From the NCBI RefSeq assembly GCF_003325955.1, contig NZ_CP030929.1:124001-188000 (forward strand): a stretch of 64,000 nt of DNA, in the 5' to 3' direction. Within the stretch, counting starts at the first letter, position 1; the number at the start of each line of letters is the position of its first letter. Below the pieces are notes generated by a model, which worked only from the letters and a program-made list of their open reading frames with translations, searched no databases and was not told the DNA's origin. Positions 1-64,000 of this stretch are shown in pieces. The position numbers were made by a program, and so were the translations under genes. Origin of the DNA: Aurantimicrobium sp. MWH-Uga1 (lineage in GTDB: Bacteria > Actinomycetota > Actinomycetes > Actinomycetales > Microbacteriaceae).

Positions 1-2
1 TT

Positions 3-494
3 CACGTTCGTCGTGCTCGCACGGCAGACGTGCCATGGATTCTCGAAGTCACGAAACCATTGGTTGACTCCCGAGTTTTGTTGGGCAAAGACGCTGTCTC
101 TATTTATGAGGCTGTTCAAGAGTTCCGAATCGCCGAAGACAGCGACGGCAACCGCATCGGTTGCGGTGCTCTTCACGTCATGTGGCAAGACTTGGGTGAA
201 ATTCGTACCCTCGCTGTCACTCCCGAATGGCTGGGCAAAGGCGTTGGCGCTGCCATTTTGGCCAGGCTCGTCGACGATGCCACAGAGTTGGGACTTGGGC
301 GACTCTTTTGCCTCACCTTTGAGGTGGACTTCTTTACCCGCCACGGTTTTGTGGAAGTCTCGGACGCCATCATTGATCCTGAAACCTATGCTCAACTGGT
401 GCTTTCGCACGATGAGGGTGTCGCCGAATTCCTGGATCTTGCCCGTGTAAAACCCAACACTCTGGGAAATACAAGGATGCTGCGCGTCCTGTAG
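3..494 (+). CDS. argA: Amino-acid N-acetyltransferase (ArgA-type GNAT), 5' partial
   Basis: The reading frame is open to the left edge, so the gene begins outside the window. The visible part (HVRRARTADVPWI onward) is a GNAT acetyltransferase that resembles the single-domain N-acetylglutamate synthase of actinobacteria (the Rv2747 type), which makes N-acetylglutamate from acetyl-CoA and glutamate at the start of arginine synthesis. Seen features: VRRARTADV at the N-terminus, EAVQEF, the GCGALHV strand, the acetyl-CoA loop around EWLGKGVGAAI, FFTRHGF, and the family C-terminal string VAEFLDLARVKPNTLGN. A GTG at 30 lies inside the conserved N-terminal motif and is not the true start. The stop is at 492-494. 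Assignment to arginine synthesis is by family resemblance. Confidence 0.82.
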   Translation, partial: HVRRARTADVPWILEVTKPLVDSRVLLGKDAVSIYEAVQEFRIAEDSDGNRIGCGALHVMWQDLGEIRTLAVTPEWLGKGVGAAILARLVDDATELGLGRLFCLTFEVDFFTRHGFVEVSDAIIDPETYAQLVLSHDEGVAEFLDLARVKPNTLGNTRMLRVL

Positions 495-507
495 GTAATT
501 TAGGGGC

Positions 508-1149
508 ATGAGCTCTCAGATGCCTGGACAACCTGGACGCCTCTCACCCGCGGTTTATCGCCGCCGCAGATTGGTCGCTCTTCTCGCACTTATTGCTGTC
601 GTTACTGCGGTTGTACTCATCATTGTTCGTCCCGGTCAGGCAACGCCAGAGCCCACCCCCACCGCAACAGCGAAACCCACACCCACCGCTGTTGCATCAG
701 AGACTCCCACCCCTACCCCCACTCCAACAGTTGATGTGTCCTCCTATAAAGAGTGCGCTGTGAAGAACCTCGTGGTGACTCCTGTCACCGATGGTGTGGA
801 TTACCAAGCAGGTGTTTTGCCTAATCTGTCTCTCACTATCCAAAACACAGGAAGTACTGCCTGCTATTACAACGTGGGAACAGCGGCACAGCAGCTCACC
901 ATTACTTCCGGTGCAGAAACGTACTGGGTTTCCACCGACTGCCAAACAGAGAAGTCTGACACGGTCGCCATTTTGGAGCCCGGTGTTGTTTACCCTTCAG
1001 CTCCAGTTGCCTGGCCTCGTGAGCGCAGCGCTCCCGACACCTGTGGTGGCGTGCGCGATCAGGTTCCTGCCGGTGGTGCTTCCTATTACCTCACTGCCAA
1101 GGTGGGCGAAGCAACCTCCAAGACCTCAAGTCAGTTCCTGCTGTACTAG
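508..1149 (+). CDS. Membrane-anchored hypothetical protein with Pro/Thr-rich stalk
   Basis: This is a 213-residue protein that I do not recognise by name. Residues 1-20 are cytoplasmic and basic (YRRRR). One transmembrane helix follows at about 22-43, and then a Pro-Thr-Ala stalk with many TPTP units at about 47-76. The extracytoplasmic domain of about 135 residues has four or five Cys (KECAVKN, STACYYN, STDCQTE, DTCGGV) that could pair as disulfides, and it looks like a beta-sandwich. The layout suggests a type II membrane protein whose domain is held away from the membrane. It starts 13 bp after the acetyltransferase gene on the same strand, so the two may be co-transcribed. Function unknown. 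Confidence 0.75.
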   Translation: MSSQMPGQPGRLSPAVYRRRRLVALLALIAVVTAVVLIIVRPGQATPEPTPTATAKPTPTAVASETPTPTPTPTVDVSSYKECAVKNLVVTPVTDGVDYQAGVLPNLSLTIQNTGSTACYYNVGTAAQQLTITSGAETYWVSTDCQTEKSDTVAILEPGVVYPSAPVAWPRERSAPDTCGGVRDQVPAGGASYYLTAKVGEATSKTSSQFLLY

Positions 1150-1177
1150 CACTTTTCTTTGAACGCCTGAAGGGCGT

Positions 1178-2479
1178 ATGCTCGACCTCGTGACAAGTCC
1201 CTGGCTTGCCGACCCCGATGTTGTGGTTCCCGGCACTGTTCGCGCAGTCGTGCGCGACTCATGGTCGCGCGCGGAACAAAGCCAACTTGATCCTGATCGG
1301 ATGCTCTCTCCACTTCTCTTTGAAAGCAGTGAACTTCACGACTATCGGGAAGCACACCCCCTGGCTCAAATGATGCCGGTTATTCGCAAGCTTCTTGTGC
1401 GCGATGCAGATAACGATTCAGGAATGCTCGTTGCTGTGGGGGACGCGATGGGACGCTTGCTTTGGGTTGAAGGTGACCAAGGGCTCAAGTCTCGTGCCGA
1501 GTCAATGATGTTTGTTGAAGGCTCTGACTGGAGTGAATCCGTGGCGGGAACCTCAGCACCGGGAACAGCCCTTGCCTTGGATCACGCGATTCAGATTCGC
1601 CGGGATGAGCATTACAACCGTCTTGTTCACGCCTGGAGTTGCACGGCTGTTCCTGTTCACGACCCAGAGACCAAAGCCATTATTGGTGTTATTGATATCA
1701 CCGGGGGAGACCAAGCGGTGGATCGTCACACCATGCCACTGGTTGAGGCAACGGCTCACGCTGTTGAGACAGAGCTCATGGTGAGCAGGCTTCGCAGTCG
1801 TGATGCCGCATCCTCGCGGTCAGCTGCGAACTCCAAGTTTGTCTTGTTCAATAACTTGCCTTCTTCAGTGAAGAACAAATCAGCTCGGGCGACACTGCAC
1901 ATCCTTGGCCGAGATACAGCACTTCTCACCATTGGAGATCGCTCCCTCGAGTTGACTCAACGTCATGCAGAAATTATGACGCTGCTGGCCTGGAACCGTT
2001 CGGGGTTATCTGCCGAACGGTTGTCAGAGCTGTTGTGGGGAGACCCTTATGCCACGTCTCGCTTGCGCCCAGAAATGGTGCGCTTGCGCAAGCTCCTGGA
2101 GAAGTTCCAGCCGGGGATTGCACCAGAGTCTAAGCCGTATCGCCTCCCGGAGCAGGTTGAGATAGATGCCCAGCACGTCGTGGCTTTGCTGGATCGTGGC
2201 GCCCACCGGGCAGCGTTGTCCGCGTTCCGCGGGACGCTGCTTCCGGACTCGGTCTCACCGGGTATTGAAGAGATTCGAAACGAAGTGTGTTCGCACCTGC
2301 GTGAGTCACTCCTCAGTGATGCTTCGGTGGAAGTTCTGATGGACTACGCCAACTCCGAGCAAGGCTTAGAAGATCTTGATGTGTGGCATCAGGTGCTGAA
2401 GATGTTGCCGGCAAAGTCCCCCAAGCGTGCCCATGTGGTTGCTCATGTGGAGAATCTCGTCTTCCTGCAAGGGCAGTAA
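1178..2479 (+). CDS. GAF-domain transcriptional regulator next to aldehyde dehydrogenase
   Basis: This 433-residue protein has an N-terminal sensory region with a GAF-like domain (about 60-200). Landmarks are RESW-like VRDSWSRAEQS near residue 25, the GMLVAVGDAMGRLLW strand, EGSDWSESVAGTSAPGTAL and IIGVIDITGG, which are typical of AcoR-type GAF sensors. After a linker, the C-terminal part (about 240-320) has a predicted winged helix (LTQRHAEIMTLLAW, LSAERLSELLWGD, RPEMVRLRKLLE) of the OmpR/SARP type instead of the sigma-54 AAA domain of AcoR. Such proteins accompany aldehyde dehydrogenase genes in actinobacteria, and this one precedes such a gene by 89 bp on the same strand. It probably controls that gene in response to an alcohol or aldehyde signal; the ligand is unknown. 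Confidence 0.78.
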   Translation: MLDLVTSPWLADPDVVVPGTVRAVVRDSWSRAEQSQLDPDRMLSPLLFESSELHDYREAHPLAQMMPVIRKLLVRDADNDSGMLVAVGDAMGRLLWVEGDQGLKSRAESMMFVEGSDWSESVAGTSAPGTALALDHAIQIRRDEHYNRLVHAWSCTAVPVHDPETKAIIGVIDITGGDQAVDRHTMPLVEATAHAVETELMVSRLRSRDAASSRSAANSKFVLFNNLPSSVKNKSARATLHILGRDTALLTIGDRSLELTQRHAEIMTLLAWNRSGLSAERLSELLWGDPYATSRLRPEMVRLRKLLEKFQPGIAPESKPYRLPEQVEIDAQHVVALLDRGAHRAALSAFRGTLLPDSVSPGIEEIRNEVCSHLRESLLSDASVEVLMDYANSEQGLEDLDVWHQVLKMLPAKSPKRAHVVAHVENLVFLQGQ

Positions 2480-2521
2480 TTCCCCTTCGCAACTTTCTGC
2501 AACCTTTCGCTCCCTAATGTT

Positions 2522-2543
2522 GTACTGCCATATCCGGCACTAC
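2522..2543. promoter_or_regulatory. Imperfect dyad upstream of the aldehyde dehydrogenase gene
   Basis: GTACTGCC at 2522-2529 and GGCACTAC at 2536-2543 form an inverted repeat with one mismatch per arm and a 6-bp spacer, in the 89-bp gap between the GAF regulator and the aldehyde dehydrogenase. Position and symmetry suit an operator for the adjacent regulator. No known consensus was matched, so the role is inferred. Confidence 0.3.
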
Positions 2544-2568
2544 GACAAAGACGTCGAAAGGTACATAA

Positions 2569-4092
2569 ATGACTGTCTATGCAAACCCCGGCACACCTAA
2601 TGCCGTCATCACGTTCAACCACAAATACGACAACTTCATTGGTGGCAAGTATGTTGCACCGTCGTCTGGTGAATACTTCGAGAACATCACGCCAGTAACT
2701 GGCCAGGTGTTCTGCGAGATCGCCCGCGGTAATGCCAAAGATGTTGACATGGCTGTTGCAGCAGGATGGAAAGCCTTCGAAACCTGGGGTAAGACCAGTG
2801 CCACCGAACGTGCCATCATCTTGAACAAGATTGCTGACCGTATGGAAGCAAACCTGGAGCTCCTTGCTGTTGCAGAGACCTGGGATAACGGTAAGCCTGT
2901 TCGTGAAACCATGGCCGCAGACATTCCTCTGGCCATTGACCACTTCCGCTACTTCGCTGGTGCCATTCGTGCTCAAGAAGGCGGCATTTCCGAACTTGAC
3001 CACAACACCGTGGCCTACCACTTCCACGAGCCACTGGGTGTAGTTGGCCAGATCATTCCCTGGAACTTCCCCATCCTGATGGCTGTCTGGAAGCTTGCAC
3101 CAGCACTGGCTGCAGGTAACTGCATCGTGCTCAAGCCAGCCGAACAAACCCCAGCATCGATCCACGTACTCCTGGATCTGATCAAGGACCTCATTCCAGA
3201 TGGTGTGCTCAACATTGTTAACGGTTTCGGTATCGAAGCTGGTGCACCTCTTGCCTCTCACAACAACATCCGCAAGATTGCGTTCACTGGTGAAACCACC
3301 ACTGGTCGCCTCATCATGCAGTACGCAAGTGAGAACCTCATTCCTGTCACACTCGAGCTCGGTGGAAAGAGCCCCAACATCTTCTTCGAAGACGTTGCAG
3401 CTCAGAAGGACGCCTACTACGAGAAGGCACAGGAAGGTTTCACCATGTTCGCCCTGAACCAGGGTGAAGTGTGCACCTGTCCTTCCCGTGCACTGATTCA
3501 GGGCTCCATCTATGACGGGTTCATGGCTGACGCTCTGCCTCGTGTGGGCAAGATCATCCAGGGCAACCCTCTGGACACCAACACCATGATTGGTGCACAG
3601 GCATCCAATGACCAGCTGGAGAAGATCCTCAGCTACATCGACATTGGTAAGGCTGAAGGTGCCAAGGTTCTCATCGGTGGTGAACGTGCAGACCTCGGTG
3701 GTGAACTCTCCGGTGGTTACTACGTCCAGCCCACTGTCTTCGAAGGTAAGAATTCCATGCGTATCTTCCAAGAGGAAATCTTTGGCCCTGTGGTGTCCGT
3801 CACCTCCTTCAAGGACTACGACGACGCCATCAGCATCGCCAACGACACCCTCTATGGTCTTGGCGCAGGTGTATGGAGCCGTACCGGTGACATCGCTTAC
3901 CGTGCTGGTCGTGCCATTGAGGCAGGGCGCGTGTGGACCAACACCTACCACCAGTACCCTGCTCACGCTGCCTTCGGTGGCTACAAGCAGTCTGGTATCG
4001 GTCGCGAGAACCACAAGATGATGCTCGATCACTACCAGCAGACCAAGAACCTCTTGGTCTCCTACGCAGAAGGACCCATGGGCTTCTTCTAA
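2569..4092 (+). CDS. NAD-dependent aldehyde dehydrogenase (acetaldehyde-type)
   Basis: This 507-residue enzyme of the aldehyde dehydrogenase superfamily oxidises an aldehyde to the carboxylic acid with NAD+. The catalytic Cys is C302 in [11 protein letters not shown], the general base is E263 in LELGGKSPN, and the oxyanion Asn is N165 in PWNFP. The nucleotide-binding part includes FTGETTTGR, and [10 protein letters not shown] precedes it. The CTCPSR context is typical of the ExaC/AldB-type acetaldehyde dehydrogenases used in ethanol and other short-chain alcohol catabolism. The ATG follows CGAAAGGTACATAA. The preceding GAF regulator and the following DUF779 gene match a recurrent actinobacterial arrangement. 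Substrate is inferred from family and context. Confidence 0.93.
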
Positions 4093-4135
4093 ATCGGCAC
4101 TATCAAACAGGCAACAAACACGGGAGAATCATTAC

Positions 4136-4528
4136 ATGGACTACACGAGGGTTGATTACACGCAAGAAGCCGCTGAGCTTCTGCGCAAGATGACACTCAA
4201 GCACGGTCCGTTGATGTTTCACCAGTCGGGGGGCTGCTGTGATGGCAGCTCCCCGATGTGTTACCCCGTCGGGATGTTTCGGGTCGGGGGATCCGACGTC
4301 CTGCTGCAAAAACTCGAGATTGACGGCCTGGACCCCATCGAGTTTTATATGTCGGCATCGCAGTATGAGTATTGGAAATATACCCACCTCACCGTTGATG
4401 TGGTGAAGGGTCGAGGTAGCGGATTCTCGGTTGAAGCTCCCGAGGGAGTTCGTTTCATGATTCGCTCACGCATGCTCACCGACGAGGAGATCGAACACTT
4501 CGGTCTTCTCAAAGCTGAGGCTGTTTAG
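4136..4528 (+). CDS. DUF779 domain protein, partner of aldehyde dehydrogenase
   Basis: This 130-residue protein matches the DUF779 family. Key features are the Gly/Cys-rich stretch FHQSGGCCDGSSPMCYP (about residues 27-43), followed by the FRVGGSDVLL strand and the C-terminal FSVEAPEGVRFMIRSR block. The family is found next to acetaldehyde dehydrogenase genes in many bacteria, and its biochemical role is not established; the conserved Cys cluster suggests metal binding or redox chemistry. The gene starts 43 bp after the dehydrogenase gene and is probably co-transcribed with it. Its last codons overlap the last codons of the convergent radA gene by 4 bp, with no terminator in between. Confidence 0.85.
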   Translation: MDYTRVDYTQEAAELLRKMTLKHGPLMFHQSGGCCDGSSPMCYPVGMFRVGGSDVLLQKLEIDGLDPIEFYMSASQYEYWKYTHLTVDVVKGRGSGFSVEAPEGVRFMIRSRMLTDEEIEHFGLLKAEAV

Positions 4529-5889
4529 AAGGCAGCGTCAATTTCGCGCTCGCGGGCATCTTTTGCAGTGTCAAAGGCTGCCTTGAGTGCAGAGCGCAAT
4601 GTTCCCACATTGTGATCAATGCGAGTGCTAAAGCCCAAGCGGGTCGCTTCGGCATCACGCTGCTTACCGCCAGTGACGGGCCGAATTTCTCCAGCCAAGG
4701 AAATTTCACCAAAAGCCGCCACAGTATGCGCAATTGGCTTGTCATGGAATGCACTCGCCACGGCAATAGCAATCGCTAGGTCAGCACCAGGCTCATTCAA
4801 TCGAACACCGCCCACAGTGGAGACATAGACATCTTTGTCACTGAGTTTGAGTCCTGCTCGGCGCTCTAAGACAGCCAGCAACATGGCAACACGTGAGCTG
4901 TCTAACCCGTTGGTGACTCGACGAGGATTGGGAGCACTGCTGGGAACCACAAGCGCTTGGATTTCCACGGGAAGAGGTCTCTTGCCTTCCAGGGCAACCG
5001 TCGCACACGTTCCGGAAACAGCAACGGAAGACCGACTCAGGAATAAGCCGCTGGGGTCAGGGACTTCGGCGATGCCGTCACCTGTCATTTCGAAGCAGCC
5101 CACCTCGTCAGTGGGGCCAAAGCGGTTCTTGAGTGCGCGGACAAAGCGCAAGGCGGTTTGACGGTCTCCTTCGAAGTGGCAGACAACATCAACCAAGTGT
5201 TCGAGAAGGCGGGGCCCGGCAATGGTGCCGTCTTTGGTGACGTGACCAACGAGAAGAATGGGGAGGTTTCGTTCTTTCGCTACGCGAATGAGAACGCTAG
5301 TGACCTCGCGAACCTGGCTGGGTCCCCCAGCCAGACCATCCACCGCAGAGCTGGCAACAGTCTGTACGGAGTCAACAATGAGCAAGGCAGGTTGTACTGC
5401 ATCAATTTGGCCGATGATGGTCGACAAATCTGTCTCAGCTGCAAGGTAGAGATTTTCGGTGAGCGCGCCCGTGCGCGACGCACGCAAACGTACTTGACTG
5501 ACGGACTCTTCCGCGCTGACATAGAGAACTTTGATGTCTGTCTTGGCAGCGCGAGATGCCACCTCGAGAAGCAGAGTGGACTTTCCTACGCCAGGTTCTC
5601 CAGAAAGCAGGATGGCAGCACCGGGGACTATTCCCCCACCCAGCACACGGTCAAACTCGTTGATTCCGCTGGCCCAGTGGGAGAGTTCACCATCGACCGG
5701 AATTTCCGTGATGGGCCGAGCAGCATTCTCTTCGCTGACAAATACAGGGGTCATCTTGACTTGGATACCGGTCTTTGTGGACTCTTCCACGACGGTGCCC
5801 CATGCCTGGCATTCACCACAACGGCCAACCCACTTAACCGTGGTCCAACCACATTCAGTGCAGGTGTATCCAGGAGTTGCTTTGGCCAT
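4525..5889 (-). CDS. radA: DNA repair protein RadA (Sms)
   Basis: This 454-residue RecA-like ATPase takes part in processing recombination intermediates by branch migration. Seen features: an N-terminal zinc ribbon with C10, C13, C24 and C27; Walker A GEPGVGKST at 97-105; the Walker B strand PALLIVDSVQT; the RadA-specific KNRFG motif at 254-258; and a C-terminal Lon-protease-like domain (about 285-454) with VGGVRLNEPGADLAIA. Length and motif order are standard. The start ATG lies just after the divergent tRNA-Ser promoter region. The gene is convergent with the DUF779 gene and their ends overlap. Confidence 0.97.
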   Translation of the reverse strand: MAKATPGYTCTECGWTTVKWVGRCGECQAWGTVVEESTKTGIQVKMTPVFVSEENAARPITEIPVDGELSHWASGINEFDRVLGGGIVPGAAILLSGEPGVGKSTLLLEVASRAAKTDIKVLYVSAEESVSQVRLRASRTGALTENLYLAAETDLSTIIGQIDAVQPALLIVDSVQTVASSAVDGLAGGPSQVREVTSVLIRVAKERNLPILLVGHVTKDGTIAGPRLLEHLVDVVCHFEGDRQTALRFVRALKNRFGPTDEVGCFEMTGDGIAEVPDPSGLFLSRSSVAVSGTCATVALEGKRPLPVEIQALVVPSSAPNPRRVTNGLDSSRVAMLLAVLERRAGLKLSDKDVYVSTVGGVRLNEPGADLAIAIAVASAFHDKPIAHTVAAFGEISLAGEIRPVTGGKQRDAEATRLGFSTRIDHNVGTLRSALKAAFDTAKDAREREIDAAF

Positions 5890-5922
5890 GCGGACAGCCT
5901 AGCTGTGGCGGCGGACAGTGGA

Positions 5923-5952
5923 TTGGTGGCGTGCGCAAGCTGTGCGTAAACT
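5923..5952 (+). promoter_or_regulatory. Candidate promoter of tRNA-Ser
   Basis: TTGGTG at 5923-5928 and TAAACT at 5947-5952 are separated by 18 bp and would start transcription about 4-5 bp before the tRNA gene. The match to the sigma-70 consensus is only moderate; the position supports it. Confidence 0.4.
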
Positions 5953-5962
5953 CTTTAATACT

Positions 5963-6052
5963 GGTTCCGTGTCCGAGCGGCCGAAGGTGCAACTCTCGAA
6001 AAGTTGTGTACGTGAAAGCGTACCGTGGGTTCAAATCCCACCGGGACCGCCA
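5963..6052 (+). tRNA. tRNA-Ser (anticodon CGA)
   Basis: The gene is 90 nt long and includes an encoded CCA end. The acceptor stem GGTTCCG (5963-5969) pairs with CGGGACC (6042-6048), with G as discriminator at 6049. The anticodon stem CAACT/AGTTG encloses the loop CTCGAAA, giving CGA, which reads UCG. The long variable arm TACGTGAAAGCGTA is diagnostic of serine tRNAs. The T arm is GTGGG-TTCAAAT-CCCAC. It is a typical site for integrative elements, and a partial copy of its 3' end is found at 13042-13058. Confidence 0.96.
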
Positions 6053-6072
6053 TAGGAAGTCGTTAGACAAAG

Positions 6073-6104
6073 AAAACACCTGAATGTTTTTATTCAGGTG
6101 TTTT
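6073..6104. terminator. Terminator after tRNA-Ser (bidirectional)
   Basis: A 13-bp perfect inverted repeat, AAAACACCTGAAT (6073-6085) and ATTCAGGTGTTTT (6092-6104), with a 6-nt loop. The T-run on the plus strand and the A-run on its other side allow it to act in both directions, ending tRNA-Ser transcripts and those of the leftward kinase gene. Confidence 0.85.
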
Positions 6105-6137
6105 CCTATGTGCGGTCAACTCCCGCGTGCTGATTAA

Positions 6138-7862
6138 TCAATTTCTTTGCAGAAGCGGAACTGTCGCTTCAAGAACGACTCGGTTGGCGTCGTTTTTTCT
6201 TGTCCACATGATGGTGAGATCATTCAACAGTTGTGTACCCAATCCTGGAGTAGATGCTTCGGATACAGGGAAACCATTGTTTGATACCACTAACAAAATG
6301 TCTTGACCTTTCGGATCTAGGGCTAAGTGGACATCCACCTCAGTAGCGTCTCCATGACGGATGGCATTGGAAATGGCTTCCCGGAGAATCTCAGCAAGTA
6401 CTCTGTTTGTTCCCTCTGACGCTTCAATGTGCTGTGTGAGATCTAGAGAAATATCTAGGTTGATGGCGACAGCACCGCTCCAGAGCTCGATGAGCTCCTG
6501 TATTGATTCTTCGATATTTTGTGTTTTGGTGTCAGGTTCCTTCAACAGCAAGAGTGCTTCAGCTATTGGTTGTCGAACATACTCAATATCTTTTTTGGTC
6601 AGTTTGGTGTTCGGAGCGAACTGTTCAAGCCTGAGAAGCGATGCCCAAATAGCATCTTGTATTGGGCCGTGGAGCACTCGTGACATCGATTCTTCAAATT
6701 GCCGAGCCTCGGAATTCTCACTCACAATTTCTCGCCTGACTTCGTTGTTAGCCAGTGTTAGTTCTGAATTTAGATCTTTGAGCATTCTGCGAGAAGTACC
6801 CACGAGAGCAATAGTTGTGAGGATTGCGACAAAGTAGAAGAACAACATGATGATTTTGTCGTACGAATTGATTTCCGAGATGAGGAAGAAAAACCATCCA
6901 CCCAAGACAGATAGAACAAAGGGAACAGTGATGAAGAGGATTATTCGAGCAGGTAGGCCCCAGTGCTGAGGAACTTGGTTCCAAAAAAACCTGAATAGAA
7001 CGAGCACGCCGAGAAAAATTATCGAAAATACAAGAGAATTCGCCAAGGTATTTGGTTTGTTATAGCTTGCGAGAGAAGTCAGTAGTGGGAAGTACATCCA
7101 CAACACTGATATCAATGGGTACACAGGGTTCCCAGTGAATGTTTGACGAATCAAATTGCGAAGTGCAATCTTTGTTTCTGGAACTTCCAGTTTGGATTCC
7201 AGATCTAGTCGTGCTCCACGCCCTAGTTGATAGCTCAATGGTCTGACGACGGTATCTATTAAGTCTTTGAGTCTTTCTGCATCATGAGAAGAGTTATTTC
7301 CGTCTGCTAAGGCAAGAGAACTAGAAAGCTGGGTCTCAATGTTTGAAATGAGAGATTGTTTTCTGCTTTGCAACCTACTGTGCAAATCAAGCTGTGTGTT
7401 TTTTGATGTAGCGAGCAACGTCGCCAGTTGAGAGTTTTGACGCGAAAAGTCTCGCGCGGAAGCTATTAGATACCCCATGACAACTAGCACAATGAGTTGG
7501 TTTGCCTGCGCAGCTCCAAATCTTGCCCAGAATTGGCTGCTATCCGTTATTCCAAAATTTTGAAGTAACCAGTCAAATGTCGTTAATCTGAGCAAGATCG
7601 ACGTTTCAAAAAGAATGAGAGTGCTTAAGGGCCTCAGCCACGTGGGTAAACGTGGATTAAGCACGTAACGGCCACATGCCAGAACTAATGCCATTGGGAG
7701 AAACGGAAGAGCATTTGCCAACCAAAAAAGCGGCATCTTTCCTTCAAGATCGACTTTAAAGTCCACCAATAGAGCGCCATTGAGTTGGATGAACAAAAGT
7801 AGCGCAACTGAGATCCAATTGATCGCTTCTTTGCGACCGAGGCTTCTCCAAAAATCAATCAT
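6138..7862 (-). CDS. Membrane sensor histidine kinase
   Basis: The protein has 574 residues. The N-terminal half is membrane-embedded with two hydrophobic blocks: three to four helices at about 13-135, and four more at about 250-355 after a soluble segment (140-240). The C-terminal part carries a HisKA_3-like helix with H398 (SRVLHGPIQDAI) as likely phospho-acceptor, and a HATPase domain with N-box EILREAISNAIRHG (491-504), G1 at SNNGFPV (527-533) and G2 at PGLGTQLLND. This matches NarL-type kinases that pair with LuxR-type regulators. The downstream reader is the adjacent regulator, whose stop overlaps this start by 4 bp (ATGA). The two soluble segments may sense a membrane or cytosolic signal; no known sensor domain is recognised. 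The gene is more A+T-rich than the housekeeping genes nearby. Confidence 0.88.
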   Translation of the reverse strand: MIDFWRSLGRKEAINWISVALLLFIQLNGALLVDFKVDLEGKMPLFWLANALPFLPMALVLACGRYVLNPRLPTWLRPLSTLILFETSILLRLTTFDWLLQNFGITDSSQFWARFGAAQANQLIVLVVMGYLIASARDFSRQNSQLATLLATSKNTQLDLHSRLQSRKQSLISNIETQLSSSLALADGNNSSHDAERLKDLIDTVVRPLSYQLGRGARLDLESKLEVPETKIALRNLIRQTFTGNPVYPLISVLWMYFPLLTSLASYNKPNTLANSLVFSIIFLGVLVLFRFFWNQVPQHWGLPARIILFITVPFVLSVLGGWFFFLISEINSYDKIIMLFFYFVAILTTIALVGTSRRMLKDLNSELTLANNEVRREIVSENSEARQFEESMSRVLHGPIQDAIWASLLRLEQFAPNTKLTKKDIEYVRQPIAEALLLLKEPDTKTQNIEESIQELIELWSGAVAINLDISLDLTQHIEASEGTNRVLAEILREAISNAIRHGDATEVDVHLALDPKGQDILLVVSNNGFPVSEASTPGLGTQLLNDLTIMWTRKNDANRVVLEATVPLLQRN

Positions 7863-8509
7863 GATTGTGGGCGCTTGGGGAGGCCACTCTCTGCTACAAA
7901 AATTCTCACTGCTTCAACTCGTGGCGAAATAAGGTCGTCTTGTGACAGTCCAAAGACTTTAAAGATTCCACGGATGATCTGTTCTACCGAAGAAATAGTC
8001 ACCCCACGTTGCCGAGCTATTTCTTTATTGGAGAGTCCTTGGGCCATCATCTGCAAAATCTCTCTTTGAGTTTTTGTCAACATACCCAGACCGCCCACTC
8101 GCTGCCGGTCATGTCGTAGTGATTCTGTTTTGCCACGCATCGCCTCTTGGACAGCTGTTACTAAAGCATCAGTTGACTTAATGATGCTCTTTCTGAGGTA
8201 CGCAACACCTTCTGGAATTCTTGCGTCTTTCATCCCAGCACTGACAGTGTCTCCGTGACGGCTCAGAAGAATAGGAGTGATGTCGGGTCTGATCTTGCGA
8301 ACAAGTTGAACAAATTCAATACCGTTCGGACCAATGCCCAAATCAATGTCTACGAGAACTGCGTCTGGATCAAATTCACGAAGCGCACGCTTTGCTAAGA
8401 GAGCTGAAGTAGAAAGCTGTGCTTGAAAGCCTGCACTGGTTAACGCAGTTGTGATGAGCGAGCCAGTGAACTCGTCATCTTCGACAATGAGAATTCGACG
8501 CTGAAACAT
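7859..8509 (-). CDS. Response regulator, receiver plus LuxR-type DNA-binding domain
   Basis: The protein has 216 residues. The receiver domain (1-125) has the acidic pair D11/D12, phospho-acceptor D54 in VLVDIDLG, S83 in place of the usual Thr/Ser, and K107 in YLRKSI. The C-terminal domain (about 142-190) is a LuxR/NarL helix-turn-helix, with LTKTQREILQMMAQGLSNKE then IARQRGVTISSVEQII as turn and recognition helix. It precedes the histidine kinase on the same strand with a 4-bp overlap, so the pair is translated together. Likely targets are the nearby genes for surface proteins, because the divergent spacer (8510-8758) and a later spacer share repeated motifs; this is an inference. Confidence 0.92.
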   Translation of the reverse strand: MFQRRILIVEDDEFTGSLITTALTSAGFQAQLSTSALLAKRALREFDPDAVLVDIDLGIGPNGIEFVQLVRKIRPDITPILLSRHGDTVSAGMKDARIPEGVAYLRKSIIKSTDALVTAVQEAMRGKTESLRHDRQRVGGLGMLTKTQREILQMMAQGLSNKEIARQRGVTISSVEQIIRGIFKVFGLSQDDLISPRVEAVRIFVAESGLPKRPQS

Positions 8510-8758
8510 CTTTTGGCCCTTCGGTTAAATGTCAGTTTCTCATCATTCAGGTTCATACAGATGAGCAAATCAGGGGTATGCCACTGAAAGCAACAACCTG
8601 CATCTACAAGCAAAAACTTAACTATTCAATAGTTAGCCACTGAAAACGAGGTTCAGGTTTTGAAGACCTTTGTATTTTGACACCGTCTCATCTGAATTGT
8701 TGAGCGAGCTCATGATTTATTCACGAAAGCTTCGTGAATACGCAAATGGAAGTATTTC
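8510..8758. promoter_or_regulatory. Divergent control region between response regulator and surface protein
   Basis: This 249-bp spacer must hold promoters for both directions. It carries two copies of GCCACTGAAA (8580-8589, 8636-8645), two copies of TTCAGGTT (8546-8553, 8652-8659), a perfect 8-bp palindromic pair TAACTATT/AATAGTTA around one base (8619-8635), and a perfect 9-bp pair ATTCACGAA/TTCGTGAAT (8719-8739) just before the surface-protein start. No clear -35/-10 pair could be chosen. Confidence 0.5.
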
Positions 8759-9949
8759 ATGCCTAAAATTTTTCGACTCTTGTTAGCAACTTCTCTTTCG
8801 TTTTGCATGGTGTTCTTCGCCCTGCCTGCACACGCCACAACCCCTGACCCGACAATGCAGGGTGGTACTGAGGGAGTGCTTTTTGTCACGGAGATGACGG
8901 ACGGTGCCATTTACATCGGTGATTTCAAATCAACACCGACTCCCAAGTCAATCTTCTGGCAAGACACAGCAAGCTCCGTAAACCAGGTTGCCGTTACTTC
9001 CGGTTACGTTGCTTGGGCGTCAAATGGCGGTGGATCGAACATCAGAGGCAAGGTATTAATATCGCCAATTGCCACAACTGCTGGCACGATAACTACAGTT
9101 TCTCTTCCTTTAACTGGCTCAACTGTTCCTGTAATTCATGCTCTAGCTGCGGACTATTTTGGGGAGAGATTCTATGCGGCCGCGAGCGACAATAAAATTT
9201 ATTCGTTCAAGAGCGACGGCACAGATCTTCGCATTGAATTAAGCCACAGCTCAGTTATGAAAATTCGTTGGGGGATGTGGGTTGATTCTTACAACAACAC
9301 ATTGACCTATTGCACTTTCTCCAACTACGTCAATGGCGCAGATACACCAGGGGACCTGTTCCAATTCACAATTACAGGGTCCACTGTAAGTGCCCCCGTA
9401 ACTCTCAAGGCTAATTTCCTCCAAGACTGCGATGGAGTAGGGGTCGATCCGGTTGACGGGAAAGTTTTTGCAGCGAGCTCTGCCGCGCCTTGGGCATCTT
9501 TTGCAACGTATCTTCCCTCAGATCCATCGTCATTCGCCACTATTGCATACAACCCTGTTCTGACGAGCACTGCACCTTCTTCAATGTTTGTTAGTCACTC
9601 AACAGGAAAGTTTTACTTCACAACTGAACAGTATGTGCATGAGGCAAATTTTGACGGAACACAAGTGCGAACACTGTATGTAGGGACTCATACTGGAGCA
9701 GGCTTTCAAAATCTAGCTGTCTACTATGGGGCAACAATTGCGAATATCAACAGTACAGCGGCGGCGGCTCGCGGAGACGTCCCTCAAAGTTCAAGTGGAA
9801 CGTCTTCGATTTCTACCTCTAGTTCACCAAGCCTTGCAGCTACTGGCGACAGGACAGGCACAGCCCCATACTTCTTTGCTGGTGCCGCCATATTGTTCGG
9901 TTTAGGAATGCTGTTACTTCGAAACACCATCATCAGGAAGCGACGTTAA
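8759..9949 (+). CDS. Secreted surface protein with LAATG sorting signal
   Basis: The protein has 396 residues. A signal peptide occupies about 1-26 and ends in FALPAHA. The body resembles a beta-propeller of the NHL/LDL-receptor kind in its spacing of short strands and DGxxIYSFKSDGTDLR-like units, but no domain can be named with confidence. A Ser-rich stretch (about 335-357) precedes LAATG at 359-363, a hydrophobic helix and the tail RNTIIRKRR. LAxTG is the type of signal used by class E sortases in actinobacteria. The start ATG has GGAAG 7 nt upstream. It probably ends up anchored to the cell wall or envelope; no sortase gene is present in the window. Confidence 0.75.
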   Translation: MPKIFRLLLATSLSFCMVFFALPAHATTPDPTMQGGTEGVLFVTEMTDGAIYIGDFKSTPTPKSIFWQDTASSVNQVAVTSGYVAWASNGGGSNIRGKVLISPIATTAGTITTVSLPLTGSTVPVIHALAADYFGERFYAAASDNKIYSFKSDGTDLRIELSHSSVMKIRWGMWVDSYNNTLTYCTFSNYVNGADTPGDLFQFTITGSTVSAPVTLKANFLQDCDGVGVDPVDGKVFAASSAAPWASFATYLPSDPSSFATIAYNPVLTSTAPSSMFVSHSTGKFYFTTEQYVHEANFDGTQVRTLYVGTHTGAGFQNLAVYYGATIANINSTAAAARGDVPQSSSGTSSISTSSSPSLAATGDRTGTAPYFFAGAAILFGLGMLLLRNTIIRKRR

Positions 9950-10033
9950 TTCCTCTCAGTGCGAATGGGTCATCCAGGGCAGGGGTTTTGCTCTGAATGC
10001 GACCATTCCGGGAAAGTAAGGGTACTTGGGGCG

Positions 10034-10065
10034 GTGGAATTCAGTGGTGTGCCACTGAATTCCAC
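10034..10065. repeat. Perfect 14-bp inverted repeat before surface-protein gene
   Basis: GTGGAATTCAGTGG (10034-10047) and CCACTGAATTCCAC (10052-10065) are exact complements around the loop TGTG. No T-run follows, so it is not a classical terminator. It lies 48 bp before the start of the next gene and contains CCACTGAA, also found twice at 8581-8588 and 8637-8644. It could be an operator or a leader hairpin. Confidence 0.75.
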
Positions 10066-10113
10066 AAGCTTCAACAGCGGGATTTCTTAACCTTTTGTTG
10101 GAGGCCAATTCCT

Positions 10114-12873
10114 ATGTCATTTTTGTCGAGTCTTCAGCCTGTTCGCTTCGTTCTGGTGCTGCTGTTCATGGTTGGCACTTTGATTGCTTTTCAGCCACAG
10201 TCTGCTCAGGCAAGTGTTTCCTCAATCACGATTGTGAGCAATGGTGGGGCGTCCGAAGGCAACGGATGGTCAAAAACCAATGGAGTCATTACTTCTTCAG
10301 CGCCCGTGAGTATTAATGCTTCCGACATTGTTGCGTCGCTTGCTTCTGGGAATACTCAAATTTCTGCAACAACTATTGACGTCAATTCGGAAATAGTCTG
10401 GACCAATTCCTCGAAGCTCACTCTGACGGCGACTGGAGCATTGAATATCAATAAATCCATCCAGGCGTCCGGAACAACGGCAGCATTGGAGTTGACTTCA
10501 ACGCCGTTGTATAAATTGGCAACTGGCTCCGGAGCAAGTATTCAACTCACGGGCGCAACACCTTCACTCACAATTAATTCTCAAGTCTTTACTGTGGTGA
10601 ATACCAAGGCTCAGTTACTGGCACTCACTTCGTCATCAACCTTTATTGCCTTAGGAAGATCTTTAGCACTAACAGATACCTATTCAAACTCCGTGGTCAC
10701 GGGAGCTTTTTCATCAGTATTCGACGGTCTTGGTAATGAAGTCTCCGGTCTGAAAATCACTACAGCGGCAGGACCAGCAACAAACCTCGGATTCTTTTCT
10801 GAATTGCGTGGAGCCACAATTCGCAATTTCGGAGTGACGAATGCATTTATCCAGACGACATCTTCAAGCACTTCGAATAACATCCGTGTTGGGCTTATTG
10901 CCGGGTTGGTTGGTGACTTAACTTCATCAACATCAACACCATCTGCTTATTCGTCAAACATTTCACATGTGTGGAGTTCAGGGTCTGTCGTCGCTCAAGA
11001 CACAGCAGGTACTGATCAGCAAGGCTCTTTTTTTGCTGGGGGGCTAATTGGTTGCTTCAACAACGGCAGTCTCTTCATCTCTGATTCGTATTCGACTGCA
11101 ACAGTAGGATCAGCGGGAACATATTCCAACCAAATGGCTAATGGCGGCTTATTGGGTGACGCATTTGCTCTCCACGGTACGAACGGAAATATTCATCTTG
11201 AGCTTGAGCGAACGTATTCAACAGGTGTAATCCTTGAGGGTGGACATGGACTTTACTACGGAACGGGTGGATTGGTAGGTCAGTTCATCGCTGATGGGTC
11301 AACATTCATTAAGGATTCTTTTTCGTGGGCAGCAATTACTGGAAGTGGGCAATCTGTCGGCGGTATAGCTGGTTGGCGTGAATGGTGGCAGTCACGAACC
11401 ACAGGAGGAATTTACTCCAGCTATACAACCTTCACTACTTTGGGCAATTTCTGGCAAGCCAATAGCGCTTTTGATAGCTACACATCAGTAACAGCCACTC
11501 CAGGCACAACATTGCCCAATGGATTCAGTCCTTCAGTTTGGAGTAAATCATCGGGTTCGATGCCAATTCTGCAGGGATTAGCTTCGCCGCAGGTTCCATT
11601 GTTCGTCAAAGTTGTCGCACCAACTGATGGAACCTACAGCACCATGTCTTATGTCATCGTCGACTCTGCTGGGACAACTCAAAACCTAGCTACTCTCGGT
11701 TTAGCAGCACCAACGGGAACAGTTCAATACTCGATTCCCTCAGCAGTCAGTCCTGGAACTTATTCAGTCTCATATGTTTCAGGCCTCAGCCTCACCGGCG
11801 TCAATGCCAATAATTACTACCTCGCGCCATTCACGACACCAACTTCTGTCACAATTACATCTGCTCTGACGGCTCAGACGGTTACCTGGTCACCAACAAA
11901 TACCTCGGCGTCATTCACCTCGGCCCAGCTCACACCGAATTCCTCCGCAACTTCTTCTGGCTCCGGTGCCATTAGCTACGCGGTAAACAATGCAGGAACT
12001 ACCGGCTGCACAGTTTCTGGATCTAACCCTCCCGTGATTTCTTTCACGTCAGCAGGTGATTGTGTCGTTCGTGCCTCTGCGGCTGGAACGGTAACTGAAG
12101 CGTCAGCATTCAAAGATGTTGTTTTCACCATTACAACACCGCAGGCTCAAACAGTCACTTGGGCGCCTACCAACACTCAAGTTATGGCAAATGCGTCACC
12201 GTTAACCCCCTCTGTTTTAGCAACTACGAGCGGAACCGGAAACATCACATACAGTGTTCAATCTGACACCACATCCCAGTGCACAGTTGGCAACTCAACA
12301 GGAATCGTGAGTTTTTCTGGGGCGGGCGTATGCGTCATACGCGCAACTGCGAATGCAAATGCAACATATAGCTCTGCCTATAAAGACGTCACATTCACCA
12401 TTGGATCCGCGACGACAACTATGTCGCTGACCTTGGATGTTGCTATTGGTAATGCGATAACAAACGCACCAGTTGATTATGCCACCACCGGTTTGCAGCC
12501 TGGCGCTGTCTGGAATCTTGTTTTGCGATCGACACCCCAAACCTTGGCCAGCGGAAATATCGGTTCTTTAGGTGCAGTTGTAGGCTCTACAGCAATTCCT
12601 TCGGGGCTCAGTGCTGGGTGGCATTCTTTGACCCTTTCAGGCACCAGCATTAATGGCGGTTTAGTCTCCACTGCAGTCTGGTTCGAAGTGAGTGCGACAG
12701 GAACATTGTTGGCCTCTCAGACAACTGAGCCTTCAGAAAACACGATAAGTCCAACTGGATTACCTAGGACTGGCTTAGCCGCTGTTAATTTTCTTATCTT
12801 GGGAATATCTTTGCTGCTCCTGGGAATGTATCTCCTGCTTGCCTACCGGGGAAAATTGGATACAGTTGCGTAA
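10114..12873 (+). CDS. Large secreted repeat protein with LPRTG sorting signal
   Basis: I chose the ATG at 10114 because TGGAGG lies 9 nt upstream and a signal peptide follows directly (SLQPVRFVLVLLFMVG, cleaved after about SAQA); an upstream in-frame ATG at 9997 would add 39 residues without a signal. The product has 919 residues. The middle (about 270-460) has repeats like GGLIGCFNNGSLFISDSYST that fit the GLUG motif of bacterial surface proteins. Next come an MBG-like domain (about 515-600) and two copies of a unit beginning QTVTW(S/A)PTNT (about 600-770). A final module (about 770-865) is shared with the LPQTG protein at 15812-18016. LPRTG is at 883-887, then a hydrophobic helix and a short tail. 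Probable wall-anchored adhesin or matrix protein. Confidence 0.8.
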   Translation: MSFLSSLQPVRFVLVLLFMVGTLIAFQPQSAQASVSSITIVSNGGASEGNGWSKTNGVITSSAPVSINASDIVASLASGNTQISATTIDVNSEIVWTNSSKLTLTATGALNINKSIQASGTTAALELTSTPLYKLATGSGASIQLTGATPSLTINSQVFTVVNTKAQLLALTSSSTFIALGRSLALTDTYSNSVVTGAFSSVFDGLGNEVSGLKITTAAGPATNLGFFSELRGATIRNFGVTNAFIQTTSSSTSNNIRVGLIAGLVGDLTSSTSTPSAYSSNISHVWSSGSVVAQDTAGTDQQGSFFAGGLIGCFNNGSLFISDSYSTATVGSAGTYSNQMANGGLLGDAFALHGTNGNIHLELERTYSTGVILEGGHGLYYGTGGLVGQFIADGSTFIKDSFSWAAITGSGQSVGGIAGWREWWQSRTTGGIYSSYTTFTTLGNFWQANSAFDSYTSVTATPGTTLPNGFSPSVWSKSSGSMPILQGLASPQVPLFVKVVAPTDGTYSTMSYVIVDSAGTTQNLATLGLAAPTGTVQYSIPSAVSPGTYSVSYVSGLSLTGVNANNYYLAPFTTPTSVTITSALTAQTVTWSPTNTSASFTSAQLTPNSSATSSGSGAISYAVNNAGTTGCTVSGSNPPVISFTSAGDCVVRASAAGTVTEASAFKDVVFTITTPQAQTVTWAPTNTQVMANASPLTPSVLATTSGTGNITYSVQSDTTSQCTVGNSTGIVSFSGAGVCVIRATANANATYSSAYKDVTFTIGSATTTMSLTLDVAIGNAITNAPVDYATTGLQPGAVWNLVLRSTPQTLASGNIGSLGAVVGSTAIPSGLSAGWHSLTLSGTSINGGLVSTAVWFEVSATGTLLASQTTEPSENTISPTGLPRTGLAAVNFLILGISLLLLGMYLLLAYRGKLDTVA

Positions 12874-13041
12874 TTCATTTTCAAGTTGGACTAATTAAGG
12901 CCTTTGAAAAGGACACATCGTGGACACAATTGAACGAAACTACGCATTTAGCTGAGTTATCGAAATGCCCTCAAGACGCTGTTTTTCCGCGCACTTCTCA
13001 CATTCACCCAACTGTGACTGGGGCTATGTAAAGAATTTAAT

Positions 13042-13058
13042 TCCCACCAGGACCGCCA
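13042..13058 (+). repeat. Partial copy of the tRNA-Ser 3' end (possible att scar)
   Basis: TCCCACCAGGACCGCCA matches the last 17 nt of tRNA-Ser (6036-6052) at 16 of 17 positions, and 21 of 26 over the longer span 13033-13058. The rest of a tRNA is absent. Such 3'-end copies mark the far end of elements integrated by tyrosine recombinases at tRNA genes. No integrase gene is seen between the copies, so any element would be decayed. Confidence 0.5.
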
Positions 13059-13059
13059 G

Positions 13060-13092
13060 AAAAGCCCCCTATTTATTCAATAGGGGGCTTTT
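13060..13092. terminator. Bidirectional terminator between convergent surface-protein genes
   Basis: A perfect 14-bp pair AAAAGCCCCCTATT (13060-13073) and AATAGGGGGCTTTT (13079-13092) with a 5-nt loop. T-tracts on both strands fit termination of the rightward LPRTG gene and the leftward LPATG gene. Confidence 0.9.
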
Positions 13093-13118
13093 GTTATGGT
13101 CTGTGACTGGTACTGGGT

Positions 13119-14309
13119 TTACTTCGAGATTTTCTTTTTTCGAAGGACGAGCACAGATCCTGCTAGTAGCAGTCCCGCAGCGAAATAGAGTGCAACAGGC
13201 ACAGCTCCGGAATTAGTTTGACCTGTTGCAGGAAGTGAAGACGGGGTTGGACTTGCAGTTGGACATGGCAAGTTTCCTGCGTCAGTAACACTGAGGCTAA
13301 TGACATCGGAGGCGCTTTGAGCCCCAGCAGTTGCAGTAATTGTGTAGTTCGCTTGGCTTGATGCCGCGCTGGCCGTACCTGAAATTGAACCGGTGGCAGT
13401 GTTGAGGGACAATCCTGCCGGTAGCACTGGTGAAATTGCGTACGACGGGCTTGAAGCAAAGTTAGAAGCTGTCCAAGCGAAGTTGCTGGTGAAGGCAGTG
13501 CACGTATCTGCTACTTGACTAGGGTTACCAGCATTGAGCTCTGCAGGGAAACTAATTAATGAAGTGGCAGGAGTGTTGACATTTCGGGCGATAGCCATGT
13601 TGTCGAATTCAAAGCCACCTGAGGAACCCTGAGAGAAGACAAGTGTGTCAAAAGTTAACCCGTTAGCACCAATGAGGTGCACATATGCGAATGGTTCAGT
13701 GTTGGTGAGGTTTCCACATCGAGAGGTTGTGAGTACTGGGTTTCCAAAGTATTCACAAGATTGGTAGGACGTATTGTCAATTGCCGTAATTGAGCCCACG
13801 CCGTTATTGAGCAATGAAACAAGGGATGCAGTTGTGAAAGTTCCGACAAGGGTGCCAGAAGTTCCACCTGAGTAAAGCTTCACGGTGTTGTTAGCGTCAC
13901 CTGCTGACCACCAGAAACCTAGGTAGCTTTCTGGTTGGTCGAGTGTAAGTGTCACAGTCTTGTTGCTGGGGACGCTCGCATAGTTGGTCCCGTTGCCCGA
14001 GGGCCGGCTCAATGCAGCACCTCCTGCTCCAGTGGTAGCGCCACCGTATTGGTTAGGACCAGAGATGCTGCAGCCGGTGGTGGTGATAGTTCCGATTGAT
14101 GTTGAGGTGTCAGATGTCCATGCTGTAGGGCATGCACCTGTTGTGTAGCTGTTGAAGGTGGCGATTTCTGCACCAGCAACATAGGTGTTCTGAACCGTAG
14201 GGGGTGAAATGTAAAAGTTAAGCGTTGGATTTGATGCACTAGCGGAAACTGGTGAAAGCACCAGAGCGCAGAGTGCAGCGGTGAGAGATAGTCCAAGAAG
14301 CTTTTTCAT
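13119..14309 (-). CDS. Secreted surface protein with putative Ig-like domain and LPATG signal
   Basis: The protein has 396 residues, with a signal peptide (about 1-26, ending SASA). The first 240 residues look like a jelly-roll domain with conserved GFEFDNMAIAR near the end. At about 265-345 is a putative immunoglobulin-like repeat of the He_PIG kind, recognised by LPAGLSLNTATGSISGT and YTITAT. A short Pro/Ser linker leads to LPATG at 359-363, a hydrophobic helix and RKKKISK. The layout is that of a sortase substrate. The start ATG has AGG 6 nt upstream. It is convergent with the LPRTG gene and shares its terminator. Function beyond envelope display is unknown. Confidence 0.78.
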   Translation of the reverse strand: MKKLLGLSLTAALCALVLSPVSASASNPTLNFYISPPTVQNTYVAGAEIATFNSYTTGACPTAWTSDTSTSIGTITTTGCSISGPNQYGGATTGAGGAALSRPSGNGTNYASVPSNKTVTLTLDQPESYLGFWWSAGDANNTVKLYSGGTSGTLVGTFTTASLVSLLNNGVGSITAIDNTSYQSCEYFGNPVLTTSRCGNLTNTEPFAYVHLIGANGLTFDTLVFSQGSSGGFEFDNMAIARNVNTPATSLISFPAELNAGNPSQVADTCTAFTSNFAWTASNFASSPSYAISPVLPAGLSLNTATGSISGTASAASSQANYTITATAGAQSASDVISLSVTDAGNLPCPTASPTPSSLPATGQTNSGAVPVALYFAAGLLLAGSVLVLRKKKISK

Positions 14310-14499
14310 TACAACCTATGTTTTTGGAAATTAGATCTTATTGAGAGGTGATGAGAGAAATACGCCCACTGCAATAAAGAATTGGGATGGGGAAAAGTTT
14401 TAATCCTTTCCTAAATTAGCAGAGAAAATACCTATGTTTTGATGTGTTTTTTCCTTAGTTCCCGCGCAAAACCCTATGGAGGAATTTAACCCTTCCCTC

Positions 14500-15336
14500 T
14501 TATGGCGCAGGGAAAAGAAAGATAGGTGCCCACTGCGGGTGGTAGGCATAAATAAGAACAAGGAAGACAACGACGTCAAAGAGTAAGTGCACGGTAATGA
14601 CGTAGTAGACCGATTTACTCTTCTCAAAAATCCACGCCTGAATCAGCGCGAACGGAATCGTGAGTAAAGGTCCCCACGAGCGATAGCCAAGTTCCCAGAG
14701 GAATGAAACAAAAACGATTGCTTGTAAACCGTTGGCAAGCCACAACGGGAAGTGCCGCCTGAGCAGCGCAAAGATGGTGCAAATAAAGAACAGCTCATCC
14801 CAGATGCCGACAAAGCCAACGCCAACAAACAGTCGAGCAATTTCAGAAGGCTCGGCCACGGCAGGCCAGTTGAGATAACTTCCCGAGCCGATGAAATACA
14901 CCGGCAGGATCAGCCACCCCAGGATGAGAACTAGTCCAAGCCAGATCCATTCCAACCTGGTCCACGGTTGTCCTGGTCTACCCGGAAAAGTAATGGCGTG
15001 GTCTTTGAAGACCCACCTGCTGAGTGAGTAGGGCACAGCAACAGCCAGAACCAGAACGGTTCCCATCAGAGCGATGTTGCCCCATTCCAGATTGGCTTTG
15101 AGGTCAATCTGTTCGATACCAACGAGGGGAATAGCGATAAGCAAAAGGTCTCTGGCAAAGCGCCATGAGATGGTGAAAGCGAGAGCAAGACCTGCGGTTA
15201 CGGTGAGGTATCCCCACGGGGTATGCAGCACAAAAAACAGCGGGGCTGAACTGACTATCAACAGAGCTGACAGAAACATGCGTGCCCGAGTCCACTGAGT
15301 TGCGGGCAGGGTGAAACTGGACGCACTGGCAGTCAT
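14500..15336 (-). CDS. CPBP-like intramembrane protein, degenerate active site
   Basis: This 278-residue protein has about eight transmembrane helices. The C-terminal half resembles the CPBP (Abi) family of intramembrane proteases. The usual EExxxR motif appears as DELFFIC within GIWDELFFICTIFALLRRHF, and the last motif HxxxN/D as HLLFDVV. The first Glu is replaced by Asp and the Arg is not in its usual place, so proteolytic activity is doubtful. The family includes Rce1-like proteases and bacteriocin-immunity proteins. The gene is on the strand opposite the DUF2834 gene with 107 bp between the starts. Confidence 0.6.
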   Translation of the reverse strand: MTASASSFTLPATQWTRARMFLSALLIVSSAPLFFVLHTPWGYLTVTAGLALAFTISWRFARDLLLIAIPLVGIEQIDLKANLEWGNIALMGTVLVLAVAVPYSLSRWVFKDHAITFPGRPGQPWTRLEWIWLGLVLILGWLILPVYFIGSGSYLNWPAVAEPSEIARLFVGVGFVGIWDELFFICTIFALLRRHFPLWLANGLQAIVFVSFLWELGYRSWGPLLTIPFALIQAWIFEKSKSVYYVITVHLLFDVVVFLVLIYAYHPQWAPIFLFPAP

Positions 15337-15443
15337 GCCTCAAGAGTATGTGACGACTGTTGGGAGTACTCTCAGCAAATTTCAAGCATTGGGTTTGAGA
15401 ACTCACGCGCTAGGGTGAAGTCACGACTAAGGGGTAACACATC

Positions 15444-15776
15444 ATGCATAAGAAGCTGTTCTGGGTTTATTTCATGCTCTCCATTGTGGGACTGATCACT
15501 GCCTGGATTTTCAACGGCATTGCAGTGATGAATCAGGAGGACTACCTGGGTGCCTGGTTTGGTTCTGCAGTTGATTGGGTGCTCTCGGCCGATCTCACTA
15601 TCGTCGCCATCGCTGTAGTGGTGTTCATGATTACCGAATCTCGACGTATTGGAATGAAGCGTGTGTGGTTATACATCCTGCTTTCTGGTGTGACCGCGAT
15701 GGCCTTCACCTTCCCACTGTTTATGGCCATGCGGGAGCGTCAGCTAGTCAAGAAAAGTTTGTTGGAAAACAAATAA
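15444..15776 (+). CDS. DUF2834 family membrane protein
   Basis: The protein has 110 residues with three hydrophobic segments (about 5-25, 45-62 and 75-95). The sequence pattern, with a first helix, a short acidic loop (NQEDYLGAWFGSAVDWVL), a central helix ending in ESRRIGMKRVW and a last helix ending in MRERQL, fits DUF2834, a family of small membrane proteins of unknown function. The ATG is preceded by AAGGGGTAACACATC. No partner can be assigned from the neighbours. Confidence 0.7.
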   Translation: MHKKLFWVYFMLSIVGLITAWIFNGIAVMNQEDYLGAWFGSAVDWVLSADLTIVAIAVVVFMITESRRIGMKRVWLYILLSGVTAMAFTFPLFMAMRERQLVKKSLLENK

Positions 15777-15811
15777 CCGGCTCTTTTGAGCTAAAGAACT
15801 GAGGTCTAAAT

Positions 15812-18016
15812 TTACTTGTTTGAAGCGGTGGATCTTCTAAGCAAGAAAAATGTCGCACCTGTTAGGAGAAGTACCGCTCCCATCCAGAGAGAATCAATGT
15901 TTCCTCCTGTTTGAGGGAGAACTGCTGCACTAGATGTCGGTGTCACAGGTCCGATTCCCGAAGTTTGTAGCAGGGTTCCGCTGCTGCTTACTTCGAACCA
16001 GACTGCGTGAGAAATTATTTCACCGTTTGAACCTGTTCCAGTCAGCGTGATGCTGTGCCATCCTTCTGAGAGTCCGGCAGGAATTTGTGCCGAACCGGAA
16101 AGCAAACTGCTGCTAAAGGTTCCCGACGCAATTGTTTGCGGGTTCGAACGAACAATTAGCGTCCACGCAGAGTTACTTTGAAGGCCAGAAGCTGCATAAT
16201 CAACAGTCGAGTTAGCAACATTTGAGCCGGTTGTCATATCTAACGCCAAGGAAACGGTAGGTGTAGATGAAGAGATACTGAAGTCCACATCCTGTGTGTC
16301 AGCGAGATAGTTTGTTGTGGATGCCGCTGTTGCACGAACTGAACAAATCCCAACTCCAGTAAAGCTCACAACGCCAGTTGAACTATCAACAGAGCAGCCG
16401 GTTGTTCGCGCATCAACCACACTGTAAGAGATTTGCCCATCACCGTTTGTCGTAGCAGGGCTTGAAGGAGTAACAGATGACAGATTTCGCAATACAGAAG
16501 TGTTCGTTGGGGCCCAAGTAACTGTTTGGGAGGGCAGAGGAGTCCACTGAGCGTGTAATGTCACGTTTGATGTGCCTGCCGAAACTGCTGAGGCGGTGAG
16601 GGCAGTGCCACCCGTGGCTGCTGCGAACCAGCCCGCGAAGGTATATCCAGAACGTGTTGGTGCGGTGGGAAATACCAAGGTGTTTCCGTATACGTAGCTT
16701 CCGTCATTGACTGCACTTCCACCGTGCTCGTCGTATGTGACGTTATAGGTATTGGCGCTCCACTGAGCGTAAAGTGTGACGCTTGCGTTGCCTGCTGAAA
16801 CATCACTGGCACTTCGAGCTGTGCCCCCAGAGGATGCGGCAAACCAACCTAAGAATGAATGCCCGGTCTTAGTGGGGTTCGTGGGGTAAGTAAGGGAGCC
16901 ACCGTGAGTAAATGTTCCATCATTGACAGCACTTCCCCCCTGTTCAATGTATGTGACGTTGTAAGTGTTTACCGCAAAAGCGGGATACAGGGTCGTGTTA
17001 GCGATGAGGTTATAAGAGCCCGTGGTTCCATTTGTTTGATTGGCGCTGTCAGCCCAGCCAGTGAATGTATAGCCAGGCTTTGCTAACGAACCGCTGTTCC
17101 CGTCGAGAGTTATGAGACCGTTTCCTGTCCTAGAAGCGGGTGCAGAGCCACTCGTTGAACCGGTTGCAGAGTAGGTCAGAGTATATGAAGCTGCATTGCT
17201 TGCAGCTTCTGCTGATGTAATTGCTGCAGTGTATATTCGGACGTATTTGATTGCACCGTTGAAGGAAGCATCAGTACCCCAGTTACTTCTGCCAATGTAA
17301 TTGTTGTTTCGAATTACATTGAGCGGCAAAGAAGTATAGGTGCTTCCTAGATCGTTCGAATCGTTGAAGAAACTGACTTGGCCGACAGCCGTATCAATCT
17401 CCGCCCCATTTTTGTACATTCTGCACTTTGAGCCATCGAGAGTAATTACGAATTTGGCGAATACCCCTGCTTGTCCATTGTTTAGAAGTGCTTGATTCGT
17501 ACTGATGCAGCGGGATTTACCATTTGCGCCATGAAAGATTTCTATGGCAAGTTCGTTGGGATTGCTTGACTCACCTAGCACCCCAACCCAAATGTTGTCT
17601 GCTGCTGGACCGTTGCCAAAATCAAAAATTCTTTCCCAGGCCTGGTTAGTGGCACCAAAATGACCTTCGAATTCGATAGTGATTCCACTTCCGAAGTTAT
17701 TGAATCCTGAACCCATGTCAACATAGGAATTGCTTCCGAGATTGCTTGCCCCACTGTTGGGAAATTCCAGAGCACCTGTTGCATTGTTGTAATTGAGAGA
17801 TCCGGTAATTGTTCCATTTCTATTGAATGAAGATAAGTCTCGCCACGTTCCCGGAGTTGATGAGTCATATGAACCAGAATCTGAAGCAACGAGGTTTAGA
17901 AACAAATCCGATGCTGAAACAGCATGAACTGCCGAAGAACCAAGGAGAACGAAAACAGTAGTAAGCGATAAAGCAGTTGTATTGCGCTTGAGCATGCGCT
18001 TAATCCAAGTGAACAA
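15812..18016 (-). CDS. Secreted LamG/InlB-repeat surface protein with LPQTG signal
   Basis: The product has 734 residues. I kept the TTG at 18016 as start because GAGG lies 6 nt upstream; an ATG at 17995 is an alternative. A signal peptide ends near VHAVSA (about 30-35). Residues 38-285 look like a LamG/concanavalin-like lectin fold (NPNELAIEIFHG, GAIKYVRIYTAAITSAEA). Three InlB-type beta-repeats follow at about 285-490, each with a (H)GGS...YPT.P...G..F.GWF pattern. A QTVTWAPTNTS unit (about 497-585) and a 90-residue module are paralogous to the C-terminal part of the LPRTG protein. LPQTG is at 700-704, with a hydrophobic helix and RRSTASNK tail. This suggests a wall-anchored, carbohydrate- or cell-binding protein. 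Confidence 0.82.
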   Translation of the reverse strand: MFTWIKRMLKRNTTALSLTTVFVLLGSSAVHAVSASDLFLNLVASDSGSYDSSTPGTWRDLSSFNRNGTITGSLNYNNATGALEFPNSGASNLGSNSYVDMGSGFNNFGSGITIEFEGHFGATNQAWERIFDFGNGPAADNIWVGVLGESSNPNELAIEIFHGANGKSRCISTNQALLNNGQAGVFAKFVITLDGSKCRMYKNGAEIDTAVGQVSFFNDSNDLGSTYTSLPLNVIRNNNYIGRSNWGTDASFNGAIKYVRIYTAAITSAEAASNAASYTLTYSATGSTSGSAPASRTGNGLITLDGNSGSLAKPGYTFTGWADSANQTNGTTGSYNLIANTTLYPAFAVNTYNVTYIEQGGSAVNDGTFTHGGSLTYPTNPTKTGHSFLGWFAASSGGTARSASDVSAGNASVTLYAQWSANTYNVTYDEHGGSAVNDGSYVYGNTLVFPTAPTRSGYTFAGWFAAATGGTALTASAVSAGTSNVTLHAQWTPLPSQTVTWAPTNTSVLRNLSSVTPSSPATTNGDGQISYSVVDARTTGCSVDSSTGVVSFTGVGICSVRATAASTTNYLADTQDVDFSISSSTPTVSLALDMTTGSNVANSTVDYAASGLQSNSAWTLIVRSNPQTIASGTFSSSLLSGSAQIPAGLSEGWHSITLTGTGSNGEIISHAVWFEVSSSGTLLQTSGIGPVTPTSSAAVLPQTGGNIDSLWMGAVLLLTGATFFLLRRSTASNK

Positions 18017-18042
18017 CTCTTACCTCATCATCGGAACGCCCA

Positions 18043-18071
18043 TTTAGGACTGAAACTTTATTCAGTCTAAA
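18043..18071. repeat. Inverted repeat between surface-protein and Ser-repeat genes
   Basis: GACTGAA (18048-18054) and TTCAGTC (18061-18067) pair, and the outer TTTA (18043-18046) and TAAA (18068-18071) extend the stem with one bulged G. It lies in the 116-bp divergent spacer, 27 bp before the LPQTG gene start. ACTGAA is shared with the repeats at 8580-8645 and 10052-10059. Confidence 0.5.
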
Positions 18072-18132
18072 CCAGCTGTCTATTTTGGGTTCATCAGAGC
18101 GATTACTGCTACACATCTGTATCTTTGAACTC

Positions 18133-18372
18133 ATGGACGATCAAAACTCTGTAATGAGTGTGGGCTCGAAGAACTCAGTGTTGAGCTTATGGTCCACGAA
18201 CTCGTTTATGTCCATCGGTTCTCGAGGATCAGCCTTTTCAATCGGATCCATTGGGTCCTTTGGCAGCATTCTTTCTATTGGTTCATTTCTGAGCGTGCTA
18301 AGCATTATGTCGAGCCTCGCATTTCTGGGCCTGATGGCGTCAAAGAAACGTGCCAAGCTTTCACGTCGCTGA
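18133..18372 (+). CDS. Small Ser-x-x repeat protein, unrecognised family
   Basis: The product has 79 residues from the ATG at 18133; an in-frame TTG at 18085 would add 16 residues with no better ribosome site. Serine occupies every third position from residue 6 to residue 60, 19 times without a break. The two positions between are mostly V, I, L, M, F and G, with a few charged residues early (K13, R31). A hydrophobic end (about 46-69) leads to the basic tail SKKRAKLSRR. All six serine codons are used in the array, so the period is kept at the protein level. A three-residue period fits a beta-solenoid or a packed helical membrane peptide. I do not recognise a named family, and function is unknown. 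Confidence 0.65.
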   Translation: MDDQNSVMSVGSKNSVLSLWSTNSFMSIGSRGSAFSIGSIGSFGSILSIGSFLSVLSIMSSLAFLGLMASKKRAKLSRR

Positions 18373-18436
18373 AGTTTTTTCGCGCAGTTGGTGGATAAAT
18401 CCCCCTCGCCGGGCAGTGTTCCGGTAGAAATAGGTC

Positions 18437-18976
18437 ATGAGCGTGCGAACTCCTGATCCCAACGGCGGCTGGCTAAGTGACGACGAGCTCTCCTCGATCC
18501 GCCGCCGGCTTCCCCTTCTCTACGTTGAGGCAGTGCCTGTTCGGGTTGACGGTCTCGGAGTTGTCACAGAGGTTGGATTACTTCTTCGCGCAAATGCAAC
18601 TGGAGAAATGACCCGCACAATCGTCTCTGGCCGTGTGATGTATGGCGAGACTCTTCGCGAAGCGCTGTTTCGCCACCTTGAAAAAGACTTGGGCCCCATG
18701 GCGTTCCCGCTCTTGCCAGCAAACCCCAATCCTTTCCACGTTGCAGAGTATTTCCCGCTTCCGGGCATCTCACAGTTCACCGATGAACGCCAGCACGCAG
18801 TCTCAATGGCATATGTGGTCCCCGTCACAGGCACGTGTGATCCGCGCCAAGACGCTTTGGAAATTACCTGGCTCACACCGCACGAGGCAGCCAGTAATGC
18901 GGTGACCTCTGAGATGGAGGGCGGTCGGGGAGCATTGCTCCGAGCCGCTTTAGCATCCGTTGGTGCACTGAATTAG
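18437..18976 (+). CDS. DUF4916 / Nudix-like protein
   Basis: This 179-residue protein matches the actinobacterial DUF4916 family, which has a Nudix-hydrolase fold. Seen are GGWLSDDELSSIRRRLP at the N-terminus, the strand VGLLLRA, SGRVMYGETLREALFRHLEKDLG (about 68-90) in the place of a Nudix box, and VSMAYVVPVTG. The Nudix box is incomplete: the REUXEE part reads RHLEKDLG, so hydrolase activity is uncertain. The ATG has AGG close upstream. It stands alone between the Ser-repeat gene and the coiled-coil genes. Confidence 0.75.
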   Translation: MSVRTPDPNGGWLSDDELSSIRRRLPLLYVEAVPVRVDGLGVVTEVGLLLRANATGEMTRTIVSGRVMYGETLREALFRHLEKDLGPMAFPLLPANPNPFHVAEYFPLPGISQFTDERQHAVSMAYVVPVTGTCDPRQDALEITWLTPHEAASNAVTSEMEGGRGALLRAALASVGALN

Positions 18977-19097
18977 CTAGTTCACCTCGAATAGGGGATT
19001 ACCCCTTTCTTAAACAAAATGCCTGATTTTGGCTAAATTTCTGCCCGTATACTGATAGGGACTGTTTATTCCAGGTTTGTCGAGGCGAAAGGACATC

Positions 19098-20237
19098 GTG
19101 GATATCGAACTTCCCGTTGTGCCTGACAAAAAGGGACTAGACCCCCAGCAGGTTAACGTTGCTCTCACCGACGTGCAGATTGAGGTCTCACGCCTGGAAT
19201 CTGAGCGTGCAGAAATAGATAAGCGCATTGACACTCTTACCCGTGAGGTCGCAGAAGTGCGCAGTGCTCTCAAACGCGCCAGCGCAAAGCCTTCCTTCTC
19301 TGATCTTGGTGCTGCGTTTGAGCAGACACTGCGAGTTGCTGAGGAACAAGCGGGCAAGCTCATCTCCGATGCACAAGCTACCAGTGCTCTCACTCGTCGA
19401 GCGGCAGAAGAAGAAGCTGCAGCAGTCACCGAAAACGCCAAAAAGCAAGCAGCAAAACTCATTGCAGACACCGAAGCCCGTGTTGAACGTCTGAACAAAG
19501 AATCTGAGAAGAAACTCAGCGATGCTCTCAAGACAGCGAAAGCAACTCTTGCCAATGCAGAAATTCAACACGAAGAAGCAATCAAGATTGCCGAAGCAAT
19601 CACTGTTGGCGGCGCTCAGGTTCGCGAATCACTTGAGACTGAGTTGGCTCAAGAGATTGAACAGTCTCGTATTGAAATCGCAACATTACGCCAAGTACAC
19701 GAACGCGATAAGCGACGGATCGACGAAGAAATCGAGATTCTCCGTGCCAAAGCAGAGCGTGACAACGGTCGCCTCATTGCCGAAAACGAAACGTACATCG
19801 CAAAACTGCTTGAAGAGTCACAAAAGAACCTCGATATCGCCCGGGAACGTGCACGCGAAATTCTGGTCGAGTCTCAAAAGAACTTTGCCATCTCACGCCA
19901 AGAGGGAGTTGCCCTCGTTCGTGAAGCTCGAGAAACCGCAGCAGGAATTATTCGCCGCGCACGTGCTCGTACGAACACTTTGACTGAACGTCTCGAAGAA
20001 CGTTCTGCAATCTTGCTGGAGAATGGCGAGAGCTTGCTTGATGGCATCAACACGGAACGTGAGGCTGTCGAGGCCTTCAATTCTGAGCTGCGCATCATTG
20101 CGTTGTCTGAGCAGAACAAAGATGACGACAACCTGCTGAACTATGTTTCTATCGCAGATGACGAGCTTGCTGAAGAACTCACCGTCGAAGCTTTGGACAT
20201 GAACGATGATTCCCCAACCGATGAGATGAAACGGTAG
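19098..20237 (+). CDS. DivIVA-like coiled-coil protein A
   Basis: I chose the GTG at 19098 because AAAGGA lies just upstream; the TTG at 19077 would add seven residues. The product has 379 residues and is almost wholly predicted coiled coil, rich in Glu, Ala, Arg and Lys. A signature AKPSFSDLGAAFEQTLRVAEE (about 78-98) is shared with the next gene and resembles the conserved segment of actinobacterial cytoskeletal coiled-coil proteins (DivIVA, FilP, Scy). It probably acts at the cell pole, septum or envelope as a scaffold; the acidic C-terminal tail may bind partners. The following paralogue starts 9 bp downstream. Confidence 0.75.
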   Translation: MDIELPVVPDKKGLDPQQVNVALTDVQIEVSRLESERAEIDKRIDTLTREVAEVRSALKRASAKPSFSDLGAAFEQTLRVAEEQAGKLISDAQATSALTRRAAEEEAAAVTENAKKQAAKLIADTEARVERLNKESEKKLSDALKTAKATLANAEIQHEEAIKIAEAITVGGAQVRESLETELAQEIEQSRIEIATLRQVHERDKRRIDEEIEILRAKAERDNGRLIAENETYIAKLLEESQKNLDIARERAREILVESQKNFAISRQEGVALVREARETAAGIIRRARARTNTLTERLEERSAILLENGESLLDGINTEREAVEAFNSELRIIALSEQNKDDDNLLNYVSIADDELAEELTVEALDMNDDSPTDEMKR

Positions 20238-20246
20238 GGGTGAAGT

Positions 20247-21305
20247 ATGGATCTGACTCGCTCTTTTAAAACTGTTCGTCGTAATGGTTATGACCCCAAT
20301 GATGTTAAGCGTGTATTCCGTGATGCTGAAGTGCGCATGGAAGAACTTCGCCAAAGCACACGCTCAGGTATTGCCACCGTTGACAAGCTCGAGCGAGAGC
20401 TTGCTGACTTCCGTGATGCACTGCGCCGCTCGAACGCTAAACCCACGTTTGCTGACTTGGGTTCCGCATTCGAGCAGACCCTCCGTGTTGCTGAAGAGCA
20501 AGCAGACAAGCTGGTTGCCGATGCTGAAGCTGATGCCAAGGTAGTCCGGGAGTCAGCCCGCGCCGAAGCAGAAACCGTCACACGCGCGGCAAAAAACAAG
20601 GCCTCCGCTTTGCTTGTTGAAACCGAAGAAGCTATTGAAGACAAGCGCCTGGAAGTTGAGCGTGAAATAGCTCAGCTGAACATGAAGGCAGAGTCTCTTA
20701 TTCTTCAGGGCAACACCGCTAAGGAAACCGCGCAGCGTCGTGACGCTGCACTGCTTGCCGAAGCTGAGCGCGATGCTGCTGACGTTCGTGCGCGGTTGCA
20801 CCAAGAAATCGAAGACGCCAAGACTGAGCTGGAAACCCTGCGTCAAATTGCTGAGCGTGAACAGCTTCGTATCGAGCGTGAAATCAAGCTTGCTATGGAA
20901 GAGTCCGAACGTGAACGTCTTGCCCGTCACGAACAAGCAGTCGCTCAGGTTGAAGCACAAACTCTCGAAGCGAACGAGCTTCTGCGCGCAGCAGAAGAAG
21001 AAGCTCAGAGCCTCAACCAACAGATGGATGAGTTTGCTGCAACCACTCGCGCAGATGCCGAAGGCCTTCTCAATGCTGCACGCGAGAGTGCAACAAACCT
21101 GATTAGCCGCGCTCGTTCACGTGCTGAAACTCTAGCCATCCTCTTTGATGAGCACGCTCTCGAAATGATGGAGAAGGCAGAGCGTCGTCGAGAAAGTCTC
21201 GAGCGTCAGCGTGAAGCAATGCGCGAATTCTCTCTCGAACTCAAGGCACTGGCTTCGGCAGATGCCATGGTTTCGCTCGACGAATCTGAGTCTCAGCGCG
21301 ACTAG
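20247..21305 (+). CDS. DivIVA-like coiled-coil protein B
   Basis: The protein has 352 residues. The N-terminus SFKTVRRNGYDPNDVKRVFRD resembles the DivIVA N-terminal domain, in which a conserved F..V.R.GYD..EVD turn binds the membrane. The rest is a long coiled coil with the shared signature AKPTFADLGSAFEQTLRVAEE (about 66-86). The start ATG is preceded by GGGGTGAAGT. With its upstream paralogue it likely forms a co-transcribed pair that arose by duplication, in which only this copy keeps the membrane-binding head. Expected role: polar or septal scaffold in growth or chromosome organisation. The exact role cannot be read from the sequence. Confidence 0.78.
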   Translation: MDLTRSFKTVRRNGYDPNDVKRVFRDAEVRMEELRQSTRSGIATVDKLERELADFRDALRRSNAKPTFADLGSAFEQTLRVAEEQADKLVADAEADAKVVRESARAEAETVTRAAKNKASALLVETEEAIEDKRLEVEREIAQLNMKAESLILQGNTAKETAQRRDAALLAEAERDAADVRARLHQEIEDAKTELETLRQIAEREQLRIEREIKLAMEESERERLARHEQAVAQVEAQTLEANELLRAAEEEAQSLNQQMDEFAATTRADAEGLLNAARESATNLISRARSRAETLAILFDEHALEMMEKAERRRESLERQREAMREFSLELKALASADAMVSLDESESQRD

Positions 21306-21308
21306 GTT

Positions 21309-21779
21309 CTAGTTCCAGGTTGGTGCAAGTTTCTTCAGTTTTGCGCCGCGAATCTGCCAGAACGTCCATAGTCCTATAAAGACAAAGGGTGTGAGCAGTC
21401 CAGCTTTGATCACCAAGCGATCACGATAGAGAGTCTGGTTGTTATCTGCTGGTGAGATCGCCATGCGGTGATCCCAGTTTTTCACCATCTTCATGGGTCC
21501 ACTGAGCGGCTTACCCGAGTCAATCATCATCCGAACGCCGCCAGGACGCTGAGTGAAACTGACGTCGATGGTTTGGTGACCCATTGGGATGACACCGAAT
21601 AAACGCATGGAAACTTCGTGCGGACCATCACCTATCCACGCCTGAGGAAACCCGCCTGGTTCTTTGGAAACAATCTTGAGCCACGGAGAGGAGACAGCCG
21701 TGAAGACTTTCGGGTTGGCAATAGCCCGCCACGCAACATCAGGCTCACAATCGAGTGTGAGTCGAAGAAAGACGTTCAT
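21309..21779 (-). CDS. SRPBCC-like conserved protein
   Basis: I placed the start at the ATG of MNVFLRLTLDCEPDVAWRAI (21779), which has AGGGG six bases upstream; a GTG at 21821 would add 14 residues and read through a GGGGGAATTCCCCC palindrome. The 156-residue product looks like a START/SRPBCC domain: a beta strand, then EPDVAWRAIANPKVFTAVSS, repeated antiparallel strands, and a C-terminal helix that is hydrophobic (GLLTPFVFIGLWTFWQIRG). Such proteins bind hydrophobic ligands. It lies downstream of the SprT-like gene on the same strand. Confidence 0.55.
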   Translation of the reverse strand: MNVFLRLTLDCEPDVAWRAIANPKVFTAVSSPWLKIVSKEPGGFPQAWIGDGPHEVSMRLFGVIPMGHQTIDVSFTQRPGGVRMMIDSGKPLSGPMKMVKNWDHRMAISPADNNQTLYRDRLVIKAGLLTPFVFIGLWTFWQIRGAKLKKLAPTWN

Positions 21780-21799
21780 GGATGCCCCTGGTGGTGTGC

Positions 21800-21813
21800 G
21801 GGGGAATTCCCCC
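21800..21813. repeat. Perfect 14-bp palindrome
   Basis: GGGGGAATTCCCCC sits between the stop of the SprT-like gene (21825) and the preferred start of the SRPBCC-like gene (21779). It is a perfect G5-AATT-C5 palindrome and overlaps an upstream GAAGGAGG ribosome-binding-like sequence on the minus strand. It may occlude or expose translation signals, or serve as a protein site. Confidence 0.5.
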
Positions 21814-21824
21814 TCCTTCACACG

Positions 21825-22283
21825 CTAGCTGATTTCTCGCTTTTCCCAGTGGATTAAATTGGCGCGATTAAATCCCCGGCCACATTCACCGCAGCTCAAC
21901 ACTTTCTTGGGCTGACGGAAACGGTAGTGTTCATGCCCTGCTGGGCAGGTGCCCAGCCAGGGAGCAAGCTCATGTGCCGCACTTCCGTCATGGGTTCGCT
22001 TACCGTCATATCCCAGGTCATAGGCGATCTTCTTCCAGGTTGGGCCGTGTCCGGCCCGAGGTCCGGCAATCGCGTGAGCAACTTCGTGCAAGAGAATCTG
22101 ATGAACTTCATCGTCCTCATATTTGGCAGCCAGGTGCCTGGAGACAGAGATCTTTTTTTCCGTGAAATTACACAGACCTGCGCGCGTGCGAGCATGGTCG
22201 AACCCAAAACTCCACACTGCGGGATCAAGATGCAGGCGGATGAGGGCATCGGCCCACTTTGTTACCCGATCCAGGTCTGCCAT
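21825..22283 (-). CDS. SprT-like zinc metallopeptidase domain protein
   Basis: This 152-residue protein of the SprT-like/Spartan-type fold has HEVAH at 66-70 with a third ligand candidate H79 in GHGPTW, followed by ARDLGY-like IAYDLGYDG. A C-terminal zinc ribbon is indicated by CPAGHEHYRF and CGECGRGF. Bacterial members are poorly studied; eukaryotic relatives degrade DNA-protein crosslinks. The start lies 2 bp after the stop of the spermidine-synthase-like gene, so the genes are probably translationally linked. No proof of peptidase activity can be read from sequence alone. Confidence 0.85.
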   Translation of the reverse strand: MADLDRVTKWADALIRLHLDPAVWSFGFDHARTRAGLCNFTEKKISVSRHLAAKYEDDEVHQILLHEVAHAIAGPRAGHGPTWKKIAYDLGYDGKRTHDGSAAHELAPWLGTCPAGHEHYRFRQPKKVLSCGECGRGFNRANLIHWEKREIS

Positions 22284-22285
22284 GG

Positions 22286-23146
22286 TTACTTCTTTGAAAT
22301 CTGAAAGATTGTTTTATTCGGGGTGGGGGAGGCTATGGCGGTGGTGTCCAACACAATGGGGGCACTGCCAATGAACTGTTTCATTTCCGCACCCTCAACA
22401 GCTTTTGCCGGGTGAGGTCCACCTGCAAGCAGGCGGGGCAGCCATTGGCCAATGGCAGGATCCTGTGTTCCCACCAGAACCACATTGCCAAAGCGCCGCC
22501 CTTTGAGCACCTGTGTTTCTGCCAAAGCAATCACATGGGGAAGTACTGCGTTTAATGTTGCAGCCTGTCCACGGGCAAAGGCCAAGCCAGGACCGTCGGC
22601 CACATTAACAATGAGCACACCAGAAGGAGCAAGAAGCTTTGCTGCTTCGGTGTAAAACTCGACGCTGGTGACATGAGCGGGTGTGCGTGCTCCACTAAAA
22701 ACATCCACAATCACGACATCGACGTTGCCGTGAAGTCCACTGGGCAGTTTGCCCAGGACTTCACGTGCATCGCCGTACCTCATGCGGATGTTTGCATTTT
22801 TTTGCAGGGGAAGGTGTTCCCTAACAAAGTCGATGAGGTCTTGCTCGAGTTCAATGACCTGTTGCCGGGAACCTGGCCTTGTTGCCTCGACATAGCGGGG
22901 GAGGGTGAGAGCGCCACCGCCTAAATGAACAGCGGTGATGGGTTGACCAGGTTTCCCAACCTGATCGAGAACGTGGCCAATGCGGCGAATGTATTCAAAA
23001 AAGAGCTCGCTGGGATCGTCAATAAAGACGTGTGATTGGGGAGTTCCATCAATATCGAGAATGAAGGCGCCATCTTGATATGGGTCAGGTTCAATAGTTG
23101 CGCGCAAACCGGAAGACTTCAGGGTGATGGTTGGGTTGGTCGCCAT
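22286..23146 (-). CDS. Spermidine synthase-like methyltransferase-fold protein
   Basis: The 286-residue protein has a Rossmann methyltransferase fold of the spermidine synthase family. Key strings are AVHLGGGALTLPRYVEATRPG (nucleotide-binding loop plus helix), VIELEQDLIDFVREHLP (acidic residue after strand 2), RYGDAREVL and VVIVDVFSGARTP. The usual polyamine-site residues are altered (DVFSG for the D.xDP...P gate), as in many actinobacterial paralogues, so the substrate is uncertain. The gene is divergent from rpoB and heads a three-gene leftward unit. Confidence 0.78.
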   Translation of the reverse strand: MATNPTITLKSSGLRATIEPDPYQDGAFILDIDGTPQSHVFIDDPSELFFEYIRRIGHVLDQVGKPGQPITAVHLGGGALTLPRYVEATRPGSRQQVIELEQDLIDFVREHLPLQKNANIRMRYGDAREVLGKLPSGLHGNVDVVIVDVFSGARTPAHVTSVEFYTEAAKLLAPSGVLIVNVADGPGLAFARGQAATLNAVLPHVIALAETQVLKGRRFGNVVLVGTQDPAIGQWLPRLLAGGPHPAKAVEGAEMKQFIGSAPIVLDTTAIASPTPNKTIFQISKK

Positions 23147-23173
23147 GTCTCTACACCACCAGAAAAATCGAAC

Positions 23174-23201
23174 TAGACATCGGCCCGCAAACCGTTATAG
23201 A
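23174..23201 (+). promoter_or_regulatory. Candidate rpoB promoter
   Basis: TAGACA at 23174-23179 and TATAGA at 23196-23201 with a 16-bp spacer fit a sigma-70-type promoter directed toward rpoB. A transcript from here would have a leader of about 170 nt containing the hairpin at 23267-23286. No experimental support is available. Confidence 0.4.
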
Positions 23202-23266
23202 GTTGTAATTTGCGCTCGATGTTTTGTCATGCCCTCATATTGCGGTCGGGGTGACAGTACAACAAT

Positions 23267-23286
23267 CTCGTGGAGAACTCCACGAG
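23267..23286 (+). repeat. Hairpin in the rpoB leader
   Basis: CTCGTGGA (23267-23274) and TCCACGAG (23279-23286) are exact complements around the loop GAAC. It lies about 95 bp before the rpoB start. It has no T-run, so it would be a leader structure or protein-binding site and not a terminator. Confidence 0.6.
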
Positions 23287-23380
23287 TGGCCCCACTTTAG
23301 CGGGTCTCATCGGGTTTGCAATTTATCCCACACCAACCACAACCATGATGGTCCATGACGGACCCACGGAGGTTATTTCC

Positions 23381-26300
23381 TTGGCTGCTGCGCGCAACGC
23401 AAAAGACACCAAGTCCATCAAGAACGGCCGTAGTGCATCGCGCTTGTCGTTCGCGAAGATTACGGACACTCTGACTGTTCCCGATCTTCTGGCACTTCAG
23501 ACCGAGAGCTTTGACTGGCTCGTCGGAAATGAACACTGGCAGAAGCGTGTGGAAGAAGCAAAGAAGGAAGGTCGCCAGGACCTGCCTTCACGCACTGGTC
23601 TAGAAGAGATCTTTGAAGAGATCTCTCCCATCGAAAACCTCGATGAGACCATGCAGCTCTCTTTCACCAACCCGTATCTCGAGCCTGAGAAGTACTCCAT
23701 CTTCGAGTGCAAGGAGCGTGGCAAGACCTACGCTGCTCCTCTGTATGTCGAAGCAGAGTTCATGAACCATGTCACGGGTGAAATTAAGACCCAGACCGTG
23801 TTCATGGGTGACTTCCCTCTCATGACCGAAAAGGGAACCTTCATCATCAACGGCACCGAGCGTGTAGTTGTGTCTCAGCTGGTTCGTTCCCCCGGTGTGT
23901 ACTTCGAGCGTGCACAGGAAAAGACCTCTGACAAGGACGTTTACTCCGCACGCATCATCCCAAGCCGTGGCGCATGGCTCGAATTCGAAATCGACAAGCG
24001 TGACGCTGTTGGTGTTCGTATCGACCGTAAGCGTAAGCAGTCTGTCACTGTCTTCCTCAAGGCCCTCGGTCTGACCAGCGAAGAAATCGCAACTGAGTTT
24101 GCCGGTTATGACTCCATACTGCAGACCCTGGAAAAGGACACCATCCTCACCAAGGAAGACGCTCTGCGCGACATTTACCGCAAGCTCCGTCCAGGCGAGC
24201 AGGTTGCTGCTGAAGCTGCACGTGCGCTTCTGGACAACTTCTACTTCAGCCCCAAGCGCTACGACCTCGCCAAGGTAGGTCGTTACAAGATCAACCGCAA
24301 GCTCGGTCTTGAAGCTCCGCTGACTGACTCTGTTCTTCGCGTTGAAGACATCATTGCAACTATCAAGTACCTCGTTGCACTGCACAACGACGAGAAGACC
24401 TTCCCCGGTGTTCGCGATGGCAAGAAGGTTGACATTCGTCTCGACGTAGACGACATCGACCACTTCGGTAACCGTCGTATCCGCGCCGTCGGTGAGCTCA
24501 TCCAGAACCAGGTTCGTACCGGTCTGTCCCGTATGGAGCGCGTCGTTCGCGAGCGCATGACCACTCAGGACATTGAGGCGATTACTCCTCAGACCCTGAT
24601 CAACGTGCGTCCCGTTGTCGCAGCAATCAAGGAGTTCTTCGGAACCTCACAGCTGTCACAGTTCATGGACCAGAACAACCCGCTTGCTGGTTTGACCCAC
24701 AAGCGTCGTCTGTCCGCTCTGGGCCCCGGTGGTCTCTCACGTGAGCGTGCAGGTGTTGAGGTTCGTGACGTTCACTCGTCTCACTACGGACGTATGTGTC
24801 CTATTGAAACCCCTGAAGGCCCCAACATTGGTCTGATTGGTTCGCTCGCATCCTTCGCGCGTATCAACGCTTTCGGTTTCATTGAGACCCCCTACCGCCG
24901 CGTGGTCAAGGGCAAGGTAACCGAGCACATCGATTACCTCACCGCTTCGGAAGAAGATGACTTCGTTGTGGCACAGGCAAACGCTCCACTGACCAAGGAC
25001 AGCCACTTCGCTGAAGAGCGTGTTCTGGTTCGTCGTAAGGGTGGCGAGGTTGAACTCGTTCCTGCGGCTGAAGTGGACTACATGGATGTGTCCCCACGTC
25101 AGATGGTGTCTGTTGGTACCTCGCTGATTCCATTCCTCGAGCACGACGATGCAAACCGCGCACTCATGGGTGCCAACATGCAGCGTCAGGCTGTGCCACT
25201 GCTGCGTAGCGAAAGCCCGCTGGTTGGTACCGGTATGGAAAACTTCGCCGCAATCGATGCTGGTGACGTGATCCTCGCAAACGCTGCTGGTGTCGTTTCT
25301 GAGGTGTCGGCTGATGTCGTCACTGTTCAGCTCGATGCTGGTGGAACCGAGGACTACTTCCTGCGTAAGTTTGACCGCTCGAACCAGGGCACCAGCTACA
25401 ACCACCGTGTCATCGTGACCGCTGGTGAGCGTGTTGAGGTTGGTCAGGTCATCGCTGATGGTCCTGCCACCGAAAACGGTGAACTGGCTCTGGGTAAGAA
25501 CCTGCTCGTGGCATTCATGCCCTGGGAAGGTCACAACTTCGAGGATGCGATCATCCTCTCCCAGCGTCTGGTTCAGGACGACGTCCTTTCCTCAATTCAC
25601 ATCGAGGAATACGACGTTGATGCTCGTGACACCAAGCTGGGTAAGGAAGAGATCACTCGCGACCTGCCCAATGTGTCCCCTGAACTCATCGCTAACCTCG
25701 ACGAGCGCGGCATCATCCGTATCGGTGCAGAGGTTCGCCCCGGCGACATCCTCGTCGGTAAGGTCACACCTAAGGGTGAGACTGAGCTTTCTGCTGAAGA
25801 GCGCCTGCTGCGCGCCATCTTCAATGAAAAGAGCCGCGAAGTTCGCGACACTTCTCTGAAGGTGCCTCACGGTGAAGCCGGAACCATCATTGGTGTGAAG
25901 GTATTCGACGCAGAGAACGACGAAGACGAGCTCGGCTCGGGCGTCAACCAGCGCGTTGTTGTCTACATCGCTCAGAAACGTAAGATCACCGAAGGTGACA
26001 AGCTTGCTGGTCGTCACGGAAACAAGGGTGTTATCGCCAAGATTCTCCCTGTTGAAGACATGCCATTCCTCGAAGACGGAACTCCTGTCGACGTCGTGCT
26101 CAACCCACTGGGTATCCCCGGTCGAATGAACTTCGGTCAGGTTTTGGAAACCCACCTCGGGTGGATTGCGAAGCAGGGTTGGAAGGTTGAAGGCAACCCA
26201 GAATGGGCTGCAAACCTTCCTGCAGAAGCATTCGAGGCTGCCCCTGGCACCAAGGTTGCTACCCCCGTGTTCGACGGTGCTCTCGAGGAGGAAATCGCTG

Positions 26301-26875
26301 GTCTACTCGATGTGACCACACCTACTCGTGACGGTGACCGCCTGATTGGTGCTTCCGGTAAGGCACGTCTGTTCGACGGTCGTTCTGGTGAGCCATTCCC
26401 TGAGCCCATCTCTGTGGGTTACATGTACATCCTGAAGCTGCACCACCTTGTCGATGACAAGATTCACGCACGTTCAACGGGTCCTTACTCGATGATCACG
26501 CAGCAGCCTCTGGGTGGTAAGGCACAGTTCGGTGGACAGCGCTTCGGTGAGATGGAGGTGTGGGCACTGGAAGCTTATGGTGCCGCTTACGCACTTCAGG
26601 AACTTCTCACCATCAAGTCCGACGACATCGTGGGCCGCGTCAAGGTCTACGAAGCCATCGTCAAGGGTGAGAACATCCAGGAACCCGGTATCCCCGAATC
26701 GTTCCGTGTTCTCATGAAGGAAATGCAGTCCCTCGGTCTCAACGTTGAGGTTCTCAACGAAGCTGGCGATGTCGTCAGCCTCCGCGACGCCGACGATGAG
26801 GCATACCGTGCCGCTGAAGAGCTCGGTATCAACATCTCTACCCGTTTCGAGTCTTCGTCCATCGACGAGATCTAA
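23381..26875 (+). CDS. rpoB: RNA polymerase beta subunit
   Basis: I chose the TTG at 23381 because GGAGG (23368-23372) precedes it by 8 nt and translation begins MAAARNA, the usual start in this order; a GTG at 23270 would add 37 residues without conservation. The product has 1164 residues and forms the catalytic core with RpoC. Seen are the rifampicin-site segment [20 protein letters not shown] and [10 protein letters not shown], which reads as the sensitive form, the [15 protein letters not shown] lineage-typical segment, and GRHGNKGV near the active site. rpoC follows after 40 bp. Confidence 0.98.
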
Positions 26876-26915
26876 ACGACAGTCAGACAAGTAAGAATCT
26901 AAGGAAAGAGTTAAA

Positions 26916-29900
26916 TTGCTCGACGCAACCGCTTTTGACAAGCTTCGTATCGGTCTGGCCACTGCTGACGACATTCGTCGTTGGTCGTTTGGTGAGGTCA
27001 AGAAGCCCGAAACAATCAACTACCGTACCCTCAAGCCTGAGAAGGACGGCCTCTTTGGTGAGCAGATCTTCGGACCTTCTCGCGACTGGGAATGCTCCTG
27101 CGGCAAGTACAAGCGTGTCCGCTTCAAGGGCATCGTGTGTGAGCGCTGTGGCGTAGAGGTCACCAAGTCATCCGTGCGCCGTGAGCGCATGGGTCACATT
27201 GAGTTGGCCGCTCCCGTTACTCACATCTGGTACTTCAAGGGTGTTCCTAGCCGTCTGGGTTACCTCCTGGACATGGCGCCGAAGGACCTCGAAAAGGTCA
27301 TCTACTTTGCTGCCTACATGGTTATCGACATCGATGAAGAGGGCCGTCACGCTGACATGCCTGGTCTGGAGAACGAGCTTCGTCTCGAGCTGAAGACCCT
27401 CGGCGACCAGCGCGATGCACGTATTGCTGACCGCATGCAGCGTCTGGAAAACGACCTGGCAGCTCTCGAAGCTGAAGGGGCAAAGTCCGACCAGAAGCGT
27501 CGTGCGAAGGACGTAGCTGAGAAGGAAATGTCTCAGATCCGCAAGTCCATCGACGACGAAATCGCTCGCCTCGAGCGCGTCTGGGAAGACTTCCGCAACC
27601 TCAAGGTTGGCGACCTCAAGCCTGAAGATGCTGTCTTCAACGAGCTGGTAGACCGCTACGGCCTCTACTTCGACGCCTTCATGGGTGCTGAAGCAATCAA
27701 GCGCCGCTTGGAAACCTTCGACCTGGAAGCAGAAGCGGAAGCTCTGCGTCTGGAAATCACCGAAGGTAAGGGTGCAAAGAAGATCCGTGCGATCAAGCGC
27801 CTCAAGGTTGTTTCTTCCTTCATCAACACCGGAACCAGCCCAGCGGCAATGGTTCTCGATGTTGTTCCTGTTATCCCACCAGAGCTTCGCCCCATGGTCC
27901 AGCTCGACGGTGGACGCTTTGCGACCTCTGACCTCAACGACCTTTACCGTCGTGTGATCAACCGCAACAACCGTCTGCGTCGTCTGCTTGACCTTGGTGC
28001 TCCAGAGATCATCGTGAACAACGAAAAGCGCATGCTGCAGGAAGCCGTTGACGCGCTGTTCGACAACGGTCGTCGTGGACGGCCCGTTACCGGAACCGGT
28101 AACCGTGCGCTGAAGTCACTCTCTGACATGCTCAAGGGTAAGCAGGGTCGTTTCCGTCAGAACCTGCTCGGTAAGCGCGTGGACTACTCCGGTCGTTCCG
28201 TGATTATCGTTGGTCCTCAGCTGAAGCTCCACCAGTGTGGTCTGCCCAAGCAGATGGCTCTCGAGCTGTTCAAGCCATTCGTGATCAAGCGTCTGATCGA
28301 TCTGAGCCACGCTCAGAACATCAAGAGTGCTAAGCGCATGGTTGAGCGTAGCCGTCCCCAGGTGTGGGATGTTCTCGAAGAGATCATCCGCGAGCGTCCA
28401 GTTCTGCTGAACCGCGCACCAACCCTGCACCGCCTCGGTATTCAGGCATTCGAACCTCAGCTCATTGAAGGTAAGGCTATTCAGCTTCACCCTCTCGTGT
28501 GTGCTGCGTTCAACGCTGACTTCGACGGTGACCAGATGGCTGTTCACCTTCCTCTGTCGGTTGAGGCTCAGGCCGAAGCACGCATTCTCATGCTGGCTTC
28601 CAACAACATCCTCAAGCCTTCAGATGGTCGCCCCGTGACCTTGCCTACTCAGGACATGATCATTGGTCTGCACCACCTCACCACCGTGAAGGAAGGTGCA
28701 ACCGGTGAAGGACGCGCATTCAGCTCAATTGCTGAGGCAATCCTGGCTCACGACCAGCACACGCTGGACCTCAACGCGATGGCACGCATTCGTCTGAACG
28801 ATGTTGTCTTTGCAGAGGGTGACGCACCTGAGGGTTACACCGGTGGTCCCGTATTGGTCAACACCACGTTGGGCCAGGCACTTTTCAACGAGGCTCTGCC
28901 CGCTGATTACCCCTACGTCCAGAAGGTTGCTGACAAGGGCACCATCTCGGCTATTGTCAACGACCTTGCTGAGCGCTACCCCAAGACCGTGGTTGCTGCC
29001 ACCCTTGACAACATCAAGGATGCTGGTTTCCACTGGGCTACTCGCTCGGGTGTGACCGTTGCACTCTCCGACGTTCTGACTCCTCCTAACAAGCGCGAAA
29101 TCGTTGCTGGTTACGAGAAGTTGGCTGCCAAGGTTCAGTCTGAGTTCGAGAAGGGCATGATCACTGACAACGAACGTCGTCAGGAACTGATCAAGATCTG
29201 GACCGATGCTACTGCTGAAGTTGCTGAAGCTATGCTGAAGAACTTCCCTGCAAACAACACCATTAACCGCATGGTCACCTCTGGTGCTCGTGGTAACTGG
29301 CTGCAGGTTCGTAACATCGCGGGTATGCGTGGTCTGGTGAACAACCCGAAGGGTGAAATTATCCCTCGTCCGATCATCAACTCGTACCGTGAAGGTCTCT
29401 CCGTTGTGGAGTACTTCATCGCTACCCACGGTGCTCGTAAGGGTCTGGCTGACACCGCTCTGCGTACTGCAGACTCCGGTTACCTCACTCGTCGTCTCGT
29501 CGACGTCTCGCAGGATGTCATCATCCGCGAGGAGGACTGTGGCACCACCAAGGGTCTCGACCTGCCTATCGCTGCCGCTAACGCAGCCGGTGAGCTCGTC
29601 CGTGACGCCAACGTGGAGAACTCCATCTACGCTCGTAGCCTCGCTGCTGACGCAGTCGACGCCAAGGGTAATGTCATTGCCAAGGCTGGTGACGACGCAG
29701 GTGACGTTCTGATTGACACCCTCATCGCTGCTGGTATTCACGAGGTCAAGGTCCGCTCGGTCCTCACCTGTGAGTCTGCAACCGGTGTATGTGCTGCCTG
29801 CTACGGCCGTTCACTGGCGACCGGCAAGCTGGTCGACATCGGTGAAGCCGTCGGTATTATCGCTGCTCAGTCCATTGGTGAACCTGGTACTCAGCTCACC

Positions 29901-30791
29901 ATGCGTACCTTCCACACGGGTGGTACCGCTGGTGCAGACGACATTACCCAGGGTCTGCCTCGTGTTCAGGAGCTCTTCGAAGCACGTACCCCTAAGGGTG
30001 CATCGCCTATCGCTGAGACTGCTGGTCGCATCACCATCGAAGAGACCGACAAGAGCCGTAAGGTCATCCTCACACCAGACAACGGTGATGAGCCTGTGAT
30101 CTACCCTGTGCTCAAGCGTTCGACTCTCCTCGTATCTGATGGAGACCACGTTGAACTCGGACAGCAGCTCCAGGTTGGAACCGTTGACCCCAAGGAAGTT
30201 CTGCGCGTACAGGGCGTTCGCGCCGTACAGCAGCACCTCGTTGGTGGCGTGCAGGGTGTTTACCGCTCGCAGGGTGTACCTATCCACGACAAGCACATTG
30301 AGGTCATCGTTCGTCAGATGCTCCGCAAGGTAACTGTTGTTGAGCACGGTGACACTGAACTGCTCCCTGGTGAGCTCGTTGACCGCTCGCGTTACACCGA
30401 GCTCAACCGTGCTGCTCTGCAGGAAGGCAAGAAGACCGCTTCGGCTCGTCAGGAAGTCCTCGGTATTACCAAGGCATCTCTGGCAACTGAGTCATGGCTG
30501 TCGGCTGCCTCCTTCCAGGAGACCACCCGTGTTCTCACCCAGGCTGCGATGGACGGCAAGTCCGATCCTCTCGTCGGCCTCAAGGAGAACGTCATCATCG
30601 GTAAGCTCATCCCCGCCGGAACCGGTCTTGCGAAGTACCGCAACATCGCCGTCGAGGCAACCGAGGAAGCTAAGGCAGAACGCTACCCCAACCGCATCTT
30701 TGCGGCAGAGGGTGACTTCTCCGACGCTGACCTGAGCTTTGTCGACTTCGAGTCTTTCTCGTCGGATGACTTCTCGGGTAACTACAACTAA
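26916..30791 (+). CDS. rpoC: RNA polymerase beta' subunit
   Basis: The 1291-residue subunit holds the catalytic Mg. The TTG start at 26916 follows AAGGAAAGAG and begins [20 protein letters not shown]. Motifs: an N-terminal zinc site ([20 protein letters not shown]), the catalytic loop [12 protein letters not shown], bridge-helix region strings, and a second zinc site [14 protein letters not shown]. Part of the N-terminal third carries a coiled coil (about 165-225). The gene ends at 30791 and is followed by a strong terminator at 30827-30856. Confidence 0.98.
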
Positions 30792-30826
30792 GTAGGAATC
30801 GAACTCTTCTCGAGTTTGAGACTTAC

Positions 30827-30856
30827 CGAAAGCCCCGCCACAAGGCGGGGCTTTCG
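30827..30856 (+). terminator. Terminator after rpoC
   Basis: CGAAAGCCCCGCC (30827-30839) pairs perfectly with GGCGGGGCTTTCG (30844-30856) around ACAA. The T-run is short (GCTTTCGTCG), but stem strength and position make it a convincing rpoBC terminator. Confidence 0.85.
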
Positions 30857-30877
30857 TCGTTGTACGCTGGGCGCATC

Positions 30878-31531
30878 ATGAGTGATGTTGCACAGGAACA
30901 CCCCGAGTTTTTCAAGCCAACTCCCGAAGAGGAGGCCGCTCGCGGTGCTGGTTTTTCCTCGGTGGCAGCAGGAACCAGTGCAGATTCTCCCGCTGTTGAG
31001 ACCAAGCCCAGCAACCGCACTACGGCAGCGCTGGTAGCGCTGCTCGGGGGTGCGATCTTTGCTGTTCTCTACGCGTTAGCTGCCTGGGGTTATTCGGCGG
31101 CTGCCTGGCTATATGGATCTTCGTCAGCTGGCACGGAAGCTGCTGCGTTCATTCAAGAACGCAGTCTGAGCTTCCTGCTGACTCCGGTGTATTGGTTGAC
31201 CGTTTTTGCCTTCACGCTCTACTTTGTCCTCCTGGCTATCCTGGTGAACACGGGCCACTGGCGCTCTTTTGTGCTGTGGGGTCTGCTGGTTGCTGTGTTG
31301 ACGTATGCCACTGCTATTGGGGCGGGACTGCTCACTGTTCGTGCGTGGACCTTGACCTACAGTGAAGCAATTGAGTTTATGTGGCGTGGAATCGCCTTCA
31401 ACCCGCTGGTGTTGGTTGCCGTTGTGCTCTCTCGTGAAATTCCTATCTGGCTCGGTGGTTGGATTGCGCTGAAGGCACGCAAGTATCGTGACGCGGACCA
31501 GAGAGCTGTTACTGAGGAAATTGCCGTTTGA
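30878..31531 (+). CDS. Conserved membrane protein after rpoC
   Basis: I chose the ATG at 30878; the TTG at 30860 would add six residues and overlaps the terminator region. The 217-residue product has a soluble N-terminus of about 45 residues rich in Glu, Ala and Pro, then four transmembrane helices (about 46-75, 103-125, 130-155 and 170-192) and a short basic tail. No domain is recognised. Its place between rpoC and rpsL is common in Microbacteriaceae as far as I can judge, and its function is unknown. Confidence 0.65.
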   Translation: MSDVAQEHPEFFKPTPEEEAARGAGFSSVAAGTSADSPAVETKPSNRTTAALVALLGGAIFAVLYALAAWGYSAAAWLYGSSSAGTEAAAFIQERSLSFLLTPVYWLTVFAFTLYFVLLAILVNTGHWRSFVLWGLLVAVLTYATAIGAGLLTVRAWTLTYSEAIEFMWRGIAFNPLVLVAVVLSREIPIWLGGWIALKARKYRDADQRAVTEEIAV

Positions 31532-31730
31532 CCCGGTGCCATCAGCTGGGATAAGCTCTTTGATTGGTGCGTTTTGCGCGCCAGAAACACCTTAAGGGTC
31601 AACCCACTATTCCGGTGGTGAACCCCCACGGCATATCTGTCATCAATGACTCCACACTCGTGGCGTCGCGGCAGATGTTTAGCTAAATCGTTTAGCGGCT
31701 GTCACCGTGCAGTTTTAATAAGGAGAAATA

Positions 31731-32105
31731 GTGCCAACTATTAACCAGTTGGTTCGTAAGGGACGTACGCCTAAGGTCACCAAGACCAAGGCTCCAGCCC
31801 TGAAGTCGAACCCACAGCAGCGTGGCGTATGCACCCGTGTGTACACCACCACCCCTAAGAAGCCAAACTCGGCTCTTCGTAAGGTTGCTCGTGTCAAGCT
31901 CAGCAACGGAACCGAAGTAACCGCCTACATTCCCGGTGAAGGTCACAACCTCCAGGAGCACTCGATGGTGCTCGTTCGTGGTGGTCGTGTAAAGGACCTC
32001 CCCGGTGTTCGTTACAAGATCGTTCGTGGTGCTCTCGACACCCAGGCCGTGAAGAACCGTAAGCAGGCTCGTAGCCGCTACGGAGCGAAGATGGAGAAGA
32101 AGTAA
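31731..32105 (+). CDS. rpsL: 30S ribosomal protein S12
   Basis: The 124-residue protein of the decoding centre starts at a GTG with AAGGAG upstream. [21 protein letters not shown] and [13 protein letters not shown] hold the lysines corresponding to K43 and K88, which are in the streptomycin-sensitive form. It is the first gene of the str operon and overlaps rpsG by one base (TAATG). The 199-bp spacer before it contains the operon promoter, but I could not pick a convincing -35/-10. Confidence 0.98.
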
Positions 32106-32575
32106 TGCCTCGTAAAGGTCCCGCTCCTAAGCGTCCCGTTGTCGCCGATCCCGTATACGGCGCCCCCATTGTTACCCAGCTCGTCAACAAGATTCTTCTT
32201 GATGGCAAGAAGGGTCTCGCAGAGCGCATCGTTTACGGTGCACTCGAAGGTGTAACCGCTAAGACCGGTGCAGATGCAGTCGTCACTCTCAAGAAGGCAC
32301 TCGACAACGTGCGCCCCACCCTTGAGGTTCGCTCTCGCCGTGTTGGTGGTTCGACCTACCAGGTCCCCGTTGAGGTTAAGCCTCACCGTGCAAACACCCT
32401 CGCACTGCGTTGGTTGACCAGCTACGCCAAGGCTCGCCGCGAAAAGACCATGACCGAGCGTCTCATGAACGAGATTCTCGATGCATCAAACGGTCTGGGC
32501 GCAGCAGTCAAGCGTCGCGAAGACACCCACAAGATGGCCGAGTCGAACAAGGCCTTCGCTCACTACCGCTGGTAG
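32105..32575 (+). CDS. rpsG: 30S ribosomal protein S7
   Basis: The 156-residue S7 organises the head of the 30S subunit and binds the 3' domain of 16S r[15 protein letters not shown] is the usual actinobacterial start, and the protein ends KAFAHYRW. The start overlaps the rpsL stop by one base, giving coupled translation. In the family S7 is the translational repressor of the str operon; whether this applies here is not visible. Confidence 0.98.
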
Positions 32576-32618
32576 ATCAGAGCCAGTCCCTGTTCACCCC
32601 TAATTTCGGAGGAATCCT

Positions 32619-34736
32619 GTGGCACAAGACGTGCTTACTGACCTAAACAAGGTCCGCAACATCGGCATCATGGCCCACATCGATGCTGGAAAGACCACCA
32701 CCACTGAGCGAATCCTGTTCTACACCGGTGTAAACCACAAGATCGGTGAAACTCACGATGGTGCGTCAACCATGGACTGGATGGCCCAGGAGCAGGAGCG
32801 TGGTATCACGATTACTTCTGCTGCAACCACCTGTTTCTGGAACAAGAACCAGATCAACATCATTGACACCCCCGGTCACGTTGACTTCACCGTGGAGGTG
32901 GAGCGTTCGCTCCGCGTTCTCGACGGTGCTGTTGCTGTGTTCGACGGTAAGGAAGGTGTTGAGCCTCAGTCTGAGACCGTATGGCGCCAGGCTGACAAGT
33001 ACGACGTTCCTCGTATCTGCTTCGTCAACAAGATGGACAAGCTGGGTGCTGACTTCTACTTCACTGTAGACACCATCATCAAGCGTCTTGGCGCTAAGCC
33101 ACTTGTTATCCAGCTTCCTATCGGTTTCGAGAACACCTTCGAAGGTGTTGTTGACCTGGTAGAGATGCGCGCACTCACCTGGCGTGGAGACGCTAAGGGT
33201 GACGTGGAAATGGGTGCCAAGTACGACATCGAAGAGATCCCAGCAGATCTCGTTGACAAGGCAAACGAATACCGCGCCAAGCTCATCGAAGCTGTTGCTG
33301 AAGGTGACGACGAACTACTCGAGCGTTACCTCAACGGTGACGACCAGTTCACTGTTGCTGAGATCAAGAAGGCCATCCGCAAGATGGTAATCGCTTCTGA
33401 GATCTACCCCGTTCTGTGTGGCTCTGCCTTCAAGAACCGTGGTGTTCAGCCTATGCTCGACGCTGTTGTGGACTACCTCCCCAGCCCGCTCGATGTTCCT
33501 GCAACCCAGGGTCACGACGTGCGCGATGAGGAAAAGGTTCTCGAGCGTAAGCCAGATGCAAAGGAGCCTTTCTCGGCTCTGGCCTTCAAGGTTGCGGTAC
33601 ACCCCTTCTTCGGCCGTCTGACCTACACCCGCGTTTACTCGGGTGCAGCTGACTCCGGTGCTCAGGTGCTCAACGCAACCAAGGACAAGAAGGAACGTAT
33701 CGGCAAGATCTTCCAGATGCACGCCAACAAGGAAAACCCTGTTGAGTCGATGTCTGCTGGTCACATCTACGCCGTGATTGGTCTGAAGGACACCACCACT
33801 GGTGACACCCTCTGCGATCCTGCAAACCCCATTGTTCTTGAATCAATGAGCTTCCCCGAGCCTGTTATCTCGGTTGCTATTGAGCCCAAGACCAAGGCTG
33901 ACCAGGAGAAGCTGGGTACTGCTATCCAGAAGCTTGCTGAAGAAGACCCCACCTTCCGTGTTGAGCAGGACCAGGAAACTGGTCAGACTGTGATCTCCGG
34001 TATGGGTGAGCTTCACCTCGATATCCTCGTTGACCGTATGCGTCGCGAGTTCAACGTTGAGGCAAACGTGGGTAAGCCACAGGTTGCCTACCGCGAGACC
34101 ATTCGTCGCAAGGTAGACAAGCACGACTACACCCACAAGAAGCAGACCGGTGGTTCTGGTCAGTTTGCTAAGGTTCAGATCTCGCTCGAGCCTCTCACTG
34201 TTGAGGGCGACAAGATCTACGAATTCGATAACCAGGTCACTGGTGGACGTGTTCCTCGTGAATACATTCCATCTGTTGACGCTGGTTTCCAGGCCGCTAT
34301 GGCAGTCGGTGTTCTCGCCGGCTACCCCATGGTCGGCGTCAAGGGCATCCTCGTTGATGGTGCCTACCACGACGTTGACTCATCGGAAATGGCCTTCAAG
34401 CTTGCAGGCTCTATGGCCTTCAAGGAGGCGGCCCGAAAGGCTGACCCCGTTCTTCTCGAGCCATTGATGGCTGTTGAAGTTCGTACTCCTGAGGAGTACA
34501 TGGGTGACGTTATCGGTGACCTCAACTCTCGCCGTGGACAGATTCAGTCCATGGAAGATGCAACAGGCGTCAAGGTCGTTAGCGCCCTTGTTCCTCTGTC
34601 GGAAATGTTCGGATACGTCGGTGATCTGCGGTCGAAGACCTCAGGTCGTGCGGTGTACTCGATGACCTTCGACAGCTACGCCGAGGTCCCGAAGGCTGTC
34701 GCCGACGAGATCGTCCAGAAAAACAAGGGCGAGTAA
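32619..34736 (+). CDS. fusA: Elongation factor G
   Basis: The 705-residue GTPase drives ribosomal translocation. GTPase motifs: [10 protein letters not shown] (G1), ERGITITSA (G2), DTPGHVDF (G3) and NKMDK (G4). The later domains carry GMGELHLDI and the domain IV string [11 protein letters not shown]. The GTG start follows GGAGGAATCC. The size and motif order are those of canonical EF-G, not of the EF-G2 paralogues. Confidence 0.98.
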
Positions 34737-34819
34737 TTTCGCTCCTTGTGAGTTCAGTAAAATAAATCAAACCCTGTAGTTTCCAACCGGAAGCTACTCG
34801 AATGTCCTAGGAGGACCCC

Positions 34820-36013
34820 GTGGCTAAGGCCAAATTCGAGCGCAACAAGCCTCACGTAAACATCGGAACCATTGGTCACGTTGACCACGGTAAGACCACT
34901 CTTACCGCAGCTATCTCCAAGGTTCTCGCTGACACCTACCCATCCGCAACCAACGTTCAGCGCGACTTCGCGTCGATCGACTCCGCTCCTGAAGAGCGTC
35001 AGCGCGGTATTACCATCAACATCTCGCACGTTGAGTACGAGACCCCTAAGCGTCACTACGCACACGTTGACGCTCCTGGTCACGCCGACTACATCAAGAA
35101 CATGATCACCGGTGCTGCTCAGATGGATGGCGCAATCCTCGTTGTTGCTGCTACCGACGGTCCTATGGCTCAGACTCGCGAGCACGTTCTGCTCGCAAAG
35201 CAGGTTGGTGTTCCTTACCTCCTCGTTGCTCTGAACAAGTCCGACATGGTTGACGACGAAGAAATCCTGGAGCTCGTCGAGCTCGAAGTTCGTGAACTCC
35301 TTTCCAGCCAGGGCTTCGATGGCGACAACGCTCCTGTTGTTCGCGTATCTGGTCTCAAGGCTCTCGAGGGTGACCCCAAGTGGACTCAGTCCATCCTGGA
35401 CCTCATGGAAGCAGTAGACACCTCTGTTCCAGACCCAGTACGTGACAAGGACAAGCCATTCCTCATGCCTGTTGAGGACGTATTCACCATCACCGGTCGT
35501 GGAACCGTTGTAACTGGTCGCGCCGAGCGCGGTACCCTCCAGATCAACTCTGAAGTTGAAATCGTTGGTATCCGCCCAACTCAGAAGACCACTGTTACTG
35601 GTATCGAAATGTTCCACAAGCAGCTCGACGAAGCATGGGCTGGCGAGAACTGTGGTCTTCTTCTTCGCGGTACCAAGCGCGAAGAGGTTGAGCGTGGCCA
35701 GGTTGTTGTCAAGCCTGGTTCGGTTACTCCTCACACCAACTTCGAAGGAACTGCTTACATCCTTTCCAAGGATGAGGGTGGGCGTCACAACCCATTCTTC
35801 GGTAACTACCGTCCACAGTTCTACTTCCGTACCACCGACGTAACCGGCGTCATCACCCTGCCTGCTGGCAAGGAAATGGTTATGCCTGGTGACACCACTG
35901 ACATGACCGTTGAGCTGATTCAGCCCATCGCTATGGAAGAGGGCCTCGGCTTCGCTATCCGTGAGGGTGGTCGTACCGTAGGTGCTGGTACCGTAACCAA
36001 GATCATCAAGTAA
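34820..36013 (+). CDS. tuf: Elongation factor Tu
   Basis: The 397-residue GTPase delivers aminoacyl-tRNA. G1 [11 protein letters not shown]2 [12 protein letters not shown]3 DAPGHADY and G4 NKSD are intact. The GTG start has a very strong AGGAGGA ribosome-binding site. The 83-bp gap from fusA and codon use typical of high expression suggest additional transcription of this gene. It is the last gene of the str operon and is followed by a strong terminator. Confidence 0.98.
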
Positions 36014-36028
36014 TTTCATTACTGATCG

Positions 36029-36060
36029 GAAAGCCCCGGCCTCACGGCCGGGGCTTTCTT
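36029..36060 (+). terminator. Terminator after tuf
   Basis: GAAAGCCCCGGCC (36029-36041) pairs perfectly with GGCCGGGGCTTTC (36046-36058) around TCAC and is followed by TTCGTT. It closes the str operon. Confidence 0.9.
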
Positions 36061-36085
36061 CGTTAACTTCGATAGATTTGAGGGC

Positions 36086-36982
36086 GTGAGTGTGCAACGC
36101 AAACAGCTAGTCGGCTACAGTGCCGTTGCTCTAGTTGTACTTGCTGCACTCATTCTTATTGCGCAGTGGCTGCGCACCCTGCCTGAGGTGGAACGCTTTC
36201 TCACCTCCTATCCAGGGACAACACCACTTCCGCAGAATGCGCCGGTGGGGATTCCCGCCTGGTTGGCCTGGCAACACTTTCTGAATTTCTTCTTCTTATT
36301 GTTTGTCATCCGTACGGGCTGGATAATTCGCTCCAAGAAACGCCCCCCAGCGTTTTGGACTCCCACAAAGTTTCGCCTGAATAAAAATGCCCCAGCACAA
36401 CGCATGGGGTTGTATCACTGGTTCCACATCCAGATGGATTTCTTGTGGGTGCTCAATGGAGTGATCTTCATAGTGATGCTGTTTGTCACTGGACAGTGGG
36501 TGCGTATTGTTCCCACTTCGTGGGAGGTGTTCCCGAACGCTCTCTCAGCTGGACTGCAATATGCGTCACTGGATTGGCCCAGTGATAATGCGTGGGTGAA
36601 CTACAACAGCCTGCAGGTGTTGGCCTATTTCCTCACTGTCTTTATTGCTGCACCCATTGCGATTAAGACCGGCCTGCGACTGTCGCCGCTGTGGCCGAAA
36701 GAGGGCTGGCTGCACCGGGTGTTCCCCGAGAAGCTCGCTAGGTCTTTGCACGTGATCGTGTTGTTCTATTTCTTTGTCTTCATCGTCGTGCACGTCACCC
36801 TCGTCTTCACTACAGGTGCTCTGCGTAATCTCAACATCATGTTTGCTGGCAATGATGGAACTTCGTGGCTGGGGGCCGGTATGTTCGCCCTGTCTGTTGT
36901 GGCGATGGTTATTGGTTGGGTGCTCATGCGCCCCAGCATTCTCAAACCGATTGCTGCTTTTTCTGGAAAAGTCCAAGGCTAA
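36086..36982 (+). CDS. Cytochrome b/b6-domain membrane protein
   Basis: The 298-residue protein starts at a GTG at 36086 and has about five transmembrane helices. Histidines in helices suit haem ligation: WQHFLNFFFLLF (about 64), GLYHWFHIQMDF (about 112-115), RSLHVIVLFYFFVFIVVHVT (two His about 14 residues apart). This is the layout of cytochrome b subunits of membrane oxidoreductases such as those of formate dehydrogenase gamma or Ni-hydrogenase type. A molybdopterin enzyme usually lies nearby, but none is seen here, so its catalytic partner is unknown or encoded elsewhere. It follows the str operon terminator. Confidence 0.75.
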   Translation: MSVQRKQLVGYSAVALVVLAALILIAQWLRTLPEVERFLTSYPGTTPLPQNAPVGIPAWLAWQHFLNFFFLLFVIRTGWIIRSKKRPPAFWTPTKFRLNKNAPAQRMGLYHWFHIQMDFLWVLNGVIFIVMLFVTGQWVRIVPTSWEVFPNALSAGLQYASLDWPSDNAWVNYNSLQVLAYFLTVFIAAPIAIKTGLRLSPLWPKEGWLHRVFPEKLARSLHVIVLFYFFVFIVVHVTLVFTTGALRNLNIMFAGNDGTSWLGAGMFALSVVAMVIGWVLMRPSILKPIAAFSGKVQG

Positions 36983-37046
36983 GCCTTCCCCCTCAGCGGA
37001 AGAGGGTGTGCGGTGAAAAGACCTCAAGAGGAATAGTCTTTCTGGC

Positions 37047-38714
37047 ATGTGGGCGACACTGATGTCTCTACTGCCGAGCCGCGCAGACTATGTCGCCTTG
37101 CCCCGAACGTGGAAATCAGACCTTCTTGCCGGACTCACTGTAGGTATCGTTGCGCTGCCGCTCGCTCTCGCATTCGGAGTGAGCTCGGGTGTGGGTGCTG
37201 AAGCCGGTTTGATCACGGCAGTTGTCGCAGGGTTTATAGCCGCCGTCTTTGGCGGCTCCAATGTTCAAGTCTCGGGTCCAACCGGAGCCATGGTGGTGGT
37301 ACTAGCTCCGATTGTGGCCAATCACGGTATTGCCTCGGTCGTGATTGTCGGCCTGCTGGCCGGGGTGTTTGTCCTCGTGATGGGAATCTTCCGGCTAGGC
37401 CGGGCAATCAGTTTTATTCCCTGGCCGGTCATCGAGGGTTTCACACTCGGAATTGCGGTCATCATTTTCTTGCAGCAAATACCTGCTGCGGTGGGCTCTC
37501 CTGAATTCGCAGAATCACCGAGTGCACTTATTTCTGCGTGGAATGCCATCGCGGCAACCAACCTCAATCTCGCGCTGTGGTCGTTAGGTGTTGTGTTACT
37601 GGTTGCCCTCATGATGGTTGTTGTTCCCACGGTGTTGCCCATCGTTCCTGGTTCTATTGTGGCGATTGTGGTGGTCACCTTGATTGCAGAGTTGAGCGGC
37701 TCACCCCTGCAACGTATCGGTGAACTTCCCAACTCCCTGCCACTTCCGGCCCTACCGGACTTTGCTGGAATCTCAGTGGGGGAGTTGATTGTTCCCGCCC
37801 TGGCAGTGGCAGCACTGGCAGCTATTGAATCTCTGCTCTCGGCACGCGTGGCAGCCTCGATGGCAAATACCGGAATCTTTAACCCCAACCGGGAACTCAT
37901 CGGGCAAGGCCTGGCCTCGCTCGGGTCAGCGCTTTTCGGTGGCATGCCTGCCACCGGAGCAATTGCCCGCACCGCCGTGAATGTTCGCTCAGGCGCCCAG
38001 ACCCGCATGGCAGCTATCGTGCACTCGGTGGTGTTGTTAGCCGTGGTCTACATCGCCACCGGTCCCGTCTCCAGGATTCCACTTGCTGCGCTTGCTGGAG
38101 TGCTCATGGTTACTGCGGTGCGGATGGTTCCCAGCCGTGCCGCGTGGAGGATTCTGCGCAGCACCAAACATGATGCGTTCATTTTTGTCATCACCGCGGT
38201 GATCACCGTCACCCTGGATCTGGTGGAAGCAGTGGTGGTGGGAATTCTTGTAACGGTGCTCTTTTCACTTCGCGCTCTGTTCATGCGCGGCCAAGTGCAT
38301 CGAGTGACTTTGCCTGGGCCGTCACAGCCGTCAGATGAGCGGATCGCTTTGTTCCGGATTGAGGGGGCCCTCTTTTTTGGGGTTGCCGAGAAGATTCATG
38401 AAGAGGTCACTACTCATCCGGATGTGACTGTGGTGATTATTCAGCTCTCGGGAGTGCAGTTTCTTGATGCCACCGGTGCACAGATTGTGGCGGAGATGGT
38501 GACTCAGCTCGAACGGGACGGGAAAACCGCGATTATCAAGGGAATTCCCCAACAACACCGTGAGCTAATTACCCGCGTGGGAGTGCTGGGGCAACTGCGT
38601 CATCCCAACCATGTGTTTGATAATTTAGAGCTTGCCATCGCCCACGCACGCTCGCATATAACACGCGAAGATGCTGCGGCGGCGGAAGGTCGCCCACGAC
38701 CCTTCTTTAGCTAG
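37047..38714 (+). CDS. SulP family anion transporter with STAS domain
   Basis: The 555-residue membrane protein has 10-12 helices in residues 15-415 and a C-terminal STAS domain (about 430-535). Typical strings are DLLAGLTVGIVALPLALAFG, VSGPTGAMVVVL, GMPATGAIARTAVNVRSGAQTR and the STAS core VIIQLSGVQFLDATGAQ. SulP proteins carry sulfate, bicarbonate or similar anions across the membrane with H+ or Na+. The substrate here cannot be read from the sequence; bicarbonate is a frequent assignment for marine and freshwater bacteria. It lies 64 bp after the cytochrome b gene and may be co-transcribed. Confidence 0.9.
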   Translation: MWATLMSLLPSRADYVALPRTWKSDLLAGLTVGIVALPLALAFGVSSGVGAEAGLITAVVAGFIAAVFGGSNVQVSGPTGAMVVVLAPIVANHGIASVVIVGLLAGVFVLVMGIFRLGRAISFIPWPVIEGFTLGIAVIIFLQQIPAAVGSPEFAESPSALISAWNAIAATNLNLALWSLGVVLLVALMMVVVPTVLPIVPGSIVAIVVVTLIAELSGSPLQRIGELPNSLPLPALPDFAGISVGELIVPALAVAALAAIESLLSARVAASMANTGIFNPNRELIGQGLASLGSALFGGMPATGAIARTAVNVRSGAQTRMAAIVHSVVLLAVVYIATGPVSRIPLAALAGVLMVTAVRMVPSRAAWRILRSTKHDAFIFVITAVITVTLDLVEAVVVGILVTVLFSLRALFMRGQVHRVTLPGPSQPSDERIALFRIEGALFFGVAEKIHEEVTTHPDVTVVIIQLSGVQFLDATGAQIVAEMVTQLERDGKTAIIKGIPQQHRELITRVGVLGQLRHPNHVFDNLELAIAHARSHITREDAAAAEGRPRPFFS

Positions 38715-39075
38715 GGCAACTGTGGCGTCTTTAGTGGGGAAACTGCTCGACACGCCCGGGTTGCACTCTGGTTATAAAGTGTGGCAGACTCTTCAAGTTC
38801 GACATTTTCTGCCTTTGTGCAGAAATCACTACCCTGGCAGTGCATAACGGCGGAGAGATTCCGATCACGTTAGGCCGCAGGTAGAGAACATCGCCAAAGC
38901 TCTCAGCTGAGCCTGGGGTAACCCGGACTTTGCCGTGTTCGCGCGGGAGAGAGCCCAAGCACATTGACATGTAAACAGTGGTGCGACACCTAAAAGTAGA
39001 GTGCCAGCGTTTTAACGCGATGCGTCCAATGCGGTCCCGAGGCTGTACGACGCACTGAATGAAAGAGAGAGTCAC
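38715..39075 (+). promoter_or_regulatory. Leader/promoter region of the S10 operon
   Basis: This 361-bp gap carries no gene. It holds a 7-bp inverted repeat TTTCTGC/GCAGAAA (38806-38825) and a TTGACA at 38964-38969 that could be a -35 of the S10 promoter, although the nearest -10-like TAAAAG (38991-38996) is 21 bp away and weak. GAAAGAGAGAG precedes the rpsJ start. In other bacteria such leaders bind L4 or hold attenuators; no such structure was confirmed here. Confidence 0.5.
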
Positions 39076-39384
39076 ATGGCGGGACAAAAGATCCGCATTC
39101 GACTTAAGTCATATGACCACGAGGTCATTGACTCCTCGGCGCGCAAGATTGTCGACACTGTAACCCGTGCGGGTGCAACTGTTGTCGGCCCTGTGCCCCT
39201 TCCTACCGAGAAGAACGTTGTTTGTGTAATCCGTTCTCCTCACAAGTACAAGGACAGCCGCGAGCACTTTGAGATGCGCACCCACAAGCGTTTGATCGAC
39301 ATCGTCGACCCCACGCCCAAGGCTGTTGACTCGCTCATGCGCCTTGACCTTCCTGCTGACGTCAACATTGAGATCAAGCTCTAG
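39076..39384 (+). CDS. rpsJ: 30S ribosomal protein S10
   Basis: The 102-residue S10, also known as NusE for its role in antitermination, begins [15 protein letters not shown] and has the conserved [12 protein letters not shown] and [11 protein letters not shown]-terminus. It is the first gene of the S10 operon, with rplC 8 bp after it. Confidence 0.98.
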
Positions 39385-39392
39385 GGGACGAC

Positions 39393-40049
39393 ATGGCAAA
39401 CGCAACTAAGACTGTTAAAGGTCTGCTGGGCAAGAAGCTTGGTATGACCCAGGTATGGGATGAGAACAACAAGCTTGTTCCCGTCACCGTTATCGAAATC
39501 ACCCCTAACGTGGTTACTCAGCTGCGCACCACTGAGAAGGACGGCTACGAAGCTATTCAGATCGCTGGCGGCGCTATCGACCCTCGCAAGGTGAACAAGC
39601 CTGCAACTGGTCACTTCGAGAAGGCTGGAGTTACTCCTCGCCGCCACGTGACCGAAGTTCGCACCCCCGACGCTTCTTCCTACACTGTAGGCCAGGAACT
39701 CACCGTTGACTCCACCTTCGAAGCCGGCCAGAAAGTCGACGTCGTTGGAACCAGCAAGGGTAAGGGTTTCGCCGGTGTTATGAAGCGTCACAACTTCAAG
39801 GGTGTATCTGCATCTCACGGTGCACACCGTAACCACCGTAAGCCTGGTTCAATCGGTGCTTCCTCGACCCCCAGCCGCGTCTTCAAGGGAATGCGCATGG
39901 CCGGTCGTATGGGTGGAGAGCGCGTCACCGTGCTCAACCTCAAGGTTCACGCAGTAGACGCAGAGAAGGGCCTCTTGCTCGTCAAGGGAGCTGTTCCTGG
40001 TGCACGTGGCCGCCTCGTATTCGTTCGCAACGCAGTGAAGGGGGCGTAG
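39393..40049 (+). CDS. rplC: 50S ribosomal protein L3
   Basis: The 218-residue L3 contacts the peptidyl-transferase centre. [16 protein letters not shown] and the extended loop near [20 protein letters not shown] are typical; [12 protein letters not shown] follows. rplD starts 3 bp after. Confidence 0.98.
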
Positions 40050-40052
40050 TCC

Positions 40053-40700
40053 ATGGCTACCGTTACCACTCTCGACGTCGTTGACCTCAAGGGCAAGAAA
40101 GCAGGCTCTGTCGAGCTTCCTGCAGAGCTCTTTGACGTTACCGTCAACGTCCCACTGATCCACCAGGTTGTCGTCGCTCAGCTTGCTGCTGCCCGTCAGG
40201 GTACGCACAAGGTCAAGGGCCGCGGCGAGGTTTCTGGTGCAGGTCGCAAGCCTTTCAAGCAGAAAGGAACCGGTCGCGCTCGTCAGGGTTCGATCCGTGC
40301 TCCTCACATGACCGGTGGTGGCATCGTGCACGGACCCGTGCCACGTAGCTACGCACAGCGCACCCCCAAGAAGATGATCGCTGCAGCTCTGCTCGGTGCT
40401 CTTTCTGACCGCGCTCGCGGTGGACGTATTCACGCCGTCACCGCATTTGGTGAGAAGGCTCCTTCCACCAAGGTCGCTGCCGAGTTCTTGAACACCATCG
40501 CTTCGAGCAAGAACGTACTGATCGTTCTTGACCGTAACGATGACCTGTCGCTCAAGAGCGTTCGCAACCTGCCTAACGTTCACGTTCTGAACTCAGACCA
40601 GCTGAACGCTTACGACGTGCTCGTCTCTGACGACATCGTGTTCACTCAGGAAGCAATCACTTCCTTCGTGAACAGCAAGAAGAAGGAAGAGGCCAAGTAA
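40053..40700 (+). CDS. rplD: 50S ribosomal protein L4
   Basis: The 215-residue L4 has the exit-tunnel loop around [19 protein letters not shown] and the conserved [13 protein letters not shown]. In some bacteria L4 represses its own operon. Its stop overlaps the rplW start by one base. Confidence 0.98.
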
Positions 40701-41005
40701 TGACTAACGCAGCTTGGAACAAAGACCCACGCGATGTTGTCATCGCTCCGGTTGTCTCCGAAAAGAGCTACGGTCTGATCGACGAAGGTAAGTACACCTT
40801 CCTGGTTGACCCTCGCTCCAACAAGACCGAGATCAAGCTCGCTATCGAGAAGATCTTCTCGGTTGAGGTTGCTTCAATCAACACCCTGAACCGTCAGGGC
40901 AAGACCCGCCGTACCAAGTTTGGAATGGGTAAGCGCAAGGACACCAAGCGCGCCATTGTCACTCTGAAGTCCGGTTCCATCGACATCTTTACGGCCGTTG
41001 GCTAA
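40700..41005 (+). CDS. rplW: 50S ribosomal protein L23
   Basis: The 101-residue L23 lies at the tunnel exit and is a docking site for the signal-recognition particle and trigger factor. [19 protein letters not shown] and [16 protein letters not shown] are typical. The start overlaps rplD by one base. Confidence 0.97.
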
Positions 41006-41030
41006 GCGGAACGGATAAAGAGGATTAATC

Positions 41031-41867
41031 ATGGCTATTCGTAAGTACAAGCCCACAACCCCGGGCCGTCGTGGCTCGAGCGTTGCGGACTTCGCTGAAA
41101 TTACCCGCTCGACTCCTGAAAAGTCGTTACTTCGCCCCCTGTCCAAGACCGGTGGCCGTAACAACCAGGGTCGCATTACTACCCGTCACATCGGTGGTGG
41201 CCACAAGCGCCAGTACCGCGTTATCGACTTCCGTCGTAACGACAAGGACGGCGTATTGGCCAAGGTCGCTCACATTGAGTACGACCCCAACCGCACCGCA
41301 CGTATTGCACTGCTCCACTTCGTTGACGGCACCAAGCGCTACATCTTGGCTCCCAACAAGCTGAGCCAGGGTGACTTCGTTGAGTCCGGCCCCAGCGCCG
41401 ACATCAAGCCAGGTAACAACCTGCCTTTGAAGAACATCCCTACCGGTACCGTTATCCACGCGATCGAGCTCAAGCCCGGTGGCGGCGCAAAGATGGCGCG
41501 TTCGGCTGGTGCATCTGTTCGTCTCGTTGCTAAGGATGGCCCCTACGCGCAGCTTCGTCTGCCTTCGGGTGAAATCCGCAACGTTGATGCTCGTTGCCGC
41601 GCCACCATTGGTGAAGTTGGTAACGCAGAGCAGTCCAACATCAACTGGGGTAAAGCAGGACGTATGCGTTGGAAGGGCGTTCGCCCAACCGTTCGTGGTG
41701 TTGCTATGAACCCAGTCGACCACCCACACGGTGGTGGTGAGGGTAAGACCTCCGGTGGTCGTCACCCTGTCAGCCCCTGGGGTCAGAAGGAAGGCCGTAC
41801 ACGCCGTCCTAACCAGGAAAGTGACAAGCTCATCGTCCGTCGTCGTACCGTCGGCAAGAAGCGCTAG
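41031..41867 (+). CDS. rplB: 50S ribosomal protein L2
   Basis: The 278-residue L2 helps subunit joining and peptidyl transfer. [20 protein letters not shown] and the C-terminal [20 protein letters not shown] with its conserved histidine are intact. The ATG at 41031 follows GAGG. Confidence 0.98.
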
Positions 41868-41882
41868 TAGGAGTTTAAGAAG

Positions 41883-42164
41883 ATGCCACGCAGTCTTAAG
41901 AAGGGCCCCTTCGTTGACGAGCACCTGCTTCGCAAGGTTGTTCGCCAGAACGAGGCCAACACAAAGAACGTAATCAAGACCTGGTCACGTCGATCCATGA
42001 TCATCCCCGCGATGCTCGGTCACACGATTGCAGTTCACGACGGTCGCAAGCACATTCCTGTGTTCGTTACCGAAACCATGGTCGGACACAAGCTTGGTGA
42101 ATTTGCACCAACTCGTACCTTCCGTGGCCACGTGAAGGATGACAAGAAGGGCCGTCGCCGTTAA
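41883..42164 (+). CDS. rpsS: 30S ribosomal protein S19
   Basis: The 93-residue S19 of the 30S head begins [19 protein letters not shown] and has [20 protein letters not shown]. It lies between rplB and rplV as in the standard S10 order. Confidence 0.98.
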
Positions 42165-42189
42165 TCGCGGTGACGAGAAGGAGTAGAAA

Positions 42190-42585
42190 ATGGTGGAGTC
42201 AGTCGCACGCGTGCGTCACATCCGCGTTACCCCGATGAAGGCCCGACGCGTTGTAAACCTCATCCGTGGAAAGCAGGCTCACGAAGCTCTCGCGATTCTG
42301 AAGTTCGCACCTCAGACCGCATCTGAGCCCGTATACAAGCTTGTTGCTTCGGCAATCGCTAACGCTCGTGTCAAGGCAGATGCGTCTAACGCATTCCTCG
42401 ACGAGCAGGACCTCTTCGTTTCAGCAGCTTTTGTTGACGAGGGTGCAACCCTGAAGCGTTTCCGTCCCCGTGCACAGGGTCGCGCATTCAAAATCTTGAA
42501 GCGCACCAGCCACATCACTGTCGTACTTGCTACCCCCGACGAGCTCGAGGTTGCTGGCAAGGCTGCGAAGAAGGAGGCCAAGTAA
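42190..42585 (+). CDS. rplV: 50S ribosomal protein L22
   Basis: The 131-residue L22 lines the exit tunnel. [20 protein letters not shown] and the loop [20 protein letters not shown] are typical. The stop overlaps the rpsC start by one base. Confidence 0.98.
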
Positions 42586-43340
42586 TGGGCCAAAAAGTAA
42601 ACCCCTACGGCTTCCGTCTGGGAATCACCACTGACCACGTGTCACGTTGGTTCTCTGACAGCACGAAGAAGGGTCAGCGTTACGCCGACTTCGTGACTGA
42701 GGATGTCAAGATCCGTCACATGCTCAGCGAGACCCTCGACCGTGCAGGTGTTGCACGTATCGAGATCGAGCGCACCCGTGACCGCGTTCGCGTCGACATT
42801 CACACTGCCCGTCCCGGCATTGTGATTGGTCGCCGTGGCGCCGAGGCAGAGCGCATCCGCGCTGACCTCGAAAAGCTCACAGGCAAGCAGATCCAGCTCA
42901 ACATCCTCGAGGTGAAGAACCCTGAGGCTGAAGCTCAGCTGGTAGCTCAGGGTATTGCTGAGCAGCTTGCAGGTCGTGTGGCTTTCCGTCGCGCAATGCG
43001 TAAGGGCCTTCAGGGCGCTCAGCGTGCAGGAGCTAAGGGTATTCGTATCCAGGTTTCTGGTCGTCTGGGTGGCGCTGAAATGAGCCGCTCCGAGTTCTAC
43101 CGCGAAGGTCGTGTGCCACTGCACACCCTCCGCGCGAACATCGACTACGGCTTCTACGAGGCCAAGACCACCTTCGGCCGCATTGGTGTGAAGGTATGGA
43201 TTTACAAGGGCGACATCACCAACAAGGAGCTTGCTCGCGAGCAGGCAAACCAGAAGAGTGTCCGTCCCGAGCGTAGCGACCGTCCACGCCGTGCCCCTAA
43301 GGCAGAGGCTGCAGCGGTTCCAGCAGGAGTTGAGGCATAA
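42585..43340 (+). CDS. rpsC: 30S ribosomal protein S3
   Basis: The 251-residue S3 helps form the mRNA entry channel. [14 protein letters not shown], the KH domain [15 protein letters not shown] and [18 protein letters not shown] are conserved. An Arg/Ala-rich tail (about 217-251) is typical of actinobacteria. Confidence 0.98.
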
Positions 43341-43342
43341 CC

Positions 43343-43762
43343 ATGTTGATTCCACGTCGTGTAAAGCACCGTAAGCAGCACCACCCCGGCCGTTCCGGCC
43401 AGGCAACTGGTGGCACCAAGGTTTCCTTCGGTGAATTCGGTATCCAGGCACTGACCCCCGCCTACGTGACTAACCGTCAGATCGAGTCCGCTCGTATCGC
43501 GATGACCCGTCACATCAAGCGTGGTGGAAAGGTATGGATCAACATCTACCCTGACCGTCCTCTGACCAAGAAGCCAGCTGAAACTCGTATGGGTTCCGGT
43601 AAGGGTTCACCAGAGTGGTGGGTAGCTAACGTCAAGCCAGGCCGCGTCCTCTTTGAGCTCAGCGGTGTGAACGAGACCATTGCTCGTGAAGCAATGACTC
43701 GTGCAATCCACAAGCTGCCCCTCAAGGCACGCATCATCAAGCGCGAGGAGGGAGACGCATAA
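43343..43762 (+). CDS. rplP: 50S ribosomal protein L16
   Basis: The 139-residue L16 begins [13 protein letters not shown] and contains [20 protein letters not shown] and [12 protein letters not shown], which holds the Trp-rich conserved segment. The stop overlaps rpmC by one base. Confidence 0.98.
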
Positions 43763-44064
43763 TGGCTGTTGGATCCAAGGAGCTTCGTCCCAACGAACTC
43801 GACACTTTTGACAACGAGCGCCTCGTAGAAGAGCTCCGTAAGGCAAAGGAAGAGCTGTTCAACTTGCGCTTCCAGTCTGCTACCGGTCAGCTCGAAAGCC
43901 ACGGACGCCTCCGTGCTGTCAAGCGCGATATCGCACGCATCTACACGGTTCTCCGTGAGCGCGAGCTCGGTATTCGTGCAACGCCTGCTGTAGCTGCTGC
44001 TCCAGCTAAGGCCGAGAAGAAGACCAAGGCCGCTAAGGCCGAGACCGCGGAGGAGACCGAATAA
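43762..44064 (+). CDS. rpmC: 50S ribosomal protein L29, extended C-terminus
   Basis: The 100-residue protein carries a normal L29 core ([39 protein letters not shown]) and an extra C-terminal stretch of about 27 residues rich in Ala, Lys and Glu. L29 sits near the tunnel exit. The tail is longer than the usual 65-75 residue family size. Both ends overlap neighbours by one base. Confidence 0.96.
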
Positions 44065-44360
44065 TGGCTACCGCAAAGGCTAAGAAGGCCGAAGAGACTG
44101 AAGTACTCGTTCGCGGGTACCGTAAGGTTCGTCGTGGCTACGTCACCAGCGACAAGATGGACAAGACCATCGTTGTTGAGGTTGAAGACCGCGTGAAGCA
44201 CCCTCTCTACGGCAAGGTTATTCGCCGCAGCTCGAAGGTGAAGGCTCACGATGAGCTCAACACTGCCGGCATCGGTGACCTGGTTGTTATCAGCGAGACC
44301 CGTCCGCTCAGCGCTTCTAAGCGCTGGCGCCTGGTCGAAATCGTCGAGAAGGCTAAGTAG
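44064..44360 (+). CDS. rpsQ: 30S ribosomal protein S17
   Basis: The 98-residue S17 has the core [20 protein letters not shown] and [23 protein letters not shown] short Ala/Lys/Glu N-terminal extension (about 1-18) precedes it. S17 is an early assembly protein of the 30S body. Confidence 0.97.
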
Positions 44361-44391
44361 GCCCTGGCCTACTTCGTAAAAGGAGTTAGAA

Positions 44392-44760
44392 GTGCTTCAG
44401 CAAGAATCACGCGTCAAGGTTGCCGACAACACCGGCGCCAAGGAGCTGCTCACGATTCGTGTTCTCGGTGGTTCCGGTCGTCGTTACGCCGGTCTCGGTG
44501 ACGTTATCGTGGCAACCGTTAAGGACGCTATCCCCGGCGGAAACGTGAAGAAGGGTGACGTCGTTAAGGCTGTCGTCGTTCGTACCGTCAAGTCGACCCG
44601 TCGTCCCGACGGTTCCTACATCAAGTTCGATGAGAACGCAGCTGTCATCCTCAAGTCGGATGGCGAGCCTCGCGGTACTCGTATCTTCGGTCCTGTCGGT
44701 CGCGAACTGCGCGACAAGAAGTTCATGAAGATTGTTTCATTGGCTCCGGAGGTTATCTAG
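44392..44760 (+). CDS. rplN: 50S ribosomal protein L14
   Basis: The 122-residue L14 starts at a GTG after AAGGAG and reads [20 protein letters not shown], with [15 protein letters not shown] and the C-terminal [20 protein letters not shown]. It is the first gene of the spc part of the cluster. Confidence 0.97.
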
Positions 44761-44762
44761 TC

Positions 44763-45122
44763 ATGGCAAACATCAAGAAGGGTGACCTCGTACAGGTCAT
44801 CACTGGTCGTAGCCAGGCTCGCGGCGGAGACCGTGGCAAGCAGGGCAAGGTAATTGAGGTTCTCACCGATCGCAACCGCGTCATCGTTGAGGGTGTCAAC
44901 TACGTAACCAAGCACACCCGCGTTGGCCAGTCCGACCGCGGCACTAAGACCGGTGGTATCGAGACCGTTGAGGCTTCGATCCACATTTCAAACGTGGCAG
45001 TTGTTGACCCCTCGACCAAGAAGCCAACTCGCGTTGGTTTCCGCACTGAGACCGTCACCAAGAACGGCGCAAAGAAGACAGTGCGCGTCCGTTACGCCAA
45101 GAAGTCAGGTAAGGACCTGTAA
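44763..45122 (+). CDS. rplX: 50S ribosomal protein L24
   Basis: The 119-residue L24 has the KOW motif [20 protein letters not shown] and [19 protein letters not shown]. It starts 2 bp after rplN, and its stop overlaps rplE by one base. Confidence 0.97.
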
Positions 45123-45709
45123 TGACAAACACCGCAGTAGCTGGCAAAATCCAGCCACGTCTCAAGGAAAAGTACAAGGCAGAACTTCAGCAAGCTTTGG
45201 CCGCTGAACTCGGCTTGAAGAACGTTCACGAGATCCCAACTCTCACCAAAATCGTGGTGAACATGGGTGTTGGTGAAGCAGCCAAGGATGGAAAGCTCAT
45301 CGACTTCGCTGTCGCTGACCTGACCGCTATCACTGGCCAGAAGCCTTCGGTTACTAAGGCTCGCAAGTCAATTGCACAGTTCAAGCTGCGTGAAGGACAG
45401 CCCATTGGTGCACACGTTACCCTCCGTGGTGACCGCATGTGGGAATTCCTGGACCGCACACTGTCGTTGGCTCTTCCTCGTATCCGTGACTTCCGTGGTC
45501 TGTCCGACCGCCAGTTCGACGGACACGGAAACTACACCTTTGGTCTCACCGAGCAGACAATGTTCCACGAGATCAACCAGGACAAGATCGACCGTCCTCG
45601 CGGTATGGACATCACTGTTGTGACGACTGCCAAGAACGACACCGAGGGACGCGCATTGCTTCGTGCACTGGGCTTCCCATTCAAGTCGGTAGACACCTCT
45701 ACCAACTAA
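45122..45709 (+). CDS. rplE: 50S ribosomal protein L5
   Basis: The 195-residue L5 of the central protuberance binds 5S rRNA and contacts P-site t[23 protein letters not shown] and [20 protein letters not shown] are typical. It is followed by rpsH and not by rpsN, unlike the order in many bacteria. Confidence 0.97.
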
Positions 45710-45720
45710 GCACCACAGGT

Positions 45721-45743
45721 CGCCACCCGCGTAACGGATGGCG
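45721..45743 (+). repeat. Hairpin in the rplE-rpsH spacer
   Basis: CGCCACCCG (45721-45729) pairs with CGGATGGCG (45735-45743) with one C-A mismatch and the 5-nt loop CGTAA. It occupies the 60-bp spacer where rpsN would be expected. No T-run follows, so it may be a leader or regulatory structure for the spc genes downstream. Confidence 0.5.
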
Positions 45744-45769
45744 AAACCTGGTGAAAAAAGGATAAACAC

Positions 45770-46168
45770 ATGACAATGACAGATCCGGTCGCAGATATGC
45801 TGACCAGACTGCGCAACGCTAACTCGGCACACCACGATTCTGTGTCCATGCCGAACAGCAAGCTCAAGACCGGCATTGCCGAAATCCTCAAGTCTGAGGG
45901 TTACATCGCTGGTTGGGAAGTTGCAGACGCACGCGTAGGCAAGACTCTGACACTGAACCTCAAGTACAGTGCAGACCGCCACGCTTCCATCGTCGGCATC
46001 AAGCGTGTCTCGAAGCCTGGTCTTCGTGTCTACGCAAAGTCGAACGAAATCCCCAAGGTCCTCGGTGGCCTCGGTATTGCCATTCTGTCCACCTCTAGCG
46101 GTCTTCTGACTGACCGTGAAGCTGAGAAGAAGGGCGTAGGTGGGGAAGTCCTCGCCTACGTGTGGTAA
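45770..46168 (+). CDS. rpsH: 30S ribosomal protein S8
   Basis: The 132-residue S8 begins [20 protein letters not shown] and ends GGEVLAYVW. In Escherichia coli S8 represses the spc operon by binding near rplE; the hairpin just upstream here could be a comparable site, but this is not shown. Confidence 0.98.
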
Positions 46169-46174
46169 CCGAGA

Positions 46175-46711
46175 ATGTCACGTATTGGTCGTCTTCCTAT
46201 TGATATCCCTGGTGGTGTAACCGTGACCATTGATGGTCAGGACGTTACTACCAAGGGTCCTAAGGGCGAACTCAAGCTCACCATTTCTGCTCCAATCACT
46301 GCTGTGATTGAGGAGAACCAGGTAGTTGTGAGCCGTCCCGATGACGAGCGCAACTCGCGTTCGCTGCACGGTTTGACCCGTACCCTCATCGCTAACCAGA
46401 TTGTTGGCGTCACCCAGGGCTACGAAAAGGGTCTCGAAGTAGTCGGTACTGGTTACCGTGTTGCTTCCAAGGGCGCTGGTGTTGAGTTTGCTCTCGGCTA
46501 CTCGCACCCCATCACCGTGGAGCCTCCTGCAGGCATCACCTTCACTGTTGAGGGCAACAACAAGCTCATCGTGAGCGGCATCGACAAGCAAGCCGTCGGT
46601 GAAGTTGCTGCCAACATTCGTAAGCTGCGCAAGCCAGAGCCTTACAAGGGCAAGGGTGTGCGTTACGCCGGCGAAGTTGTTCGCCGCAAGGCTGGAAAGG
46701 CTGGTAAGTAG
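46175..46711 (+). CDS. rplF: 50S ribosomal protein L6
   Basis: The 178-residue L6 has two similar domains. [39 protein letters not shown] and the C-terminal [20 protein letters not shown] are typical. It starts 6 bp after rpsH. Confidence 0.98.
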
Positions 46712-46713
46712 CC

Positions 46714-47085
46714 ATGGCACTCGGAACCCGAGGAAAGTCCAAGTCGGCCGCTCGCGACCGCCGTCACGCACGTCTTCGCAAGAAGATCGAAGGAACTGCT
46801 GCACGTCCACGTCTGGTCGTCACCCGTTCTGCACGCCACGTATTTGTTCAGCTCGTCGACGACTCACAGGGTGTCACCGTTGCTTCGGCATCGACTCTCG
46901 AGTCCGACATGCGCACATTCGCTGGTGACAAGACCGCTAAGGCACGCAAGGTTGGCGAACTCGTCGCTGAGCGTGCAAAGAAGGTTGGAATTGAAGCTGT
47001 TGTCTTTGACCGCGGTGGAAACAAGTACGCCGGTCGCGTTGCCGCGATCGCCGATGGAGCTCGAGAGGGTGGATTGAGCCTGTGA
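46714..47085 (+). CDS. rplR: 50S ribosomal protein L18
   Basis: The 123-residue L18 binds 5S r[24 protein letters not shown] and [20 protein letters not shown] are typical. The stop overlaps the rpsE start by 4 bp. Confidence 0.97.
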
Positions 47086-47756
47086 GCGAGAACACTGTTA
47101 ACGAAACTGAAGCTGCAGAAGCAGCTGTGGAAACTGCACTCGTAGACACCACCAACGAGCCTCGTGAGGCTCGCCGTGGTGGCCGTGAGCGCAACCCCAA
47201 CAAGGATCGCAACCGCGATCGCGACGCCGAGAAGAGCCAGTTCCTCGAGCGCGTCGTCACCATCAACCGTGTATCCAAGGTAGTCAAGGGTGGTCGTCGC
47301 TTTAGCTTCACCGCTCTCGTCGTCGTCGGTGACGGTAACGGTATGGTTGGCGTTGGCTACGGTAAGGCGAAGGAAGTTCCCCTCGCTATCTCCAAGGGTG
47401 TTGAAGAAGCAAAGAAGGCTTTCTTCCGCGTACCACGCACCGGTAACACCATTCCTCACCCTGTTCAGGGCGAGGCAGCAGCCGGTGTTGTACTCCTTCG
47501 TCCCGCTGCTGCAGGTACCGGTGTTATCGCCGGTGGTCCAGTGCGTGCCGTACTTGAGTGCGCAGGCATCCACGACGTTCTGAGCAAGTCTCTTGGTTCG
47601 TCCAACACCATCAACATTGTTCACGCCACCGTGGAAGCACTGAAGCAGCTCGAAGAGCCTCGCGCCGTTGCTGCCCGTCGTGGTCTGGACTTTGACCAGG
47701 TTGCTCCTGCACGCCTCGTGCGCGCAGAAGCTGAGGCTGCAAAGGCAGGTGCCTAA
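47082..47756 (+). CDS. rpsE: 30S ribosomal protein S5
   Basis: The 224-residue S5 starts at a GTG overlapping rplR. An N-terminal extension of about 45 residues, acidic and then Arg/Asn-rich, precedes the core ([40 protein letters not shown]). The core lies near the decoding site. The extension is moderate and is common in actinobacteria. Confidence 0.98.
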
Positions 47757-47941
47757 TGGCTGCTCGTCTCAAGGTGACACAGATCAAGTCCGTAATTAGC
47801 GAAAAGCAGAACCAGCGCGACACTCTTCGTAGCCTGGGTCTCAAGCGCATTGGCGACATCGTCGTCAAAGAGGACAGCCCGGTAACTCGCGGATACGTTC
47901 GCACCGTGGCTCACCTCGTCAAGGTCGAGGAGATTGACTAA
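47756..47941 (+). CDS. rpmD: 50S ribosomal protein L30
   Basis: The 61-residue L30 has [20 protein letters not shown] and [10 protein letters not shown]. Both ends overlap the neighbours by one base. Confidence 0.96.
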
Positions 47942-48645
47942 TGGCTGAAGAGAAGAAGGAAGCCGCTAAGAAGGCTCCAGCTGCGAAGGCTGCTGCTCCT
48001 AAGGCTGCCGCTGCGAAGGCACCTGCTGCCAAAGCTGCTGCACCTAAGGCTGCTGCGAAGCCTGCCGCAGAAAAGGCACCTGCTGCAAAGGCTGCTCCTA
48101 AGGCTGCCGCTAAGCCAGCTGCTGAGAAGACCGAAGCTCAGGCTGAGGCTCCCAAGGCTGCTGCTGCAAAGAAGCCTGCTGCAAAGAAGGCTGCTGCAGA
48201 ACCTCGTGAGCACGTCCTTAAGGTGCACCACCTTCGTCCCGCTGAGGGCGCGAAGAAGGCTCGCACTCGCGTAGGCCGTGGTGAAGGTTCTAAGGGTAAG
48301 ACTGCAGGTCGTGGTACCAAGGGAACGAAGGCTCGTTACCAGGTCAAGATCGGCTTTGAGGGTGGACAGATGCCTCTGCACATGCGTACCCCCAAGCTCC
48401 GCGGCTTCAAGAACCCCTTCCGTGTTGAGTACCAGGTTGTCAACCTGGACGCTCTTGCTGAGCTGTACCCCAACGGTGGAGATGTCACAGTAGCTGACCT
48501 CGTAGCCAAGGGCGCAGTTCGCAAGAACGAGAAGGTCAAGGTTCTTGGTAACGGCGACATCGCTGTTAAGCTGAACATTGCAGTAGACAAGGTCTCGAGC
48601 TCAGCAGAGCAAAAGATCGTGGCTGCAGGCGGTTCGATCAAGTAA
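47941..48645 (+). CDS. rplO: 50S ribosomal protein L15 with long N-terminal extension
   Basis: The product has 234 residues, about 85-90 more than the family norm. Residues 1 to about 88 are low-complexity Ala, Lys and Pro with repeated PAAKAA and [11 protein letters not shown] units, resembling linker histone tails. The L15 core begins near residue 90 ([38 protein letters not shown]) and continues to the normal C-terminus. L15 is a late assembly protein of the 50S subunit. The extension is in frame from the ATG that overlaps the rpmD stop, and no better internal start exists before the core. Confidence 0.96.
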
Positions 48646-48673
48646 CCACCTGCTGGTTGCGCAAACGTAGCGT

Positions 48674-48701
48674 TACTGGCTCCCCCTGAGGGGAGCCAGT
48701 A
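48674..48701 (+). repeat. Strong hairpin between rplO and secY
   Basis: TACTGGCTCCCC (48674-48685) and GGGGAGCCAGTA (48690-48701) are exact complements around CTGA. The following sequence (CGCGTTACAACCCCC) has no T-run, so full termination is unlikely. It could attenuate or mark RNA processing between ribosomal genes and secY. Confidence 0.75.
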
Positions 48702-48736
48702 CGCGTTACAACCCCCAAGATTTACAGGAGTCATTT

Positions 48737-50059
48737 GTGATTAGTGCAATTGTGCGAATTTTCCGCACTCCAGACTTGCGCCGCAAGATTGGCTTCACGC
48801 TGGGAATTATCACCCTGTTCCGTCTGGGATCGTTCATCCCCGGACCCTACGTTGATTTTGGCAACGTTCAAAAGTGTCTCAACGCTAACCAAAACACTTC
48901 GGGCCTCTATGAGCTCGTCAACCTCTTTTCTGGTGGAGCTCTCCTCCAGCTGAGCATCTTTGCTCTGGGCATCATGCCCTACATCACGGCGTCGATCATC
49001 GTCCAGCTCTTGCGCGTGGTCATCCCTCACTTTGAAACGTTGTACAAGGAAGGTCAGGCTGGCCAGTCCAAGCTGACCCAGTACACCCGTTACCTCACCA
49101 TTGCACTTGGTGTTCTGCAGTCGACCACACTGATCACTGTTGCTCGCTCGGGTGCACTCTTTGGAACCAACTCCACTCCTGAGTGTTCTCAGCTGCTCAC
49201 CAATGACGCGTGGTACGCAATCCTGCTCATGGTGATCACCCTCACCGCAGGTACCGGTCTGATCATGTGGATGGCGGAACTGGTCACCGAGCGCGGTATC
49301 GGTAACGGTATGTCTTTGTTGATCTTCACCTCGATTGCAGCTGGCTTCCCTCGCTCTCTCGGAAACGTTTACAGCGCACGCGGTCTGAACACTCTGCTGA
49401 TTGTGATCGCGCTGATTTTGGTTGTCATCGTTGCTGTTGTCTTCGTGGAGCAGTCACAGCGTCGTATTCCTGTTCAGTACGCCAAGCGTGTTGTTGGACG
49501 TCGCACCTACGGTGGTAACAACACTTACATCCCCATCAAGGTCAACATGGCTGGTGTGGTCCCCGTGATCTTCGCTTCCTCACTGTTGTACCTCCCCGCG
49601 CTGATTGCACAGTTCAACCAGCCAGCAGCTGGTCAACAGCCTGCGGCATGGGTGACCTGGATTTCTACCTACCTCACGCAGGGTGACCACCCGGTCTACA
49701 TGCTGATGTTCTTCCTGCTGATTGTGGGCTTCACCTACTTCTATGTCGCCATTACCTTCAACCCTGTTGAGGTTGCCGACAACATGAAGCAATACGGTGG
49801 CTTCATCCCCGGCATTCGTGCCGGTCGCCCCACTGCCGAATATCTCGACTACGTGCTGACCCGCATTACCTTGCCTGGTTCGCTATACCTCGGTCTCGTC
49901 GCGATTTTGCCCCTGATTGTGCTCGCTCTGGCAGGCGCCAGCACCTCCTTCACATTCGGTGGAACATCTATACTTATCGTTGTAGGTGTTGGGCTGGAGA
50001 CTGTGAAACAGATCGATTCGCAGTTACAACAGCGCCACTATGAAGGGCTATTGCGATAA
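48737..50059 (+). CDS. secY: Protein translocase subunit SecY
   Basis: The 440-residue channel subunit has 10 transmembrane helices. The GTG start at 48737 follows CAGGAG. Key strings: [14 protein letters not shown] near the start, [20 protein letters not shown], the loop [34 protein letters not shown] in the cytoplasmic loop, and [19 protein letters not shown] at the C-terminus. Its stop overlaps adk by one base. Confidence 0.98.
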
Positions 50060-50646
50060 TGACTGGTACTCGCCTGCTGCTGATTGGACCACCCGGAGCA
50101 GGTAAGGGTACACAGGCAGCAATCCTCGCCGAAACATACGGTATTCCCGCTATTTCTACCGGAGATATCTTCCGCGCCAACGTTAAGAACGAGACTCCGT
50201 TGGGTCTCGAGGTGAAGGCAATCATGGCTCGCGGAGAGTATGTCCCCGACTCGTTGACCAATGCCATCGTCGAAGATCGCCTGCACGAAGCAGACGCTGC
50301 GAATGGTTTCCTCCTCGATGGATACCCTCGCACCATTGATCAGGTGAACGAGCTCGACCGGATGCTTTCCGCTGACGGGAAGGCTCTCGATGCTGTTGTT
50401 CTGATCACCGCAGACACCGATGTTGTGGTGGGGCGCTTGCTCAAGCGTGCTGAAATTGAAGGCCGTGCTGACGATACGGAAGAGGTCATCCGTCACCGCA
50501 TGTCTGTCTATGAAGAGCAGACTGCTCCGCTTATCGACACCTACTCCGCTCGTGGCATTGTTGTCACCGTTGACGGTCTAGGCGCTGTGGAAGAAGTGAC
50601 CTCTCGCATCGTTGACGCACTTTCTGCTGCCGGCGTTCAGGCCTAA
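50059..50646 (+). CDS. adk: Adenylate kinase
   Basis: The 195-residue enzyme interconverts ATP, ADP and AMP. The P-loop is [10 protein letters not shown] (residues 10-19), followed by ISTGDIFR (AMP site), [10 protein letters not shown] and a short lid typical of actinobacterial forms. It lies between secY and map as in many genomes. Confidence 0.97.
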
Positions 50647-50654
50647 AACAACAG

Positions 50655-51500
50655 ATGGGTTTTCGCACCAATATTTATAAGTCCCCAGCACAGCTGAGGC
50701 TTATGGTGGAACCTGGACTCATTACCGCTGCTGCGCTCGACGCTGCACGTCCCCTGATTCGTGCTGGAGTCTCCACACTCGAGATTGACGCTGCGGCGGA
50801 AAAGGTCATCCGTGACCGCGGAGCAGAACCCAATTTCAAGTTGGTTCCTGGTTATCGCCACACCGTGTGTGCCTCGGTGAACGACGAAGTCGTTCACGGC
50901 ATTCCTGGCGGTCGCATCCTTGAACCTGGCGACATCGTCTCGATCGATGCTGGTGCGCAATACAAAGAATGGAATGGGGACTCCGCCATTACAGTTGTTG
51001 TTCCCGACCCTAGCCGTCCTGAGGTTGTAGCTGAGCGTGAGCAGCTTTCCAGAATTACGGAAGGATCCCTCTGGGCAGGTATTGCTCGCTTGGCCAAAGC
51101 TAAGCACCTTAATGAGGTGGGAGATGCCATCCAGGGCTATATCGAACTTGAGGGTATGAAAGTTGGCCACCGCTACGGCATCCTCACTGATTACATAGGT
51201 CACGGTATTGGACGTGACATGCACGAAGCGCCCCCAGTGTTCAACTACCGTGTGAAGCAAAAGGGCCCTGAAGTAAAGCCTGGGCTGGTTGTAGCCATCG
51301 AGCCCATGGTTGTCACCGGCAAGATCGACACCTACGTTGCCGAGGATGACTGGACCGTCATCACCGAAGACGGTGGCATGGCTTCACACTGGGAACACTC
51401 GGTTGCTGTGCACAAAGATGGCATCTGGGTTCTCACTGCGCATGATGGTGGGGCTGCAGGCTTGGCACCCTTTGGTGTTGTGCCAACTCCGATTGCTTGA
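50655..51500 (+). CDS. map: Methionine aminopeptidase, type I
   Basis: The 281-residue enzyme removes the initiator Met from new proteins. Metal ligands are in the usual places: D in SIDAGAQYKEWNGDSAITV (two Asp), H in GHGIGRDMHEAP, and Glu in AIEPMV and WEHSVAV. HTVCASVNDEVVHGIPG carries the substrate-binding His. It is followed by a surface-protein gene and not by infA. Confidence 0.97.
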   Translation: MGFRTNIYKSPAQLRLMVEPGLITAAALDAARPLIRAGVSTLEIDAAAEKVIRDRGAEPNFKLVPGYRHTVCASVNDEVVHGIPGGRILEPGDIVSIDAGAQYKEWNGDSAITVVVPDPSRPEVVAEREQLSRITEGSLWAGIARLAKAKHLNEVGDAIQGYIELEGMKVGHRYGILTDYIGHGIGRDMHEAPPVFNYRVKQKGPEVKPGLVVAIEPMVVTGKIDTYVAEDDWTVITEDGGMASHWEHSVAVHKDGIWVLTAHDGGAAGLAPFGVVPTPIA

Positions 51501-51524
51501 GTTGAGCACCGATATCCTTTATCC

Positions 51525-53156
51525 ATGCGGCATCGCAATCAAGCTTCACTCAATACTTCGGCACTAATGCGCCTTTCACAGTTGATTATTTCTGTGGTCG
51601 CAGGTTTATGTTTGACTCTTCTATCTTCGTTGAGTGCACATGGTTCTGCTTCACCAACTGCTGGGCCAGTTTCAGGCGGGACGCCTGTGACGATTGACGG
51701 TATCAACTTTGTCAAGGTTTCCGTGGGCATTCGACATGCTCTGGGTCTCACTTCCCAGGGGACTGTATATTCCTGGGGATACAACGGTTATGGCGAATTA
51801 GGTGATGGCACCACTTCAAACAGTTCAGTGCCTGTACAAGTCAAGGGAATTGGCGGATCTGGATATTTAACAGACGTGACAGATATCTCTGCTGGCGGAT
51901 GGTTTTCACTTGCTGTGAGTAATGGGCATGTAGTCAGCTGGGGGCTCAACAGCCGTGGCAATTTAGGCATCGGTACCTTGACAAATAGCTCAGTCCCCCT
52001 TGTTGTCAACGGCGTGGGGGGTTCCGGTGAACTCACAGGCATCAATGGTGTCGCTGCGGGTTTCAGTGAGGCGTATGCAACAAATGGAACGAATGTGTTT
52101 GCCTGGGGAAGTAATGATCATGGCCAATTGGGAAATAACCAAGTCGGTACAGATGCAAGATCGCCGGTGATTGTTTTGGGAATTAATGGCACTTCGCCAC
52201 TAACAAATGTCACTGCAGTTGCTGCCGGAGCATTTTTTGGAATGGCAGTTAGCAATGGAACATTGGTTTCATGGGGTGCTAATTTTTATGGAAATCTTGG
52301 TGATGGTACAACCACAAATCGACCATATCCAGTCGTTGTTCAAGGGGTTGGTGGGTCAGGAACTCTTTCCGGCATAACAATGCTTGCAGCTGGAGAAAGC
52401 TTTGCGCTTGCTTCCTCGGGGGATGCTACTTATGCATGGGGCGATAATTTTTCGGGTGCCCTAGGTGATGGCACTTTAACAAATAGCTCCTCGCCTGTGC
52501 GAGTAATTGGCTTGGGTGGGACTGGCTATCTGACAGGCGTAACTTCCCTAGGTGCTGGTCTTTATCAAGCACTTGCTCTAACAACTTCAGGAGCAGTTGC
52601 TTGGGGAAGTAATGTTGGGGGATCCCTTGGCATTGGTTCAACAACTGCCAGCAATTATCCTGTCAGAATTCTCGGACTTGGTGGCCAAGGAAACTTGACC
52701 ACTGCTACGAGCATTGATGGTGGAGAGTACTATTCCATGGCGGCAACACCGTCTGGAATGTTGGGTTGGGGATTGAGTTATTCAACTCTTATTGGTGACG
52801 GTGGTGCTGTTACGAATACGCAGGTTCCTGTAATTGGCCCCAATTTTCAACCTCTTCATGTGAGTTTTGGAATAGATAATGGAACTTCGCTTGTTGCCTC
52901 TGGGAATTATTGGAATGTGACGAGTCCTCAAGGAGCAGTCGGATCTGTTGTTCTGACAGCAACTGCGAATATATTCGGCGGAACAACACCTGGTGTACCC
53001 GCAACTACATCCTGGAATGCTGGGACCTTTACTTATGAACCAGCGTTAGCCAAGACTGGAGCAGCAAACTTCCTTCCAGTGCTTCTTGCATCAGTTGGAA
53101 CTGTTGTACTCGGTGTCGCATTGCTGATTTTTCTCCGTCGCCAGGGGCGCCAGTAG
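51525..53156 (+). CDS. Secreted RCC1-repeat protein with LAKTG sorting signal
   Basis: The protein has 543 residues from the ATG at 51525 (an ATG at 51567 is equally possible). A signal peptide ends near HGSA. At residues about 42-60, SPTAGPVSGGTPVTIDGINF looks like the first strand of an IPT/TIG domain, which is cut short and runs directly into RCC1-type units. Seven or so repeats of about 53 residues follow, each with (V/A)SWG.N..GxLGDGT...S..PV.V.G(I/V)GG. LAKTG is at 508-512, followed by a hydrophobic helix and RRQGRQ. Bacterial RCC1 propellers occur in surface and secreted proteins. The gene is A+T-richer than its neighbours and interrupts map-infA. Confidence 0.85.
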   Translation: MRHRNQASLNTSALMRLSQLIISVVAGLCLTLLSSLSAHGSASPTAGPVSGGTPVTIDGINFVKVSVGIRHALGLTSQGTVYSWGYNGYGELGDGTTSNSSVPVQVKGIGGSGYLTDVTDISAGGWFSLAVSNGHVVSWGLNSRGNLGIGTLTNSSVPLVVNGVGGSGELTGINGVAAGFSEAYATNGTNVFAWGSNDHGQLGNNQVGTDARSPVIVLGINGTSPLTNVTAVAAGAFFGMAVSNGTLVSWGANFYGNLGDGTTTNRPYPVVVQGVGGSGTLSGITMLAAGESFALASSGDATYAWGDNFSGALGDGTLTNSSSPVRVIGLGGTGYLTGVTSLGAGLYQALALTTSGAVAWGSNVGGSLGIGSTTASNYPVRILGLGGQGNLTTATSIDGGEYYSMAATPSGMLGWGLSYSTLIGDGGAVTNTQVPVIGPNFQPLHVSFGIDNGTSLVASGNYWNVTSPQGAVGSVVLTATANIFGGTTPGVPATTSWNAGTFTYEPALAKTGAANFLPVLLASVGTVVLGVALLIFLRRQGRQ

Positions 53157-53316
53157 AACGTGGTTGAGCAGCACTTACCTCAGCCCGAGTTGGCTTTCTC
53201 GGCGAATATCACATAAGCTTGTACTTTGGTGTCTGTTGCCATGCCTTTGGCGTGTCGTCAGAAACCATATTGCAACCGCAAGACCAGAAATCCCCAATTA
53301 AGCGATAAGTGAGTAT

Positions 53317-53538
53317 ATGGCGAAAAAAGACGGCGTCATTGAGATCGAAGGAACGATCACAGAAGCGTTGCCAAATGCCATGTTCCGCGTTGAGCTAACC
53401 AACGGACACAAGGTACTTGCCCACATTTCGGGCAAGATGCGCCAGCACTACATCCGAATCCTCCCTGAGGACAAGGTCATCGTAGAGCTGAGCCCATACG
53501 ACCTTACTCGTGGCCGTATCGTTTACCGCTACAAATAA
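53317..53538 (+). CDS. infA: Translation initiation factor IF-1
   Basis: The 73-residue OB-fold protein helps form the initiation complex. [20 protein letters not shown] and [20 protein letters not shown] are typical. The gap of 160 bp before it, after the RCC1 gene, must hold its own promoter; I could not identify a convincing one. Confidence 0.98.
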
Positions 53539-53598
53539 GGATTTCTGAGAAGTAACGGCCTGCGTGCAGGTACGAAGACAGCGAAATAGGTAAGAAAA

Positions 53599-53712
53599 AT
53601 GAAGGTTAACCCCAGCGTTAAGCCCATCTGCGACAAGTGCAAGGTTATTCGCCGCCACGGAAACGTCATGGTGATCTGCGAGAACCCACGTCACAAGCAG
53701 CGCCAGGGTTAG
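53599..53712 (+). CDS. rpmJ: 50S ribosomal protein L36
   Basis: A 37-residue protein, [20 protein letters not shown] at the start, then [17 protein letters not shown]. The Cys-x2-Cys...Cys-x4-His pattern is the zinc-binding (C+) form. It is the usual neighbour between infA and rpsM. Confidence 0.97.
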
Positions 53713-53878
53713 TAACACCCCCACAGATTTTCACTCGCAGGAGTGAGAGACGCGGTTTCACCGCAACAACTGAAAAAAGCACTCCCAAGAATCTCAAGAA
53801 ATTGAGAGGACACCTACGGTTGGAGGCCGTGGCACCGGGAATGCTCCACACCTCCACTACACACAAGGAGATGCCACC
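53713..53878 (+). promoter_or_regulatory. Leader region before rpsM
   Basis: This 166-bp spacer has two small hairpins: TCACTC/GAGTGA (53731-53746) and TCTCAA/TTGAGA (53792-53807), then AAGGAG before the rpsM start. They may be leader structures of the alpha operon; neither is a clear terminator. Confidence 0.35.
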
Positions 53879-54253
53879 ATGGCACGTCTTGCCGGAGTAG
53901 ACATTCCACGCGAAAAGCGCGTGGAAGTTGCACTGACATACATCTACGGTGTTGGCCGTACGCGAGCTCTTAAGACTCTCGCCGACACCAAAATCAGCGG
54001 AGACATCCGCGTCAAGGACCTCACCGACGACCAGCTGGTCGCTCTGCGTGACTACATCGAAGGCAACTTCCGCGTAGAGGGTGACCTCCGCCGTGAAGTT
54101 CAGGCTGACATCCGCCGCAAGGTCGAGATCGGTAGCTACGAAGGTCTTCGCCACCGTAAGGGTCTGCCGGTTCGCGGTCAGCGCACCAAGACCAACGCTC
54201 GTACCCGTAAGGGACCAAAGCGTACCGTCGCCGGCAAGAAGAAGGCTAAGTAA
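53879..54253 (+). CDS. rpsM: 30S ribosomal protein S13
   Basis: The 124-residue S13 of the 30S head begins [20 protein letters not shown] and has the C-terminal [20 protein letters not shown] that touches the P-site. It opens the alpha operon block. Confidence 0.98.
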
Positions 54254-54297
54254 TCCGCGTAGGCGGGTACTAGCCCCATAAGGTTTTAGGAGAAATC

Positions 54298-54696
54298 ATG
54301 GCAGCACCTAAGTCGGCAGTTCGCAAGCCGCGCAAAAAGGACAAGAAGAACGTAGCTGTGGGCCAGGCTCACATTAAGAGCACGTTCAACAACACCATCG
54401 TGTCAATCACTGACACCACTGGTGCCGTAATCAGCTGGGCATCGTCCGGTGGAGTTGGCTTCAAGGGTTCACGTAAGTCGACCCCATTCGCCGCTCAGCT
54501 CGCAGCAGAGTCTGCAGCACGCCAGGCACAAGAGCACGGCATGAAGAAGGTAGACGTCTTCGTCAAGGGCCCCGGCTCTGGACGTGAAACCGCAATTCGT
54601 TCGCTTCAGGCCGCAGGCCTTGAGGTTGGATCGATCTCGGATGTGACCCCACAGGCTCACAACGGATGCCGTCCACCTAAGCGTCGTCGCGTTTAG
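54298..54696 (+). CDS. rpsK: 30S ribosomal protein S11
   Basis: The 132-residue S11 of the 30S platform has [20 protein letters not shown] and the C-terminal [17 protein letters not shown]. It lies between rpsM and rpoA. Confidence 0.98.
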
Positions 54697-54736
54697 TTTT
54701 CCCCTCTTTCATAACTCAATAATTCATCGCTCACGC

Positions 54737-54758
54737 AAGTGTCATATATCGGACACTT
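54737..54758 (+). repeat. Inverted repeat in the rpoA leader
   Basis: AAGTGTC (54737-54743) and GACACTT (54752-54758) pair around an 8-nt loop, 18 bp before the rpoA start. No T-run follows. It may affect rpoA expression relative to the ribosomal genes. Confidence 0.45.
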
Positions 54759-54776
54759 AGCCGAAAGGAATACATA

Positions 54777-55769
54777 GTGCTCATTGCACAGCGCCCCACG
54801 CTTTCCGAAGAGAACATCTCCGAATACCGTTCACGTTTCATCATTGAACCGCTTGAACCAGGTTTCGGTTACACCCTCGGTAACTCTTTGCGTCGTACCC
54901 TGCTCTCCAGCATTCCTGGTGCAGCAGTAACCAGCATCCGTCTTGATGGCGTACTCCACGAGTTCTCCACCATCCCCGGTGTGAAGGAAGACGCAACTGA
55001 AATCATCCTGAACATCAAGTCTCTGGTTGTTTCCAGCGAGCACGACGAGCCCATCACCGCTTACTTGCGTAAGCAGGGTTCCGGTGTTGTTACCGCTGCA
55101 GACATCTCCGCACCTGCTGGTGTTGAGATCCACAACCCTGAGCTTGTTATCGCAACCCTCAACGACAAGGCCAAGTTCGAACTCGAGCTGACCATCGAGC
55201 GTGGACGTGGTTATGTCTCCAGCGCTCAGAACCGTTCAGAGTTCTCTGAGGCAGGTCAGATTCCTGTTGACTCGATCTACTCTCCAGTACTCAAGGTGAC
55301 CTACCGCGTCGAGGCAACTCGTGCCGGTGAGCGCACTGACTTCGACCGTCTGGTTGTTGACGTGGAGACCAAGCCAGCTATCACTCCACGTGACGCTATG
55401 GCTTCTGCTGGTCGTACCCTGACCGAGCTGTTCGGTCTGGCCCGCGAGCTCAACACTGCTGCTGAAGGTATCGAGATCGGTCCCGCACCAGTAGACGCAG
55501 TTCTCAGCTCTGAGCTGTCGATTCCTGTTGAGGACCTCGACCTCTCTGTTCGTTCCTACAACTGCCTCAAGCGCGAAGGCATCAACACCGTTTCTGAGCT
55601 CGTAGCTTTGTCTGAAACTCAGTTGATGAACATCCGCAACTTCGGTCAGAAGTCGGTCGACGAGGTTCGCGACAAGCTCATCGAGATGGGTCTGTCTCTC
55701 AAGGATTCCGTCCCCGGATTCGACGGAGCACACTTCTACGGTGGCTTCGACGACGACGAGAACATCTAA
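54777..55769 (+). CDS. rpoA: RNA polymerase alpha subunit
   Basis: The 330-residue protein starts at a GTG after CGAAAGGAA. The N-terminal dimerisation domain includes [20 protein letters not shown] and [20 protein letters not shown]; the C-terminal DNA-binding domain (about 245-315) has [20 protein letters not shown] and [14 protein letters not shown]. Confidence 0.98.
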
Positions 55770-55817
55770 GCGACTGTCTGTATAGACACGTCAGAAGTAT
55801 TTACGGAGATATAGAAA

Positions 55818-56441
55818 ATGCCTACCCCAACTAAGGGTCCACGCCTCGGAGGCGGTCCTGCACACGAGCGCTTGATGCTCGCGAACATGTCCGTTTCCCT
55901 GTTCACCCACAAGTCGATCAAGACCACCGAGACCAAGGCAAAGCGCCTGCGTCCCGTGGCTGAGCGTCTCATCACGTTTGCAAAGCGTGGAGACCTTCAC
56001 GCACGTCGCCGTGCACTGTCGATCTTGCGTAACAAGGAAGCTGTTCACATCCTTTTCGCTGAAATCGCTCCACTGGTTGCTGAGCGTGAGGGCGGCTACA
56101 CCCGCATCACCAAGCTCGGTTACCGCAAGGGTGACAACGCTCCTCTGGCACAGATCGAGCTCGTGCTCGAGCCAGTCAACAAGAAGCCTGCCAAGGCTAA
56201 GCCAGCTAAGGCTGAGGCTCCCAAGGCAGCAGCAGCTCCTGCAGCTGAGGTTGTTGAAGAGGTCGTCGTTGACGAGGTGACCGAAGAGGTCGCAGTTGAC
56301 ACTGCCGGTGAAGCAGAAGTTGAAACCGTTGTAGAAGAAACCGTTGCAGAGGTTGTTGAAGAAGCACCTGCTGCAGAGGAAGCTCCAGCAGCTGAGGAAG
56401 CGCCTGCTGCTGAAGAGACTCCTGAAGAGGAAGCTAAGTAG
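55818..56441 (+). CDS. rplQ: 50S ribosomal protein L17 with long acidic tail
   Basis: The 207-residue protein has a normal L17 core ([40 protein letters not shown]) to about residue 120. Then comes a short Lys/Ala stretch and a strongly acidic C-terminal tail (about 140-207) with [13 protein letters not shown] and repeated APAAEE. The core sits at the tunnel exit side of the 50S. Acidic tails on L17 are known from actinobacteria, but this one is long. Confidence 0.97.
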
Positions 56442-56457
56442 TCTTCACACAGAACAT

Positions 56458-56494
56458 GTTCGAAGCCCCGGTGTTGATCGCCGGGGCTTCGAAC
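56458..56494 (+). terminator. Terminator-like hairpin after rplQ
   Basis: GTTCGAAGCCCCGG (56458-56471) pairs perfectly with CCGGGGCTTCGAAC (56481-56494) around a 9-nt loop. The T-run is poor (GTTAACTCTG), so termination may be partial, but the position closes the alpha operon. Confidence 0.75.
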
Positions 56495-56532
56495 GTTAAC
56501 TCTGCTGTGTTCGAGACTTTAGACTCGAAGAC

Positions 56533-57525
56533 GTGAATGAGGAATTACCAGAGAACGACGTCCTAGAGGACGACTTTTCTGACCTCATTGAGGTCGAAGG
56601 TGTTGTTCGACTTCGTTTGGACTTTGGCTACGACGGCACCGACTTTGCTGGCTGGGCTAAACAACCGGACAAGCGCACCGTTGAAGGAACCATGGAGCAC
56701 GCCTTTGCGCAGGTGCTGCGCATGGATGTTTCCCCTCGCATCGTGGTTGCTGGTCGCACGGATGCTGGTGTTCATGCTGCGGCCCAGGTGGCGCATATCG
56801 ATGTTCCTCTGGAGCAGCTCATCCGGGTCTCTTTCTCCCGAGAAGAACGCAGAGAACTTCAGGAGCAGGGCGGAATTCCTATCGTGGATGGTCTGCCTCT
56901 CGTTCCCCATTCGATGCTGCATGCGCTGATGCGCCGTGTTGATGGATCAATGGGACGCAATGCGGATGTCGTAATCAATAAGGTCACCGTTGCACCTGCA
57001 GGTTTTGATGCCCGCTTTTCACCACTAGCCAGACGCTATGAATATCGTCTGGCTGATGGCCTCGAACACGTGAACCCTATCGACAGGCGCAGAACTGCCT
57101 TTCACTTCTATCCGCTGGATGTGGATGCCATGAATGAGGCCGCCGAGATGATGCTGGGATTGCGGAACTTCAGTGCCTTTTGTCGACCACGTCCAGGCGC
57201 CACCACGATACGCGAATTGCAGGAGTTCCACTGGCAACGCGATGAACACGGGGTGATCGTCGCACAGCTGCAAGCTGATGCGTTCTGCCACTCCATGGTG
57301 AGGTCTTTGGTTGGCGCATGTGTGGCAGCAGGGTCTGGAACACATTCCCTGGATGCCATTGAGGATTTGCGGGATAAAGGTGATCGCACCAGCGTGTTTA
57401 AGGTCATGCCCGCCCACGGTTTGACCTTGACCCAGATTATTTATCCACCGGATGATGAGGTGGGCCAGCGGGCTGACCTGACCCGCAGCCGTCGCGAATT
57501 GACCGACGACGCTCCCATAGCGTAA
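56533..57525 (+). CDS. truA: tRNA pseudouridine synthase A
   Basis: The 330-residue enzyme makes pseudouridine at positions 38-40 in tRNA anticodon arms. The catalytic Asp is in GRTDAGVHAAAQVAH. RLRLDFGYDGTDFAGWAKQP is the conserved N-terminal segment; about 25 acidic residues precede it from the GTG start at 56533 and may not be translated if a later start is used, although none is obvious. FCHSMVRSLVGACV is the typical C-terminal segment. Confidence 0.95.
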   Translation: MNEELPENDVLEDDFSDLIEVEGVVRLRLDFGYDGTDFAGWAKQPDKRTVEGTMEHAFAQVLRMDVSPRIVVAGRTDAGVHAAAQVAHIDVPLEQLIRVSFSREERRELQEQGGIPIVDGLPLVPHSMLHALMRRVDGSMGRNADVVINKVTVAPAGFDARFSPLARRYEYRLADGLEHVNPIDRRRTAFHFYPLDVDAMNEAAEMMLGLRNFSAFCRPRPGATTIRELQEFHWQRDEHGVIVAQLQADAFCHSMVRSLVGACVAAGSGTHSLDAIEDLRDKGDRTSVFKVMPAHGLTLTQIIYPPDDEVGQRADLTRSRRELTDDAPIA

Positions 57526-57673
57526 ATTAGACCCTTGGTGCTTGTTCTCTATGGACAGGCCGCCGAAGTTGAGCCCTCGACTGACGGGTTCTGCAAGCGA
57601 GATACTGCTTTCAGAACGCGACGACTGAGCGGGATACACGGACCACTCATTTCGACAAGAAAGCAGTATTACT

Positions 57674-58120
57674 GTGACTCGTACCTTTACGCCTAAGGCT
57701 GGAGAAGTTACACGCGGCTGGGTCATCATTGACGCAACCGACGTTGTTCTTGGACGCCTCGCTTCTCACGCAGCAACCATTCTGCGTGGCAAGAACAAGC
57801 CCACCTACACCCCTCACATGGACATGGGTGACTTCGTCATCATCATCAACGCAGACAAGGTTGTCCTCACCGGCAACAAGGCTACACAGAAGAAGGCTTA
57901 CCGCCACTCTGGTTACCCAGGTGGTTTGACCGCTACTACCTACACCGATCTGCTCGAGAAGAACCCTGAGCGCGCAGTCGAGAAGGCTATCCGTGGCATG
58001 CTCCCCAAGACTTCTTTGGGACGTGACCAGTTCCGCAAGCTCAAGGTCTACCGTGGCGCAGAGCACCCTCACGCTGCACAGCAGCCCAAGGTATACACCC
58101 TCACTCAGGTAGCTCAGTAG
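57674..58120 (+). CDS. rplM: 50S ribosomal protein L13
   Basis: The 148-residue L13 starts at a GTG at 57674. The core contains [20 protein letters not shown] and [20 protein letters not shown]. The 148-bp spacer upstream likely carries its promoter, which I could not pin down. Confidence 0.98.
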
Positions 58121-58155
58121 AGCCTCGAAGACGTAGATAAAGGATTAGAAAAATC

Positions 58156-58647
58156 ATGGCGGACAACGCAGAAATCGAGACCGAGACCGAAGAGGTCACC
58201 GAGTACTCAACCGAAACTCCTGTTGCAGCAGCCCCTAAGGCTCCTCGCGCAGTTCTCAACGTTCCAGGTGCAGCTGTAGGTCGTCGCAAGCAGGCTATTG
58301 CTCGCGTACGCCTCGTACCCGGTTCCGGCACCATCACGGTCAACGGCCGTGAGCTTGCCAACTATTTCCCCAACAAGCTGCACCAGCAGCTCATCAACGA
58401 CCCCTTCACCGTGCTTGAGCTCGGTGGCGCATACGACGTTGTCGCACGCATCACCGGTGGTGGCCCTTCCGGTCAGGCTGGCGCACTGCGTCTTGCTATC
58501 GCTCGCGCACTGAACGAGATTGACCGCGACAACAACCGCGCGACCCTCAAGAAGGCAGGCTTCTTGACTCGTGACGCACGCGTCATCGAGCGCAAGAAGG
58601 CTGGTCTGAAGAAGGCTCGTAAGGCTTCACAGTTCTCGAAGCGTTAA
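58156..58647 (+). CDS. rpsI: 30S ribosomal protein S9
   Basis: The 163-residue S9 has an acidic N-terminal extension (about 1-38) and the core [38 protein letters not shown] and the C-terminal [12 protein letters not shown] that reaches the P-site tRNA. Confidence 0.98.
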
Positions 58648-58675
58648 TCTCGCTTCTGTACTGAACGACTGTCCC

Positions 58676-60037
58676 TTGGCACGTCTATTCGGCACGGACG
58701 GTGTCCGAGGCTTAGCAAACCGTGAACTCACGGCAGATCTAACCTTGGCACTGGCCCAGTCGGCTGCGGTGGTTCTCACCAGCGGTCGCAGAGCCGAGGC
58801 CAGACGAGCTGAGGGACGTCGTGCTACAGCGGTCATTGCACGTGACCCTCGAATCTCGGGTGAATTCCTCACCGCGGCGTTATCTGCCGGGTTAGCAAGC
58901 TCGGGTATAGACGTGCTCGATGCAGGTGTTATTCCCACCCCCGCAGCTGCTTATCTTGTCAGCTCTATCGGTGCGGACTTTGGTGTGATGGTTTCTGCCT
59001 CACACAACCCTGCACCCGATAACGGCATCAAGTTCTTTGCTTTCGGCGGAACGAAGCTTCCTGATGAGGTCGAAGACCGCATCGAAGCTGCGTTAGACGC
59101 CGATCACCTGCTGCCCACCGGCGGTGAGGTTGGTCGTATTCGTCGCTTCGCAGATGCGGAAGACCGCTACGTTATTCACTTGCTCGGCACCCTGCCCAAC
59201 AAGCTCAACGGTCTGCACGTGGTCTTGGATTGTGCTCACGGTGCAGCTTCGGCAATCTCTCCCGAGGTCTTCACCGATGCCGGTGCCAAGGTCACCGTCA
59301 TCGCAGCAGACCCTGATGGATTAAACATCAACGATGGTGTGGGCTCCACCCACCTTGACGTGGTCGCTGCTGCCGTTGTTGCTCACGGTGCTGATATCGG
59401 GATTGCTCACGATGGTGACGCTGACCGTTGCCTGGCAGTCGATGCTCAGGGCAACGTCGTCGATGGCGACCAGATCATGGCAATCCTTGCGGTGTCGATG
59501 AAAGAGCGCGGTCACCTCAAGAACGACACTCTTGTTGCCACTGTGATGAGTAACCTTGGCCTGCACAAAGCCATGGAGAAGCACGGCATCACAGTCATTC
59601 AAACTGCTGTGGGGGACCGTTACGTTCTCGAAGGCCTCGCTGAGCACGATGCTTCCCTGGGTGGAGAGCAGTCTGGTCACGTCATCATGACCGAATATGC
59701 CACCACCGGTGATGGAATTTTGACCGGTTTGCACCTGGTTGCCGAAATGGCCCGCACCGGAAAGACAATCGCCGAGCTCGCTTCAGTGATGACCGTCTAC
59801 CCTCAGATTTTGGTGAACGTCCGCGGTGTTGATCACCATTCCCTTGCTGGCAACGCTGTTATCGATGAAGCGGTGAAAGCGGCTGAAGCAGAACTTGCCG
59901 ACACGGGCCGAGTTCTTCTTCGTCCTTCCGGAACCGAACCCATGGTTCGCGTCATGGTGGAAGCAGCCGACCAGGCTACTGCTGATCGCTTGGCACACAG
60001 TCTCGCTGATGTGGTCAAGGCAGAGCTTTCGCTCTAA
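58676..60037 (+). CDS. glmM: Phosphoglucosamine mutase
   Basis: The 453-residue enzyme converts glucosamine-6-phosphate to glucosamine-1-phosphate for UDP-GlcNAc and wall synthesis. It starts at the TTG at 58676 ([20 protein letters not shown] follows). The phosphoserine is in [16 protein letters not shown], the metal loop is DGDADRCL, and the sugar loop is [22 protein letters not shown] is the phosphate-binding C-terminal motif. Confidence 0.97.
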
Positions 60038-60054
60038 TCTTGAGCCGTTTCGTC

Positions 60055-61005
60055 TTAGATCTTTCTCAGTAACACTGTCGATACTGCGTGGTTCGCCGAC
60101 TTGCGCAGCACCAAGGTTGCCCGTGAACGTGTGGGGCGGATGTTCTCTTCCAGGTTGGGAAGGTTAATGCGCTCCCAGAAATCTTGGGCTGTTGCCTTTG
60201 CCTCTTCTTCGGTCAGCTGTGAGTAGCGATGGAAGTAAGAATCGGGGTCGGTGAAGGCACTTCTTTGCAGGCTGAGGAATCTTTCCTGATACCAGGTGGC
60301 AATATCTGCCGTGCGGGCATCAACATAGATCGTGAAGTCGAAGAGATCACTGACTGCTAAACCACCACGGGTGGGAGGTTGCAACACATTCAGGCCTTCG
60401 ACGATGAGTACATCAGGCTGGCGCACCACAATCTCTTCATCAGGGAGAATGTCGTAGTTCAAGTGGGAATACACCGGAGCGGTCGCTTCTTCCGCACCGC
60501 TTTTAATCTTGCTCACAAAACGCAGTAGGGCACGGCGGTCATAGCTTTCAGGAAAACCCTTGCGATCCAAGATGCCCCGGCGGAACAGTTCCGCATTGGG
60601 GTAGAGGAAACCATCGGTGGTGACCAGTTCCACGCGGGGAGTGTCCTCCCAGCGAGCCATGAGCATTTGCAGCAGGCGTGCCACCGTCGATTTCCCCACG
60701 GCGACCGAGCCGGCAACACCAATGACAAAGGGAGTTGTCGTGGCGCGCTCGCCGAGGAAATCGGTGGTGTCCCGGTGTAGTTTGCGTGCTCCGGTGGCAT
60801 AGATCGAGAGCAACCTACTCAGTGGAAGATAGACATCTTCGACTTCTTTGAGGTCGAGACGGTCCCCCAGGCCACGCAAGCTCTCAATATCTGCCTCGGT
60901 GAGGGGAGATTTTGTCGTGGGCGCCAACTCTGCCCACTCTGCCCGGGAGATTTCCACAAAGGGGGTGGTGTGCGTATTGATTGCGCCGGTGTGCTCTAGC
61001 CTCAC
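60055..61005 (-). CDS. coaA: Pantothenate kinase, type I
   Basis: I chose a GTG at 61005 ([20 protein letters not shown] follows); starting further upstream would overlap the divergent glmS start and leave the family's normal length. The product has about 316 residues and phosphorylates pantothenate in coenzyme A synthesis. The P-loop is [12 protein letters not shown], followed by [13 protein letters not shown] and the [23 protein letters not shown] segment. It is convergent with glmM and divergent from glmS. Confidence 0.93.
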
Positions 61006-61062
61006 CTGCCTATTCTGCCCTAAACAAGCCAAATGCCGCTCGTGAACTAAACTAGAACTCTT

Positions 61063-62913
61063 ATGTGTGGAATCGTGGGTTACGTCGGTCAGCAAGACAC
61101 TCTTGCCGTTCTCTTGGGCGGTCTGAAGCGTCAGGAGTACCGCGGATATGACTCTGCCGGTATTGCTGTGCTCACCGAATCGGGGGCAATTGAAACAGCA
61201 AAAAAGGCAGGAAAGCTCCAGGCACTGGTTGACCTGTTAGAAACCAGCCCTGTTTCAGCTGGCCACACTGGTATTGGTCACACACGCTGGGCAACCCACG
61301 GTGGACCCACCGATGTGAACGCTCACCCACATCTAGGAGACGGTGGCAACCTTGCTCTGATTCACAACGGCATTATTGAAAACTTTGCTGAAATCAAAGA
61401 AGAAATGTTGGCCAAGGGATATGAGTTTGTCTCAGAAACTGACACTGCTGTTGCAGCTGTTTTGCTCGGAGACGTCTACCGCGAGGTGGGTGACCTGCGC
61501 GAAGCAATGCGCTTGGTTGTCAACCGCCTCGAGGGCGCATTTACGTTGCTGGCCGTGCACACTGATGCACCGCACCAGATTGTTGCTGCCCGCCACAACT
61601 CACCTCTGGTGATTGGTTTGGGTGAGGGAGAAAACTTCCTCGGCTCTGATGTGGCCGCCTTCGTTGAATACACCCACCGCGCTGCCGCAGTGGGACAGAA
61701 TCAGGTCGTGCGAATTACGCCTGATTTAGTTGAAGTTATTGATTTTGACGGCAACCCTGTCGTCATTGAAGAGTATGAAATTGCCTGGGATGCCTCGGCC
61801 TCCGAAAAGGGTGGCTGGTCTTCCTTCATGGCCAAAGAAATCACCGAGAACCCCGACGCGGTAGCGAACTCCGTTCGCGGACGCGTCGTGGACGGACTCG
61901 TTGAGGTTCCTGAGCTCACTGAACTTGGTGATGATGTCTTGAACGGCATCAACCGCATCATCTTGGTTGCTTGTGGCACCGCGTCCTATGCCGGAATGGT
62001 TGGCGCCTATGCCATCGAGCAGTGGGCACGCATTCCAGTCGAAGTTCAGCTCTCGCACGAGTTCCGTTACCGCGATCCCGTGATTACTCCTGAGACGTTG
62101 GTTATTTCTATCAGCCAGTCAGGTGAAACCATGGACACCTTGATGGCGGTCAAATATGCTCGCGAACAGGGTGCCCGCACCATCTCGGTGTGTAACACCC
62201 AGGGTGCAACCATCCCTCGCGAATCTGACGCGGTTGTCTACACCCACGCAGGTCCTGAGGTTGCTGTTGCCTCCACCAAAGCGTTCGTTGCTCAGATCAC
62301 CGCGCTGTACCTCATCGGCTTGCACATTGCACGCTCGAAGAACACTGTGAATGAGAAGGAACTGCGTCGTCTCGCTACCGACCTCCAGGCGTTGCCTGCG
62401 AAGGTCACCAAGGTATTGGAAACTGGCGAAAAGATTTCTCAGTTGGCTAAGTGGATGAGTGACACCCCTTCAGTGTTGTTCCTCGGCCGCCATGTGGGTT
62501 ACCCCATCGCGTTGGAGGGTGCGCTCAAGCTTAAGGAGCTTGCCTACATCCACGCAGAAGGTTTCGCTGCCGGTGAGCTCAAGCACGGTCCTATTGCATT
62601 GATTGATCACGGTCAGCCTGTGTTCGTGATTGTTCCCAGCCCTCGCGGTTCAGCGCTGATTCACTCCAAGGTTGTCTCCAACATCCAAGAGATTCGTGCA
62701 CGTGGTGCACGTGTTATCGCCATCGCAGAGCAGGGCGATGCAGCAGTCCTTCCCTATGCCGATGAGGTCATTCAGATTCCTCTGGCAGACCCTATGTTTG
62801 AACCCATCCTCGCTGTTGTTCCCCTGCAGATCTTCGCCATGGAACTGGCAGATGCTAAGGGCTTGGATGTGGACCAGCCACGTAACCTGGCCAAGTCGGT
62901 CACGGTCGAATAG
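61063..62913 (+). CDS. glmS: Glutamine-fructose-6-phosphate aminotransferase
   Basis: The 616-residue enzyme makes glucosamine-6-phosphate from fructose-6-phosphate and glutamine. The N-terminal glutaminase begins MCGIVGYVG with catalytic Cys2, and [18 protein letters not shown] is the substrate loop. The two SIS domains contain [14 protein letters not shown] and [19 protein letters not shown]. It is the first step of UDP-GlcNAc synthesis, acting together with glmM next to it. Confidence 0.98.
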
Positions 62914-62919
62914 ACGCTC

Positions 62920-63279
62920 ATGATCATGGGAGTGGGCGTCGACATCGTCGACATCGCTCGCTTTGAGCGGGCGCTTGAGCGCACCCCCAAACTTGCTGAA
63001 CGTCTCTTTGTTGAATCAGAACGTGAACTTCCCGCGCATTCTTTGGCGGGCCGCTTCGCAGCCAAGGAAGCTCTCATCAAAGCTTTCGGTGGATCAGGTT
63101 CGATGACCTTCCACGACATGGTTGTGGTCAAGGACCAGCTGGGCAAGCCTTCCTTTGAGTTGAGTGGGGCAGCTGCCCACATGGCCACGGAACGGGGAAT
63201 AACTTCGGTGCACCTGTCTATCTCGCATGACGCGGATGCTGCTGTTGCATTCGTGGTTGCCGAAGGCAGCGCCGCATGA
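62920..63279 (+). CDS. acpS: Holo-[acyl-carrier-protein] synthase
   Basis: The 119-residue enzyme transfers phosphopantetheine from coenzyme A to acyl carrier protein. GVGVDIVDIARFERAL and the metal-site segment RFAAKEALIKAF are typical. The start codon may be the ATG at 62920 or 62926. It starts 6 bp after glmS, and its stop overlaps alr by 4 bp. Confidence 0.95.
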   Translation: MIMGVGVDIVDIARFERALERTPKLAERLFVESERELPAHSLAGRFAAKEALIKAFGGSGSMTFHDMVVVKDQLGKPSFELSGAAAHMATERGITSVHLSISHDADAAVAFVVAEGSAA

Positions 63280-64000
63280 GCCACACACCTTTTCGCATTG
63301 CCCGCGTCAACACCGATGCCATAGCTGGCAATGTTCGGCGCATTCGTGAGATCACCGGCGTGGACGATGTCATGGTTGTGGTCAAAGCTAATGCCTATGG
63401 CCACGGCATGGTTCCTGCTGCGCGTGCTGCGCTAGCTGGCGGTGCAACCTGGCTCGGTACAGCAGATATTGCTGAGGCACTTACCCTTCGTGGGGCAGGA
63501 ATCACTGCTCCGGTGCTGTGTTGGATTCATGCACCAGATGAAACCTTCGACGAAGCAGTAGGGGCAGACATCACTCTCGGTGCAGTCTCTGTTGCACAAC
63601 TGAACGCCATCGCGGCGGCTGGACACCGTGCCCACAAAACCCCTCGCGTTCACCTCAAATTGGACACCGGGCTAAGCCGTAATGGTGCCAGCCCAAACCA
63701 GTGGGATGCGTTCTTCCGCACTGCTACTGAACTCCACGCTTCAGGCGACCTTGTTGTTGAGGGCGTGATGAGTCACCTCTCAAACACCACCCCAGAAGAT
63801 GACCTCGAACAGCTCAAGGTGTTTCAAGTGGGAATCTCTGAGCTGGCAGATGCTGGAATTGAACCTCCCTATGTTCACTTAGCAGCCTCGCTGGCAGCCC
63901 TGACGCTGCCTGAGACGCGATTCAATATGGTTCGATCAGGAATTGCTGCCTACGGTATTGGTCCCACCGAAGAACACCGTCCAGAACAGTTTGGTCTCAC
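63276..64000 (+). CDS. alr: Alanine racemase, 3' partial
   Basis: The gene starts at the ATG at 63276 (ATGA overlap with acpS) and runs off the right edge, so about 241 residues are visible. The PLP lysine is in VVVKANAYGHGMVPAARAAL. HLKLDTGLSRNG and MVRSGIAAYGIGP are conserved. It makes D-alanine for peptidoglycan, which suits the neighbouring glmM and glmS genes. Confidence 0.96.
   Translation, partial: MSHTPFRIARVNTDAIAGNVRRIREITGVDDVMVVVKANAYGHGMVPAARAALAGGATWLGTADIAEALTLRGAGITAPVLCWIHAPDETFDEAVGADITLGAVSVAQLNAIAAAGHRAHKTPRVHLKLDTGLSRNGASPNQWDAFFRTATELHASGDLVVEGVMSHLSNTTPEDDLEQLKVFQVGISELADAGIEPPYVHLAASLAALTLPETRFNMVRSGIAAYGIGPTEEHRPEQFGL

Follow-up and report, generated by a model that had tools for sequence, protein, structure and literature searches.

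The window analysed here is a stretch of 64,000 nucleotides from Aurantimicrobium sp. MWH-Uga1, whose genome is a single contig of 1.61 Mb. The gene of interest encodes a protein of 79 residues in which serine recurs at every third position over most of its length. This gene and the features around it are as follows.

15444 to 15776, plus strand: gene for a DUF2834 membrane protein, separated in the window from the array gene by the LPQTG gene.
15812 to 18016, minus strand: gene for an LPQTG surface protein, which adjoins the array gene only in the window's genome and in G001.
18120 to 18125, plus strand: TATCTT, a hexamer resembling a -10 element and a predicted leaderless promoter, ending 7 nt before the ATG with its first T at -13.
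18133 to 18372, plus strand: gene for the SxxS-array protein, 79 codons and a stop, with a conserved frame and a corresponding start in seven Aurantimicrobium genomes.
18148 to 18312, plus strand: the array, residues 6 to 60, from the first to the last in-phase Ser.
18283 to 18339, plus strand: residues 51 to 69, the most hydrophobic 19-residue stretch (on a crude scale), modelled as helix by AlphaFold2.
18343 to 18369, plus strand: the basic tail KKRAKLSRR, residues 71 to 79.
18437 to 18976, plus strand: gene for a DUF4916/NUDIX protein downstream of the array gene, kept in the genus and at loci L012 and L080 and not seen at the other loci compared.

Translation of the array gene places serine at residues 6, 9 and so on to 60, which is the 19 consecutive every-third serines that a sequence-only reading of this DNA had described. 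Its statement that all six Ser codons occur in the array was also reproduced, with identical counts (TCT 3, TCC 4, TCA 4, TCG 3, AGC 4, AGT 1). Three further serines (61, 70 and 77) lie out of the array phase, and the protein contains no His, Cys or Pro. When its residues were shuffled 200,000 times, the longest every-third-Ser run was 12, against the 19 observed. No LPxTG motif is present in the 79 residues, and no hydrophobic stretch that might serve as a signal peptide is apparent by eye ahead of the array. Tandem Repeats Finder found no DNA tandem repeat at the gene, so the Ser pattern is not the product of a recent DNA expansion.

The gene is carried by seven of the eight genomes of the genus, G002 being the one without it. 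Among the seven carriers, 63 codons compared over 21 pairs gave 616 synonymous and 86 nonsynonymous codon differences, and the variable columns at codon positions 1, 2 and 3 number 14, 4 and 51. Between the window and G001 there are 22 synonymous and 0 nonsynonymous differences in a 57-codon core. Across ten sequences compared, both TCN and AGY codons occur at 5 of 20 Ser columns, so Ser has been kept through changes of codon class. By its substitution pattern, the array gene encodes a protein under strong purifying selection. The earlier claim that the repeat is maintained by selection and not by recent duplication is thus borne out by the synonymous excess, the mixed Ser codon classes and the lack of a DNA tandem repeat.

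Relatives of the protein were sought at several taxonomic depths. A search over one genome per species, which detects close relatives only and has no bearing on distribution outside Actinomycetota, gave eight related loci, including ones from Microbacterium aoyamense, Rhodococcus and Actinoplanes. A nine-row profile matched 39 of 299 genomes of the same taxonomic family and 26 of 396 genomes of the phylum (E<=1e-4). The 39 comprise 22 in which arrays were seen, 9 with GSVGSV runs and 8 that were not inspected; among the 26, locus L070 is a GSVGSV run, and the sequences at L061, L068 and L069 are either short or degenerate. The profile is mimicked by long GSVGSVGSV runs within open frames at L037 to L044 and L070, all from other genomes of the same taxonomic family, and these nine loci were excluded from membership as probably low-complexity DNA.

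A 44-row profile matched 103 of 394 class-level genomes (E<=1e-6; the weak matches, which were not inspected, may be low complexity), and 40 further loci taken from near the top of that list all passed the array test. Applied to 198 genomes drawn from the phylum, a set that partly coincides with the 396, the same profile matched 15. Within one large genus 46 of 150 genomes matched at E<=1e-12, 45 of them with a single match and one with two overlapping pieces. One match per genome is the usual copy number, the exceptions being G674 with three and G861 with two strong matches. In all 82 loci were read, a set from which five near-identical loci of the genus Aurantimicrobium (L008 and L075 to L078) were dropped and which is not a random sample of the family.

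None of the collections searched supplies a name. For the window protein Pfam gave no match at E<=10, and for eight other members none at E<=0.01. NCBIfam gave none above cut-off: the window protein has only a sub-threshold match to HisXaaSer_A4, and the others have a few, far under the cut-off. PADLOC was silent for the four members tested; PHROGs had nothing for the window protein or L096 and only weak matches for L105 (E 0.024) and L113 (best E 1.5e-4); and Rfam had no match at the array gene at gathering scores. This agrees with the earlier remark that no named family has the pattern, and no paper on such a family was found in the open-access literature. The profile search that the sequence-only reading had put forward as its own check recovers homologues across Actinomycetota that keep the triplets. 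The Ser-every-third proteins are an unnamed family of small proteins that retain the pattern and are widespread among Actinomycetota, and this is almost certainly a real protein family.

Mobile elements were also considered. A search of phages and plasmids with the window protein and a search of phages with L105 returned nothing, though the low-complexity filter of BLAST may hide matches in either case. With L105, two Streptomyces plasmid records matched over 77 to 78% of its length and six others over only 28 residues; with L096, one Nocardia farcinica record matched over 31 residues. Searches of viral contigs turned up 53 and 77 candidate stretches, none of them confirmed as a relative. A phage or plasmid origin of the family was rejected on these sparse or absent matches. 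As a separate observation, a PAP2-family phosphatase gene lies within a few kilobases of the array homologue, or was matched, in both Streptomyces plasmid loci (L202 and L205), and L202 also carries a SpoIIE-family phosphatase gene and a LanC-family gene.

The gene very likely starts at the ATG at 18133, because a corresponding ATG is present in six other Aurantimicrobium genomes (one of which has one residue more), because TATCTT lies 7 nt before it, and because the RefSeq start of a Streptomyces plasmid homologue, annotated as 'hypothetical protein', matches it. The hexamer recurs in the family. A [TC]ANNNT hexamer stands 6 or 7 nt before an ATG in 44 of 82 members (33 at spacer 6 and 11 at spacer 7), while other spacers have a mean of 0.6 and a maximum of 3. 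The pattern was seen first as TANNNT and widened post hoc; with TANNNT alone the counts are 13 at spacer 6, 3 at spacer 7 and no more than 2 at any other. Among non-redundant members with a single candidate ATG, 29 of 54 have the hexamer, against a background of 229 of 6145 (3.7%) same-strand ATGs in non-redundant loci. In all seven Aurantimicrobium sequences compared, TANNNT ends 6 or 7 nt before the ATG. Of the 82 members, 34 have no hexamer at spacers 5 to 7 before any ATG or GTG candidate, and 14 have a Shine-Dalgarno-like tetramer ahead of a candidate ATG. The DUF2834 gene of G005 ends in a TAG stop codon that forms the first half of the hexamer, TAGGCT, which is also the hexamer of G003, G006 and G007. 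A scan for two-hexamer sigma-70 promoters found none on the plus strand near 18120, and a scan for promoters of the sigma-B/H type gave matches in five loci.

Excerpts of published work describe leaderless actinobacterial genes with TANNNT about 12 bp upstream of the start codon (PMC3160421) and mycobacterial promoters of the TANNNT type (PMC3898074). Set beside the excerpts on leaderless genes (PMC3160421), the array gene appears to be an ordinary example with no difference. A -10-like element this close to the start codon implies a leaderless mRNA, and it is highly probable from the sequence pattern that the array gene is expressed in this way, with the 5' end of its mRNA at or adjoining the ATG. 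Among the non-redundant members with a spacer-6 hexamer, 24 of 28 have C at -1, and no -35 element is visible.

A 71-codon antisense ORF, an open frame found mechanically, overlaps the array gene at 18141 to 18356 on the minus strand. Together with the fact that some profile matches are artefacts (the GSVGSV runs), it could be taken to mean that the array is not translated and only reflects another frame, an RNA element or drift in low-complexity sequence. We consider this very improbable: the synonymous excess and the third-position variation lie in the plus frame, the start is conserved along with its promoter-like hexamer, and Rfam is empty here. The substitution pattern favours the plus frame over the antisense ORF.

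The neighbours of the array gene vary even within the genus. The sequence-only reading had noted that the array gene lies divergent from the LPQTG surface-protein gene, and the position and strand of that gene are as it described; a link between the two is not supported, as they are neighbours in only 2 of 7 carriers. The DUF2834 gene lies directly upstream of the array gene in G003, G005, G006 and G007 (4 of 7 carriers), and in G004 neither gene adjoins it. G002, which has no array gene, retains the DUF2834 and DUF4916 genes, and in G006 about 8.7 kb separates the array gene from DUF4916. These varying neighbours mark a spot of gene turnover, at which the LPQTG link is incidental. Lying between the array and DUF4916 genes of G006 (L119:5246-13742) are a 1980-residue ORF that reads as surface-protein-like and two ORFs that by reading resemble a response regulator and a sensor protein.

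Outside the genus, the Rhodococcus locus L014 and three other loci have another neighbourhood in common. No recurrent partner was found: among 150 adjacent proteins (the nearest on each side, up to 900 residues, from 304 roughly picked flanking ORFs), no Pfam family occurs in more than 5, as judged from the 25 commonest of 200 families. Synteny was set aside as a guide to function, given that only the neighbourhoods of the genus, L012 and L080 and of the L014 group recur. Nor does the patchy distribution of the gene, or the absence of a partner, point directly to a function.

Arrays in the 82 members run from 14 to 29 triplets with a median of 23, and the proteins are mostly about 75 to 160 residues long, with a median of 108.5 when starts are those chosen in the analysis. 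The three-residue period that had been claimed holds for the exact spacing of Ser, but the repeat goes beyond it: the unit is nine residues, S-[IV]-L-S-[IV]-G-S-x-G. Identical triplets at lag 3 make up 21.8% against 5.4% after shuffling (z 31; 71 arrays, non-redundant at 85%). Position 2 of the triplet is mostly Val, Ile, Ala, Leu or Phe, and position 3 mostly Gly, Leu or Ala.

Two kinds of known repeat invite comparison. RTX beta-rolls are built of nonapeptides with a calcium-binding GGxGxD motif; the array family shares the nine-residue unit but has a Ser phase inside it, and GGxGxD is absent from the 79 residues of the window protein. Snow-flea-type polyproline-II antifreeze bundles and collagen-like repeats have Gly at every third residue. 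Like the array they place a small residue at every third position, but that residue is Gly and not Ser, and the window protein has neither Cys nor Pro.

Ser occupies 1831 of 1880 array Ser sites, the rest being Ala 19, Cys 15, Gly 11 and one each of R, F, P and L. This 97% is partly by construction, since the arrays were selected on Ser phase. Thr is found at none of the 1880 sites, against 68 Thr at position 2, and a Thr inside an array would be penalised no differently from an Ala in the picking of arrays. In phase just outside the arrays, Thr accounts for 43 of 576 residues and Ala for 135. Thr is a one-base change from a TCN serine, as Ala is, yet it is absent, and this pattern points to a size limit at the Ser sites and not only a need for a hydroxyl.

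The ends of the proteins differ from the middle. Mean net charge over the 82 members is +1.1 in the N-terminal flank, +0.9 in the first six triplets, +0.1 in the middle, +1.0 in the last six triplets and +2.7 in the C-terminal tail; the ends of the family are basic and the middle of the array is neutral. Trp is found close to the array start in 57 of 82 members and close to the array end in 42; the middle averages 0.04 Trp per member. A loose start motif (SLWSxDSVLS-like) matches 75 of the 82, and no claim is made for it because the pattern also fits the repeat unit itself.

The avoidance of Thr would also suit a modified peptide. The array could be the core of a RiPP precursor like the His-Xaa-Ser peptides, with its serines modified enzymatically. 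HxsA peptides (HisXaaSer_A4) are likewise small with Ser at every third position, and this model is the best NCBIfam match of the window protein (E 3.9e-4, 21.2 bits); of 8 other members, 7 also match it, with E values no higher than 0.01. One Streptomyces plasmid carries a LanC-family gene two genes away from its array homologue and on the opposite strand. All of these HxsA4 matches score 17 to 29 bits, however, against a cut-off of 55, and the window protein has no His. Of the maturation enzymes searched for in its genome, HxsC, YcaO and LanC are absent, and the four radical-SAM genes found there are MiaB, HemW, LipA and RlmN, which weakens this explanation. No maturase is among the 25 commonest of the 200 families in the 150 adjacent proteins. 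Excerpts of the report on the RiPP precursor TvgA give it TVGG repeats and a five-gene cluster with a radical-SAM enzyme (PMC9062424). By that account the array protein is similar in being small with a short repeat made largely of Val, Gly and small residues, and differs in that no radical-SAM gene lies beside the window's array gene and no partner recurs. We regard a RiPP precursor as improbable.

AlphaFold2 was used to predict the structures of two members. For the window protein, modelled with nine sequences, the mean pLDDT is 51 with helices at residues 16 to 25 and 36 to 78; pLDDT reaches about 66 to 70 only around residues 51 to 70 and is below 50 over residues 1 to 45. L015 is predicted as coil with a C-terminal helix at a mean pLDDT of 45. 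The earlier suggestion of a beta-solenoid or a membrane-packed helix meets helices that are mostly of low confidence in the window protein and coil in L015. Profile matches in the PDB are short stretches, the best of which, with profile A5, are GST-type linkers in kinesin fusions.

The C-terminal helix raises the possibility that the array forms transmembrane helices which bundle via their small residues, perhaps as a pore or a membrane-packing module. In the window protein, residues 51 to 69 just reach the necessary hydrophobicity (0.66 on the crude scale), helix 36 to 78 is modelled across them, and small residues at the Ser sites suit helix packing. A three-residue period, on the other hand, winds round an alpha helix and gives no constant face, only 3 of 82 arrays have any 19-residue window under 1 on the crude scale, and the L015 array is left as coil by AlphaFold2 at low confidence. 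Transmembrane bundling of the array thus seems unlikely. Residues 51 to 69 are a candidate transmembrane or membrane-lying helix, part of which falls within the last triplets of the array. By the crude scale, a clearly hydrophobic window follows the array in only 12 of 82 members, some members (L185, L193 and L197 among them) end soon after it and others, such as L107, have an acidic tail, so a membrane anchor is not family-wide.

The low pLDDT could instead mean that the array is an intrinsically disordered, low-complexity spacer, in which composition matters, no ordered assembly forms and function lies in the basic ends. The values below 50 over residues 1 to 45 of the window protein and most of L015, and the variation of array length between 14 and 29 triplets, are in keeping with this. 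A Ser phase held over 14 to 29 triplets, a superperiod with z 31 and the lack of any Thr in 1880 sites exceed what composition would produce, however, and the array is nearly invariant within the genus while its synonymous sites change. The low AlphaFold2 confidence over the array fits disorder as well as assembly, and we hold a disordered spacer to be somewhat unlikely.

The Ser phase, the nine-residue unit, the absence of Thr, the neutral middle with basic ends and the solitary expression are best explained by a packed, self-associating repeat that is held at the membrane. The protein may thus be a small, self-associating, membrane-associated structural protein in which a tightly packed repeat requires Ser as its small residue, a tentative reading to which we give a probability of about 0.38. 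Close packing of one face against a neighbouring chain would require every third residue to be small and unbranched, and the Ser hydroxyls on that face would make hydrogen bonds. The neutral, hydrophobic array would self-associate into a compact repeat structure or polymer, while basic residues at both ends would hold the protein at the cytoplasmic membrane, helped in the window protein by the hydrophobic C-terminal segment and the KKRAKLSRR tail. This small protein would work by itself in a structural or scaffolding role and not as part of an operon-encoded machine.

A more doubtful, though possible, extension is that the arrays have a repeat architecture not yet described, a polymer or bundle in which Ser forms a ladder, each structural step takes three residues and the unit is nine, and that actinobacteria make wide use of it as a stand-alone, leaderless, membrane-associated scaffold. 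If the array does assemble, it would offer a simple, programmable repeat fold. The original observation was correct and is more general than the sequence alone could show, and the function proposed here for the family is putative. Within the open-access literature searched, what is new is the protein family and the type of repeat, and not an activity. The family has no Pfam or NCBIfam name even though, weak matches included, as many as about a quarter of the class-level genomes sampled are matched by the profile, and it offers a clean experimental entry: a short gene, a defined start, no recurrent partner and a sharp rule at the Ser sites (small, not Thr).

Other genes of the window were read alongside. 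Two encode LPxTG-type surface proteins, at 13119 to 14309 and at 15812 to 18016, the latter (the LPQTG gene) with three Flg_new stretches and a laminin-G-like domain; the genome has one sortase-family match, at G000:C1:13659-14057. Two adjacent coiled-coil genes at 19098 to 20237 and 20247 to 21305 have sub-threshold matches to DivIVA (17.6 and 26.1 against 28 bits). Each of the pair matches the other's counterpart in relatives at about 29 to 40% identity, and the pair is kept in the genus, L012 and L080.
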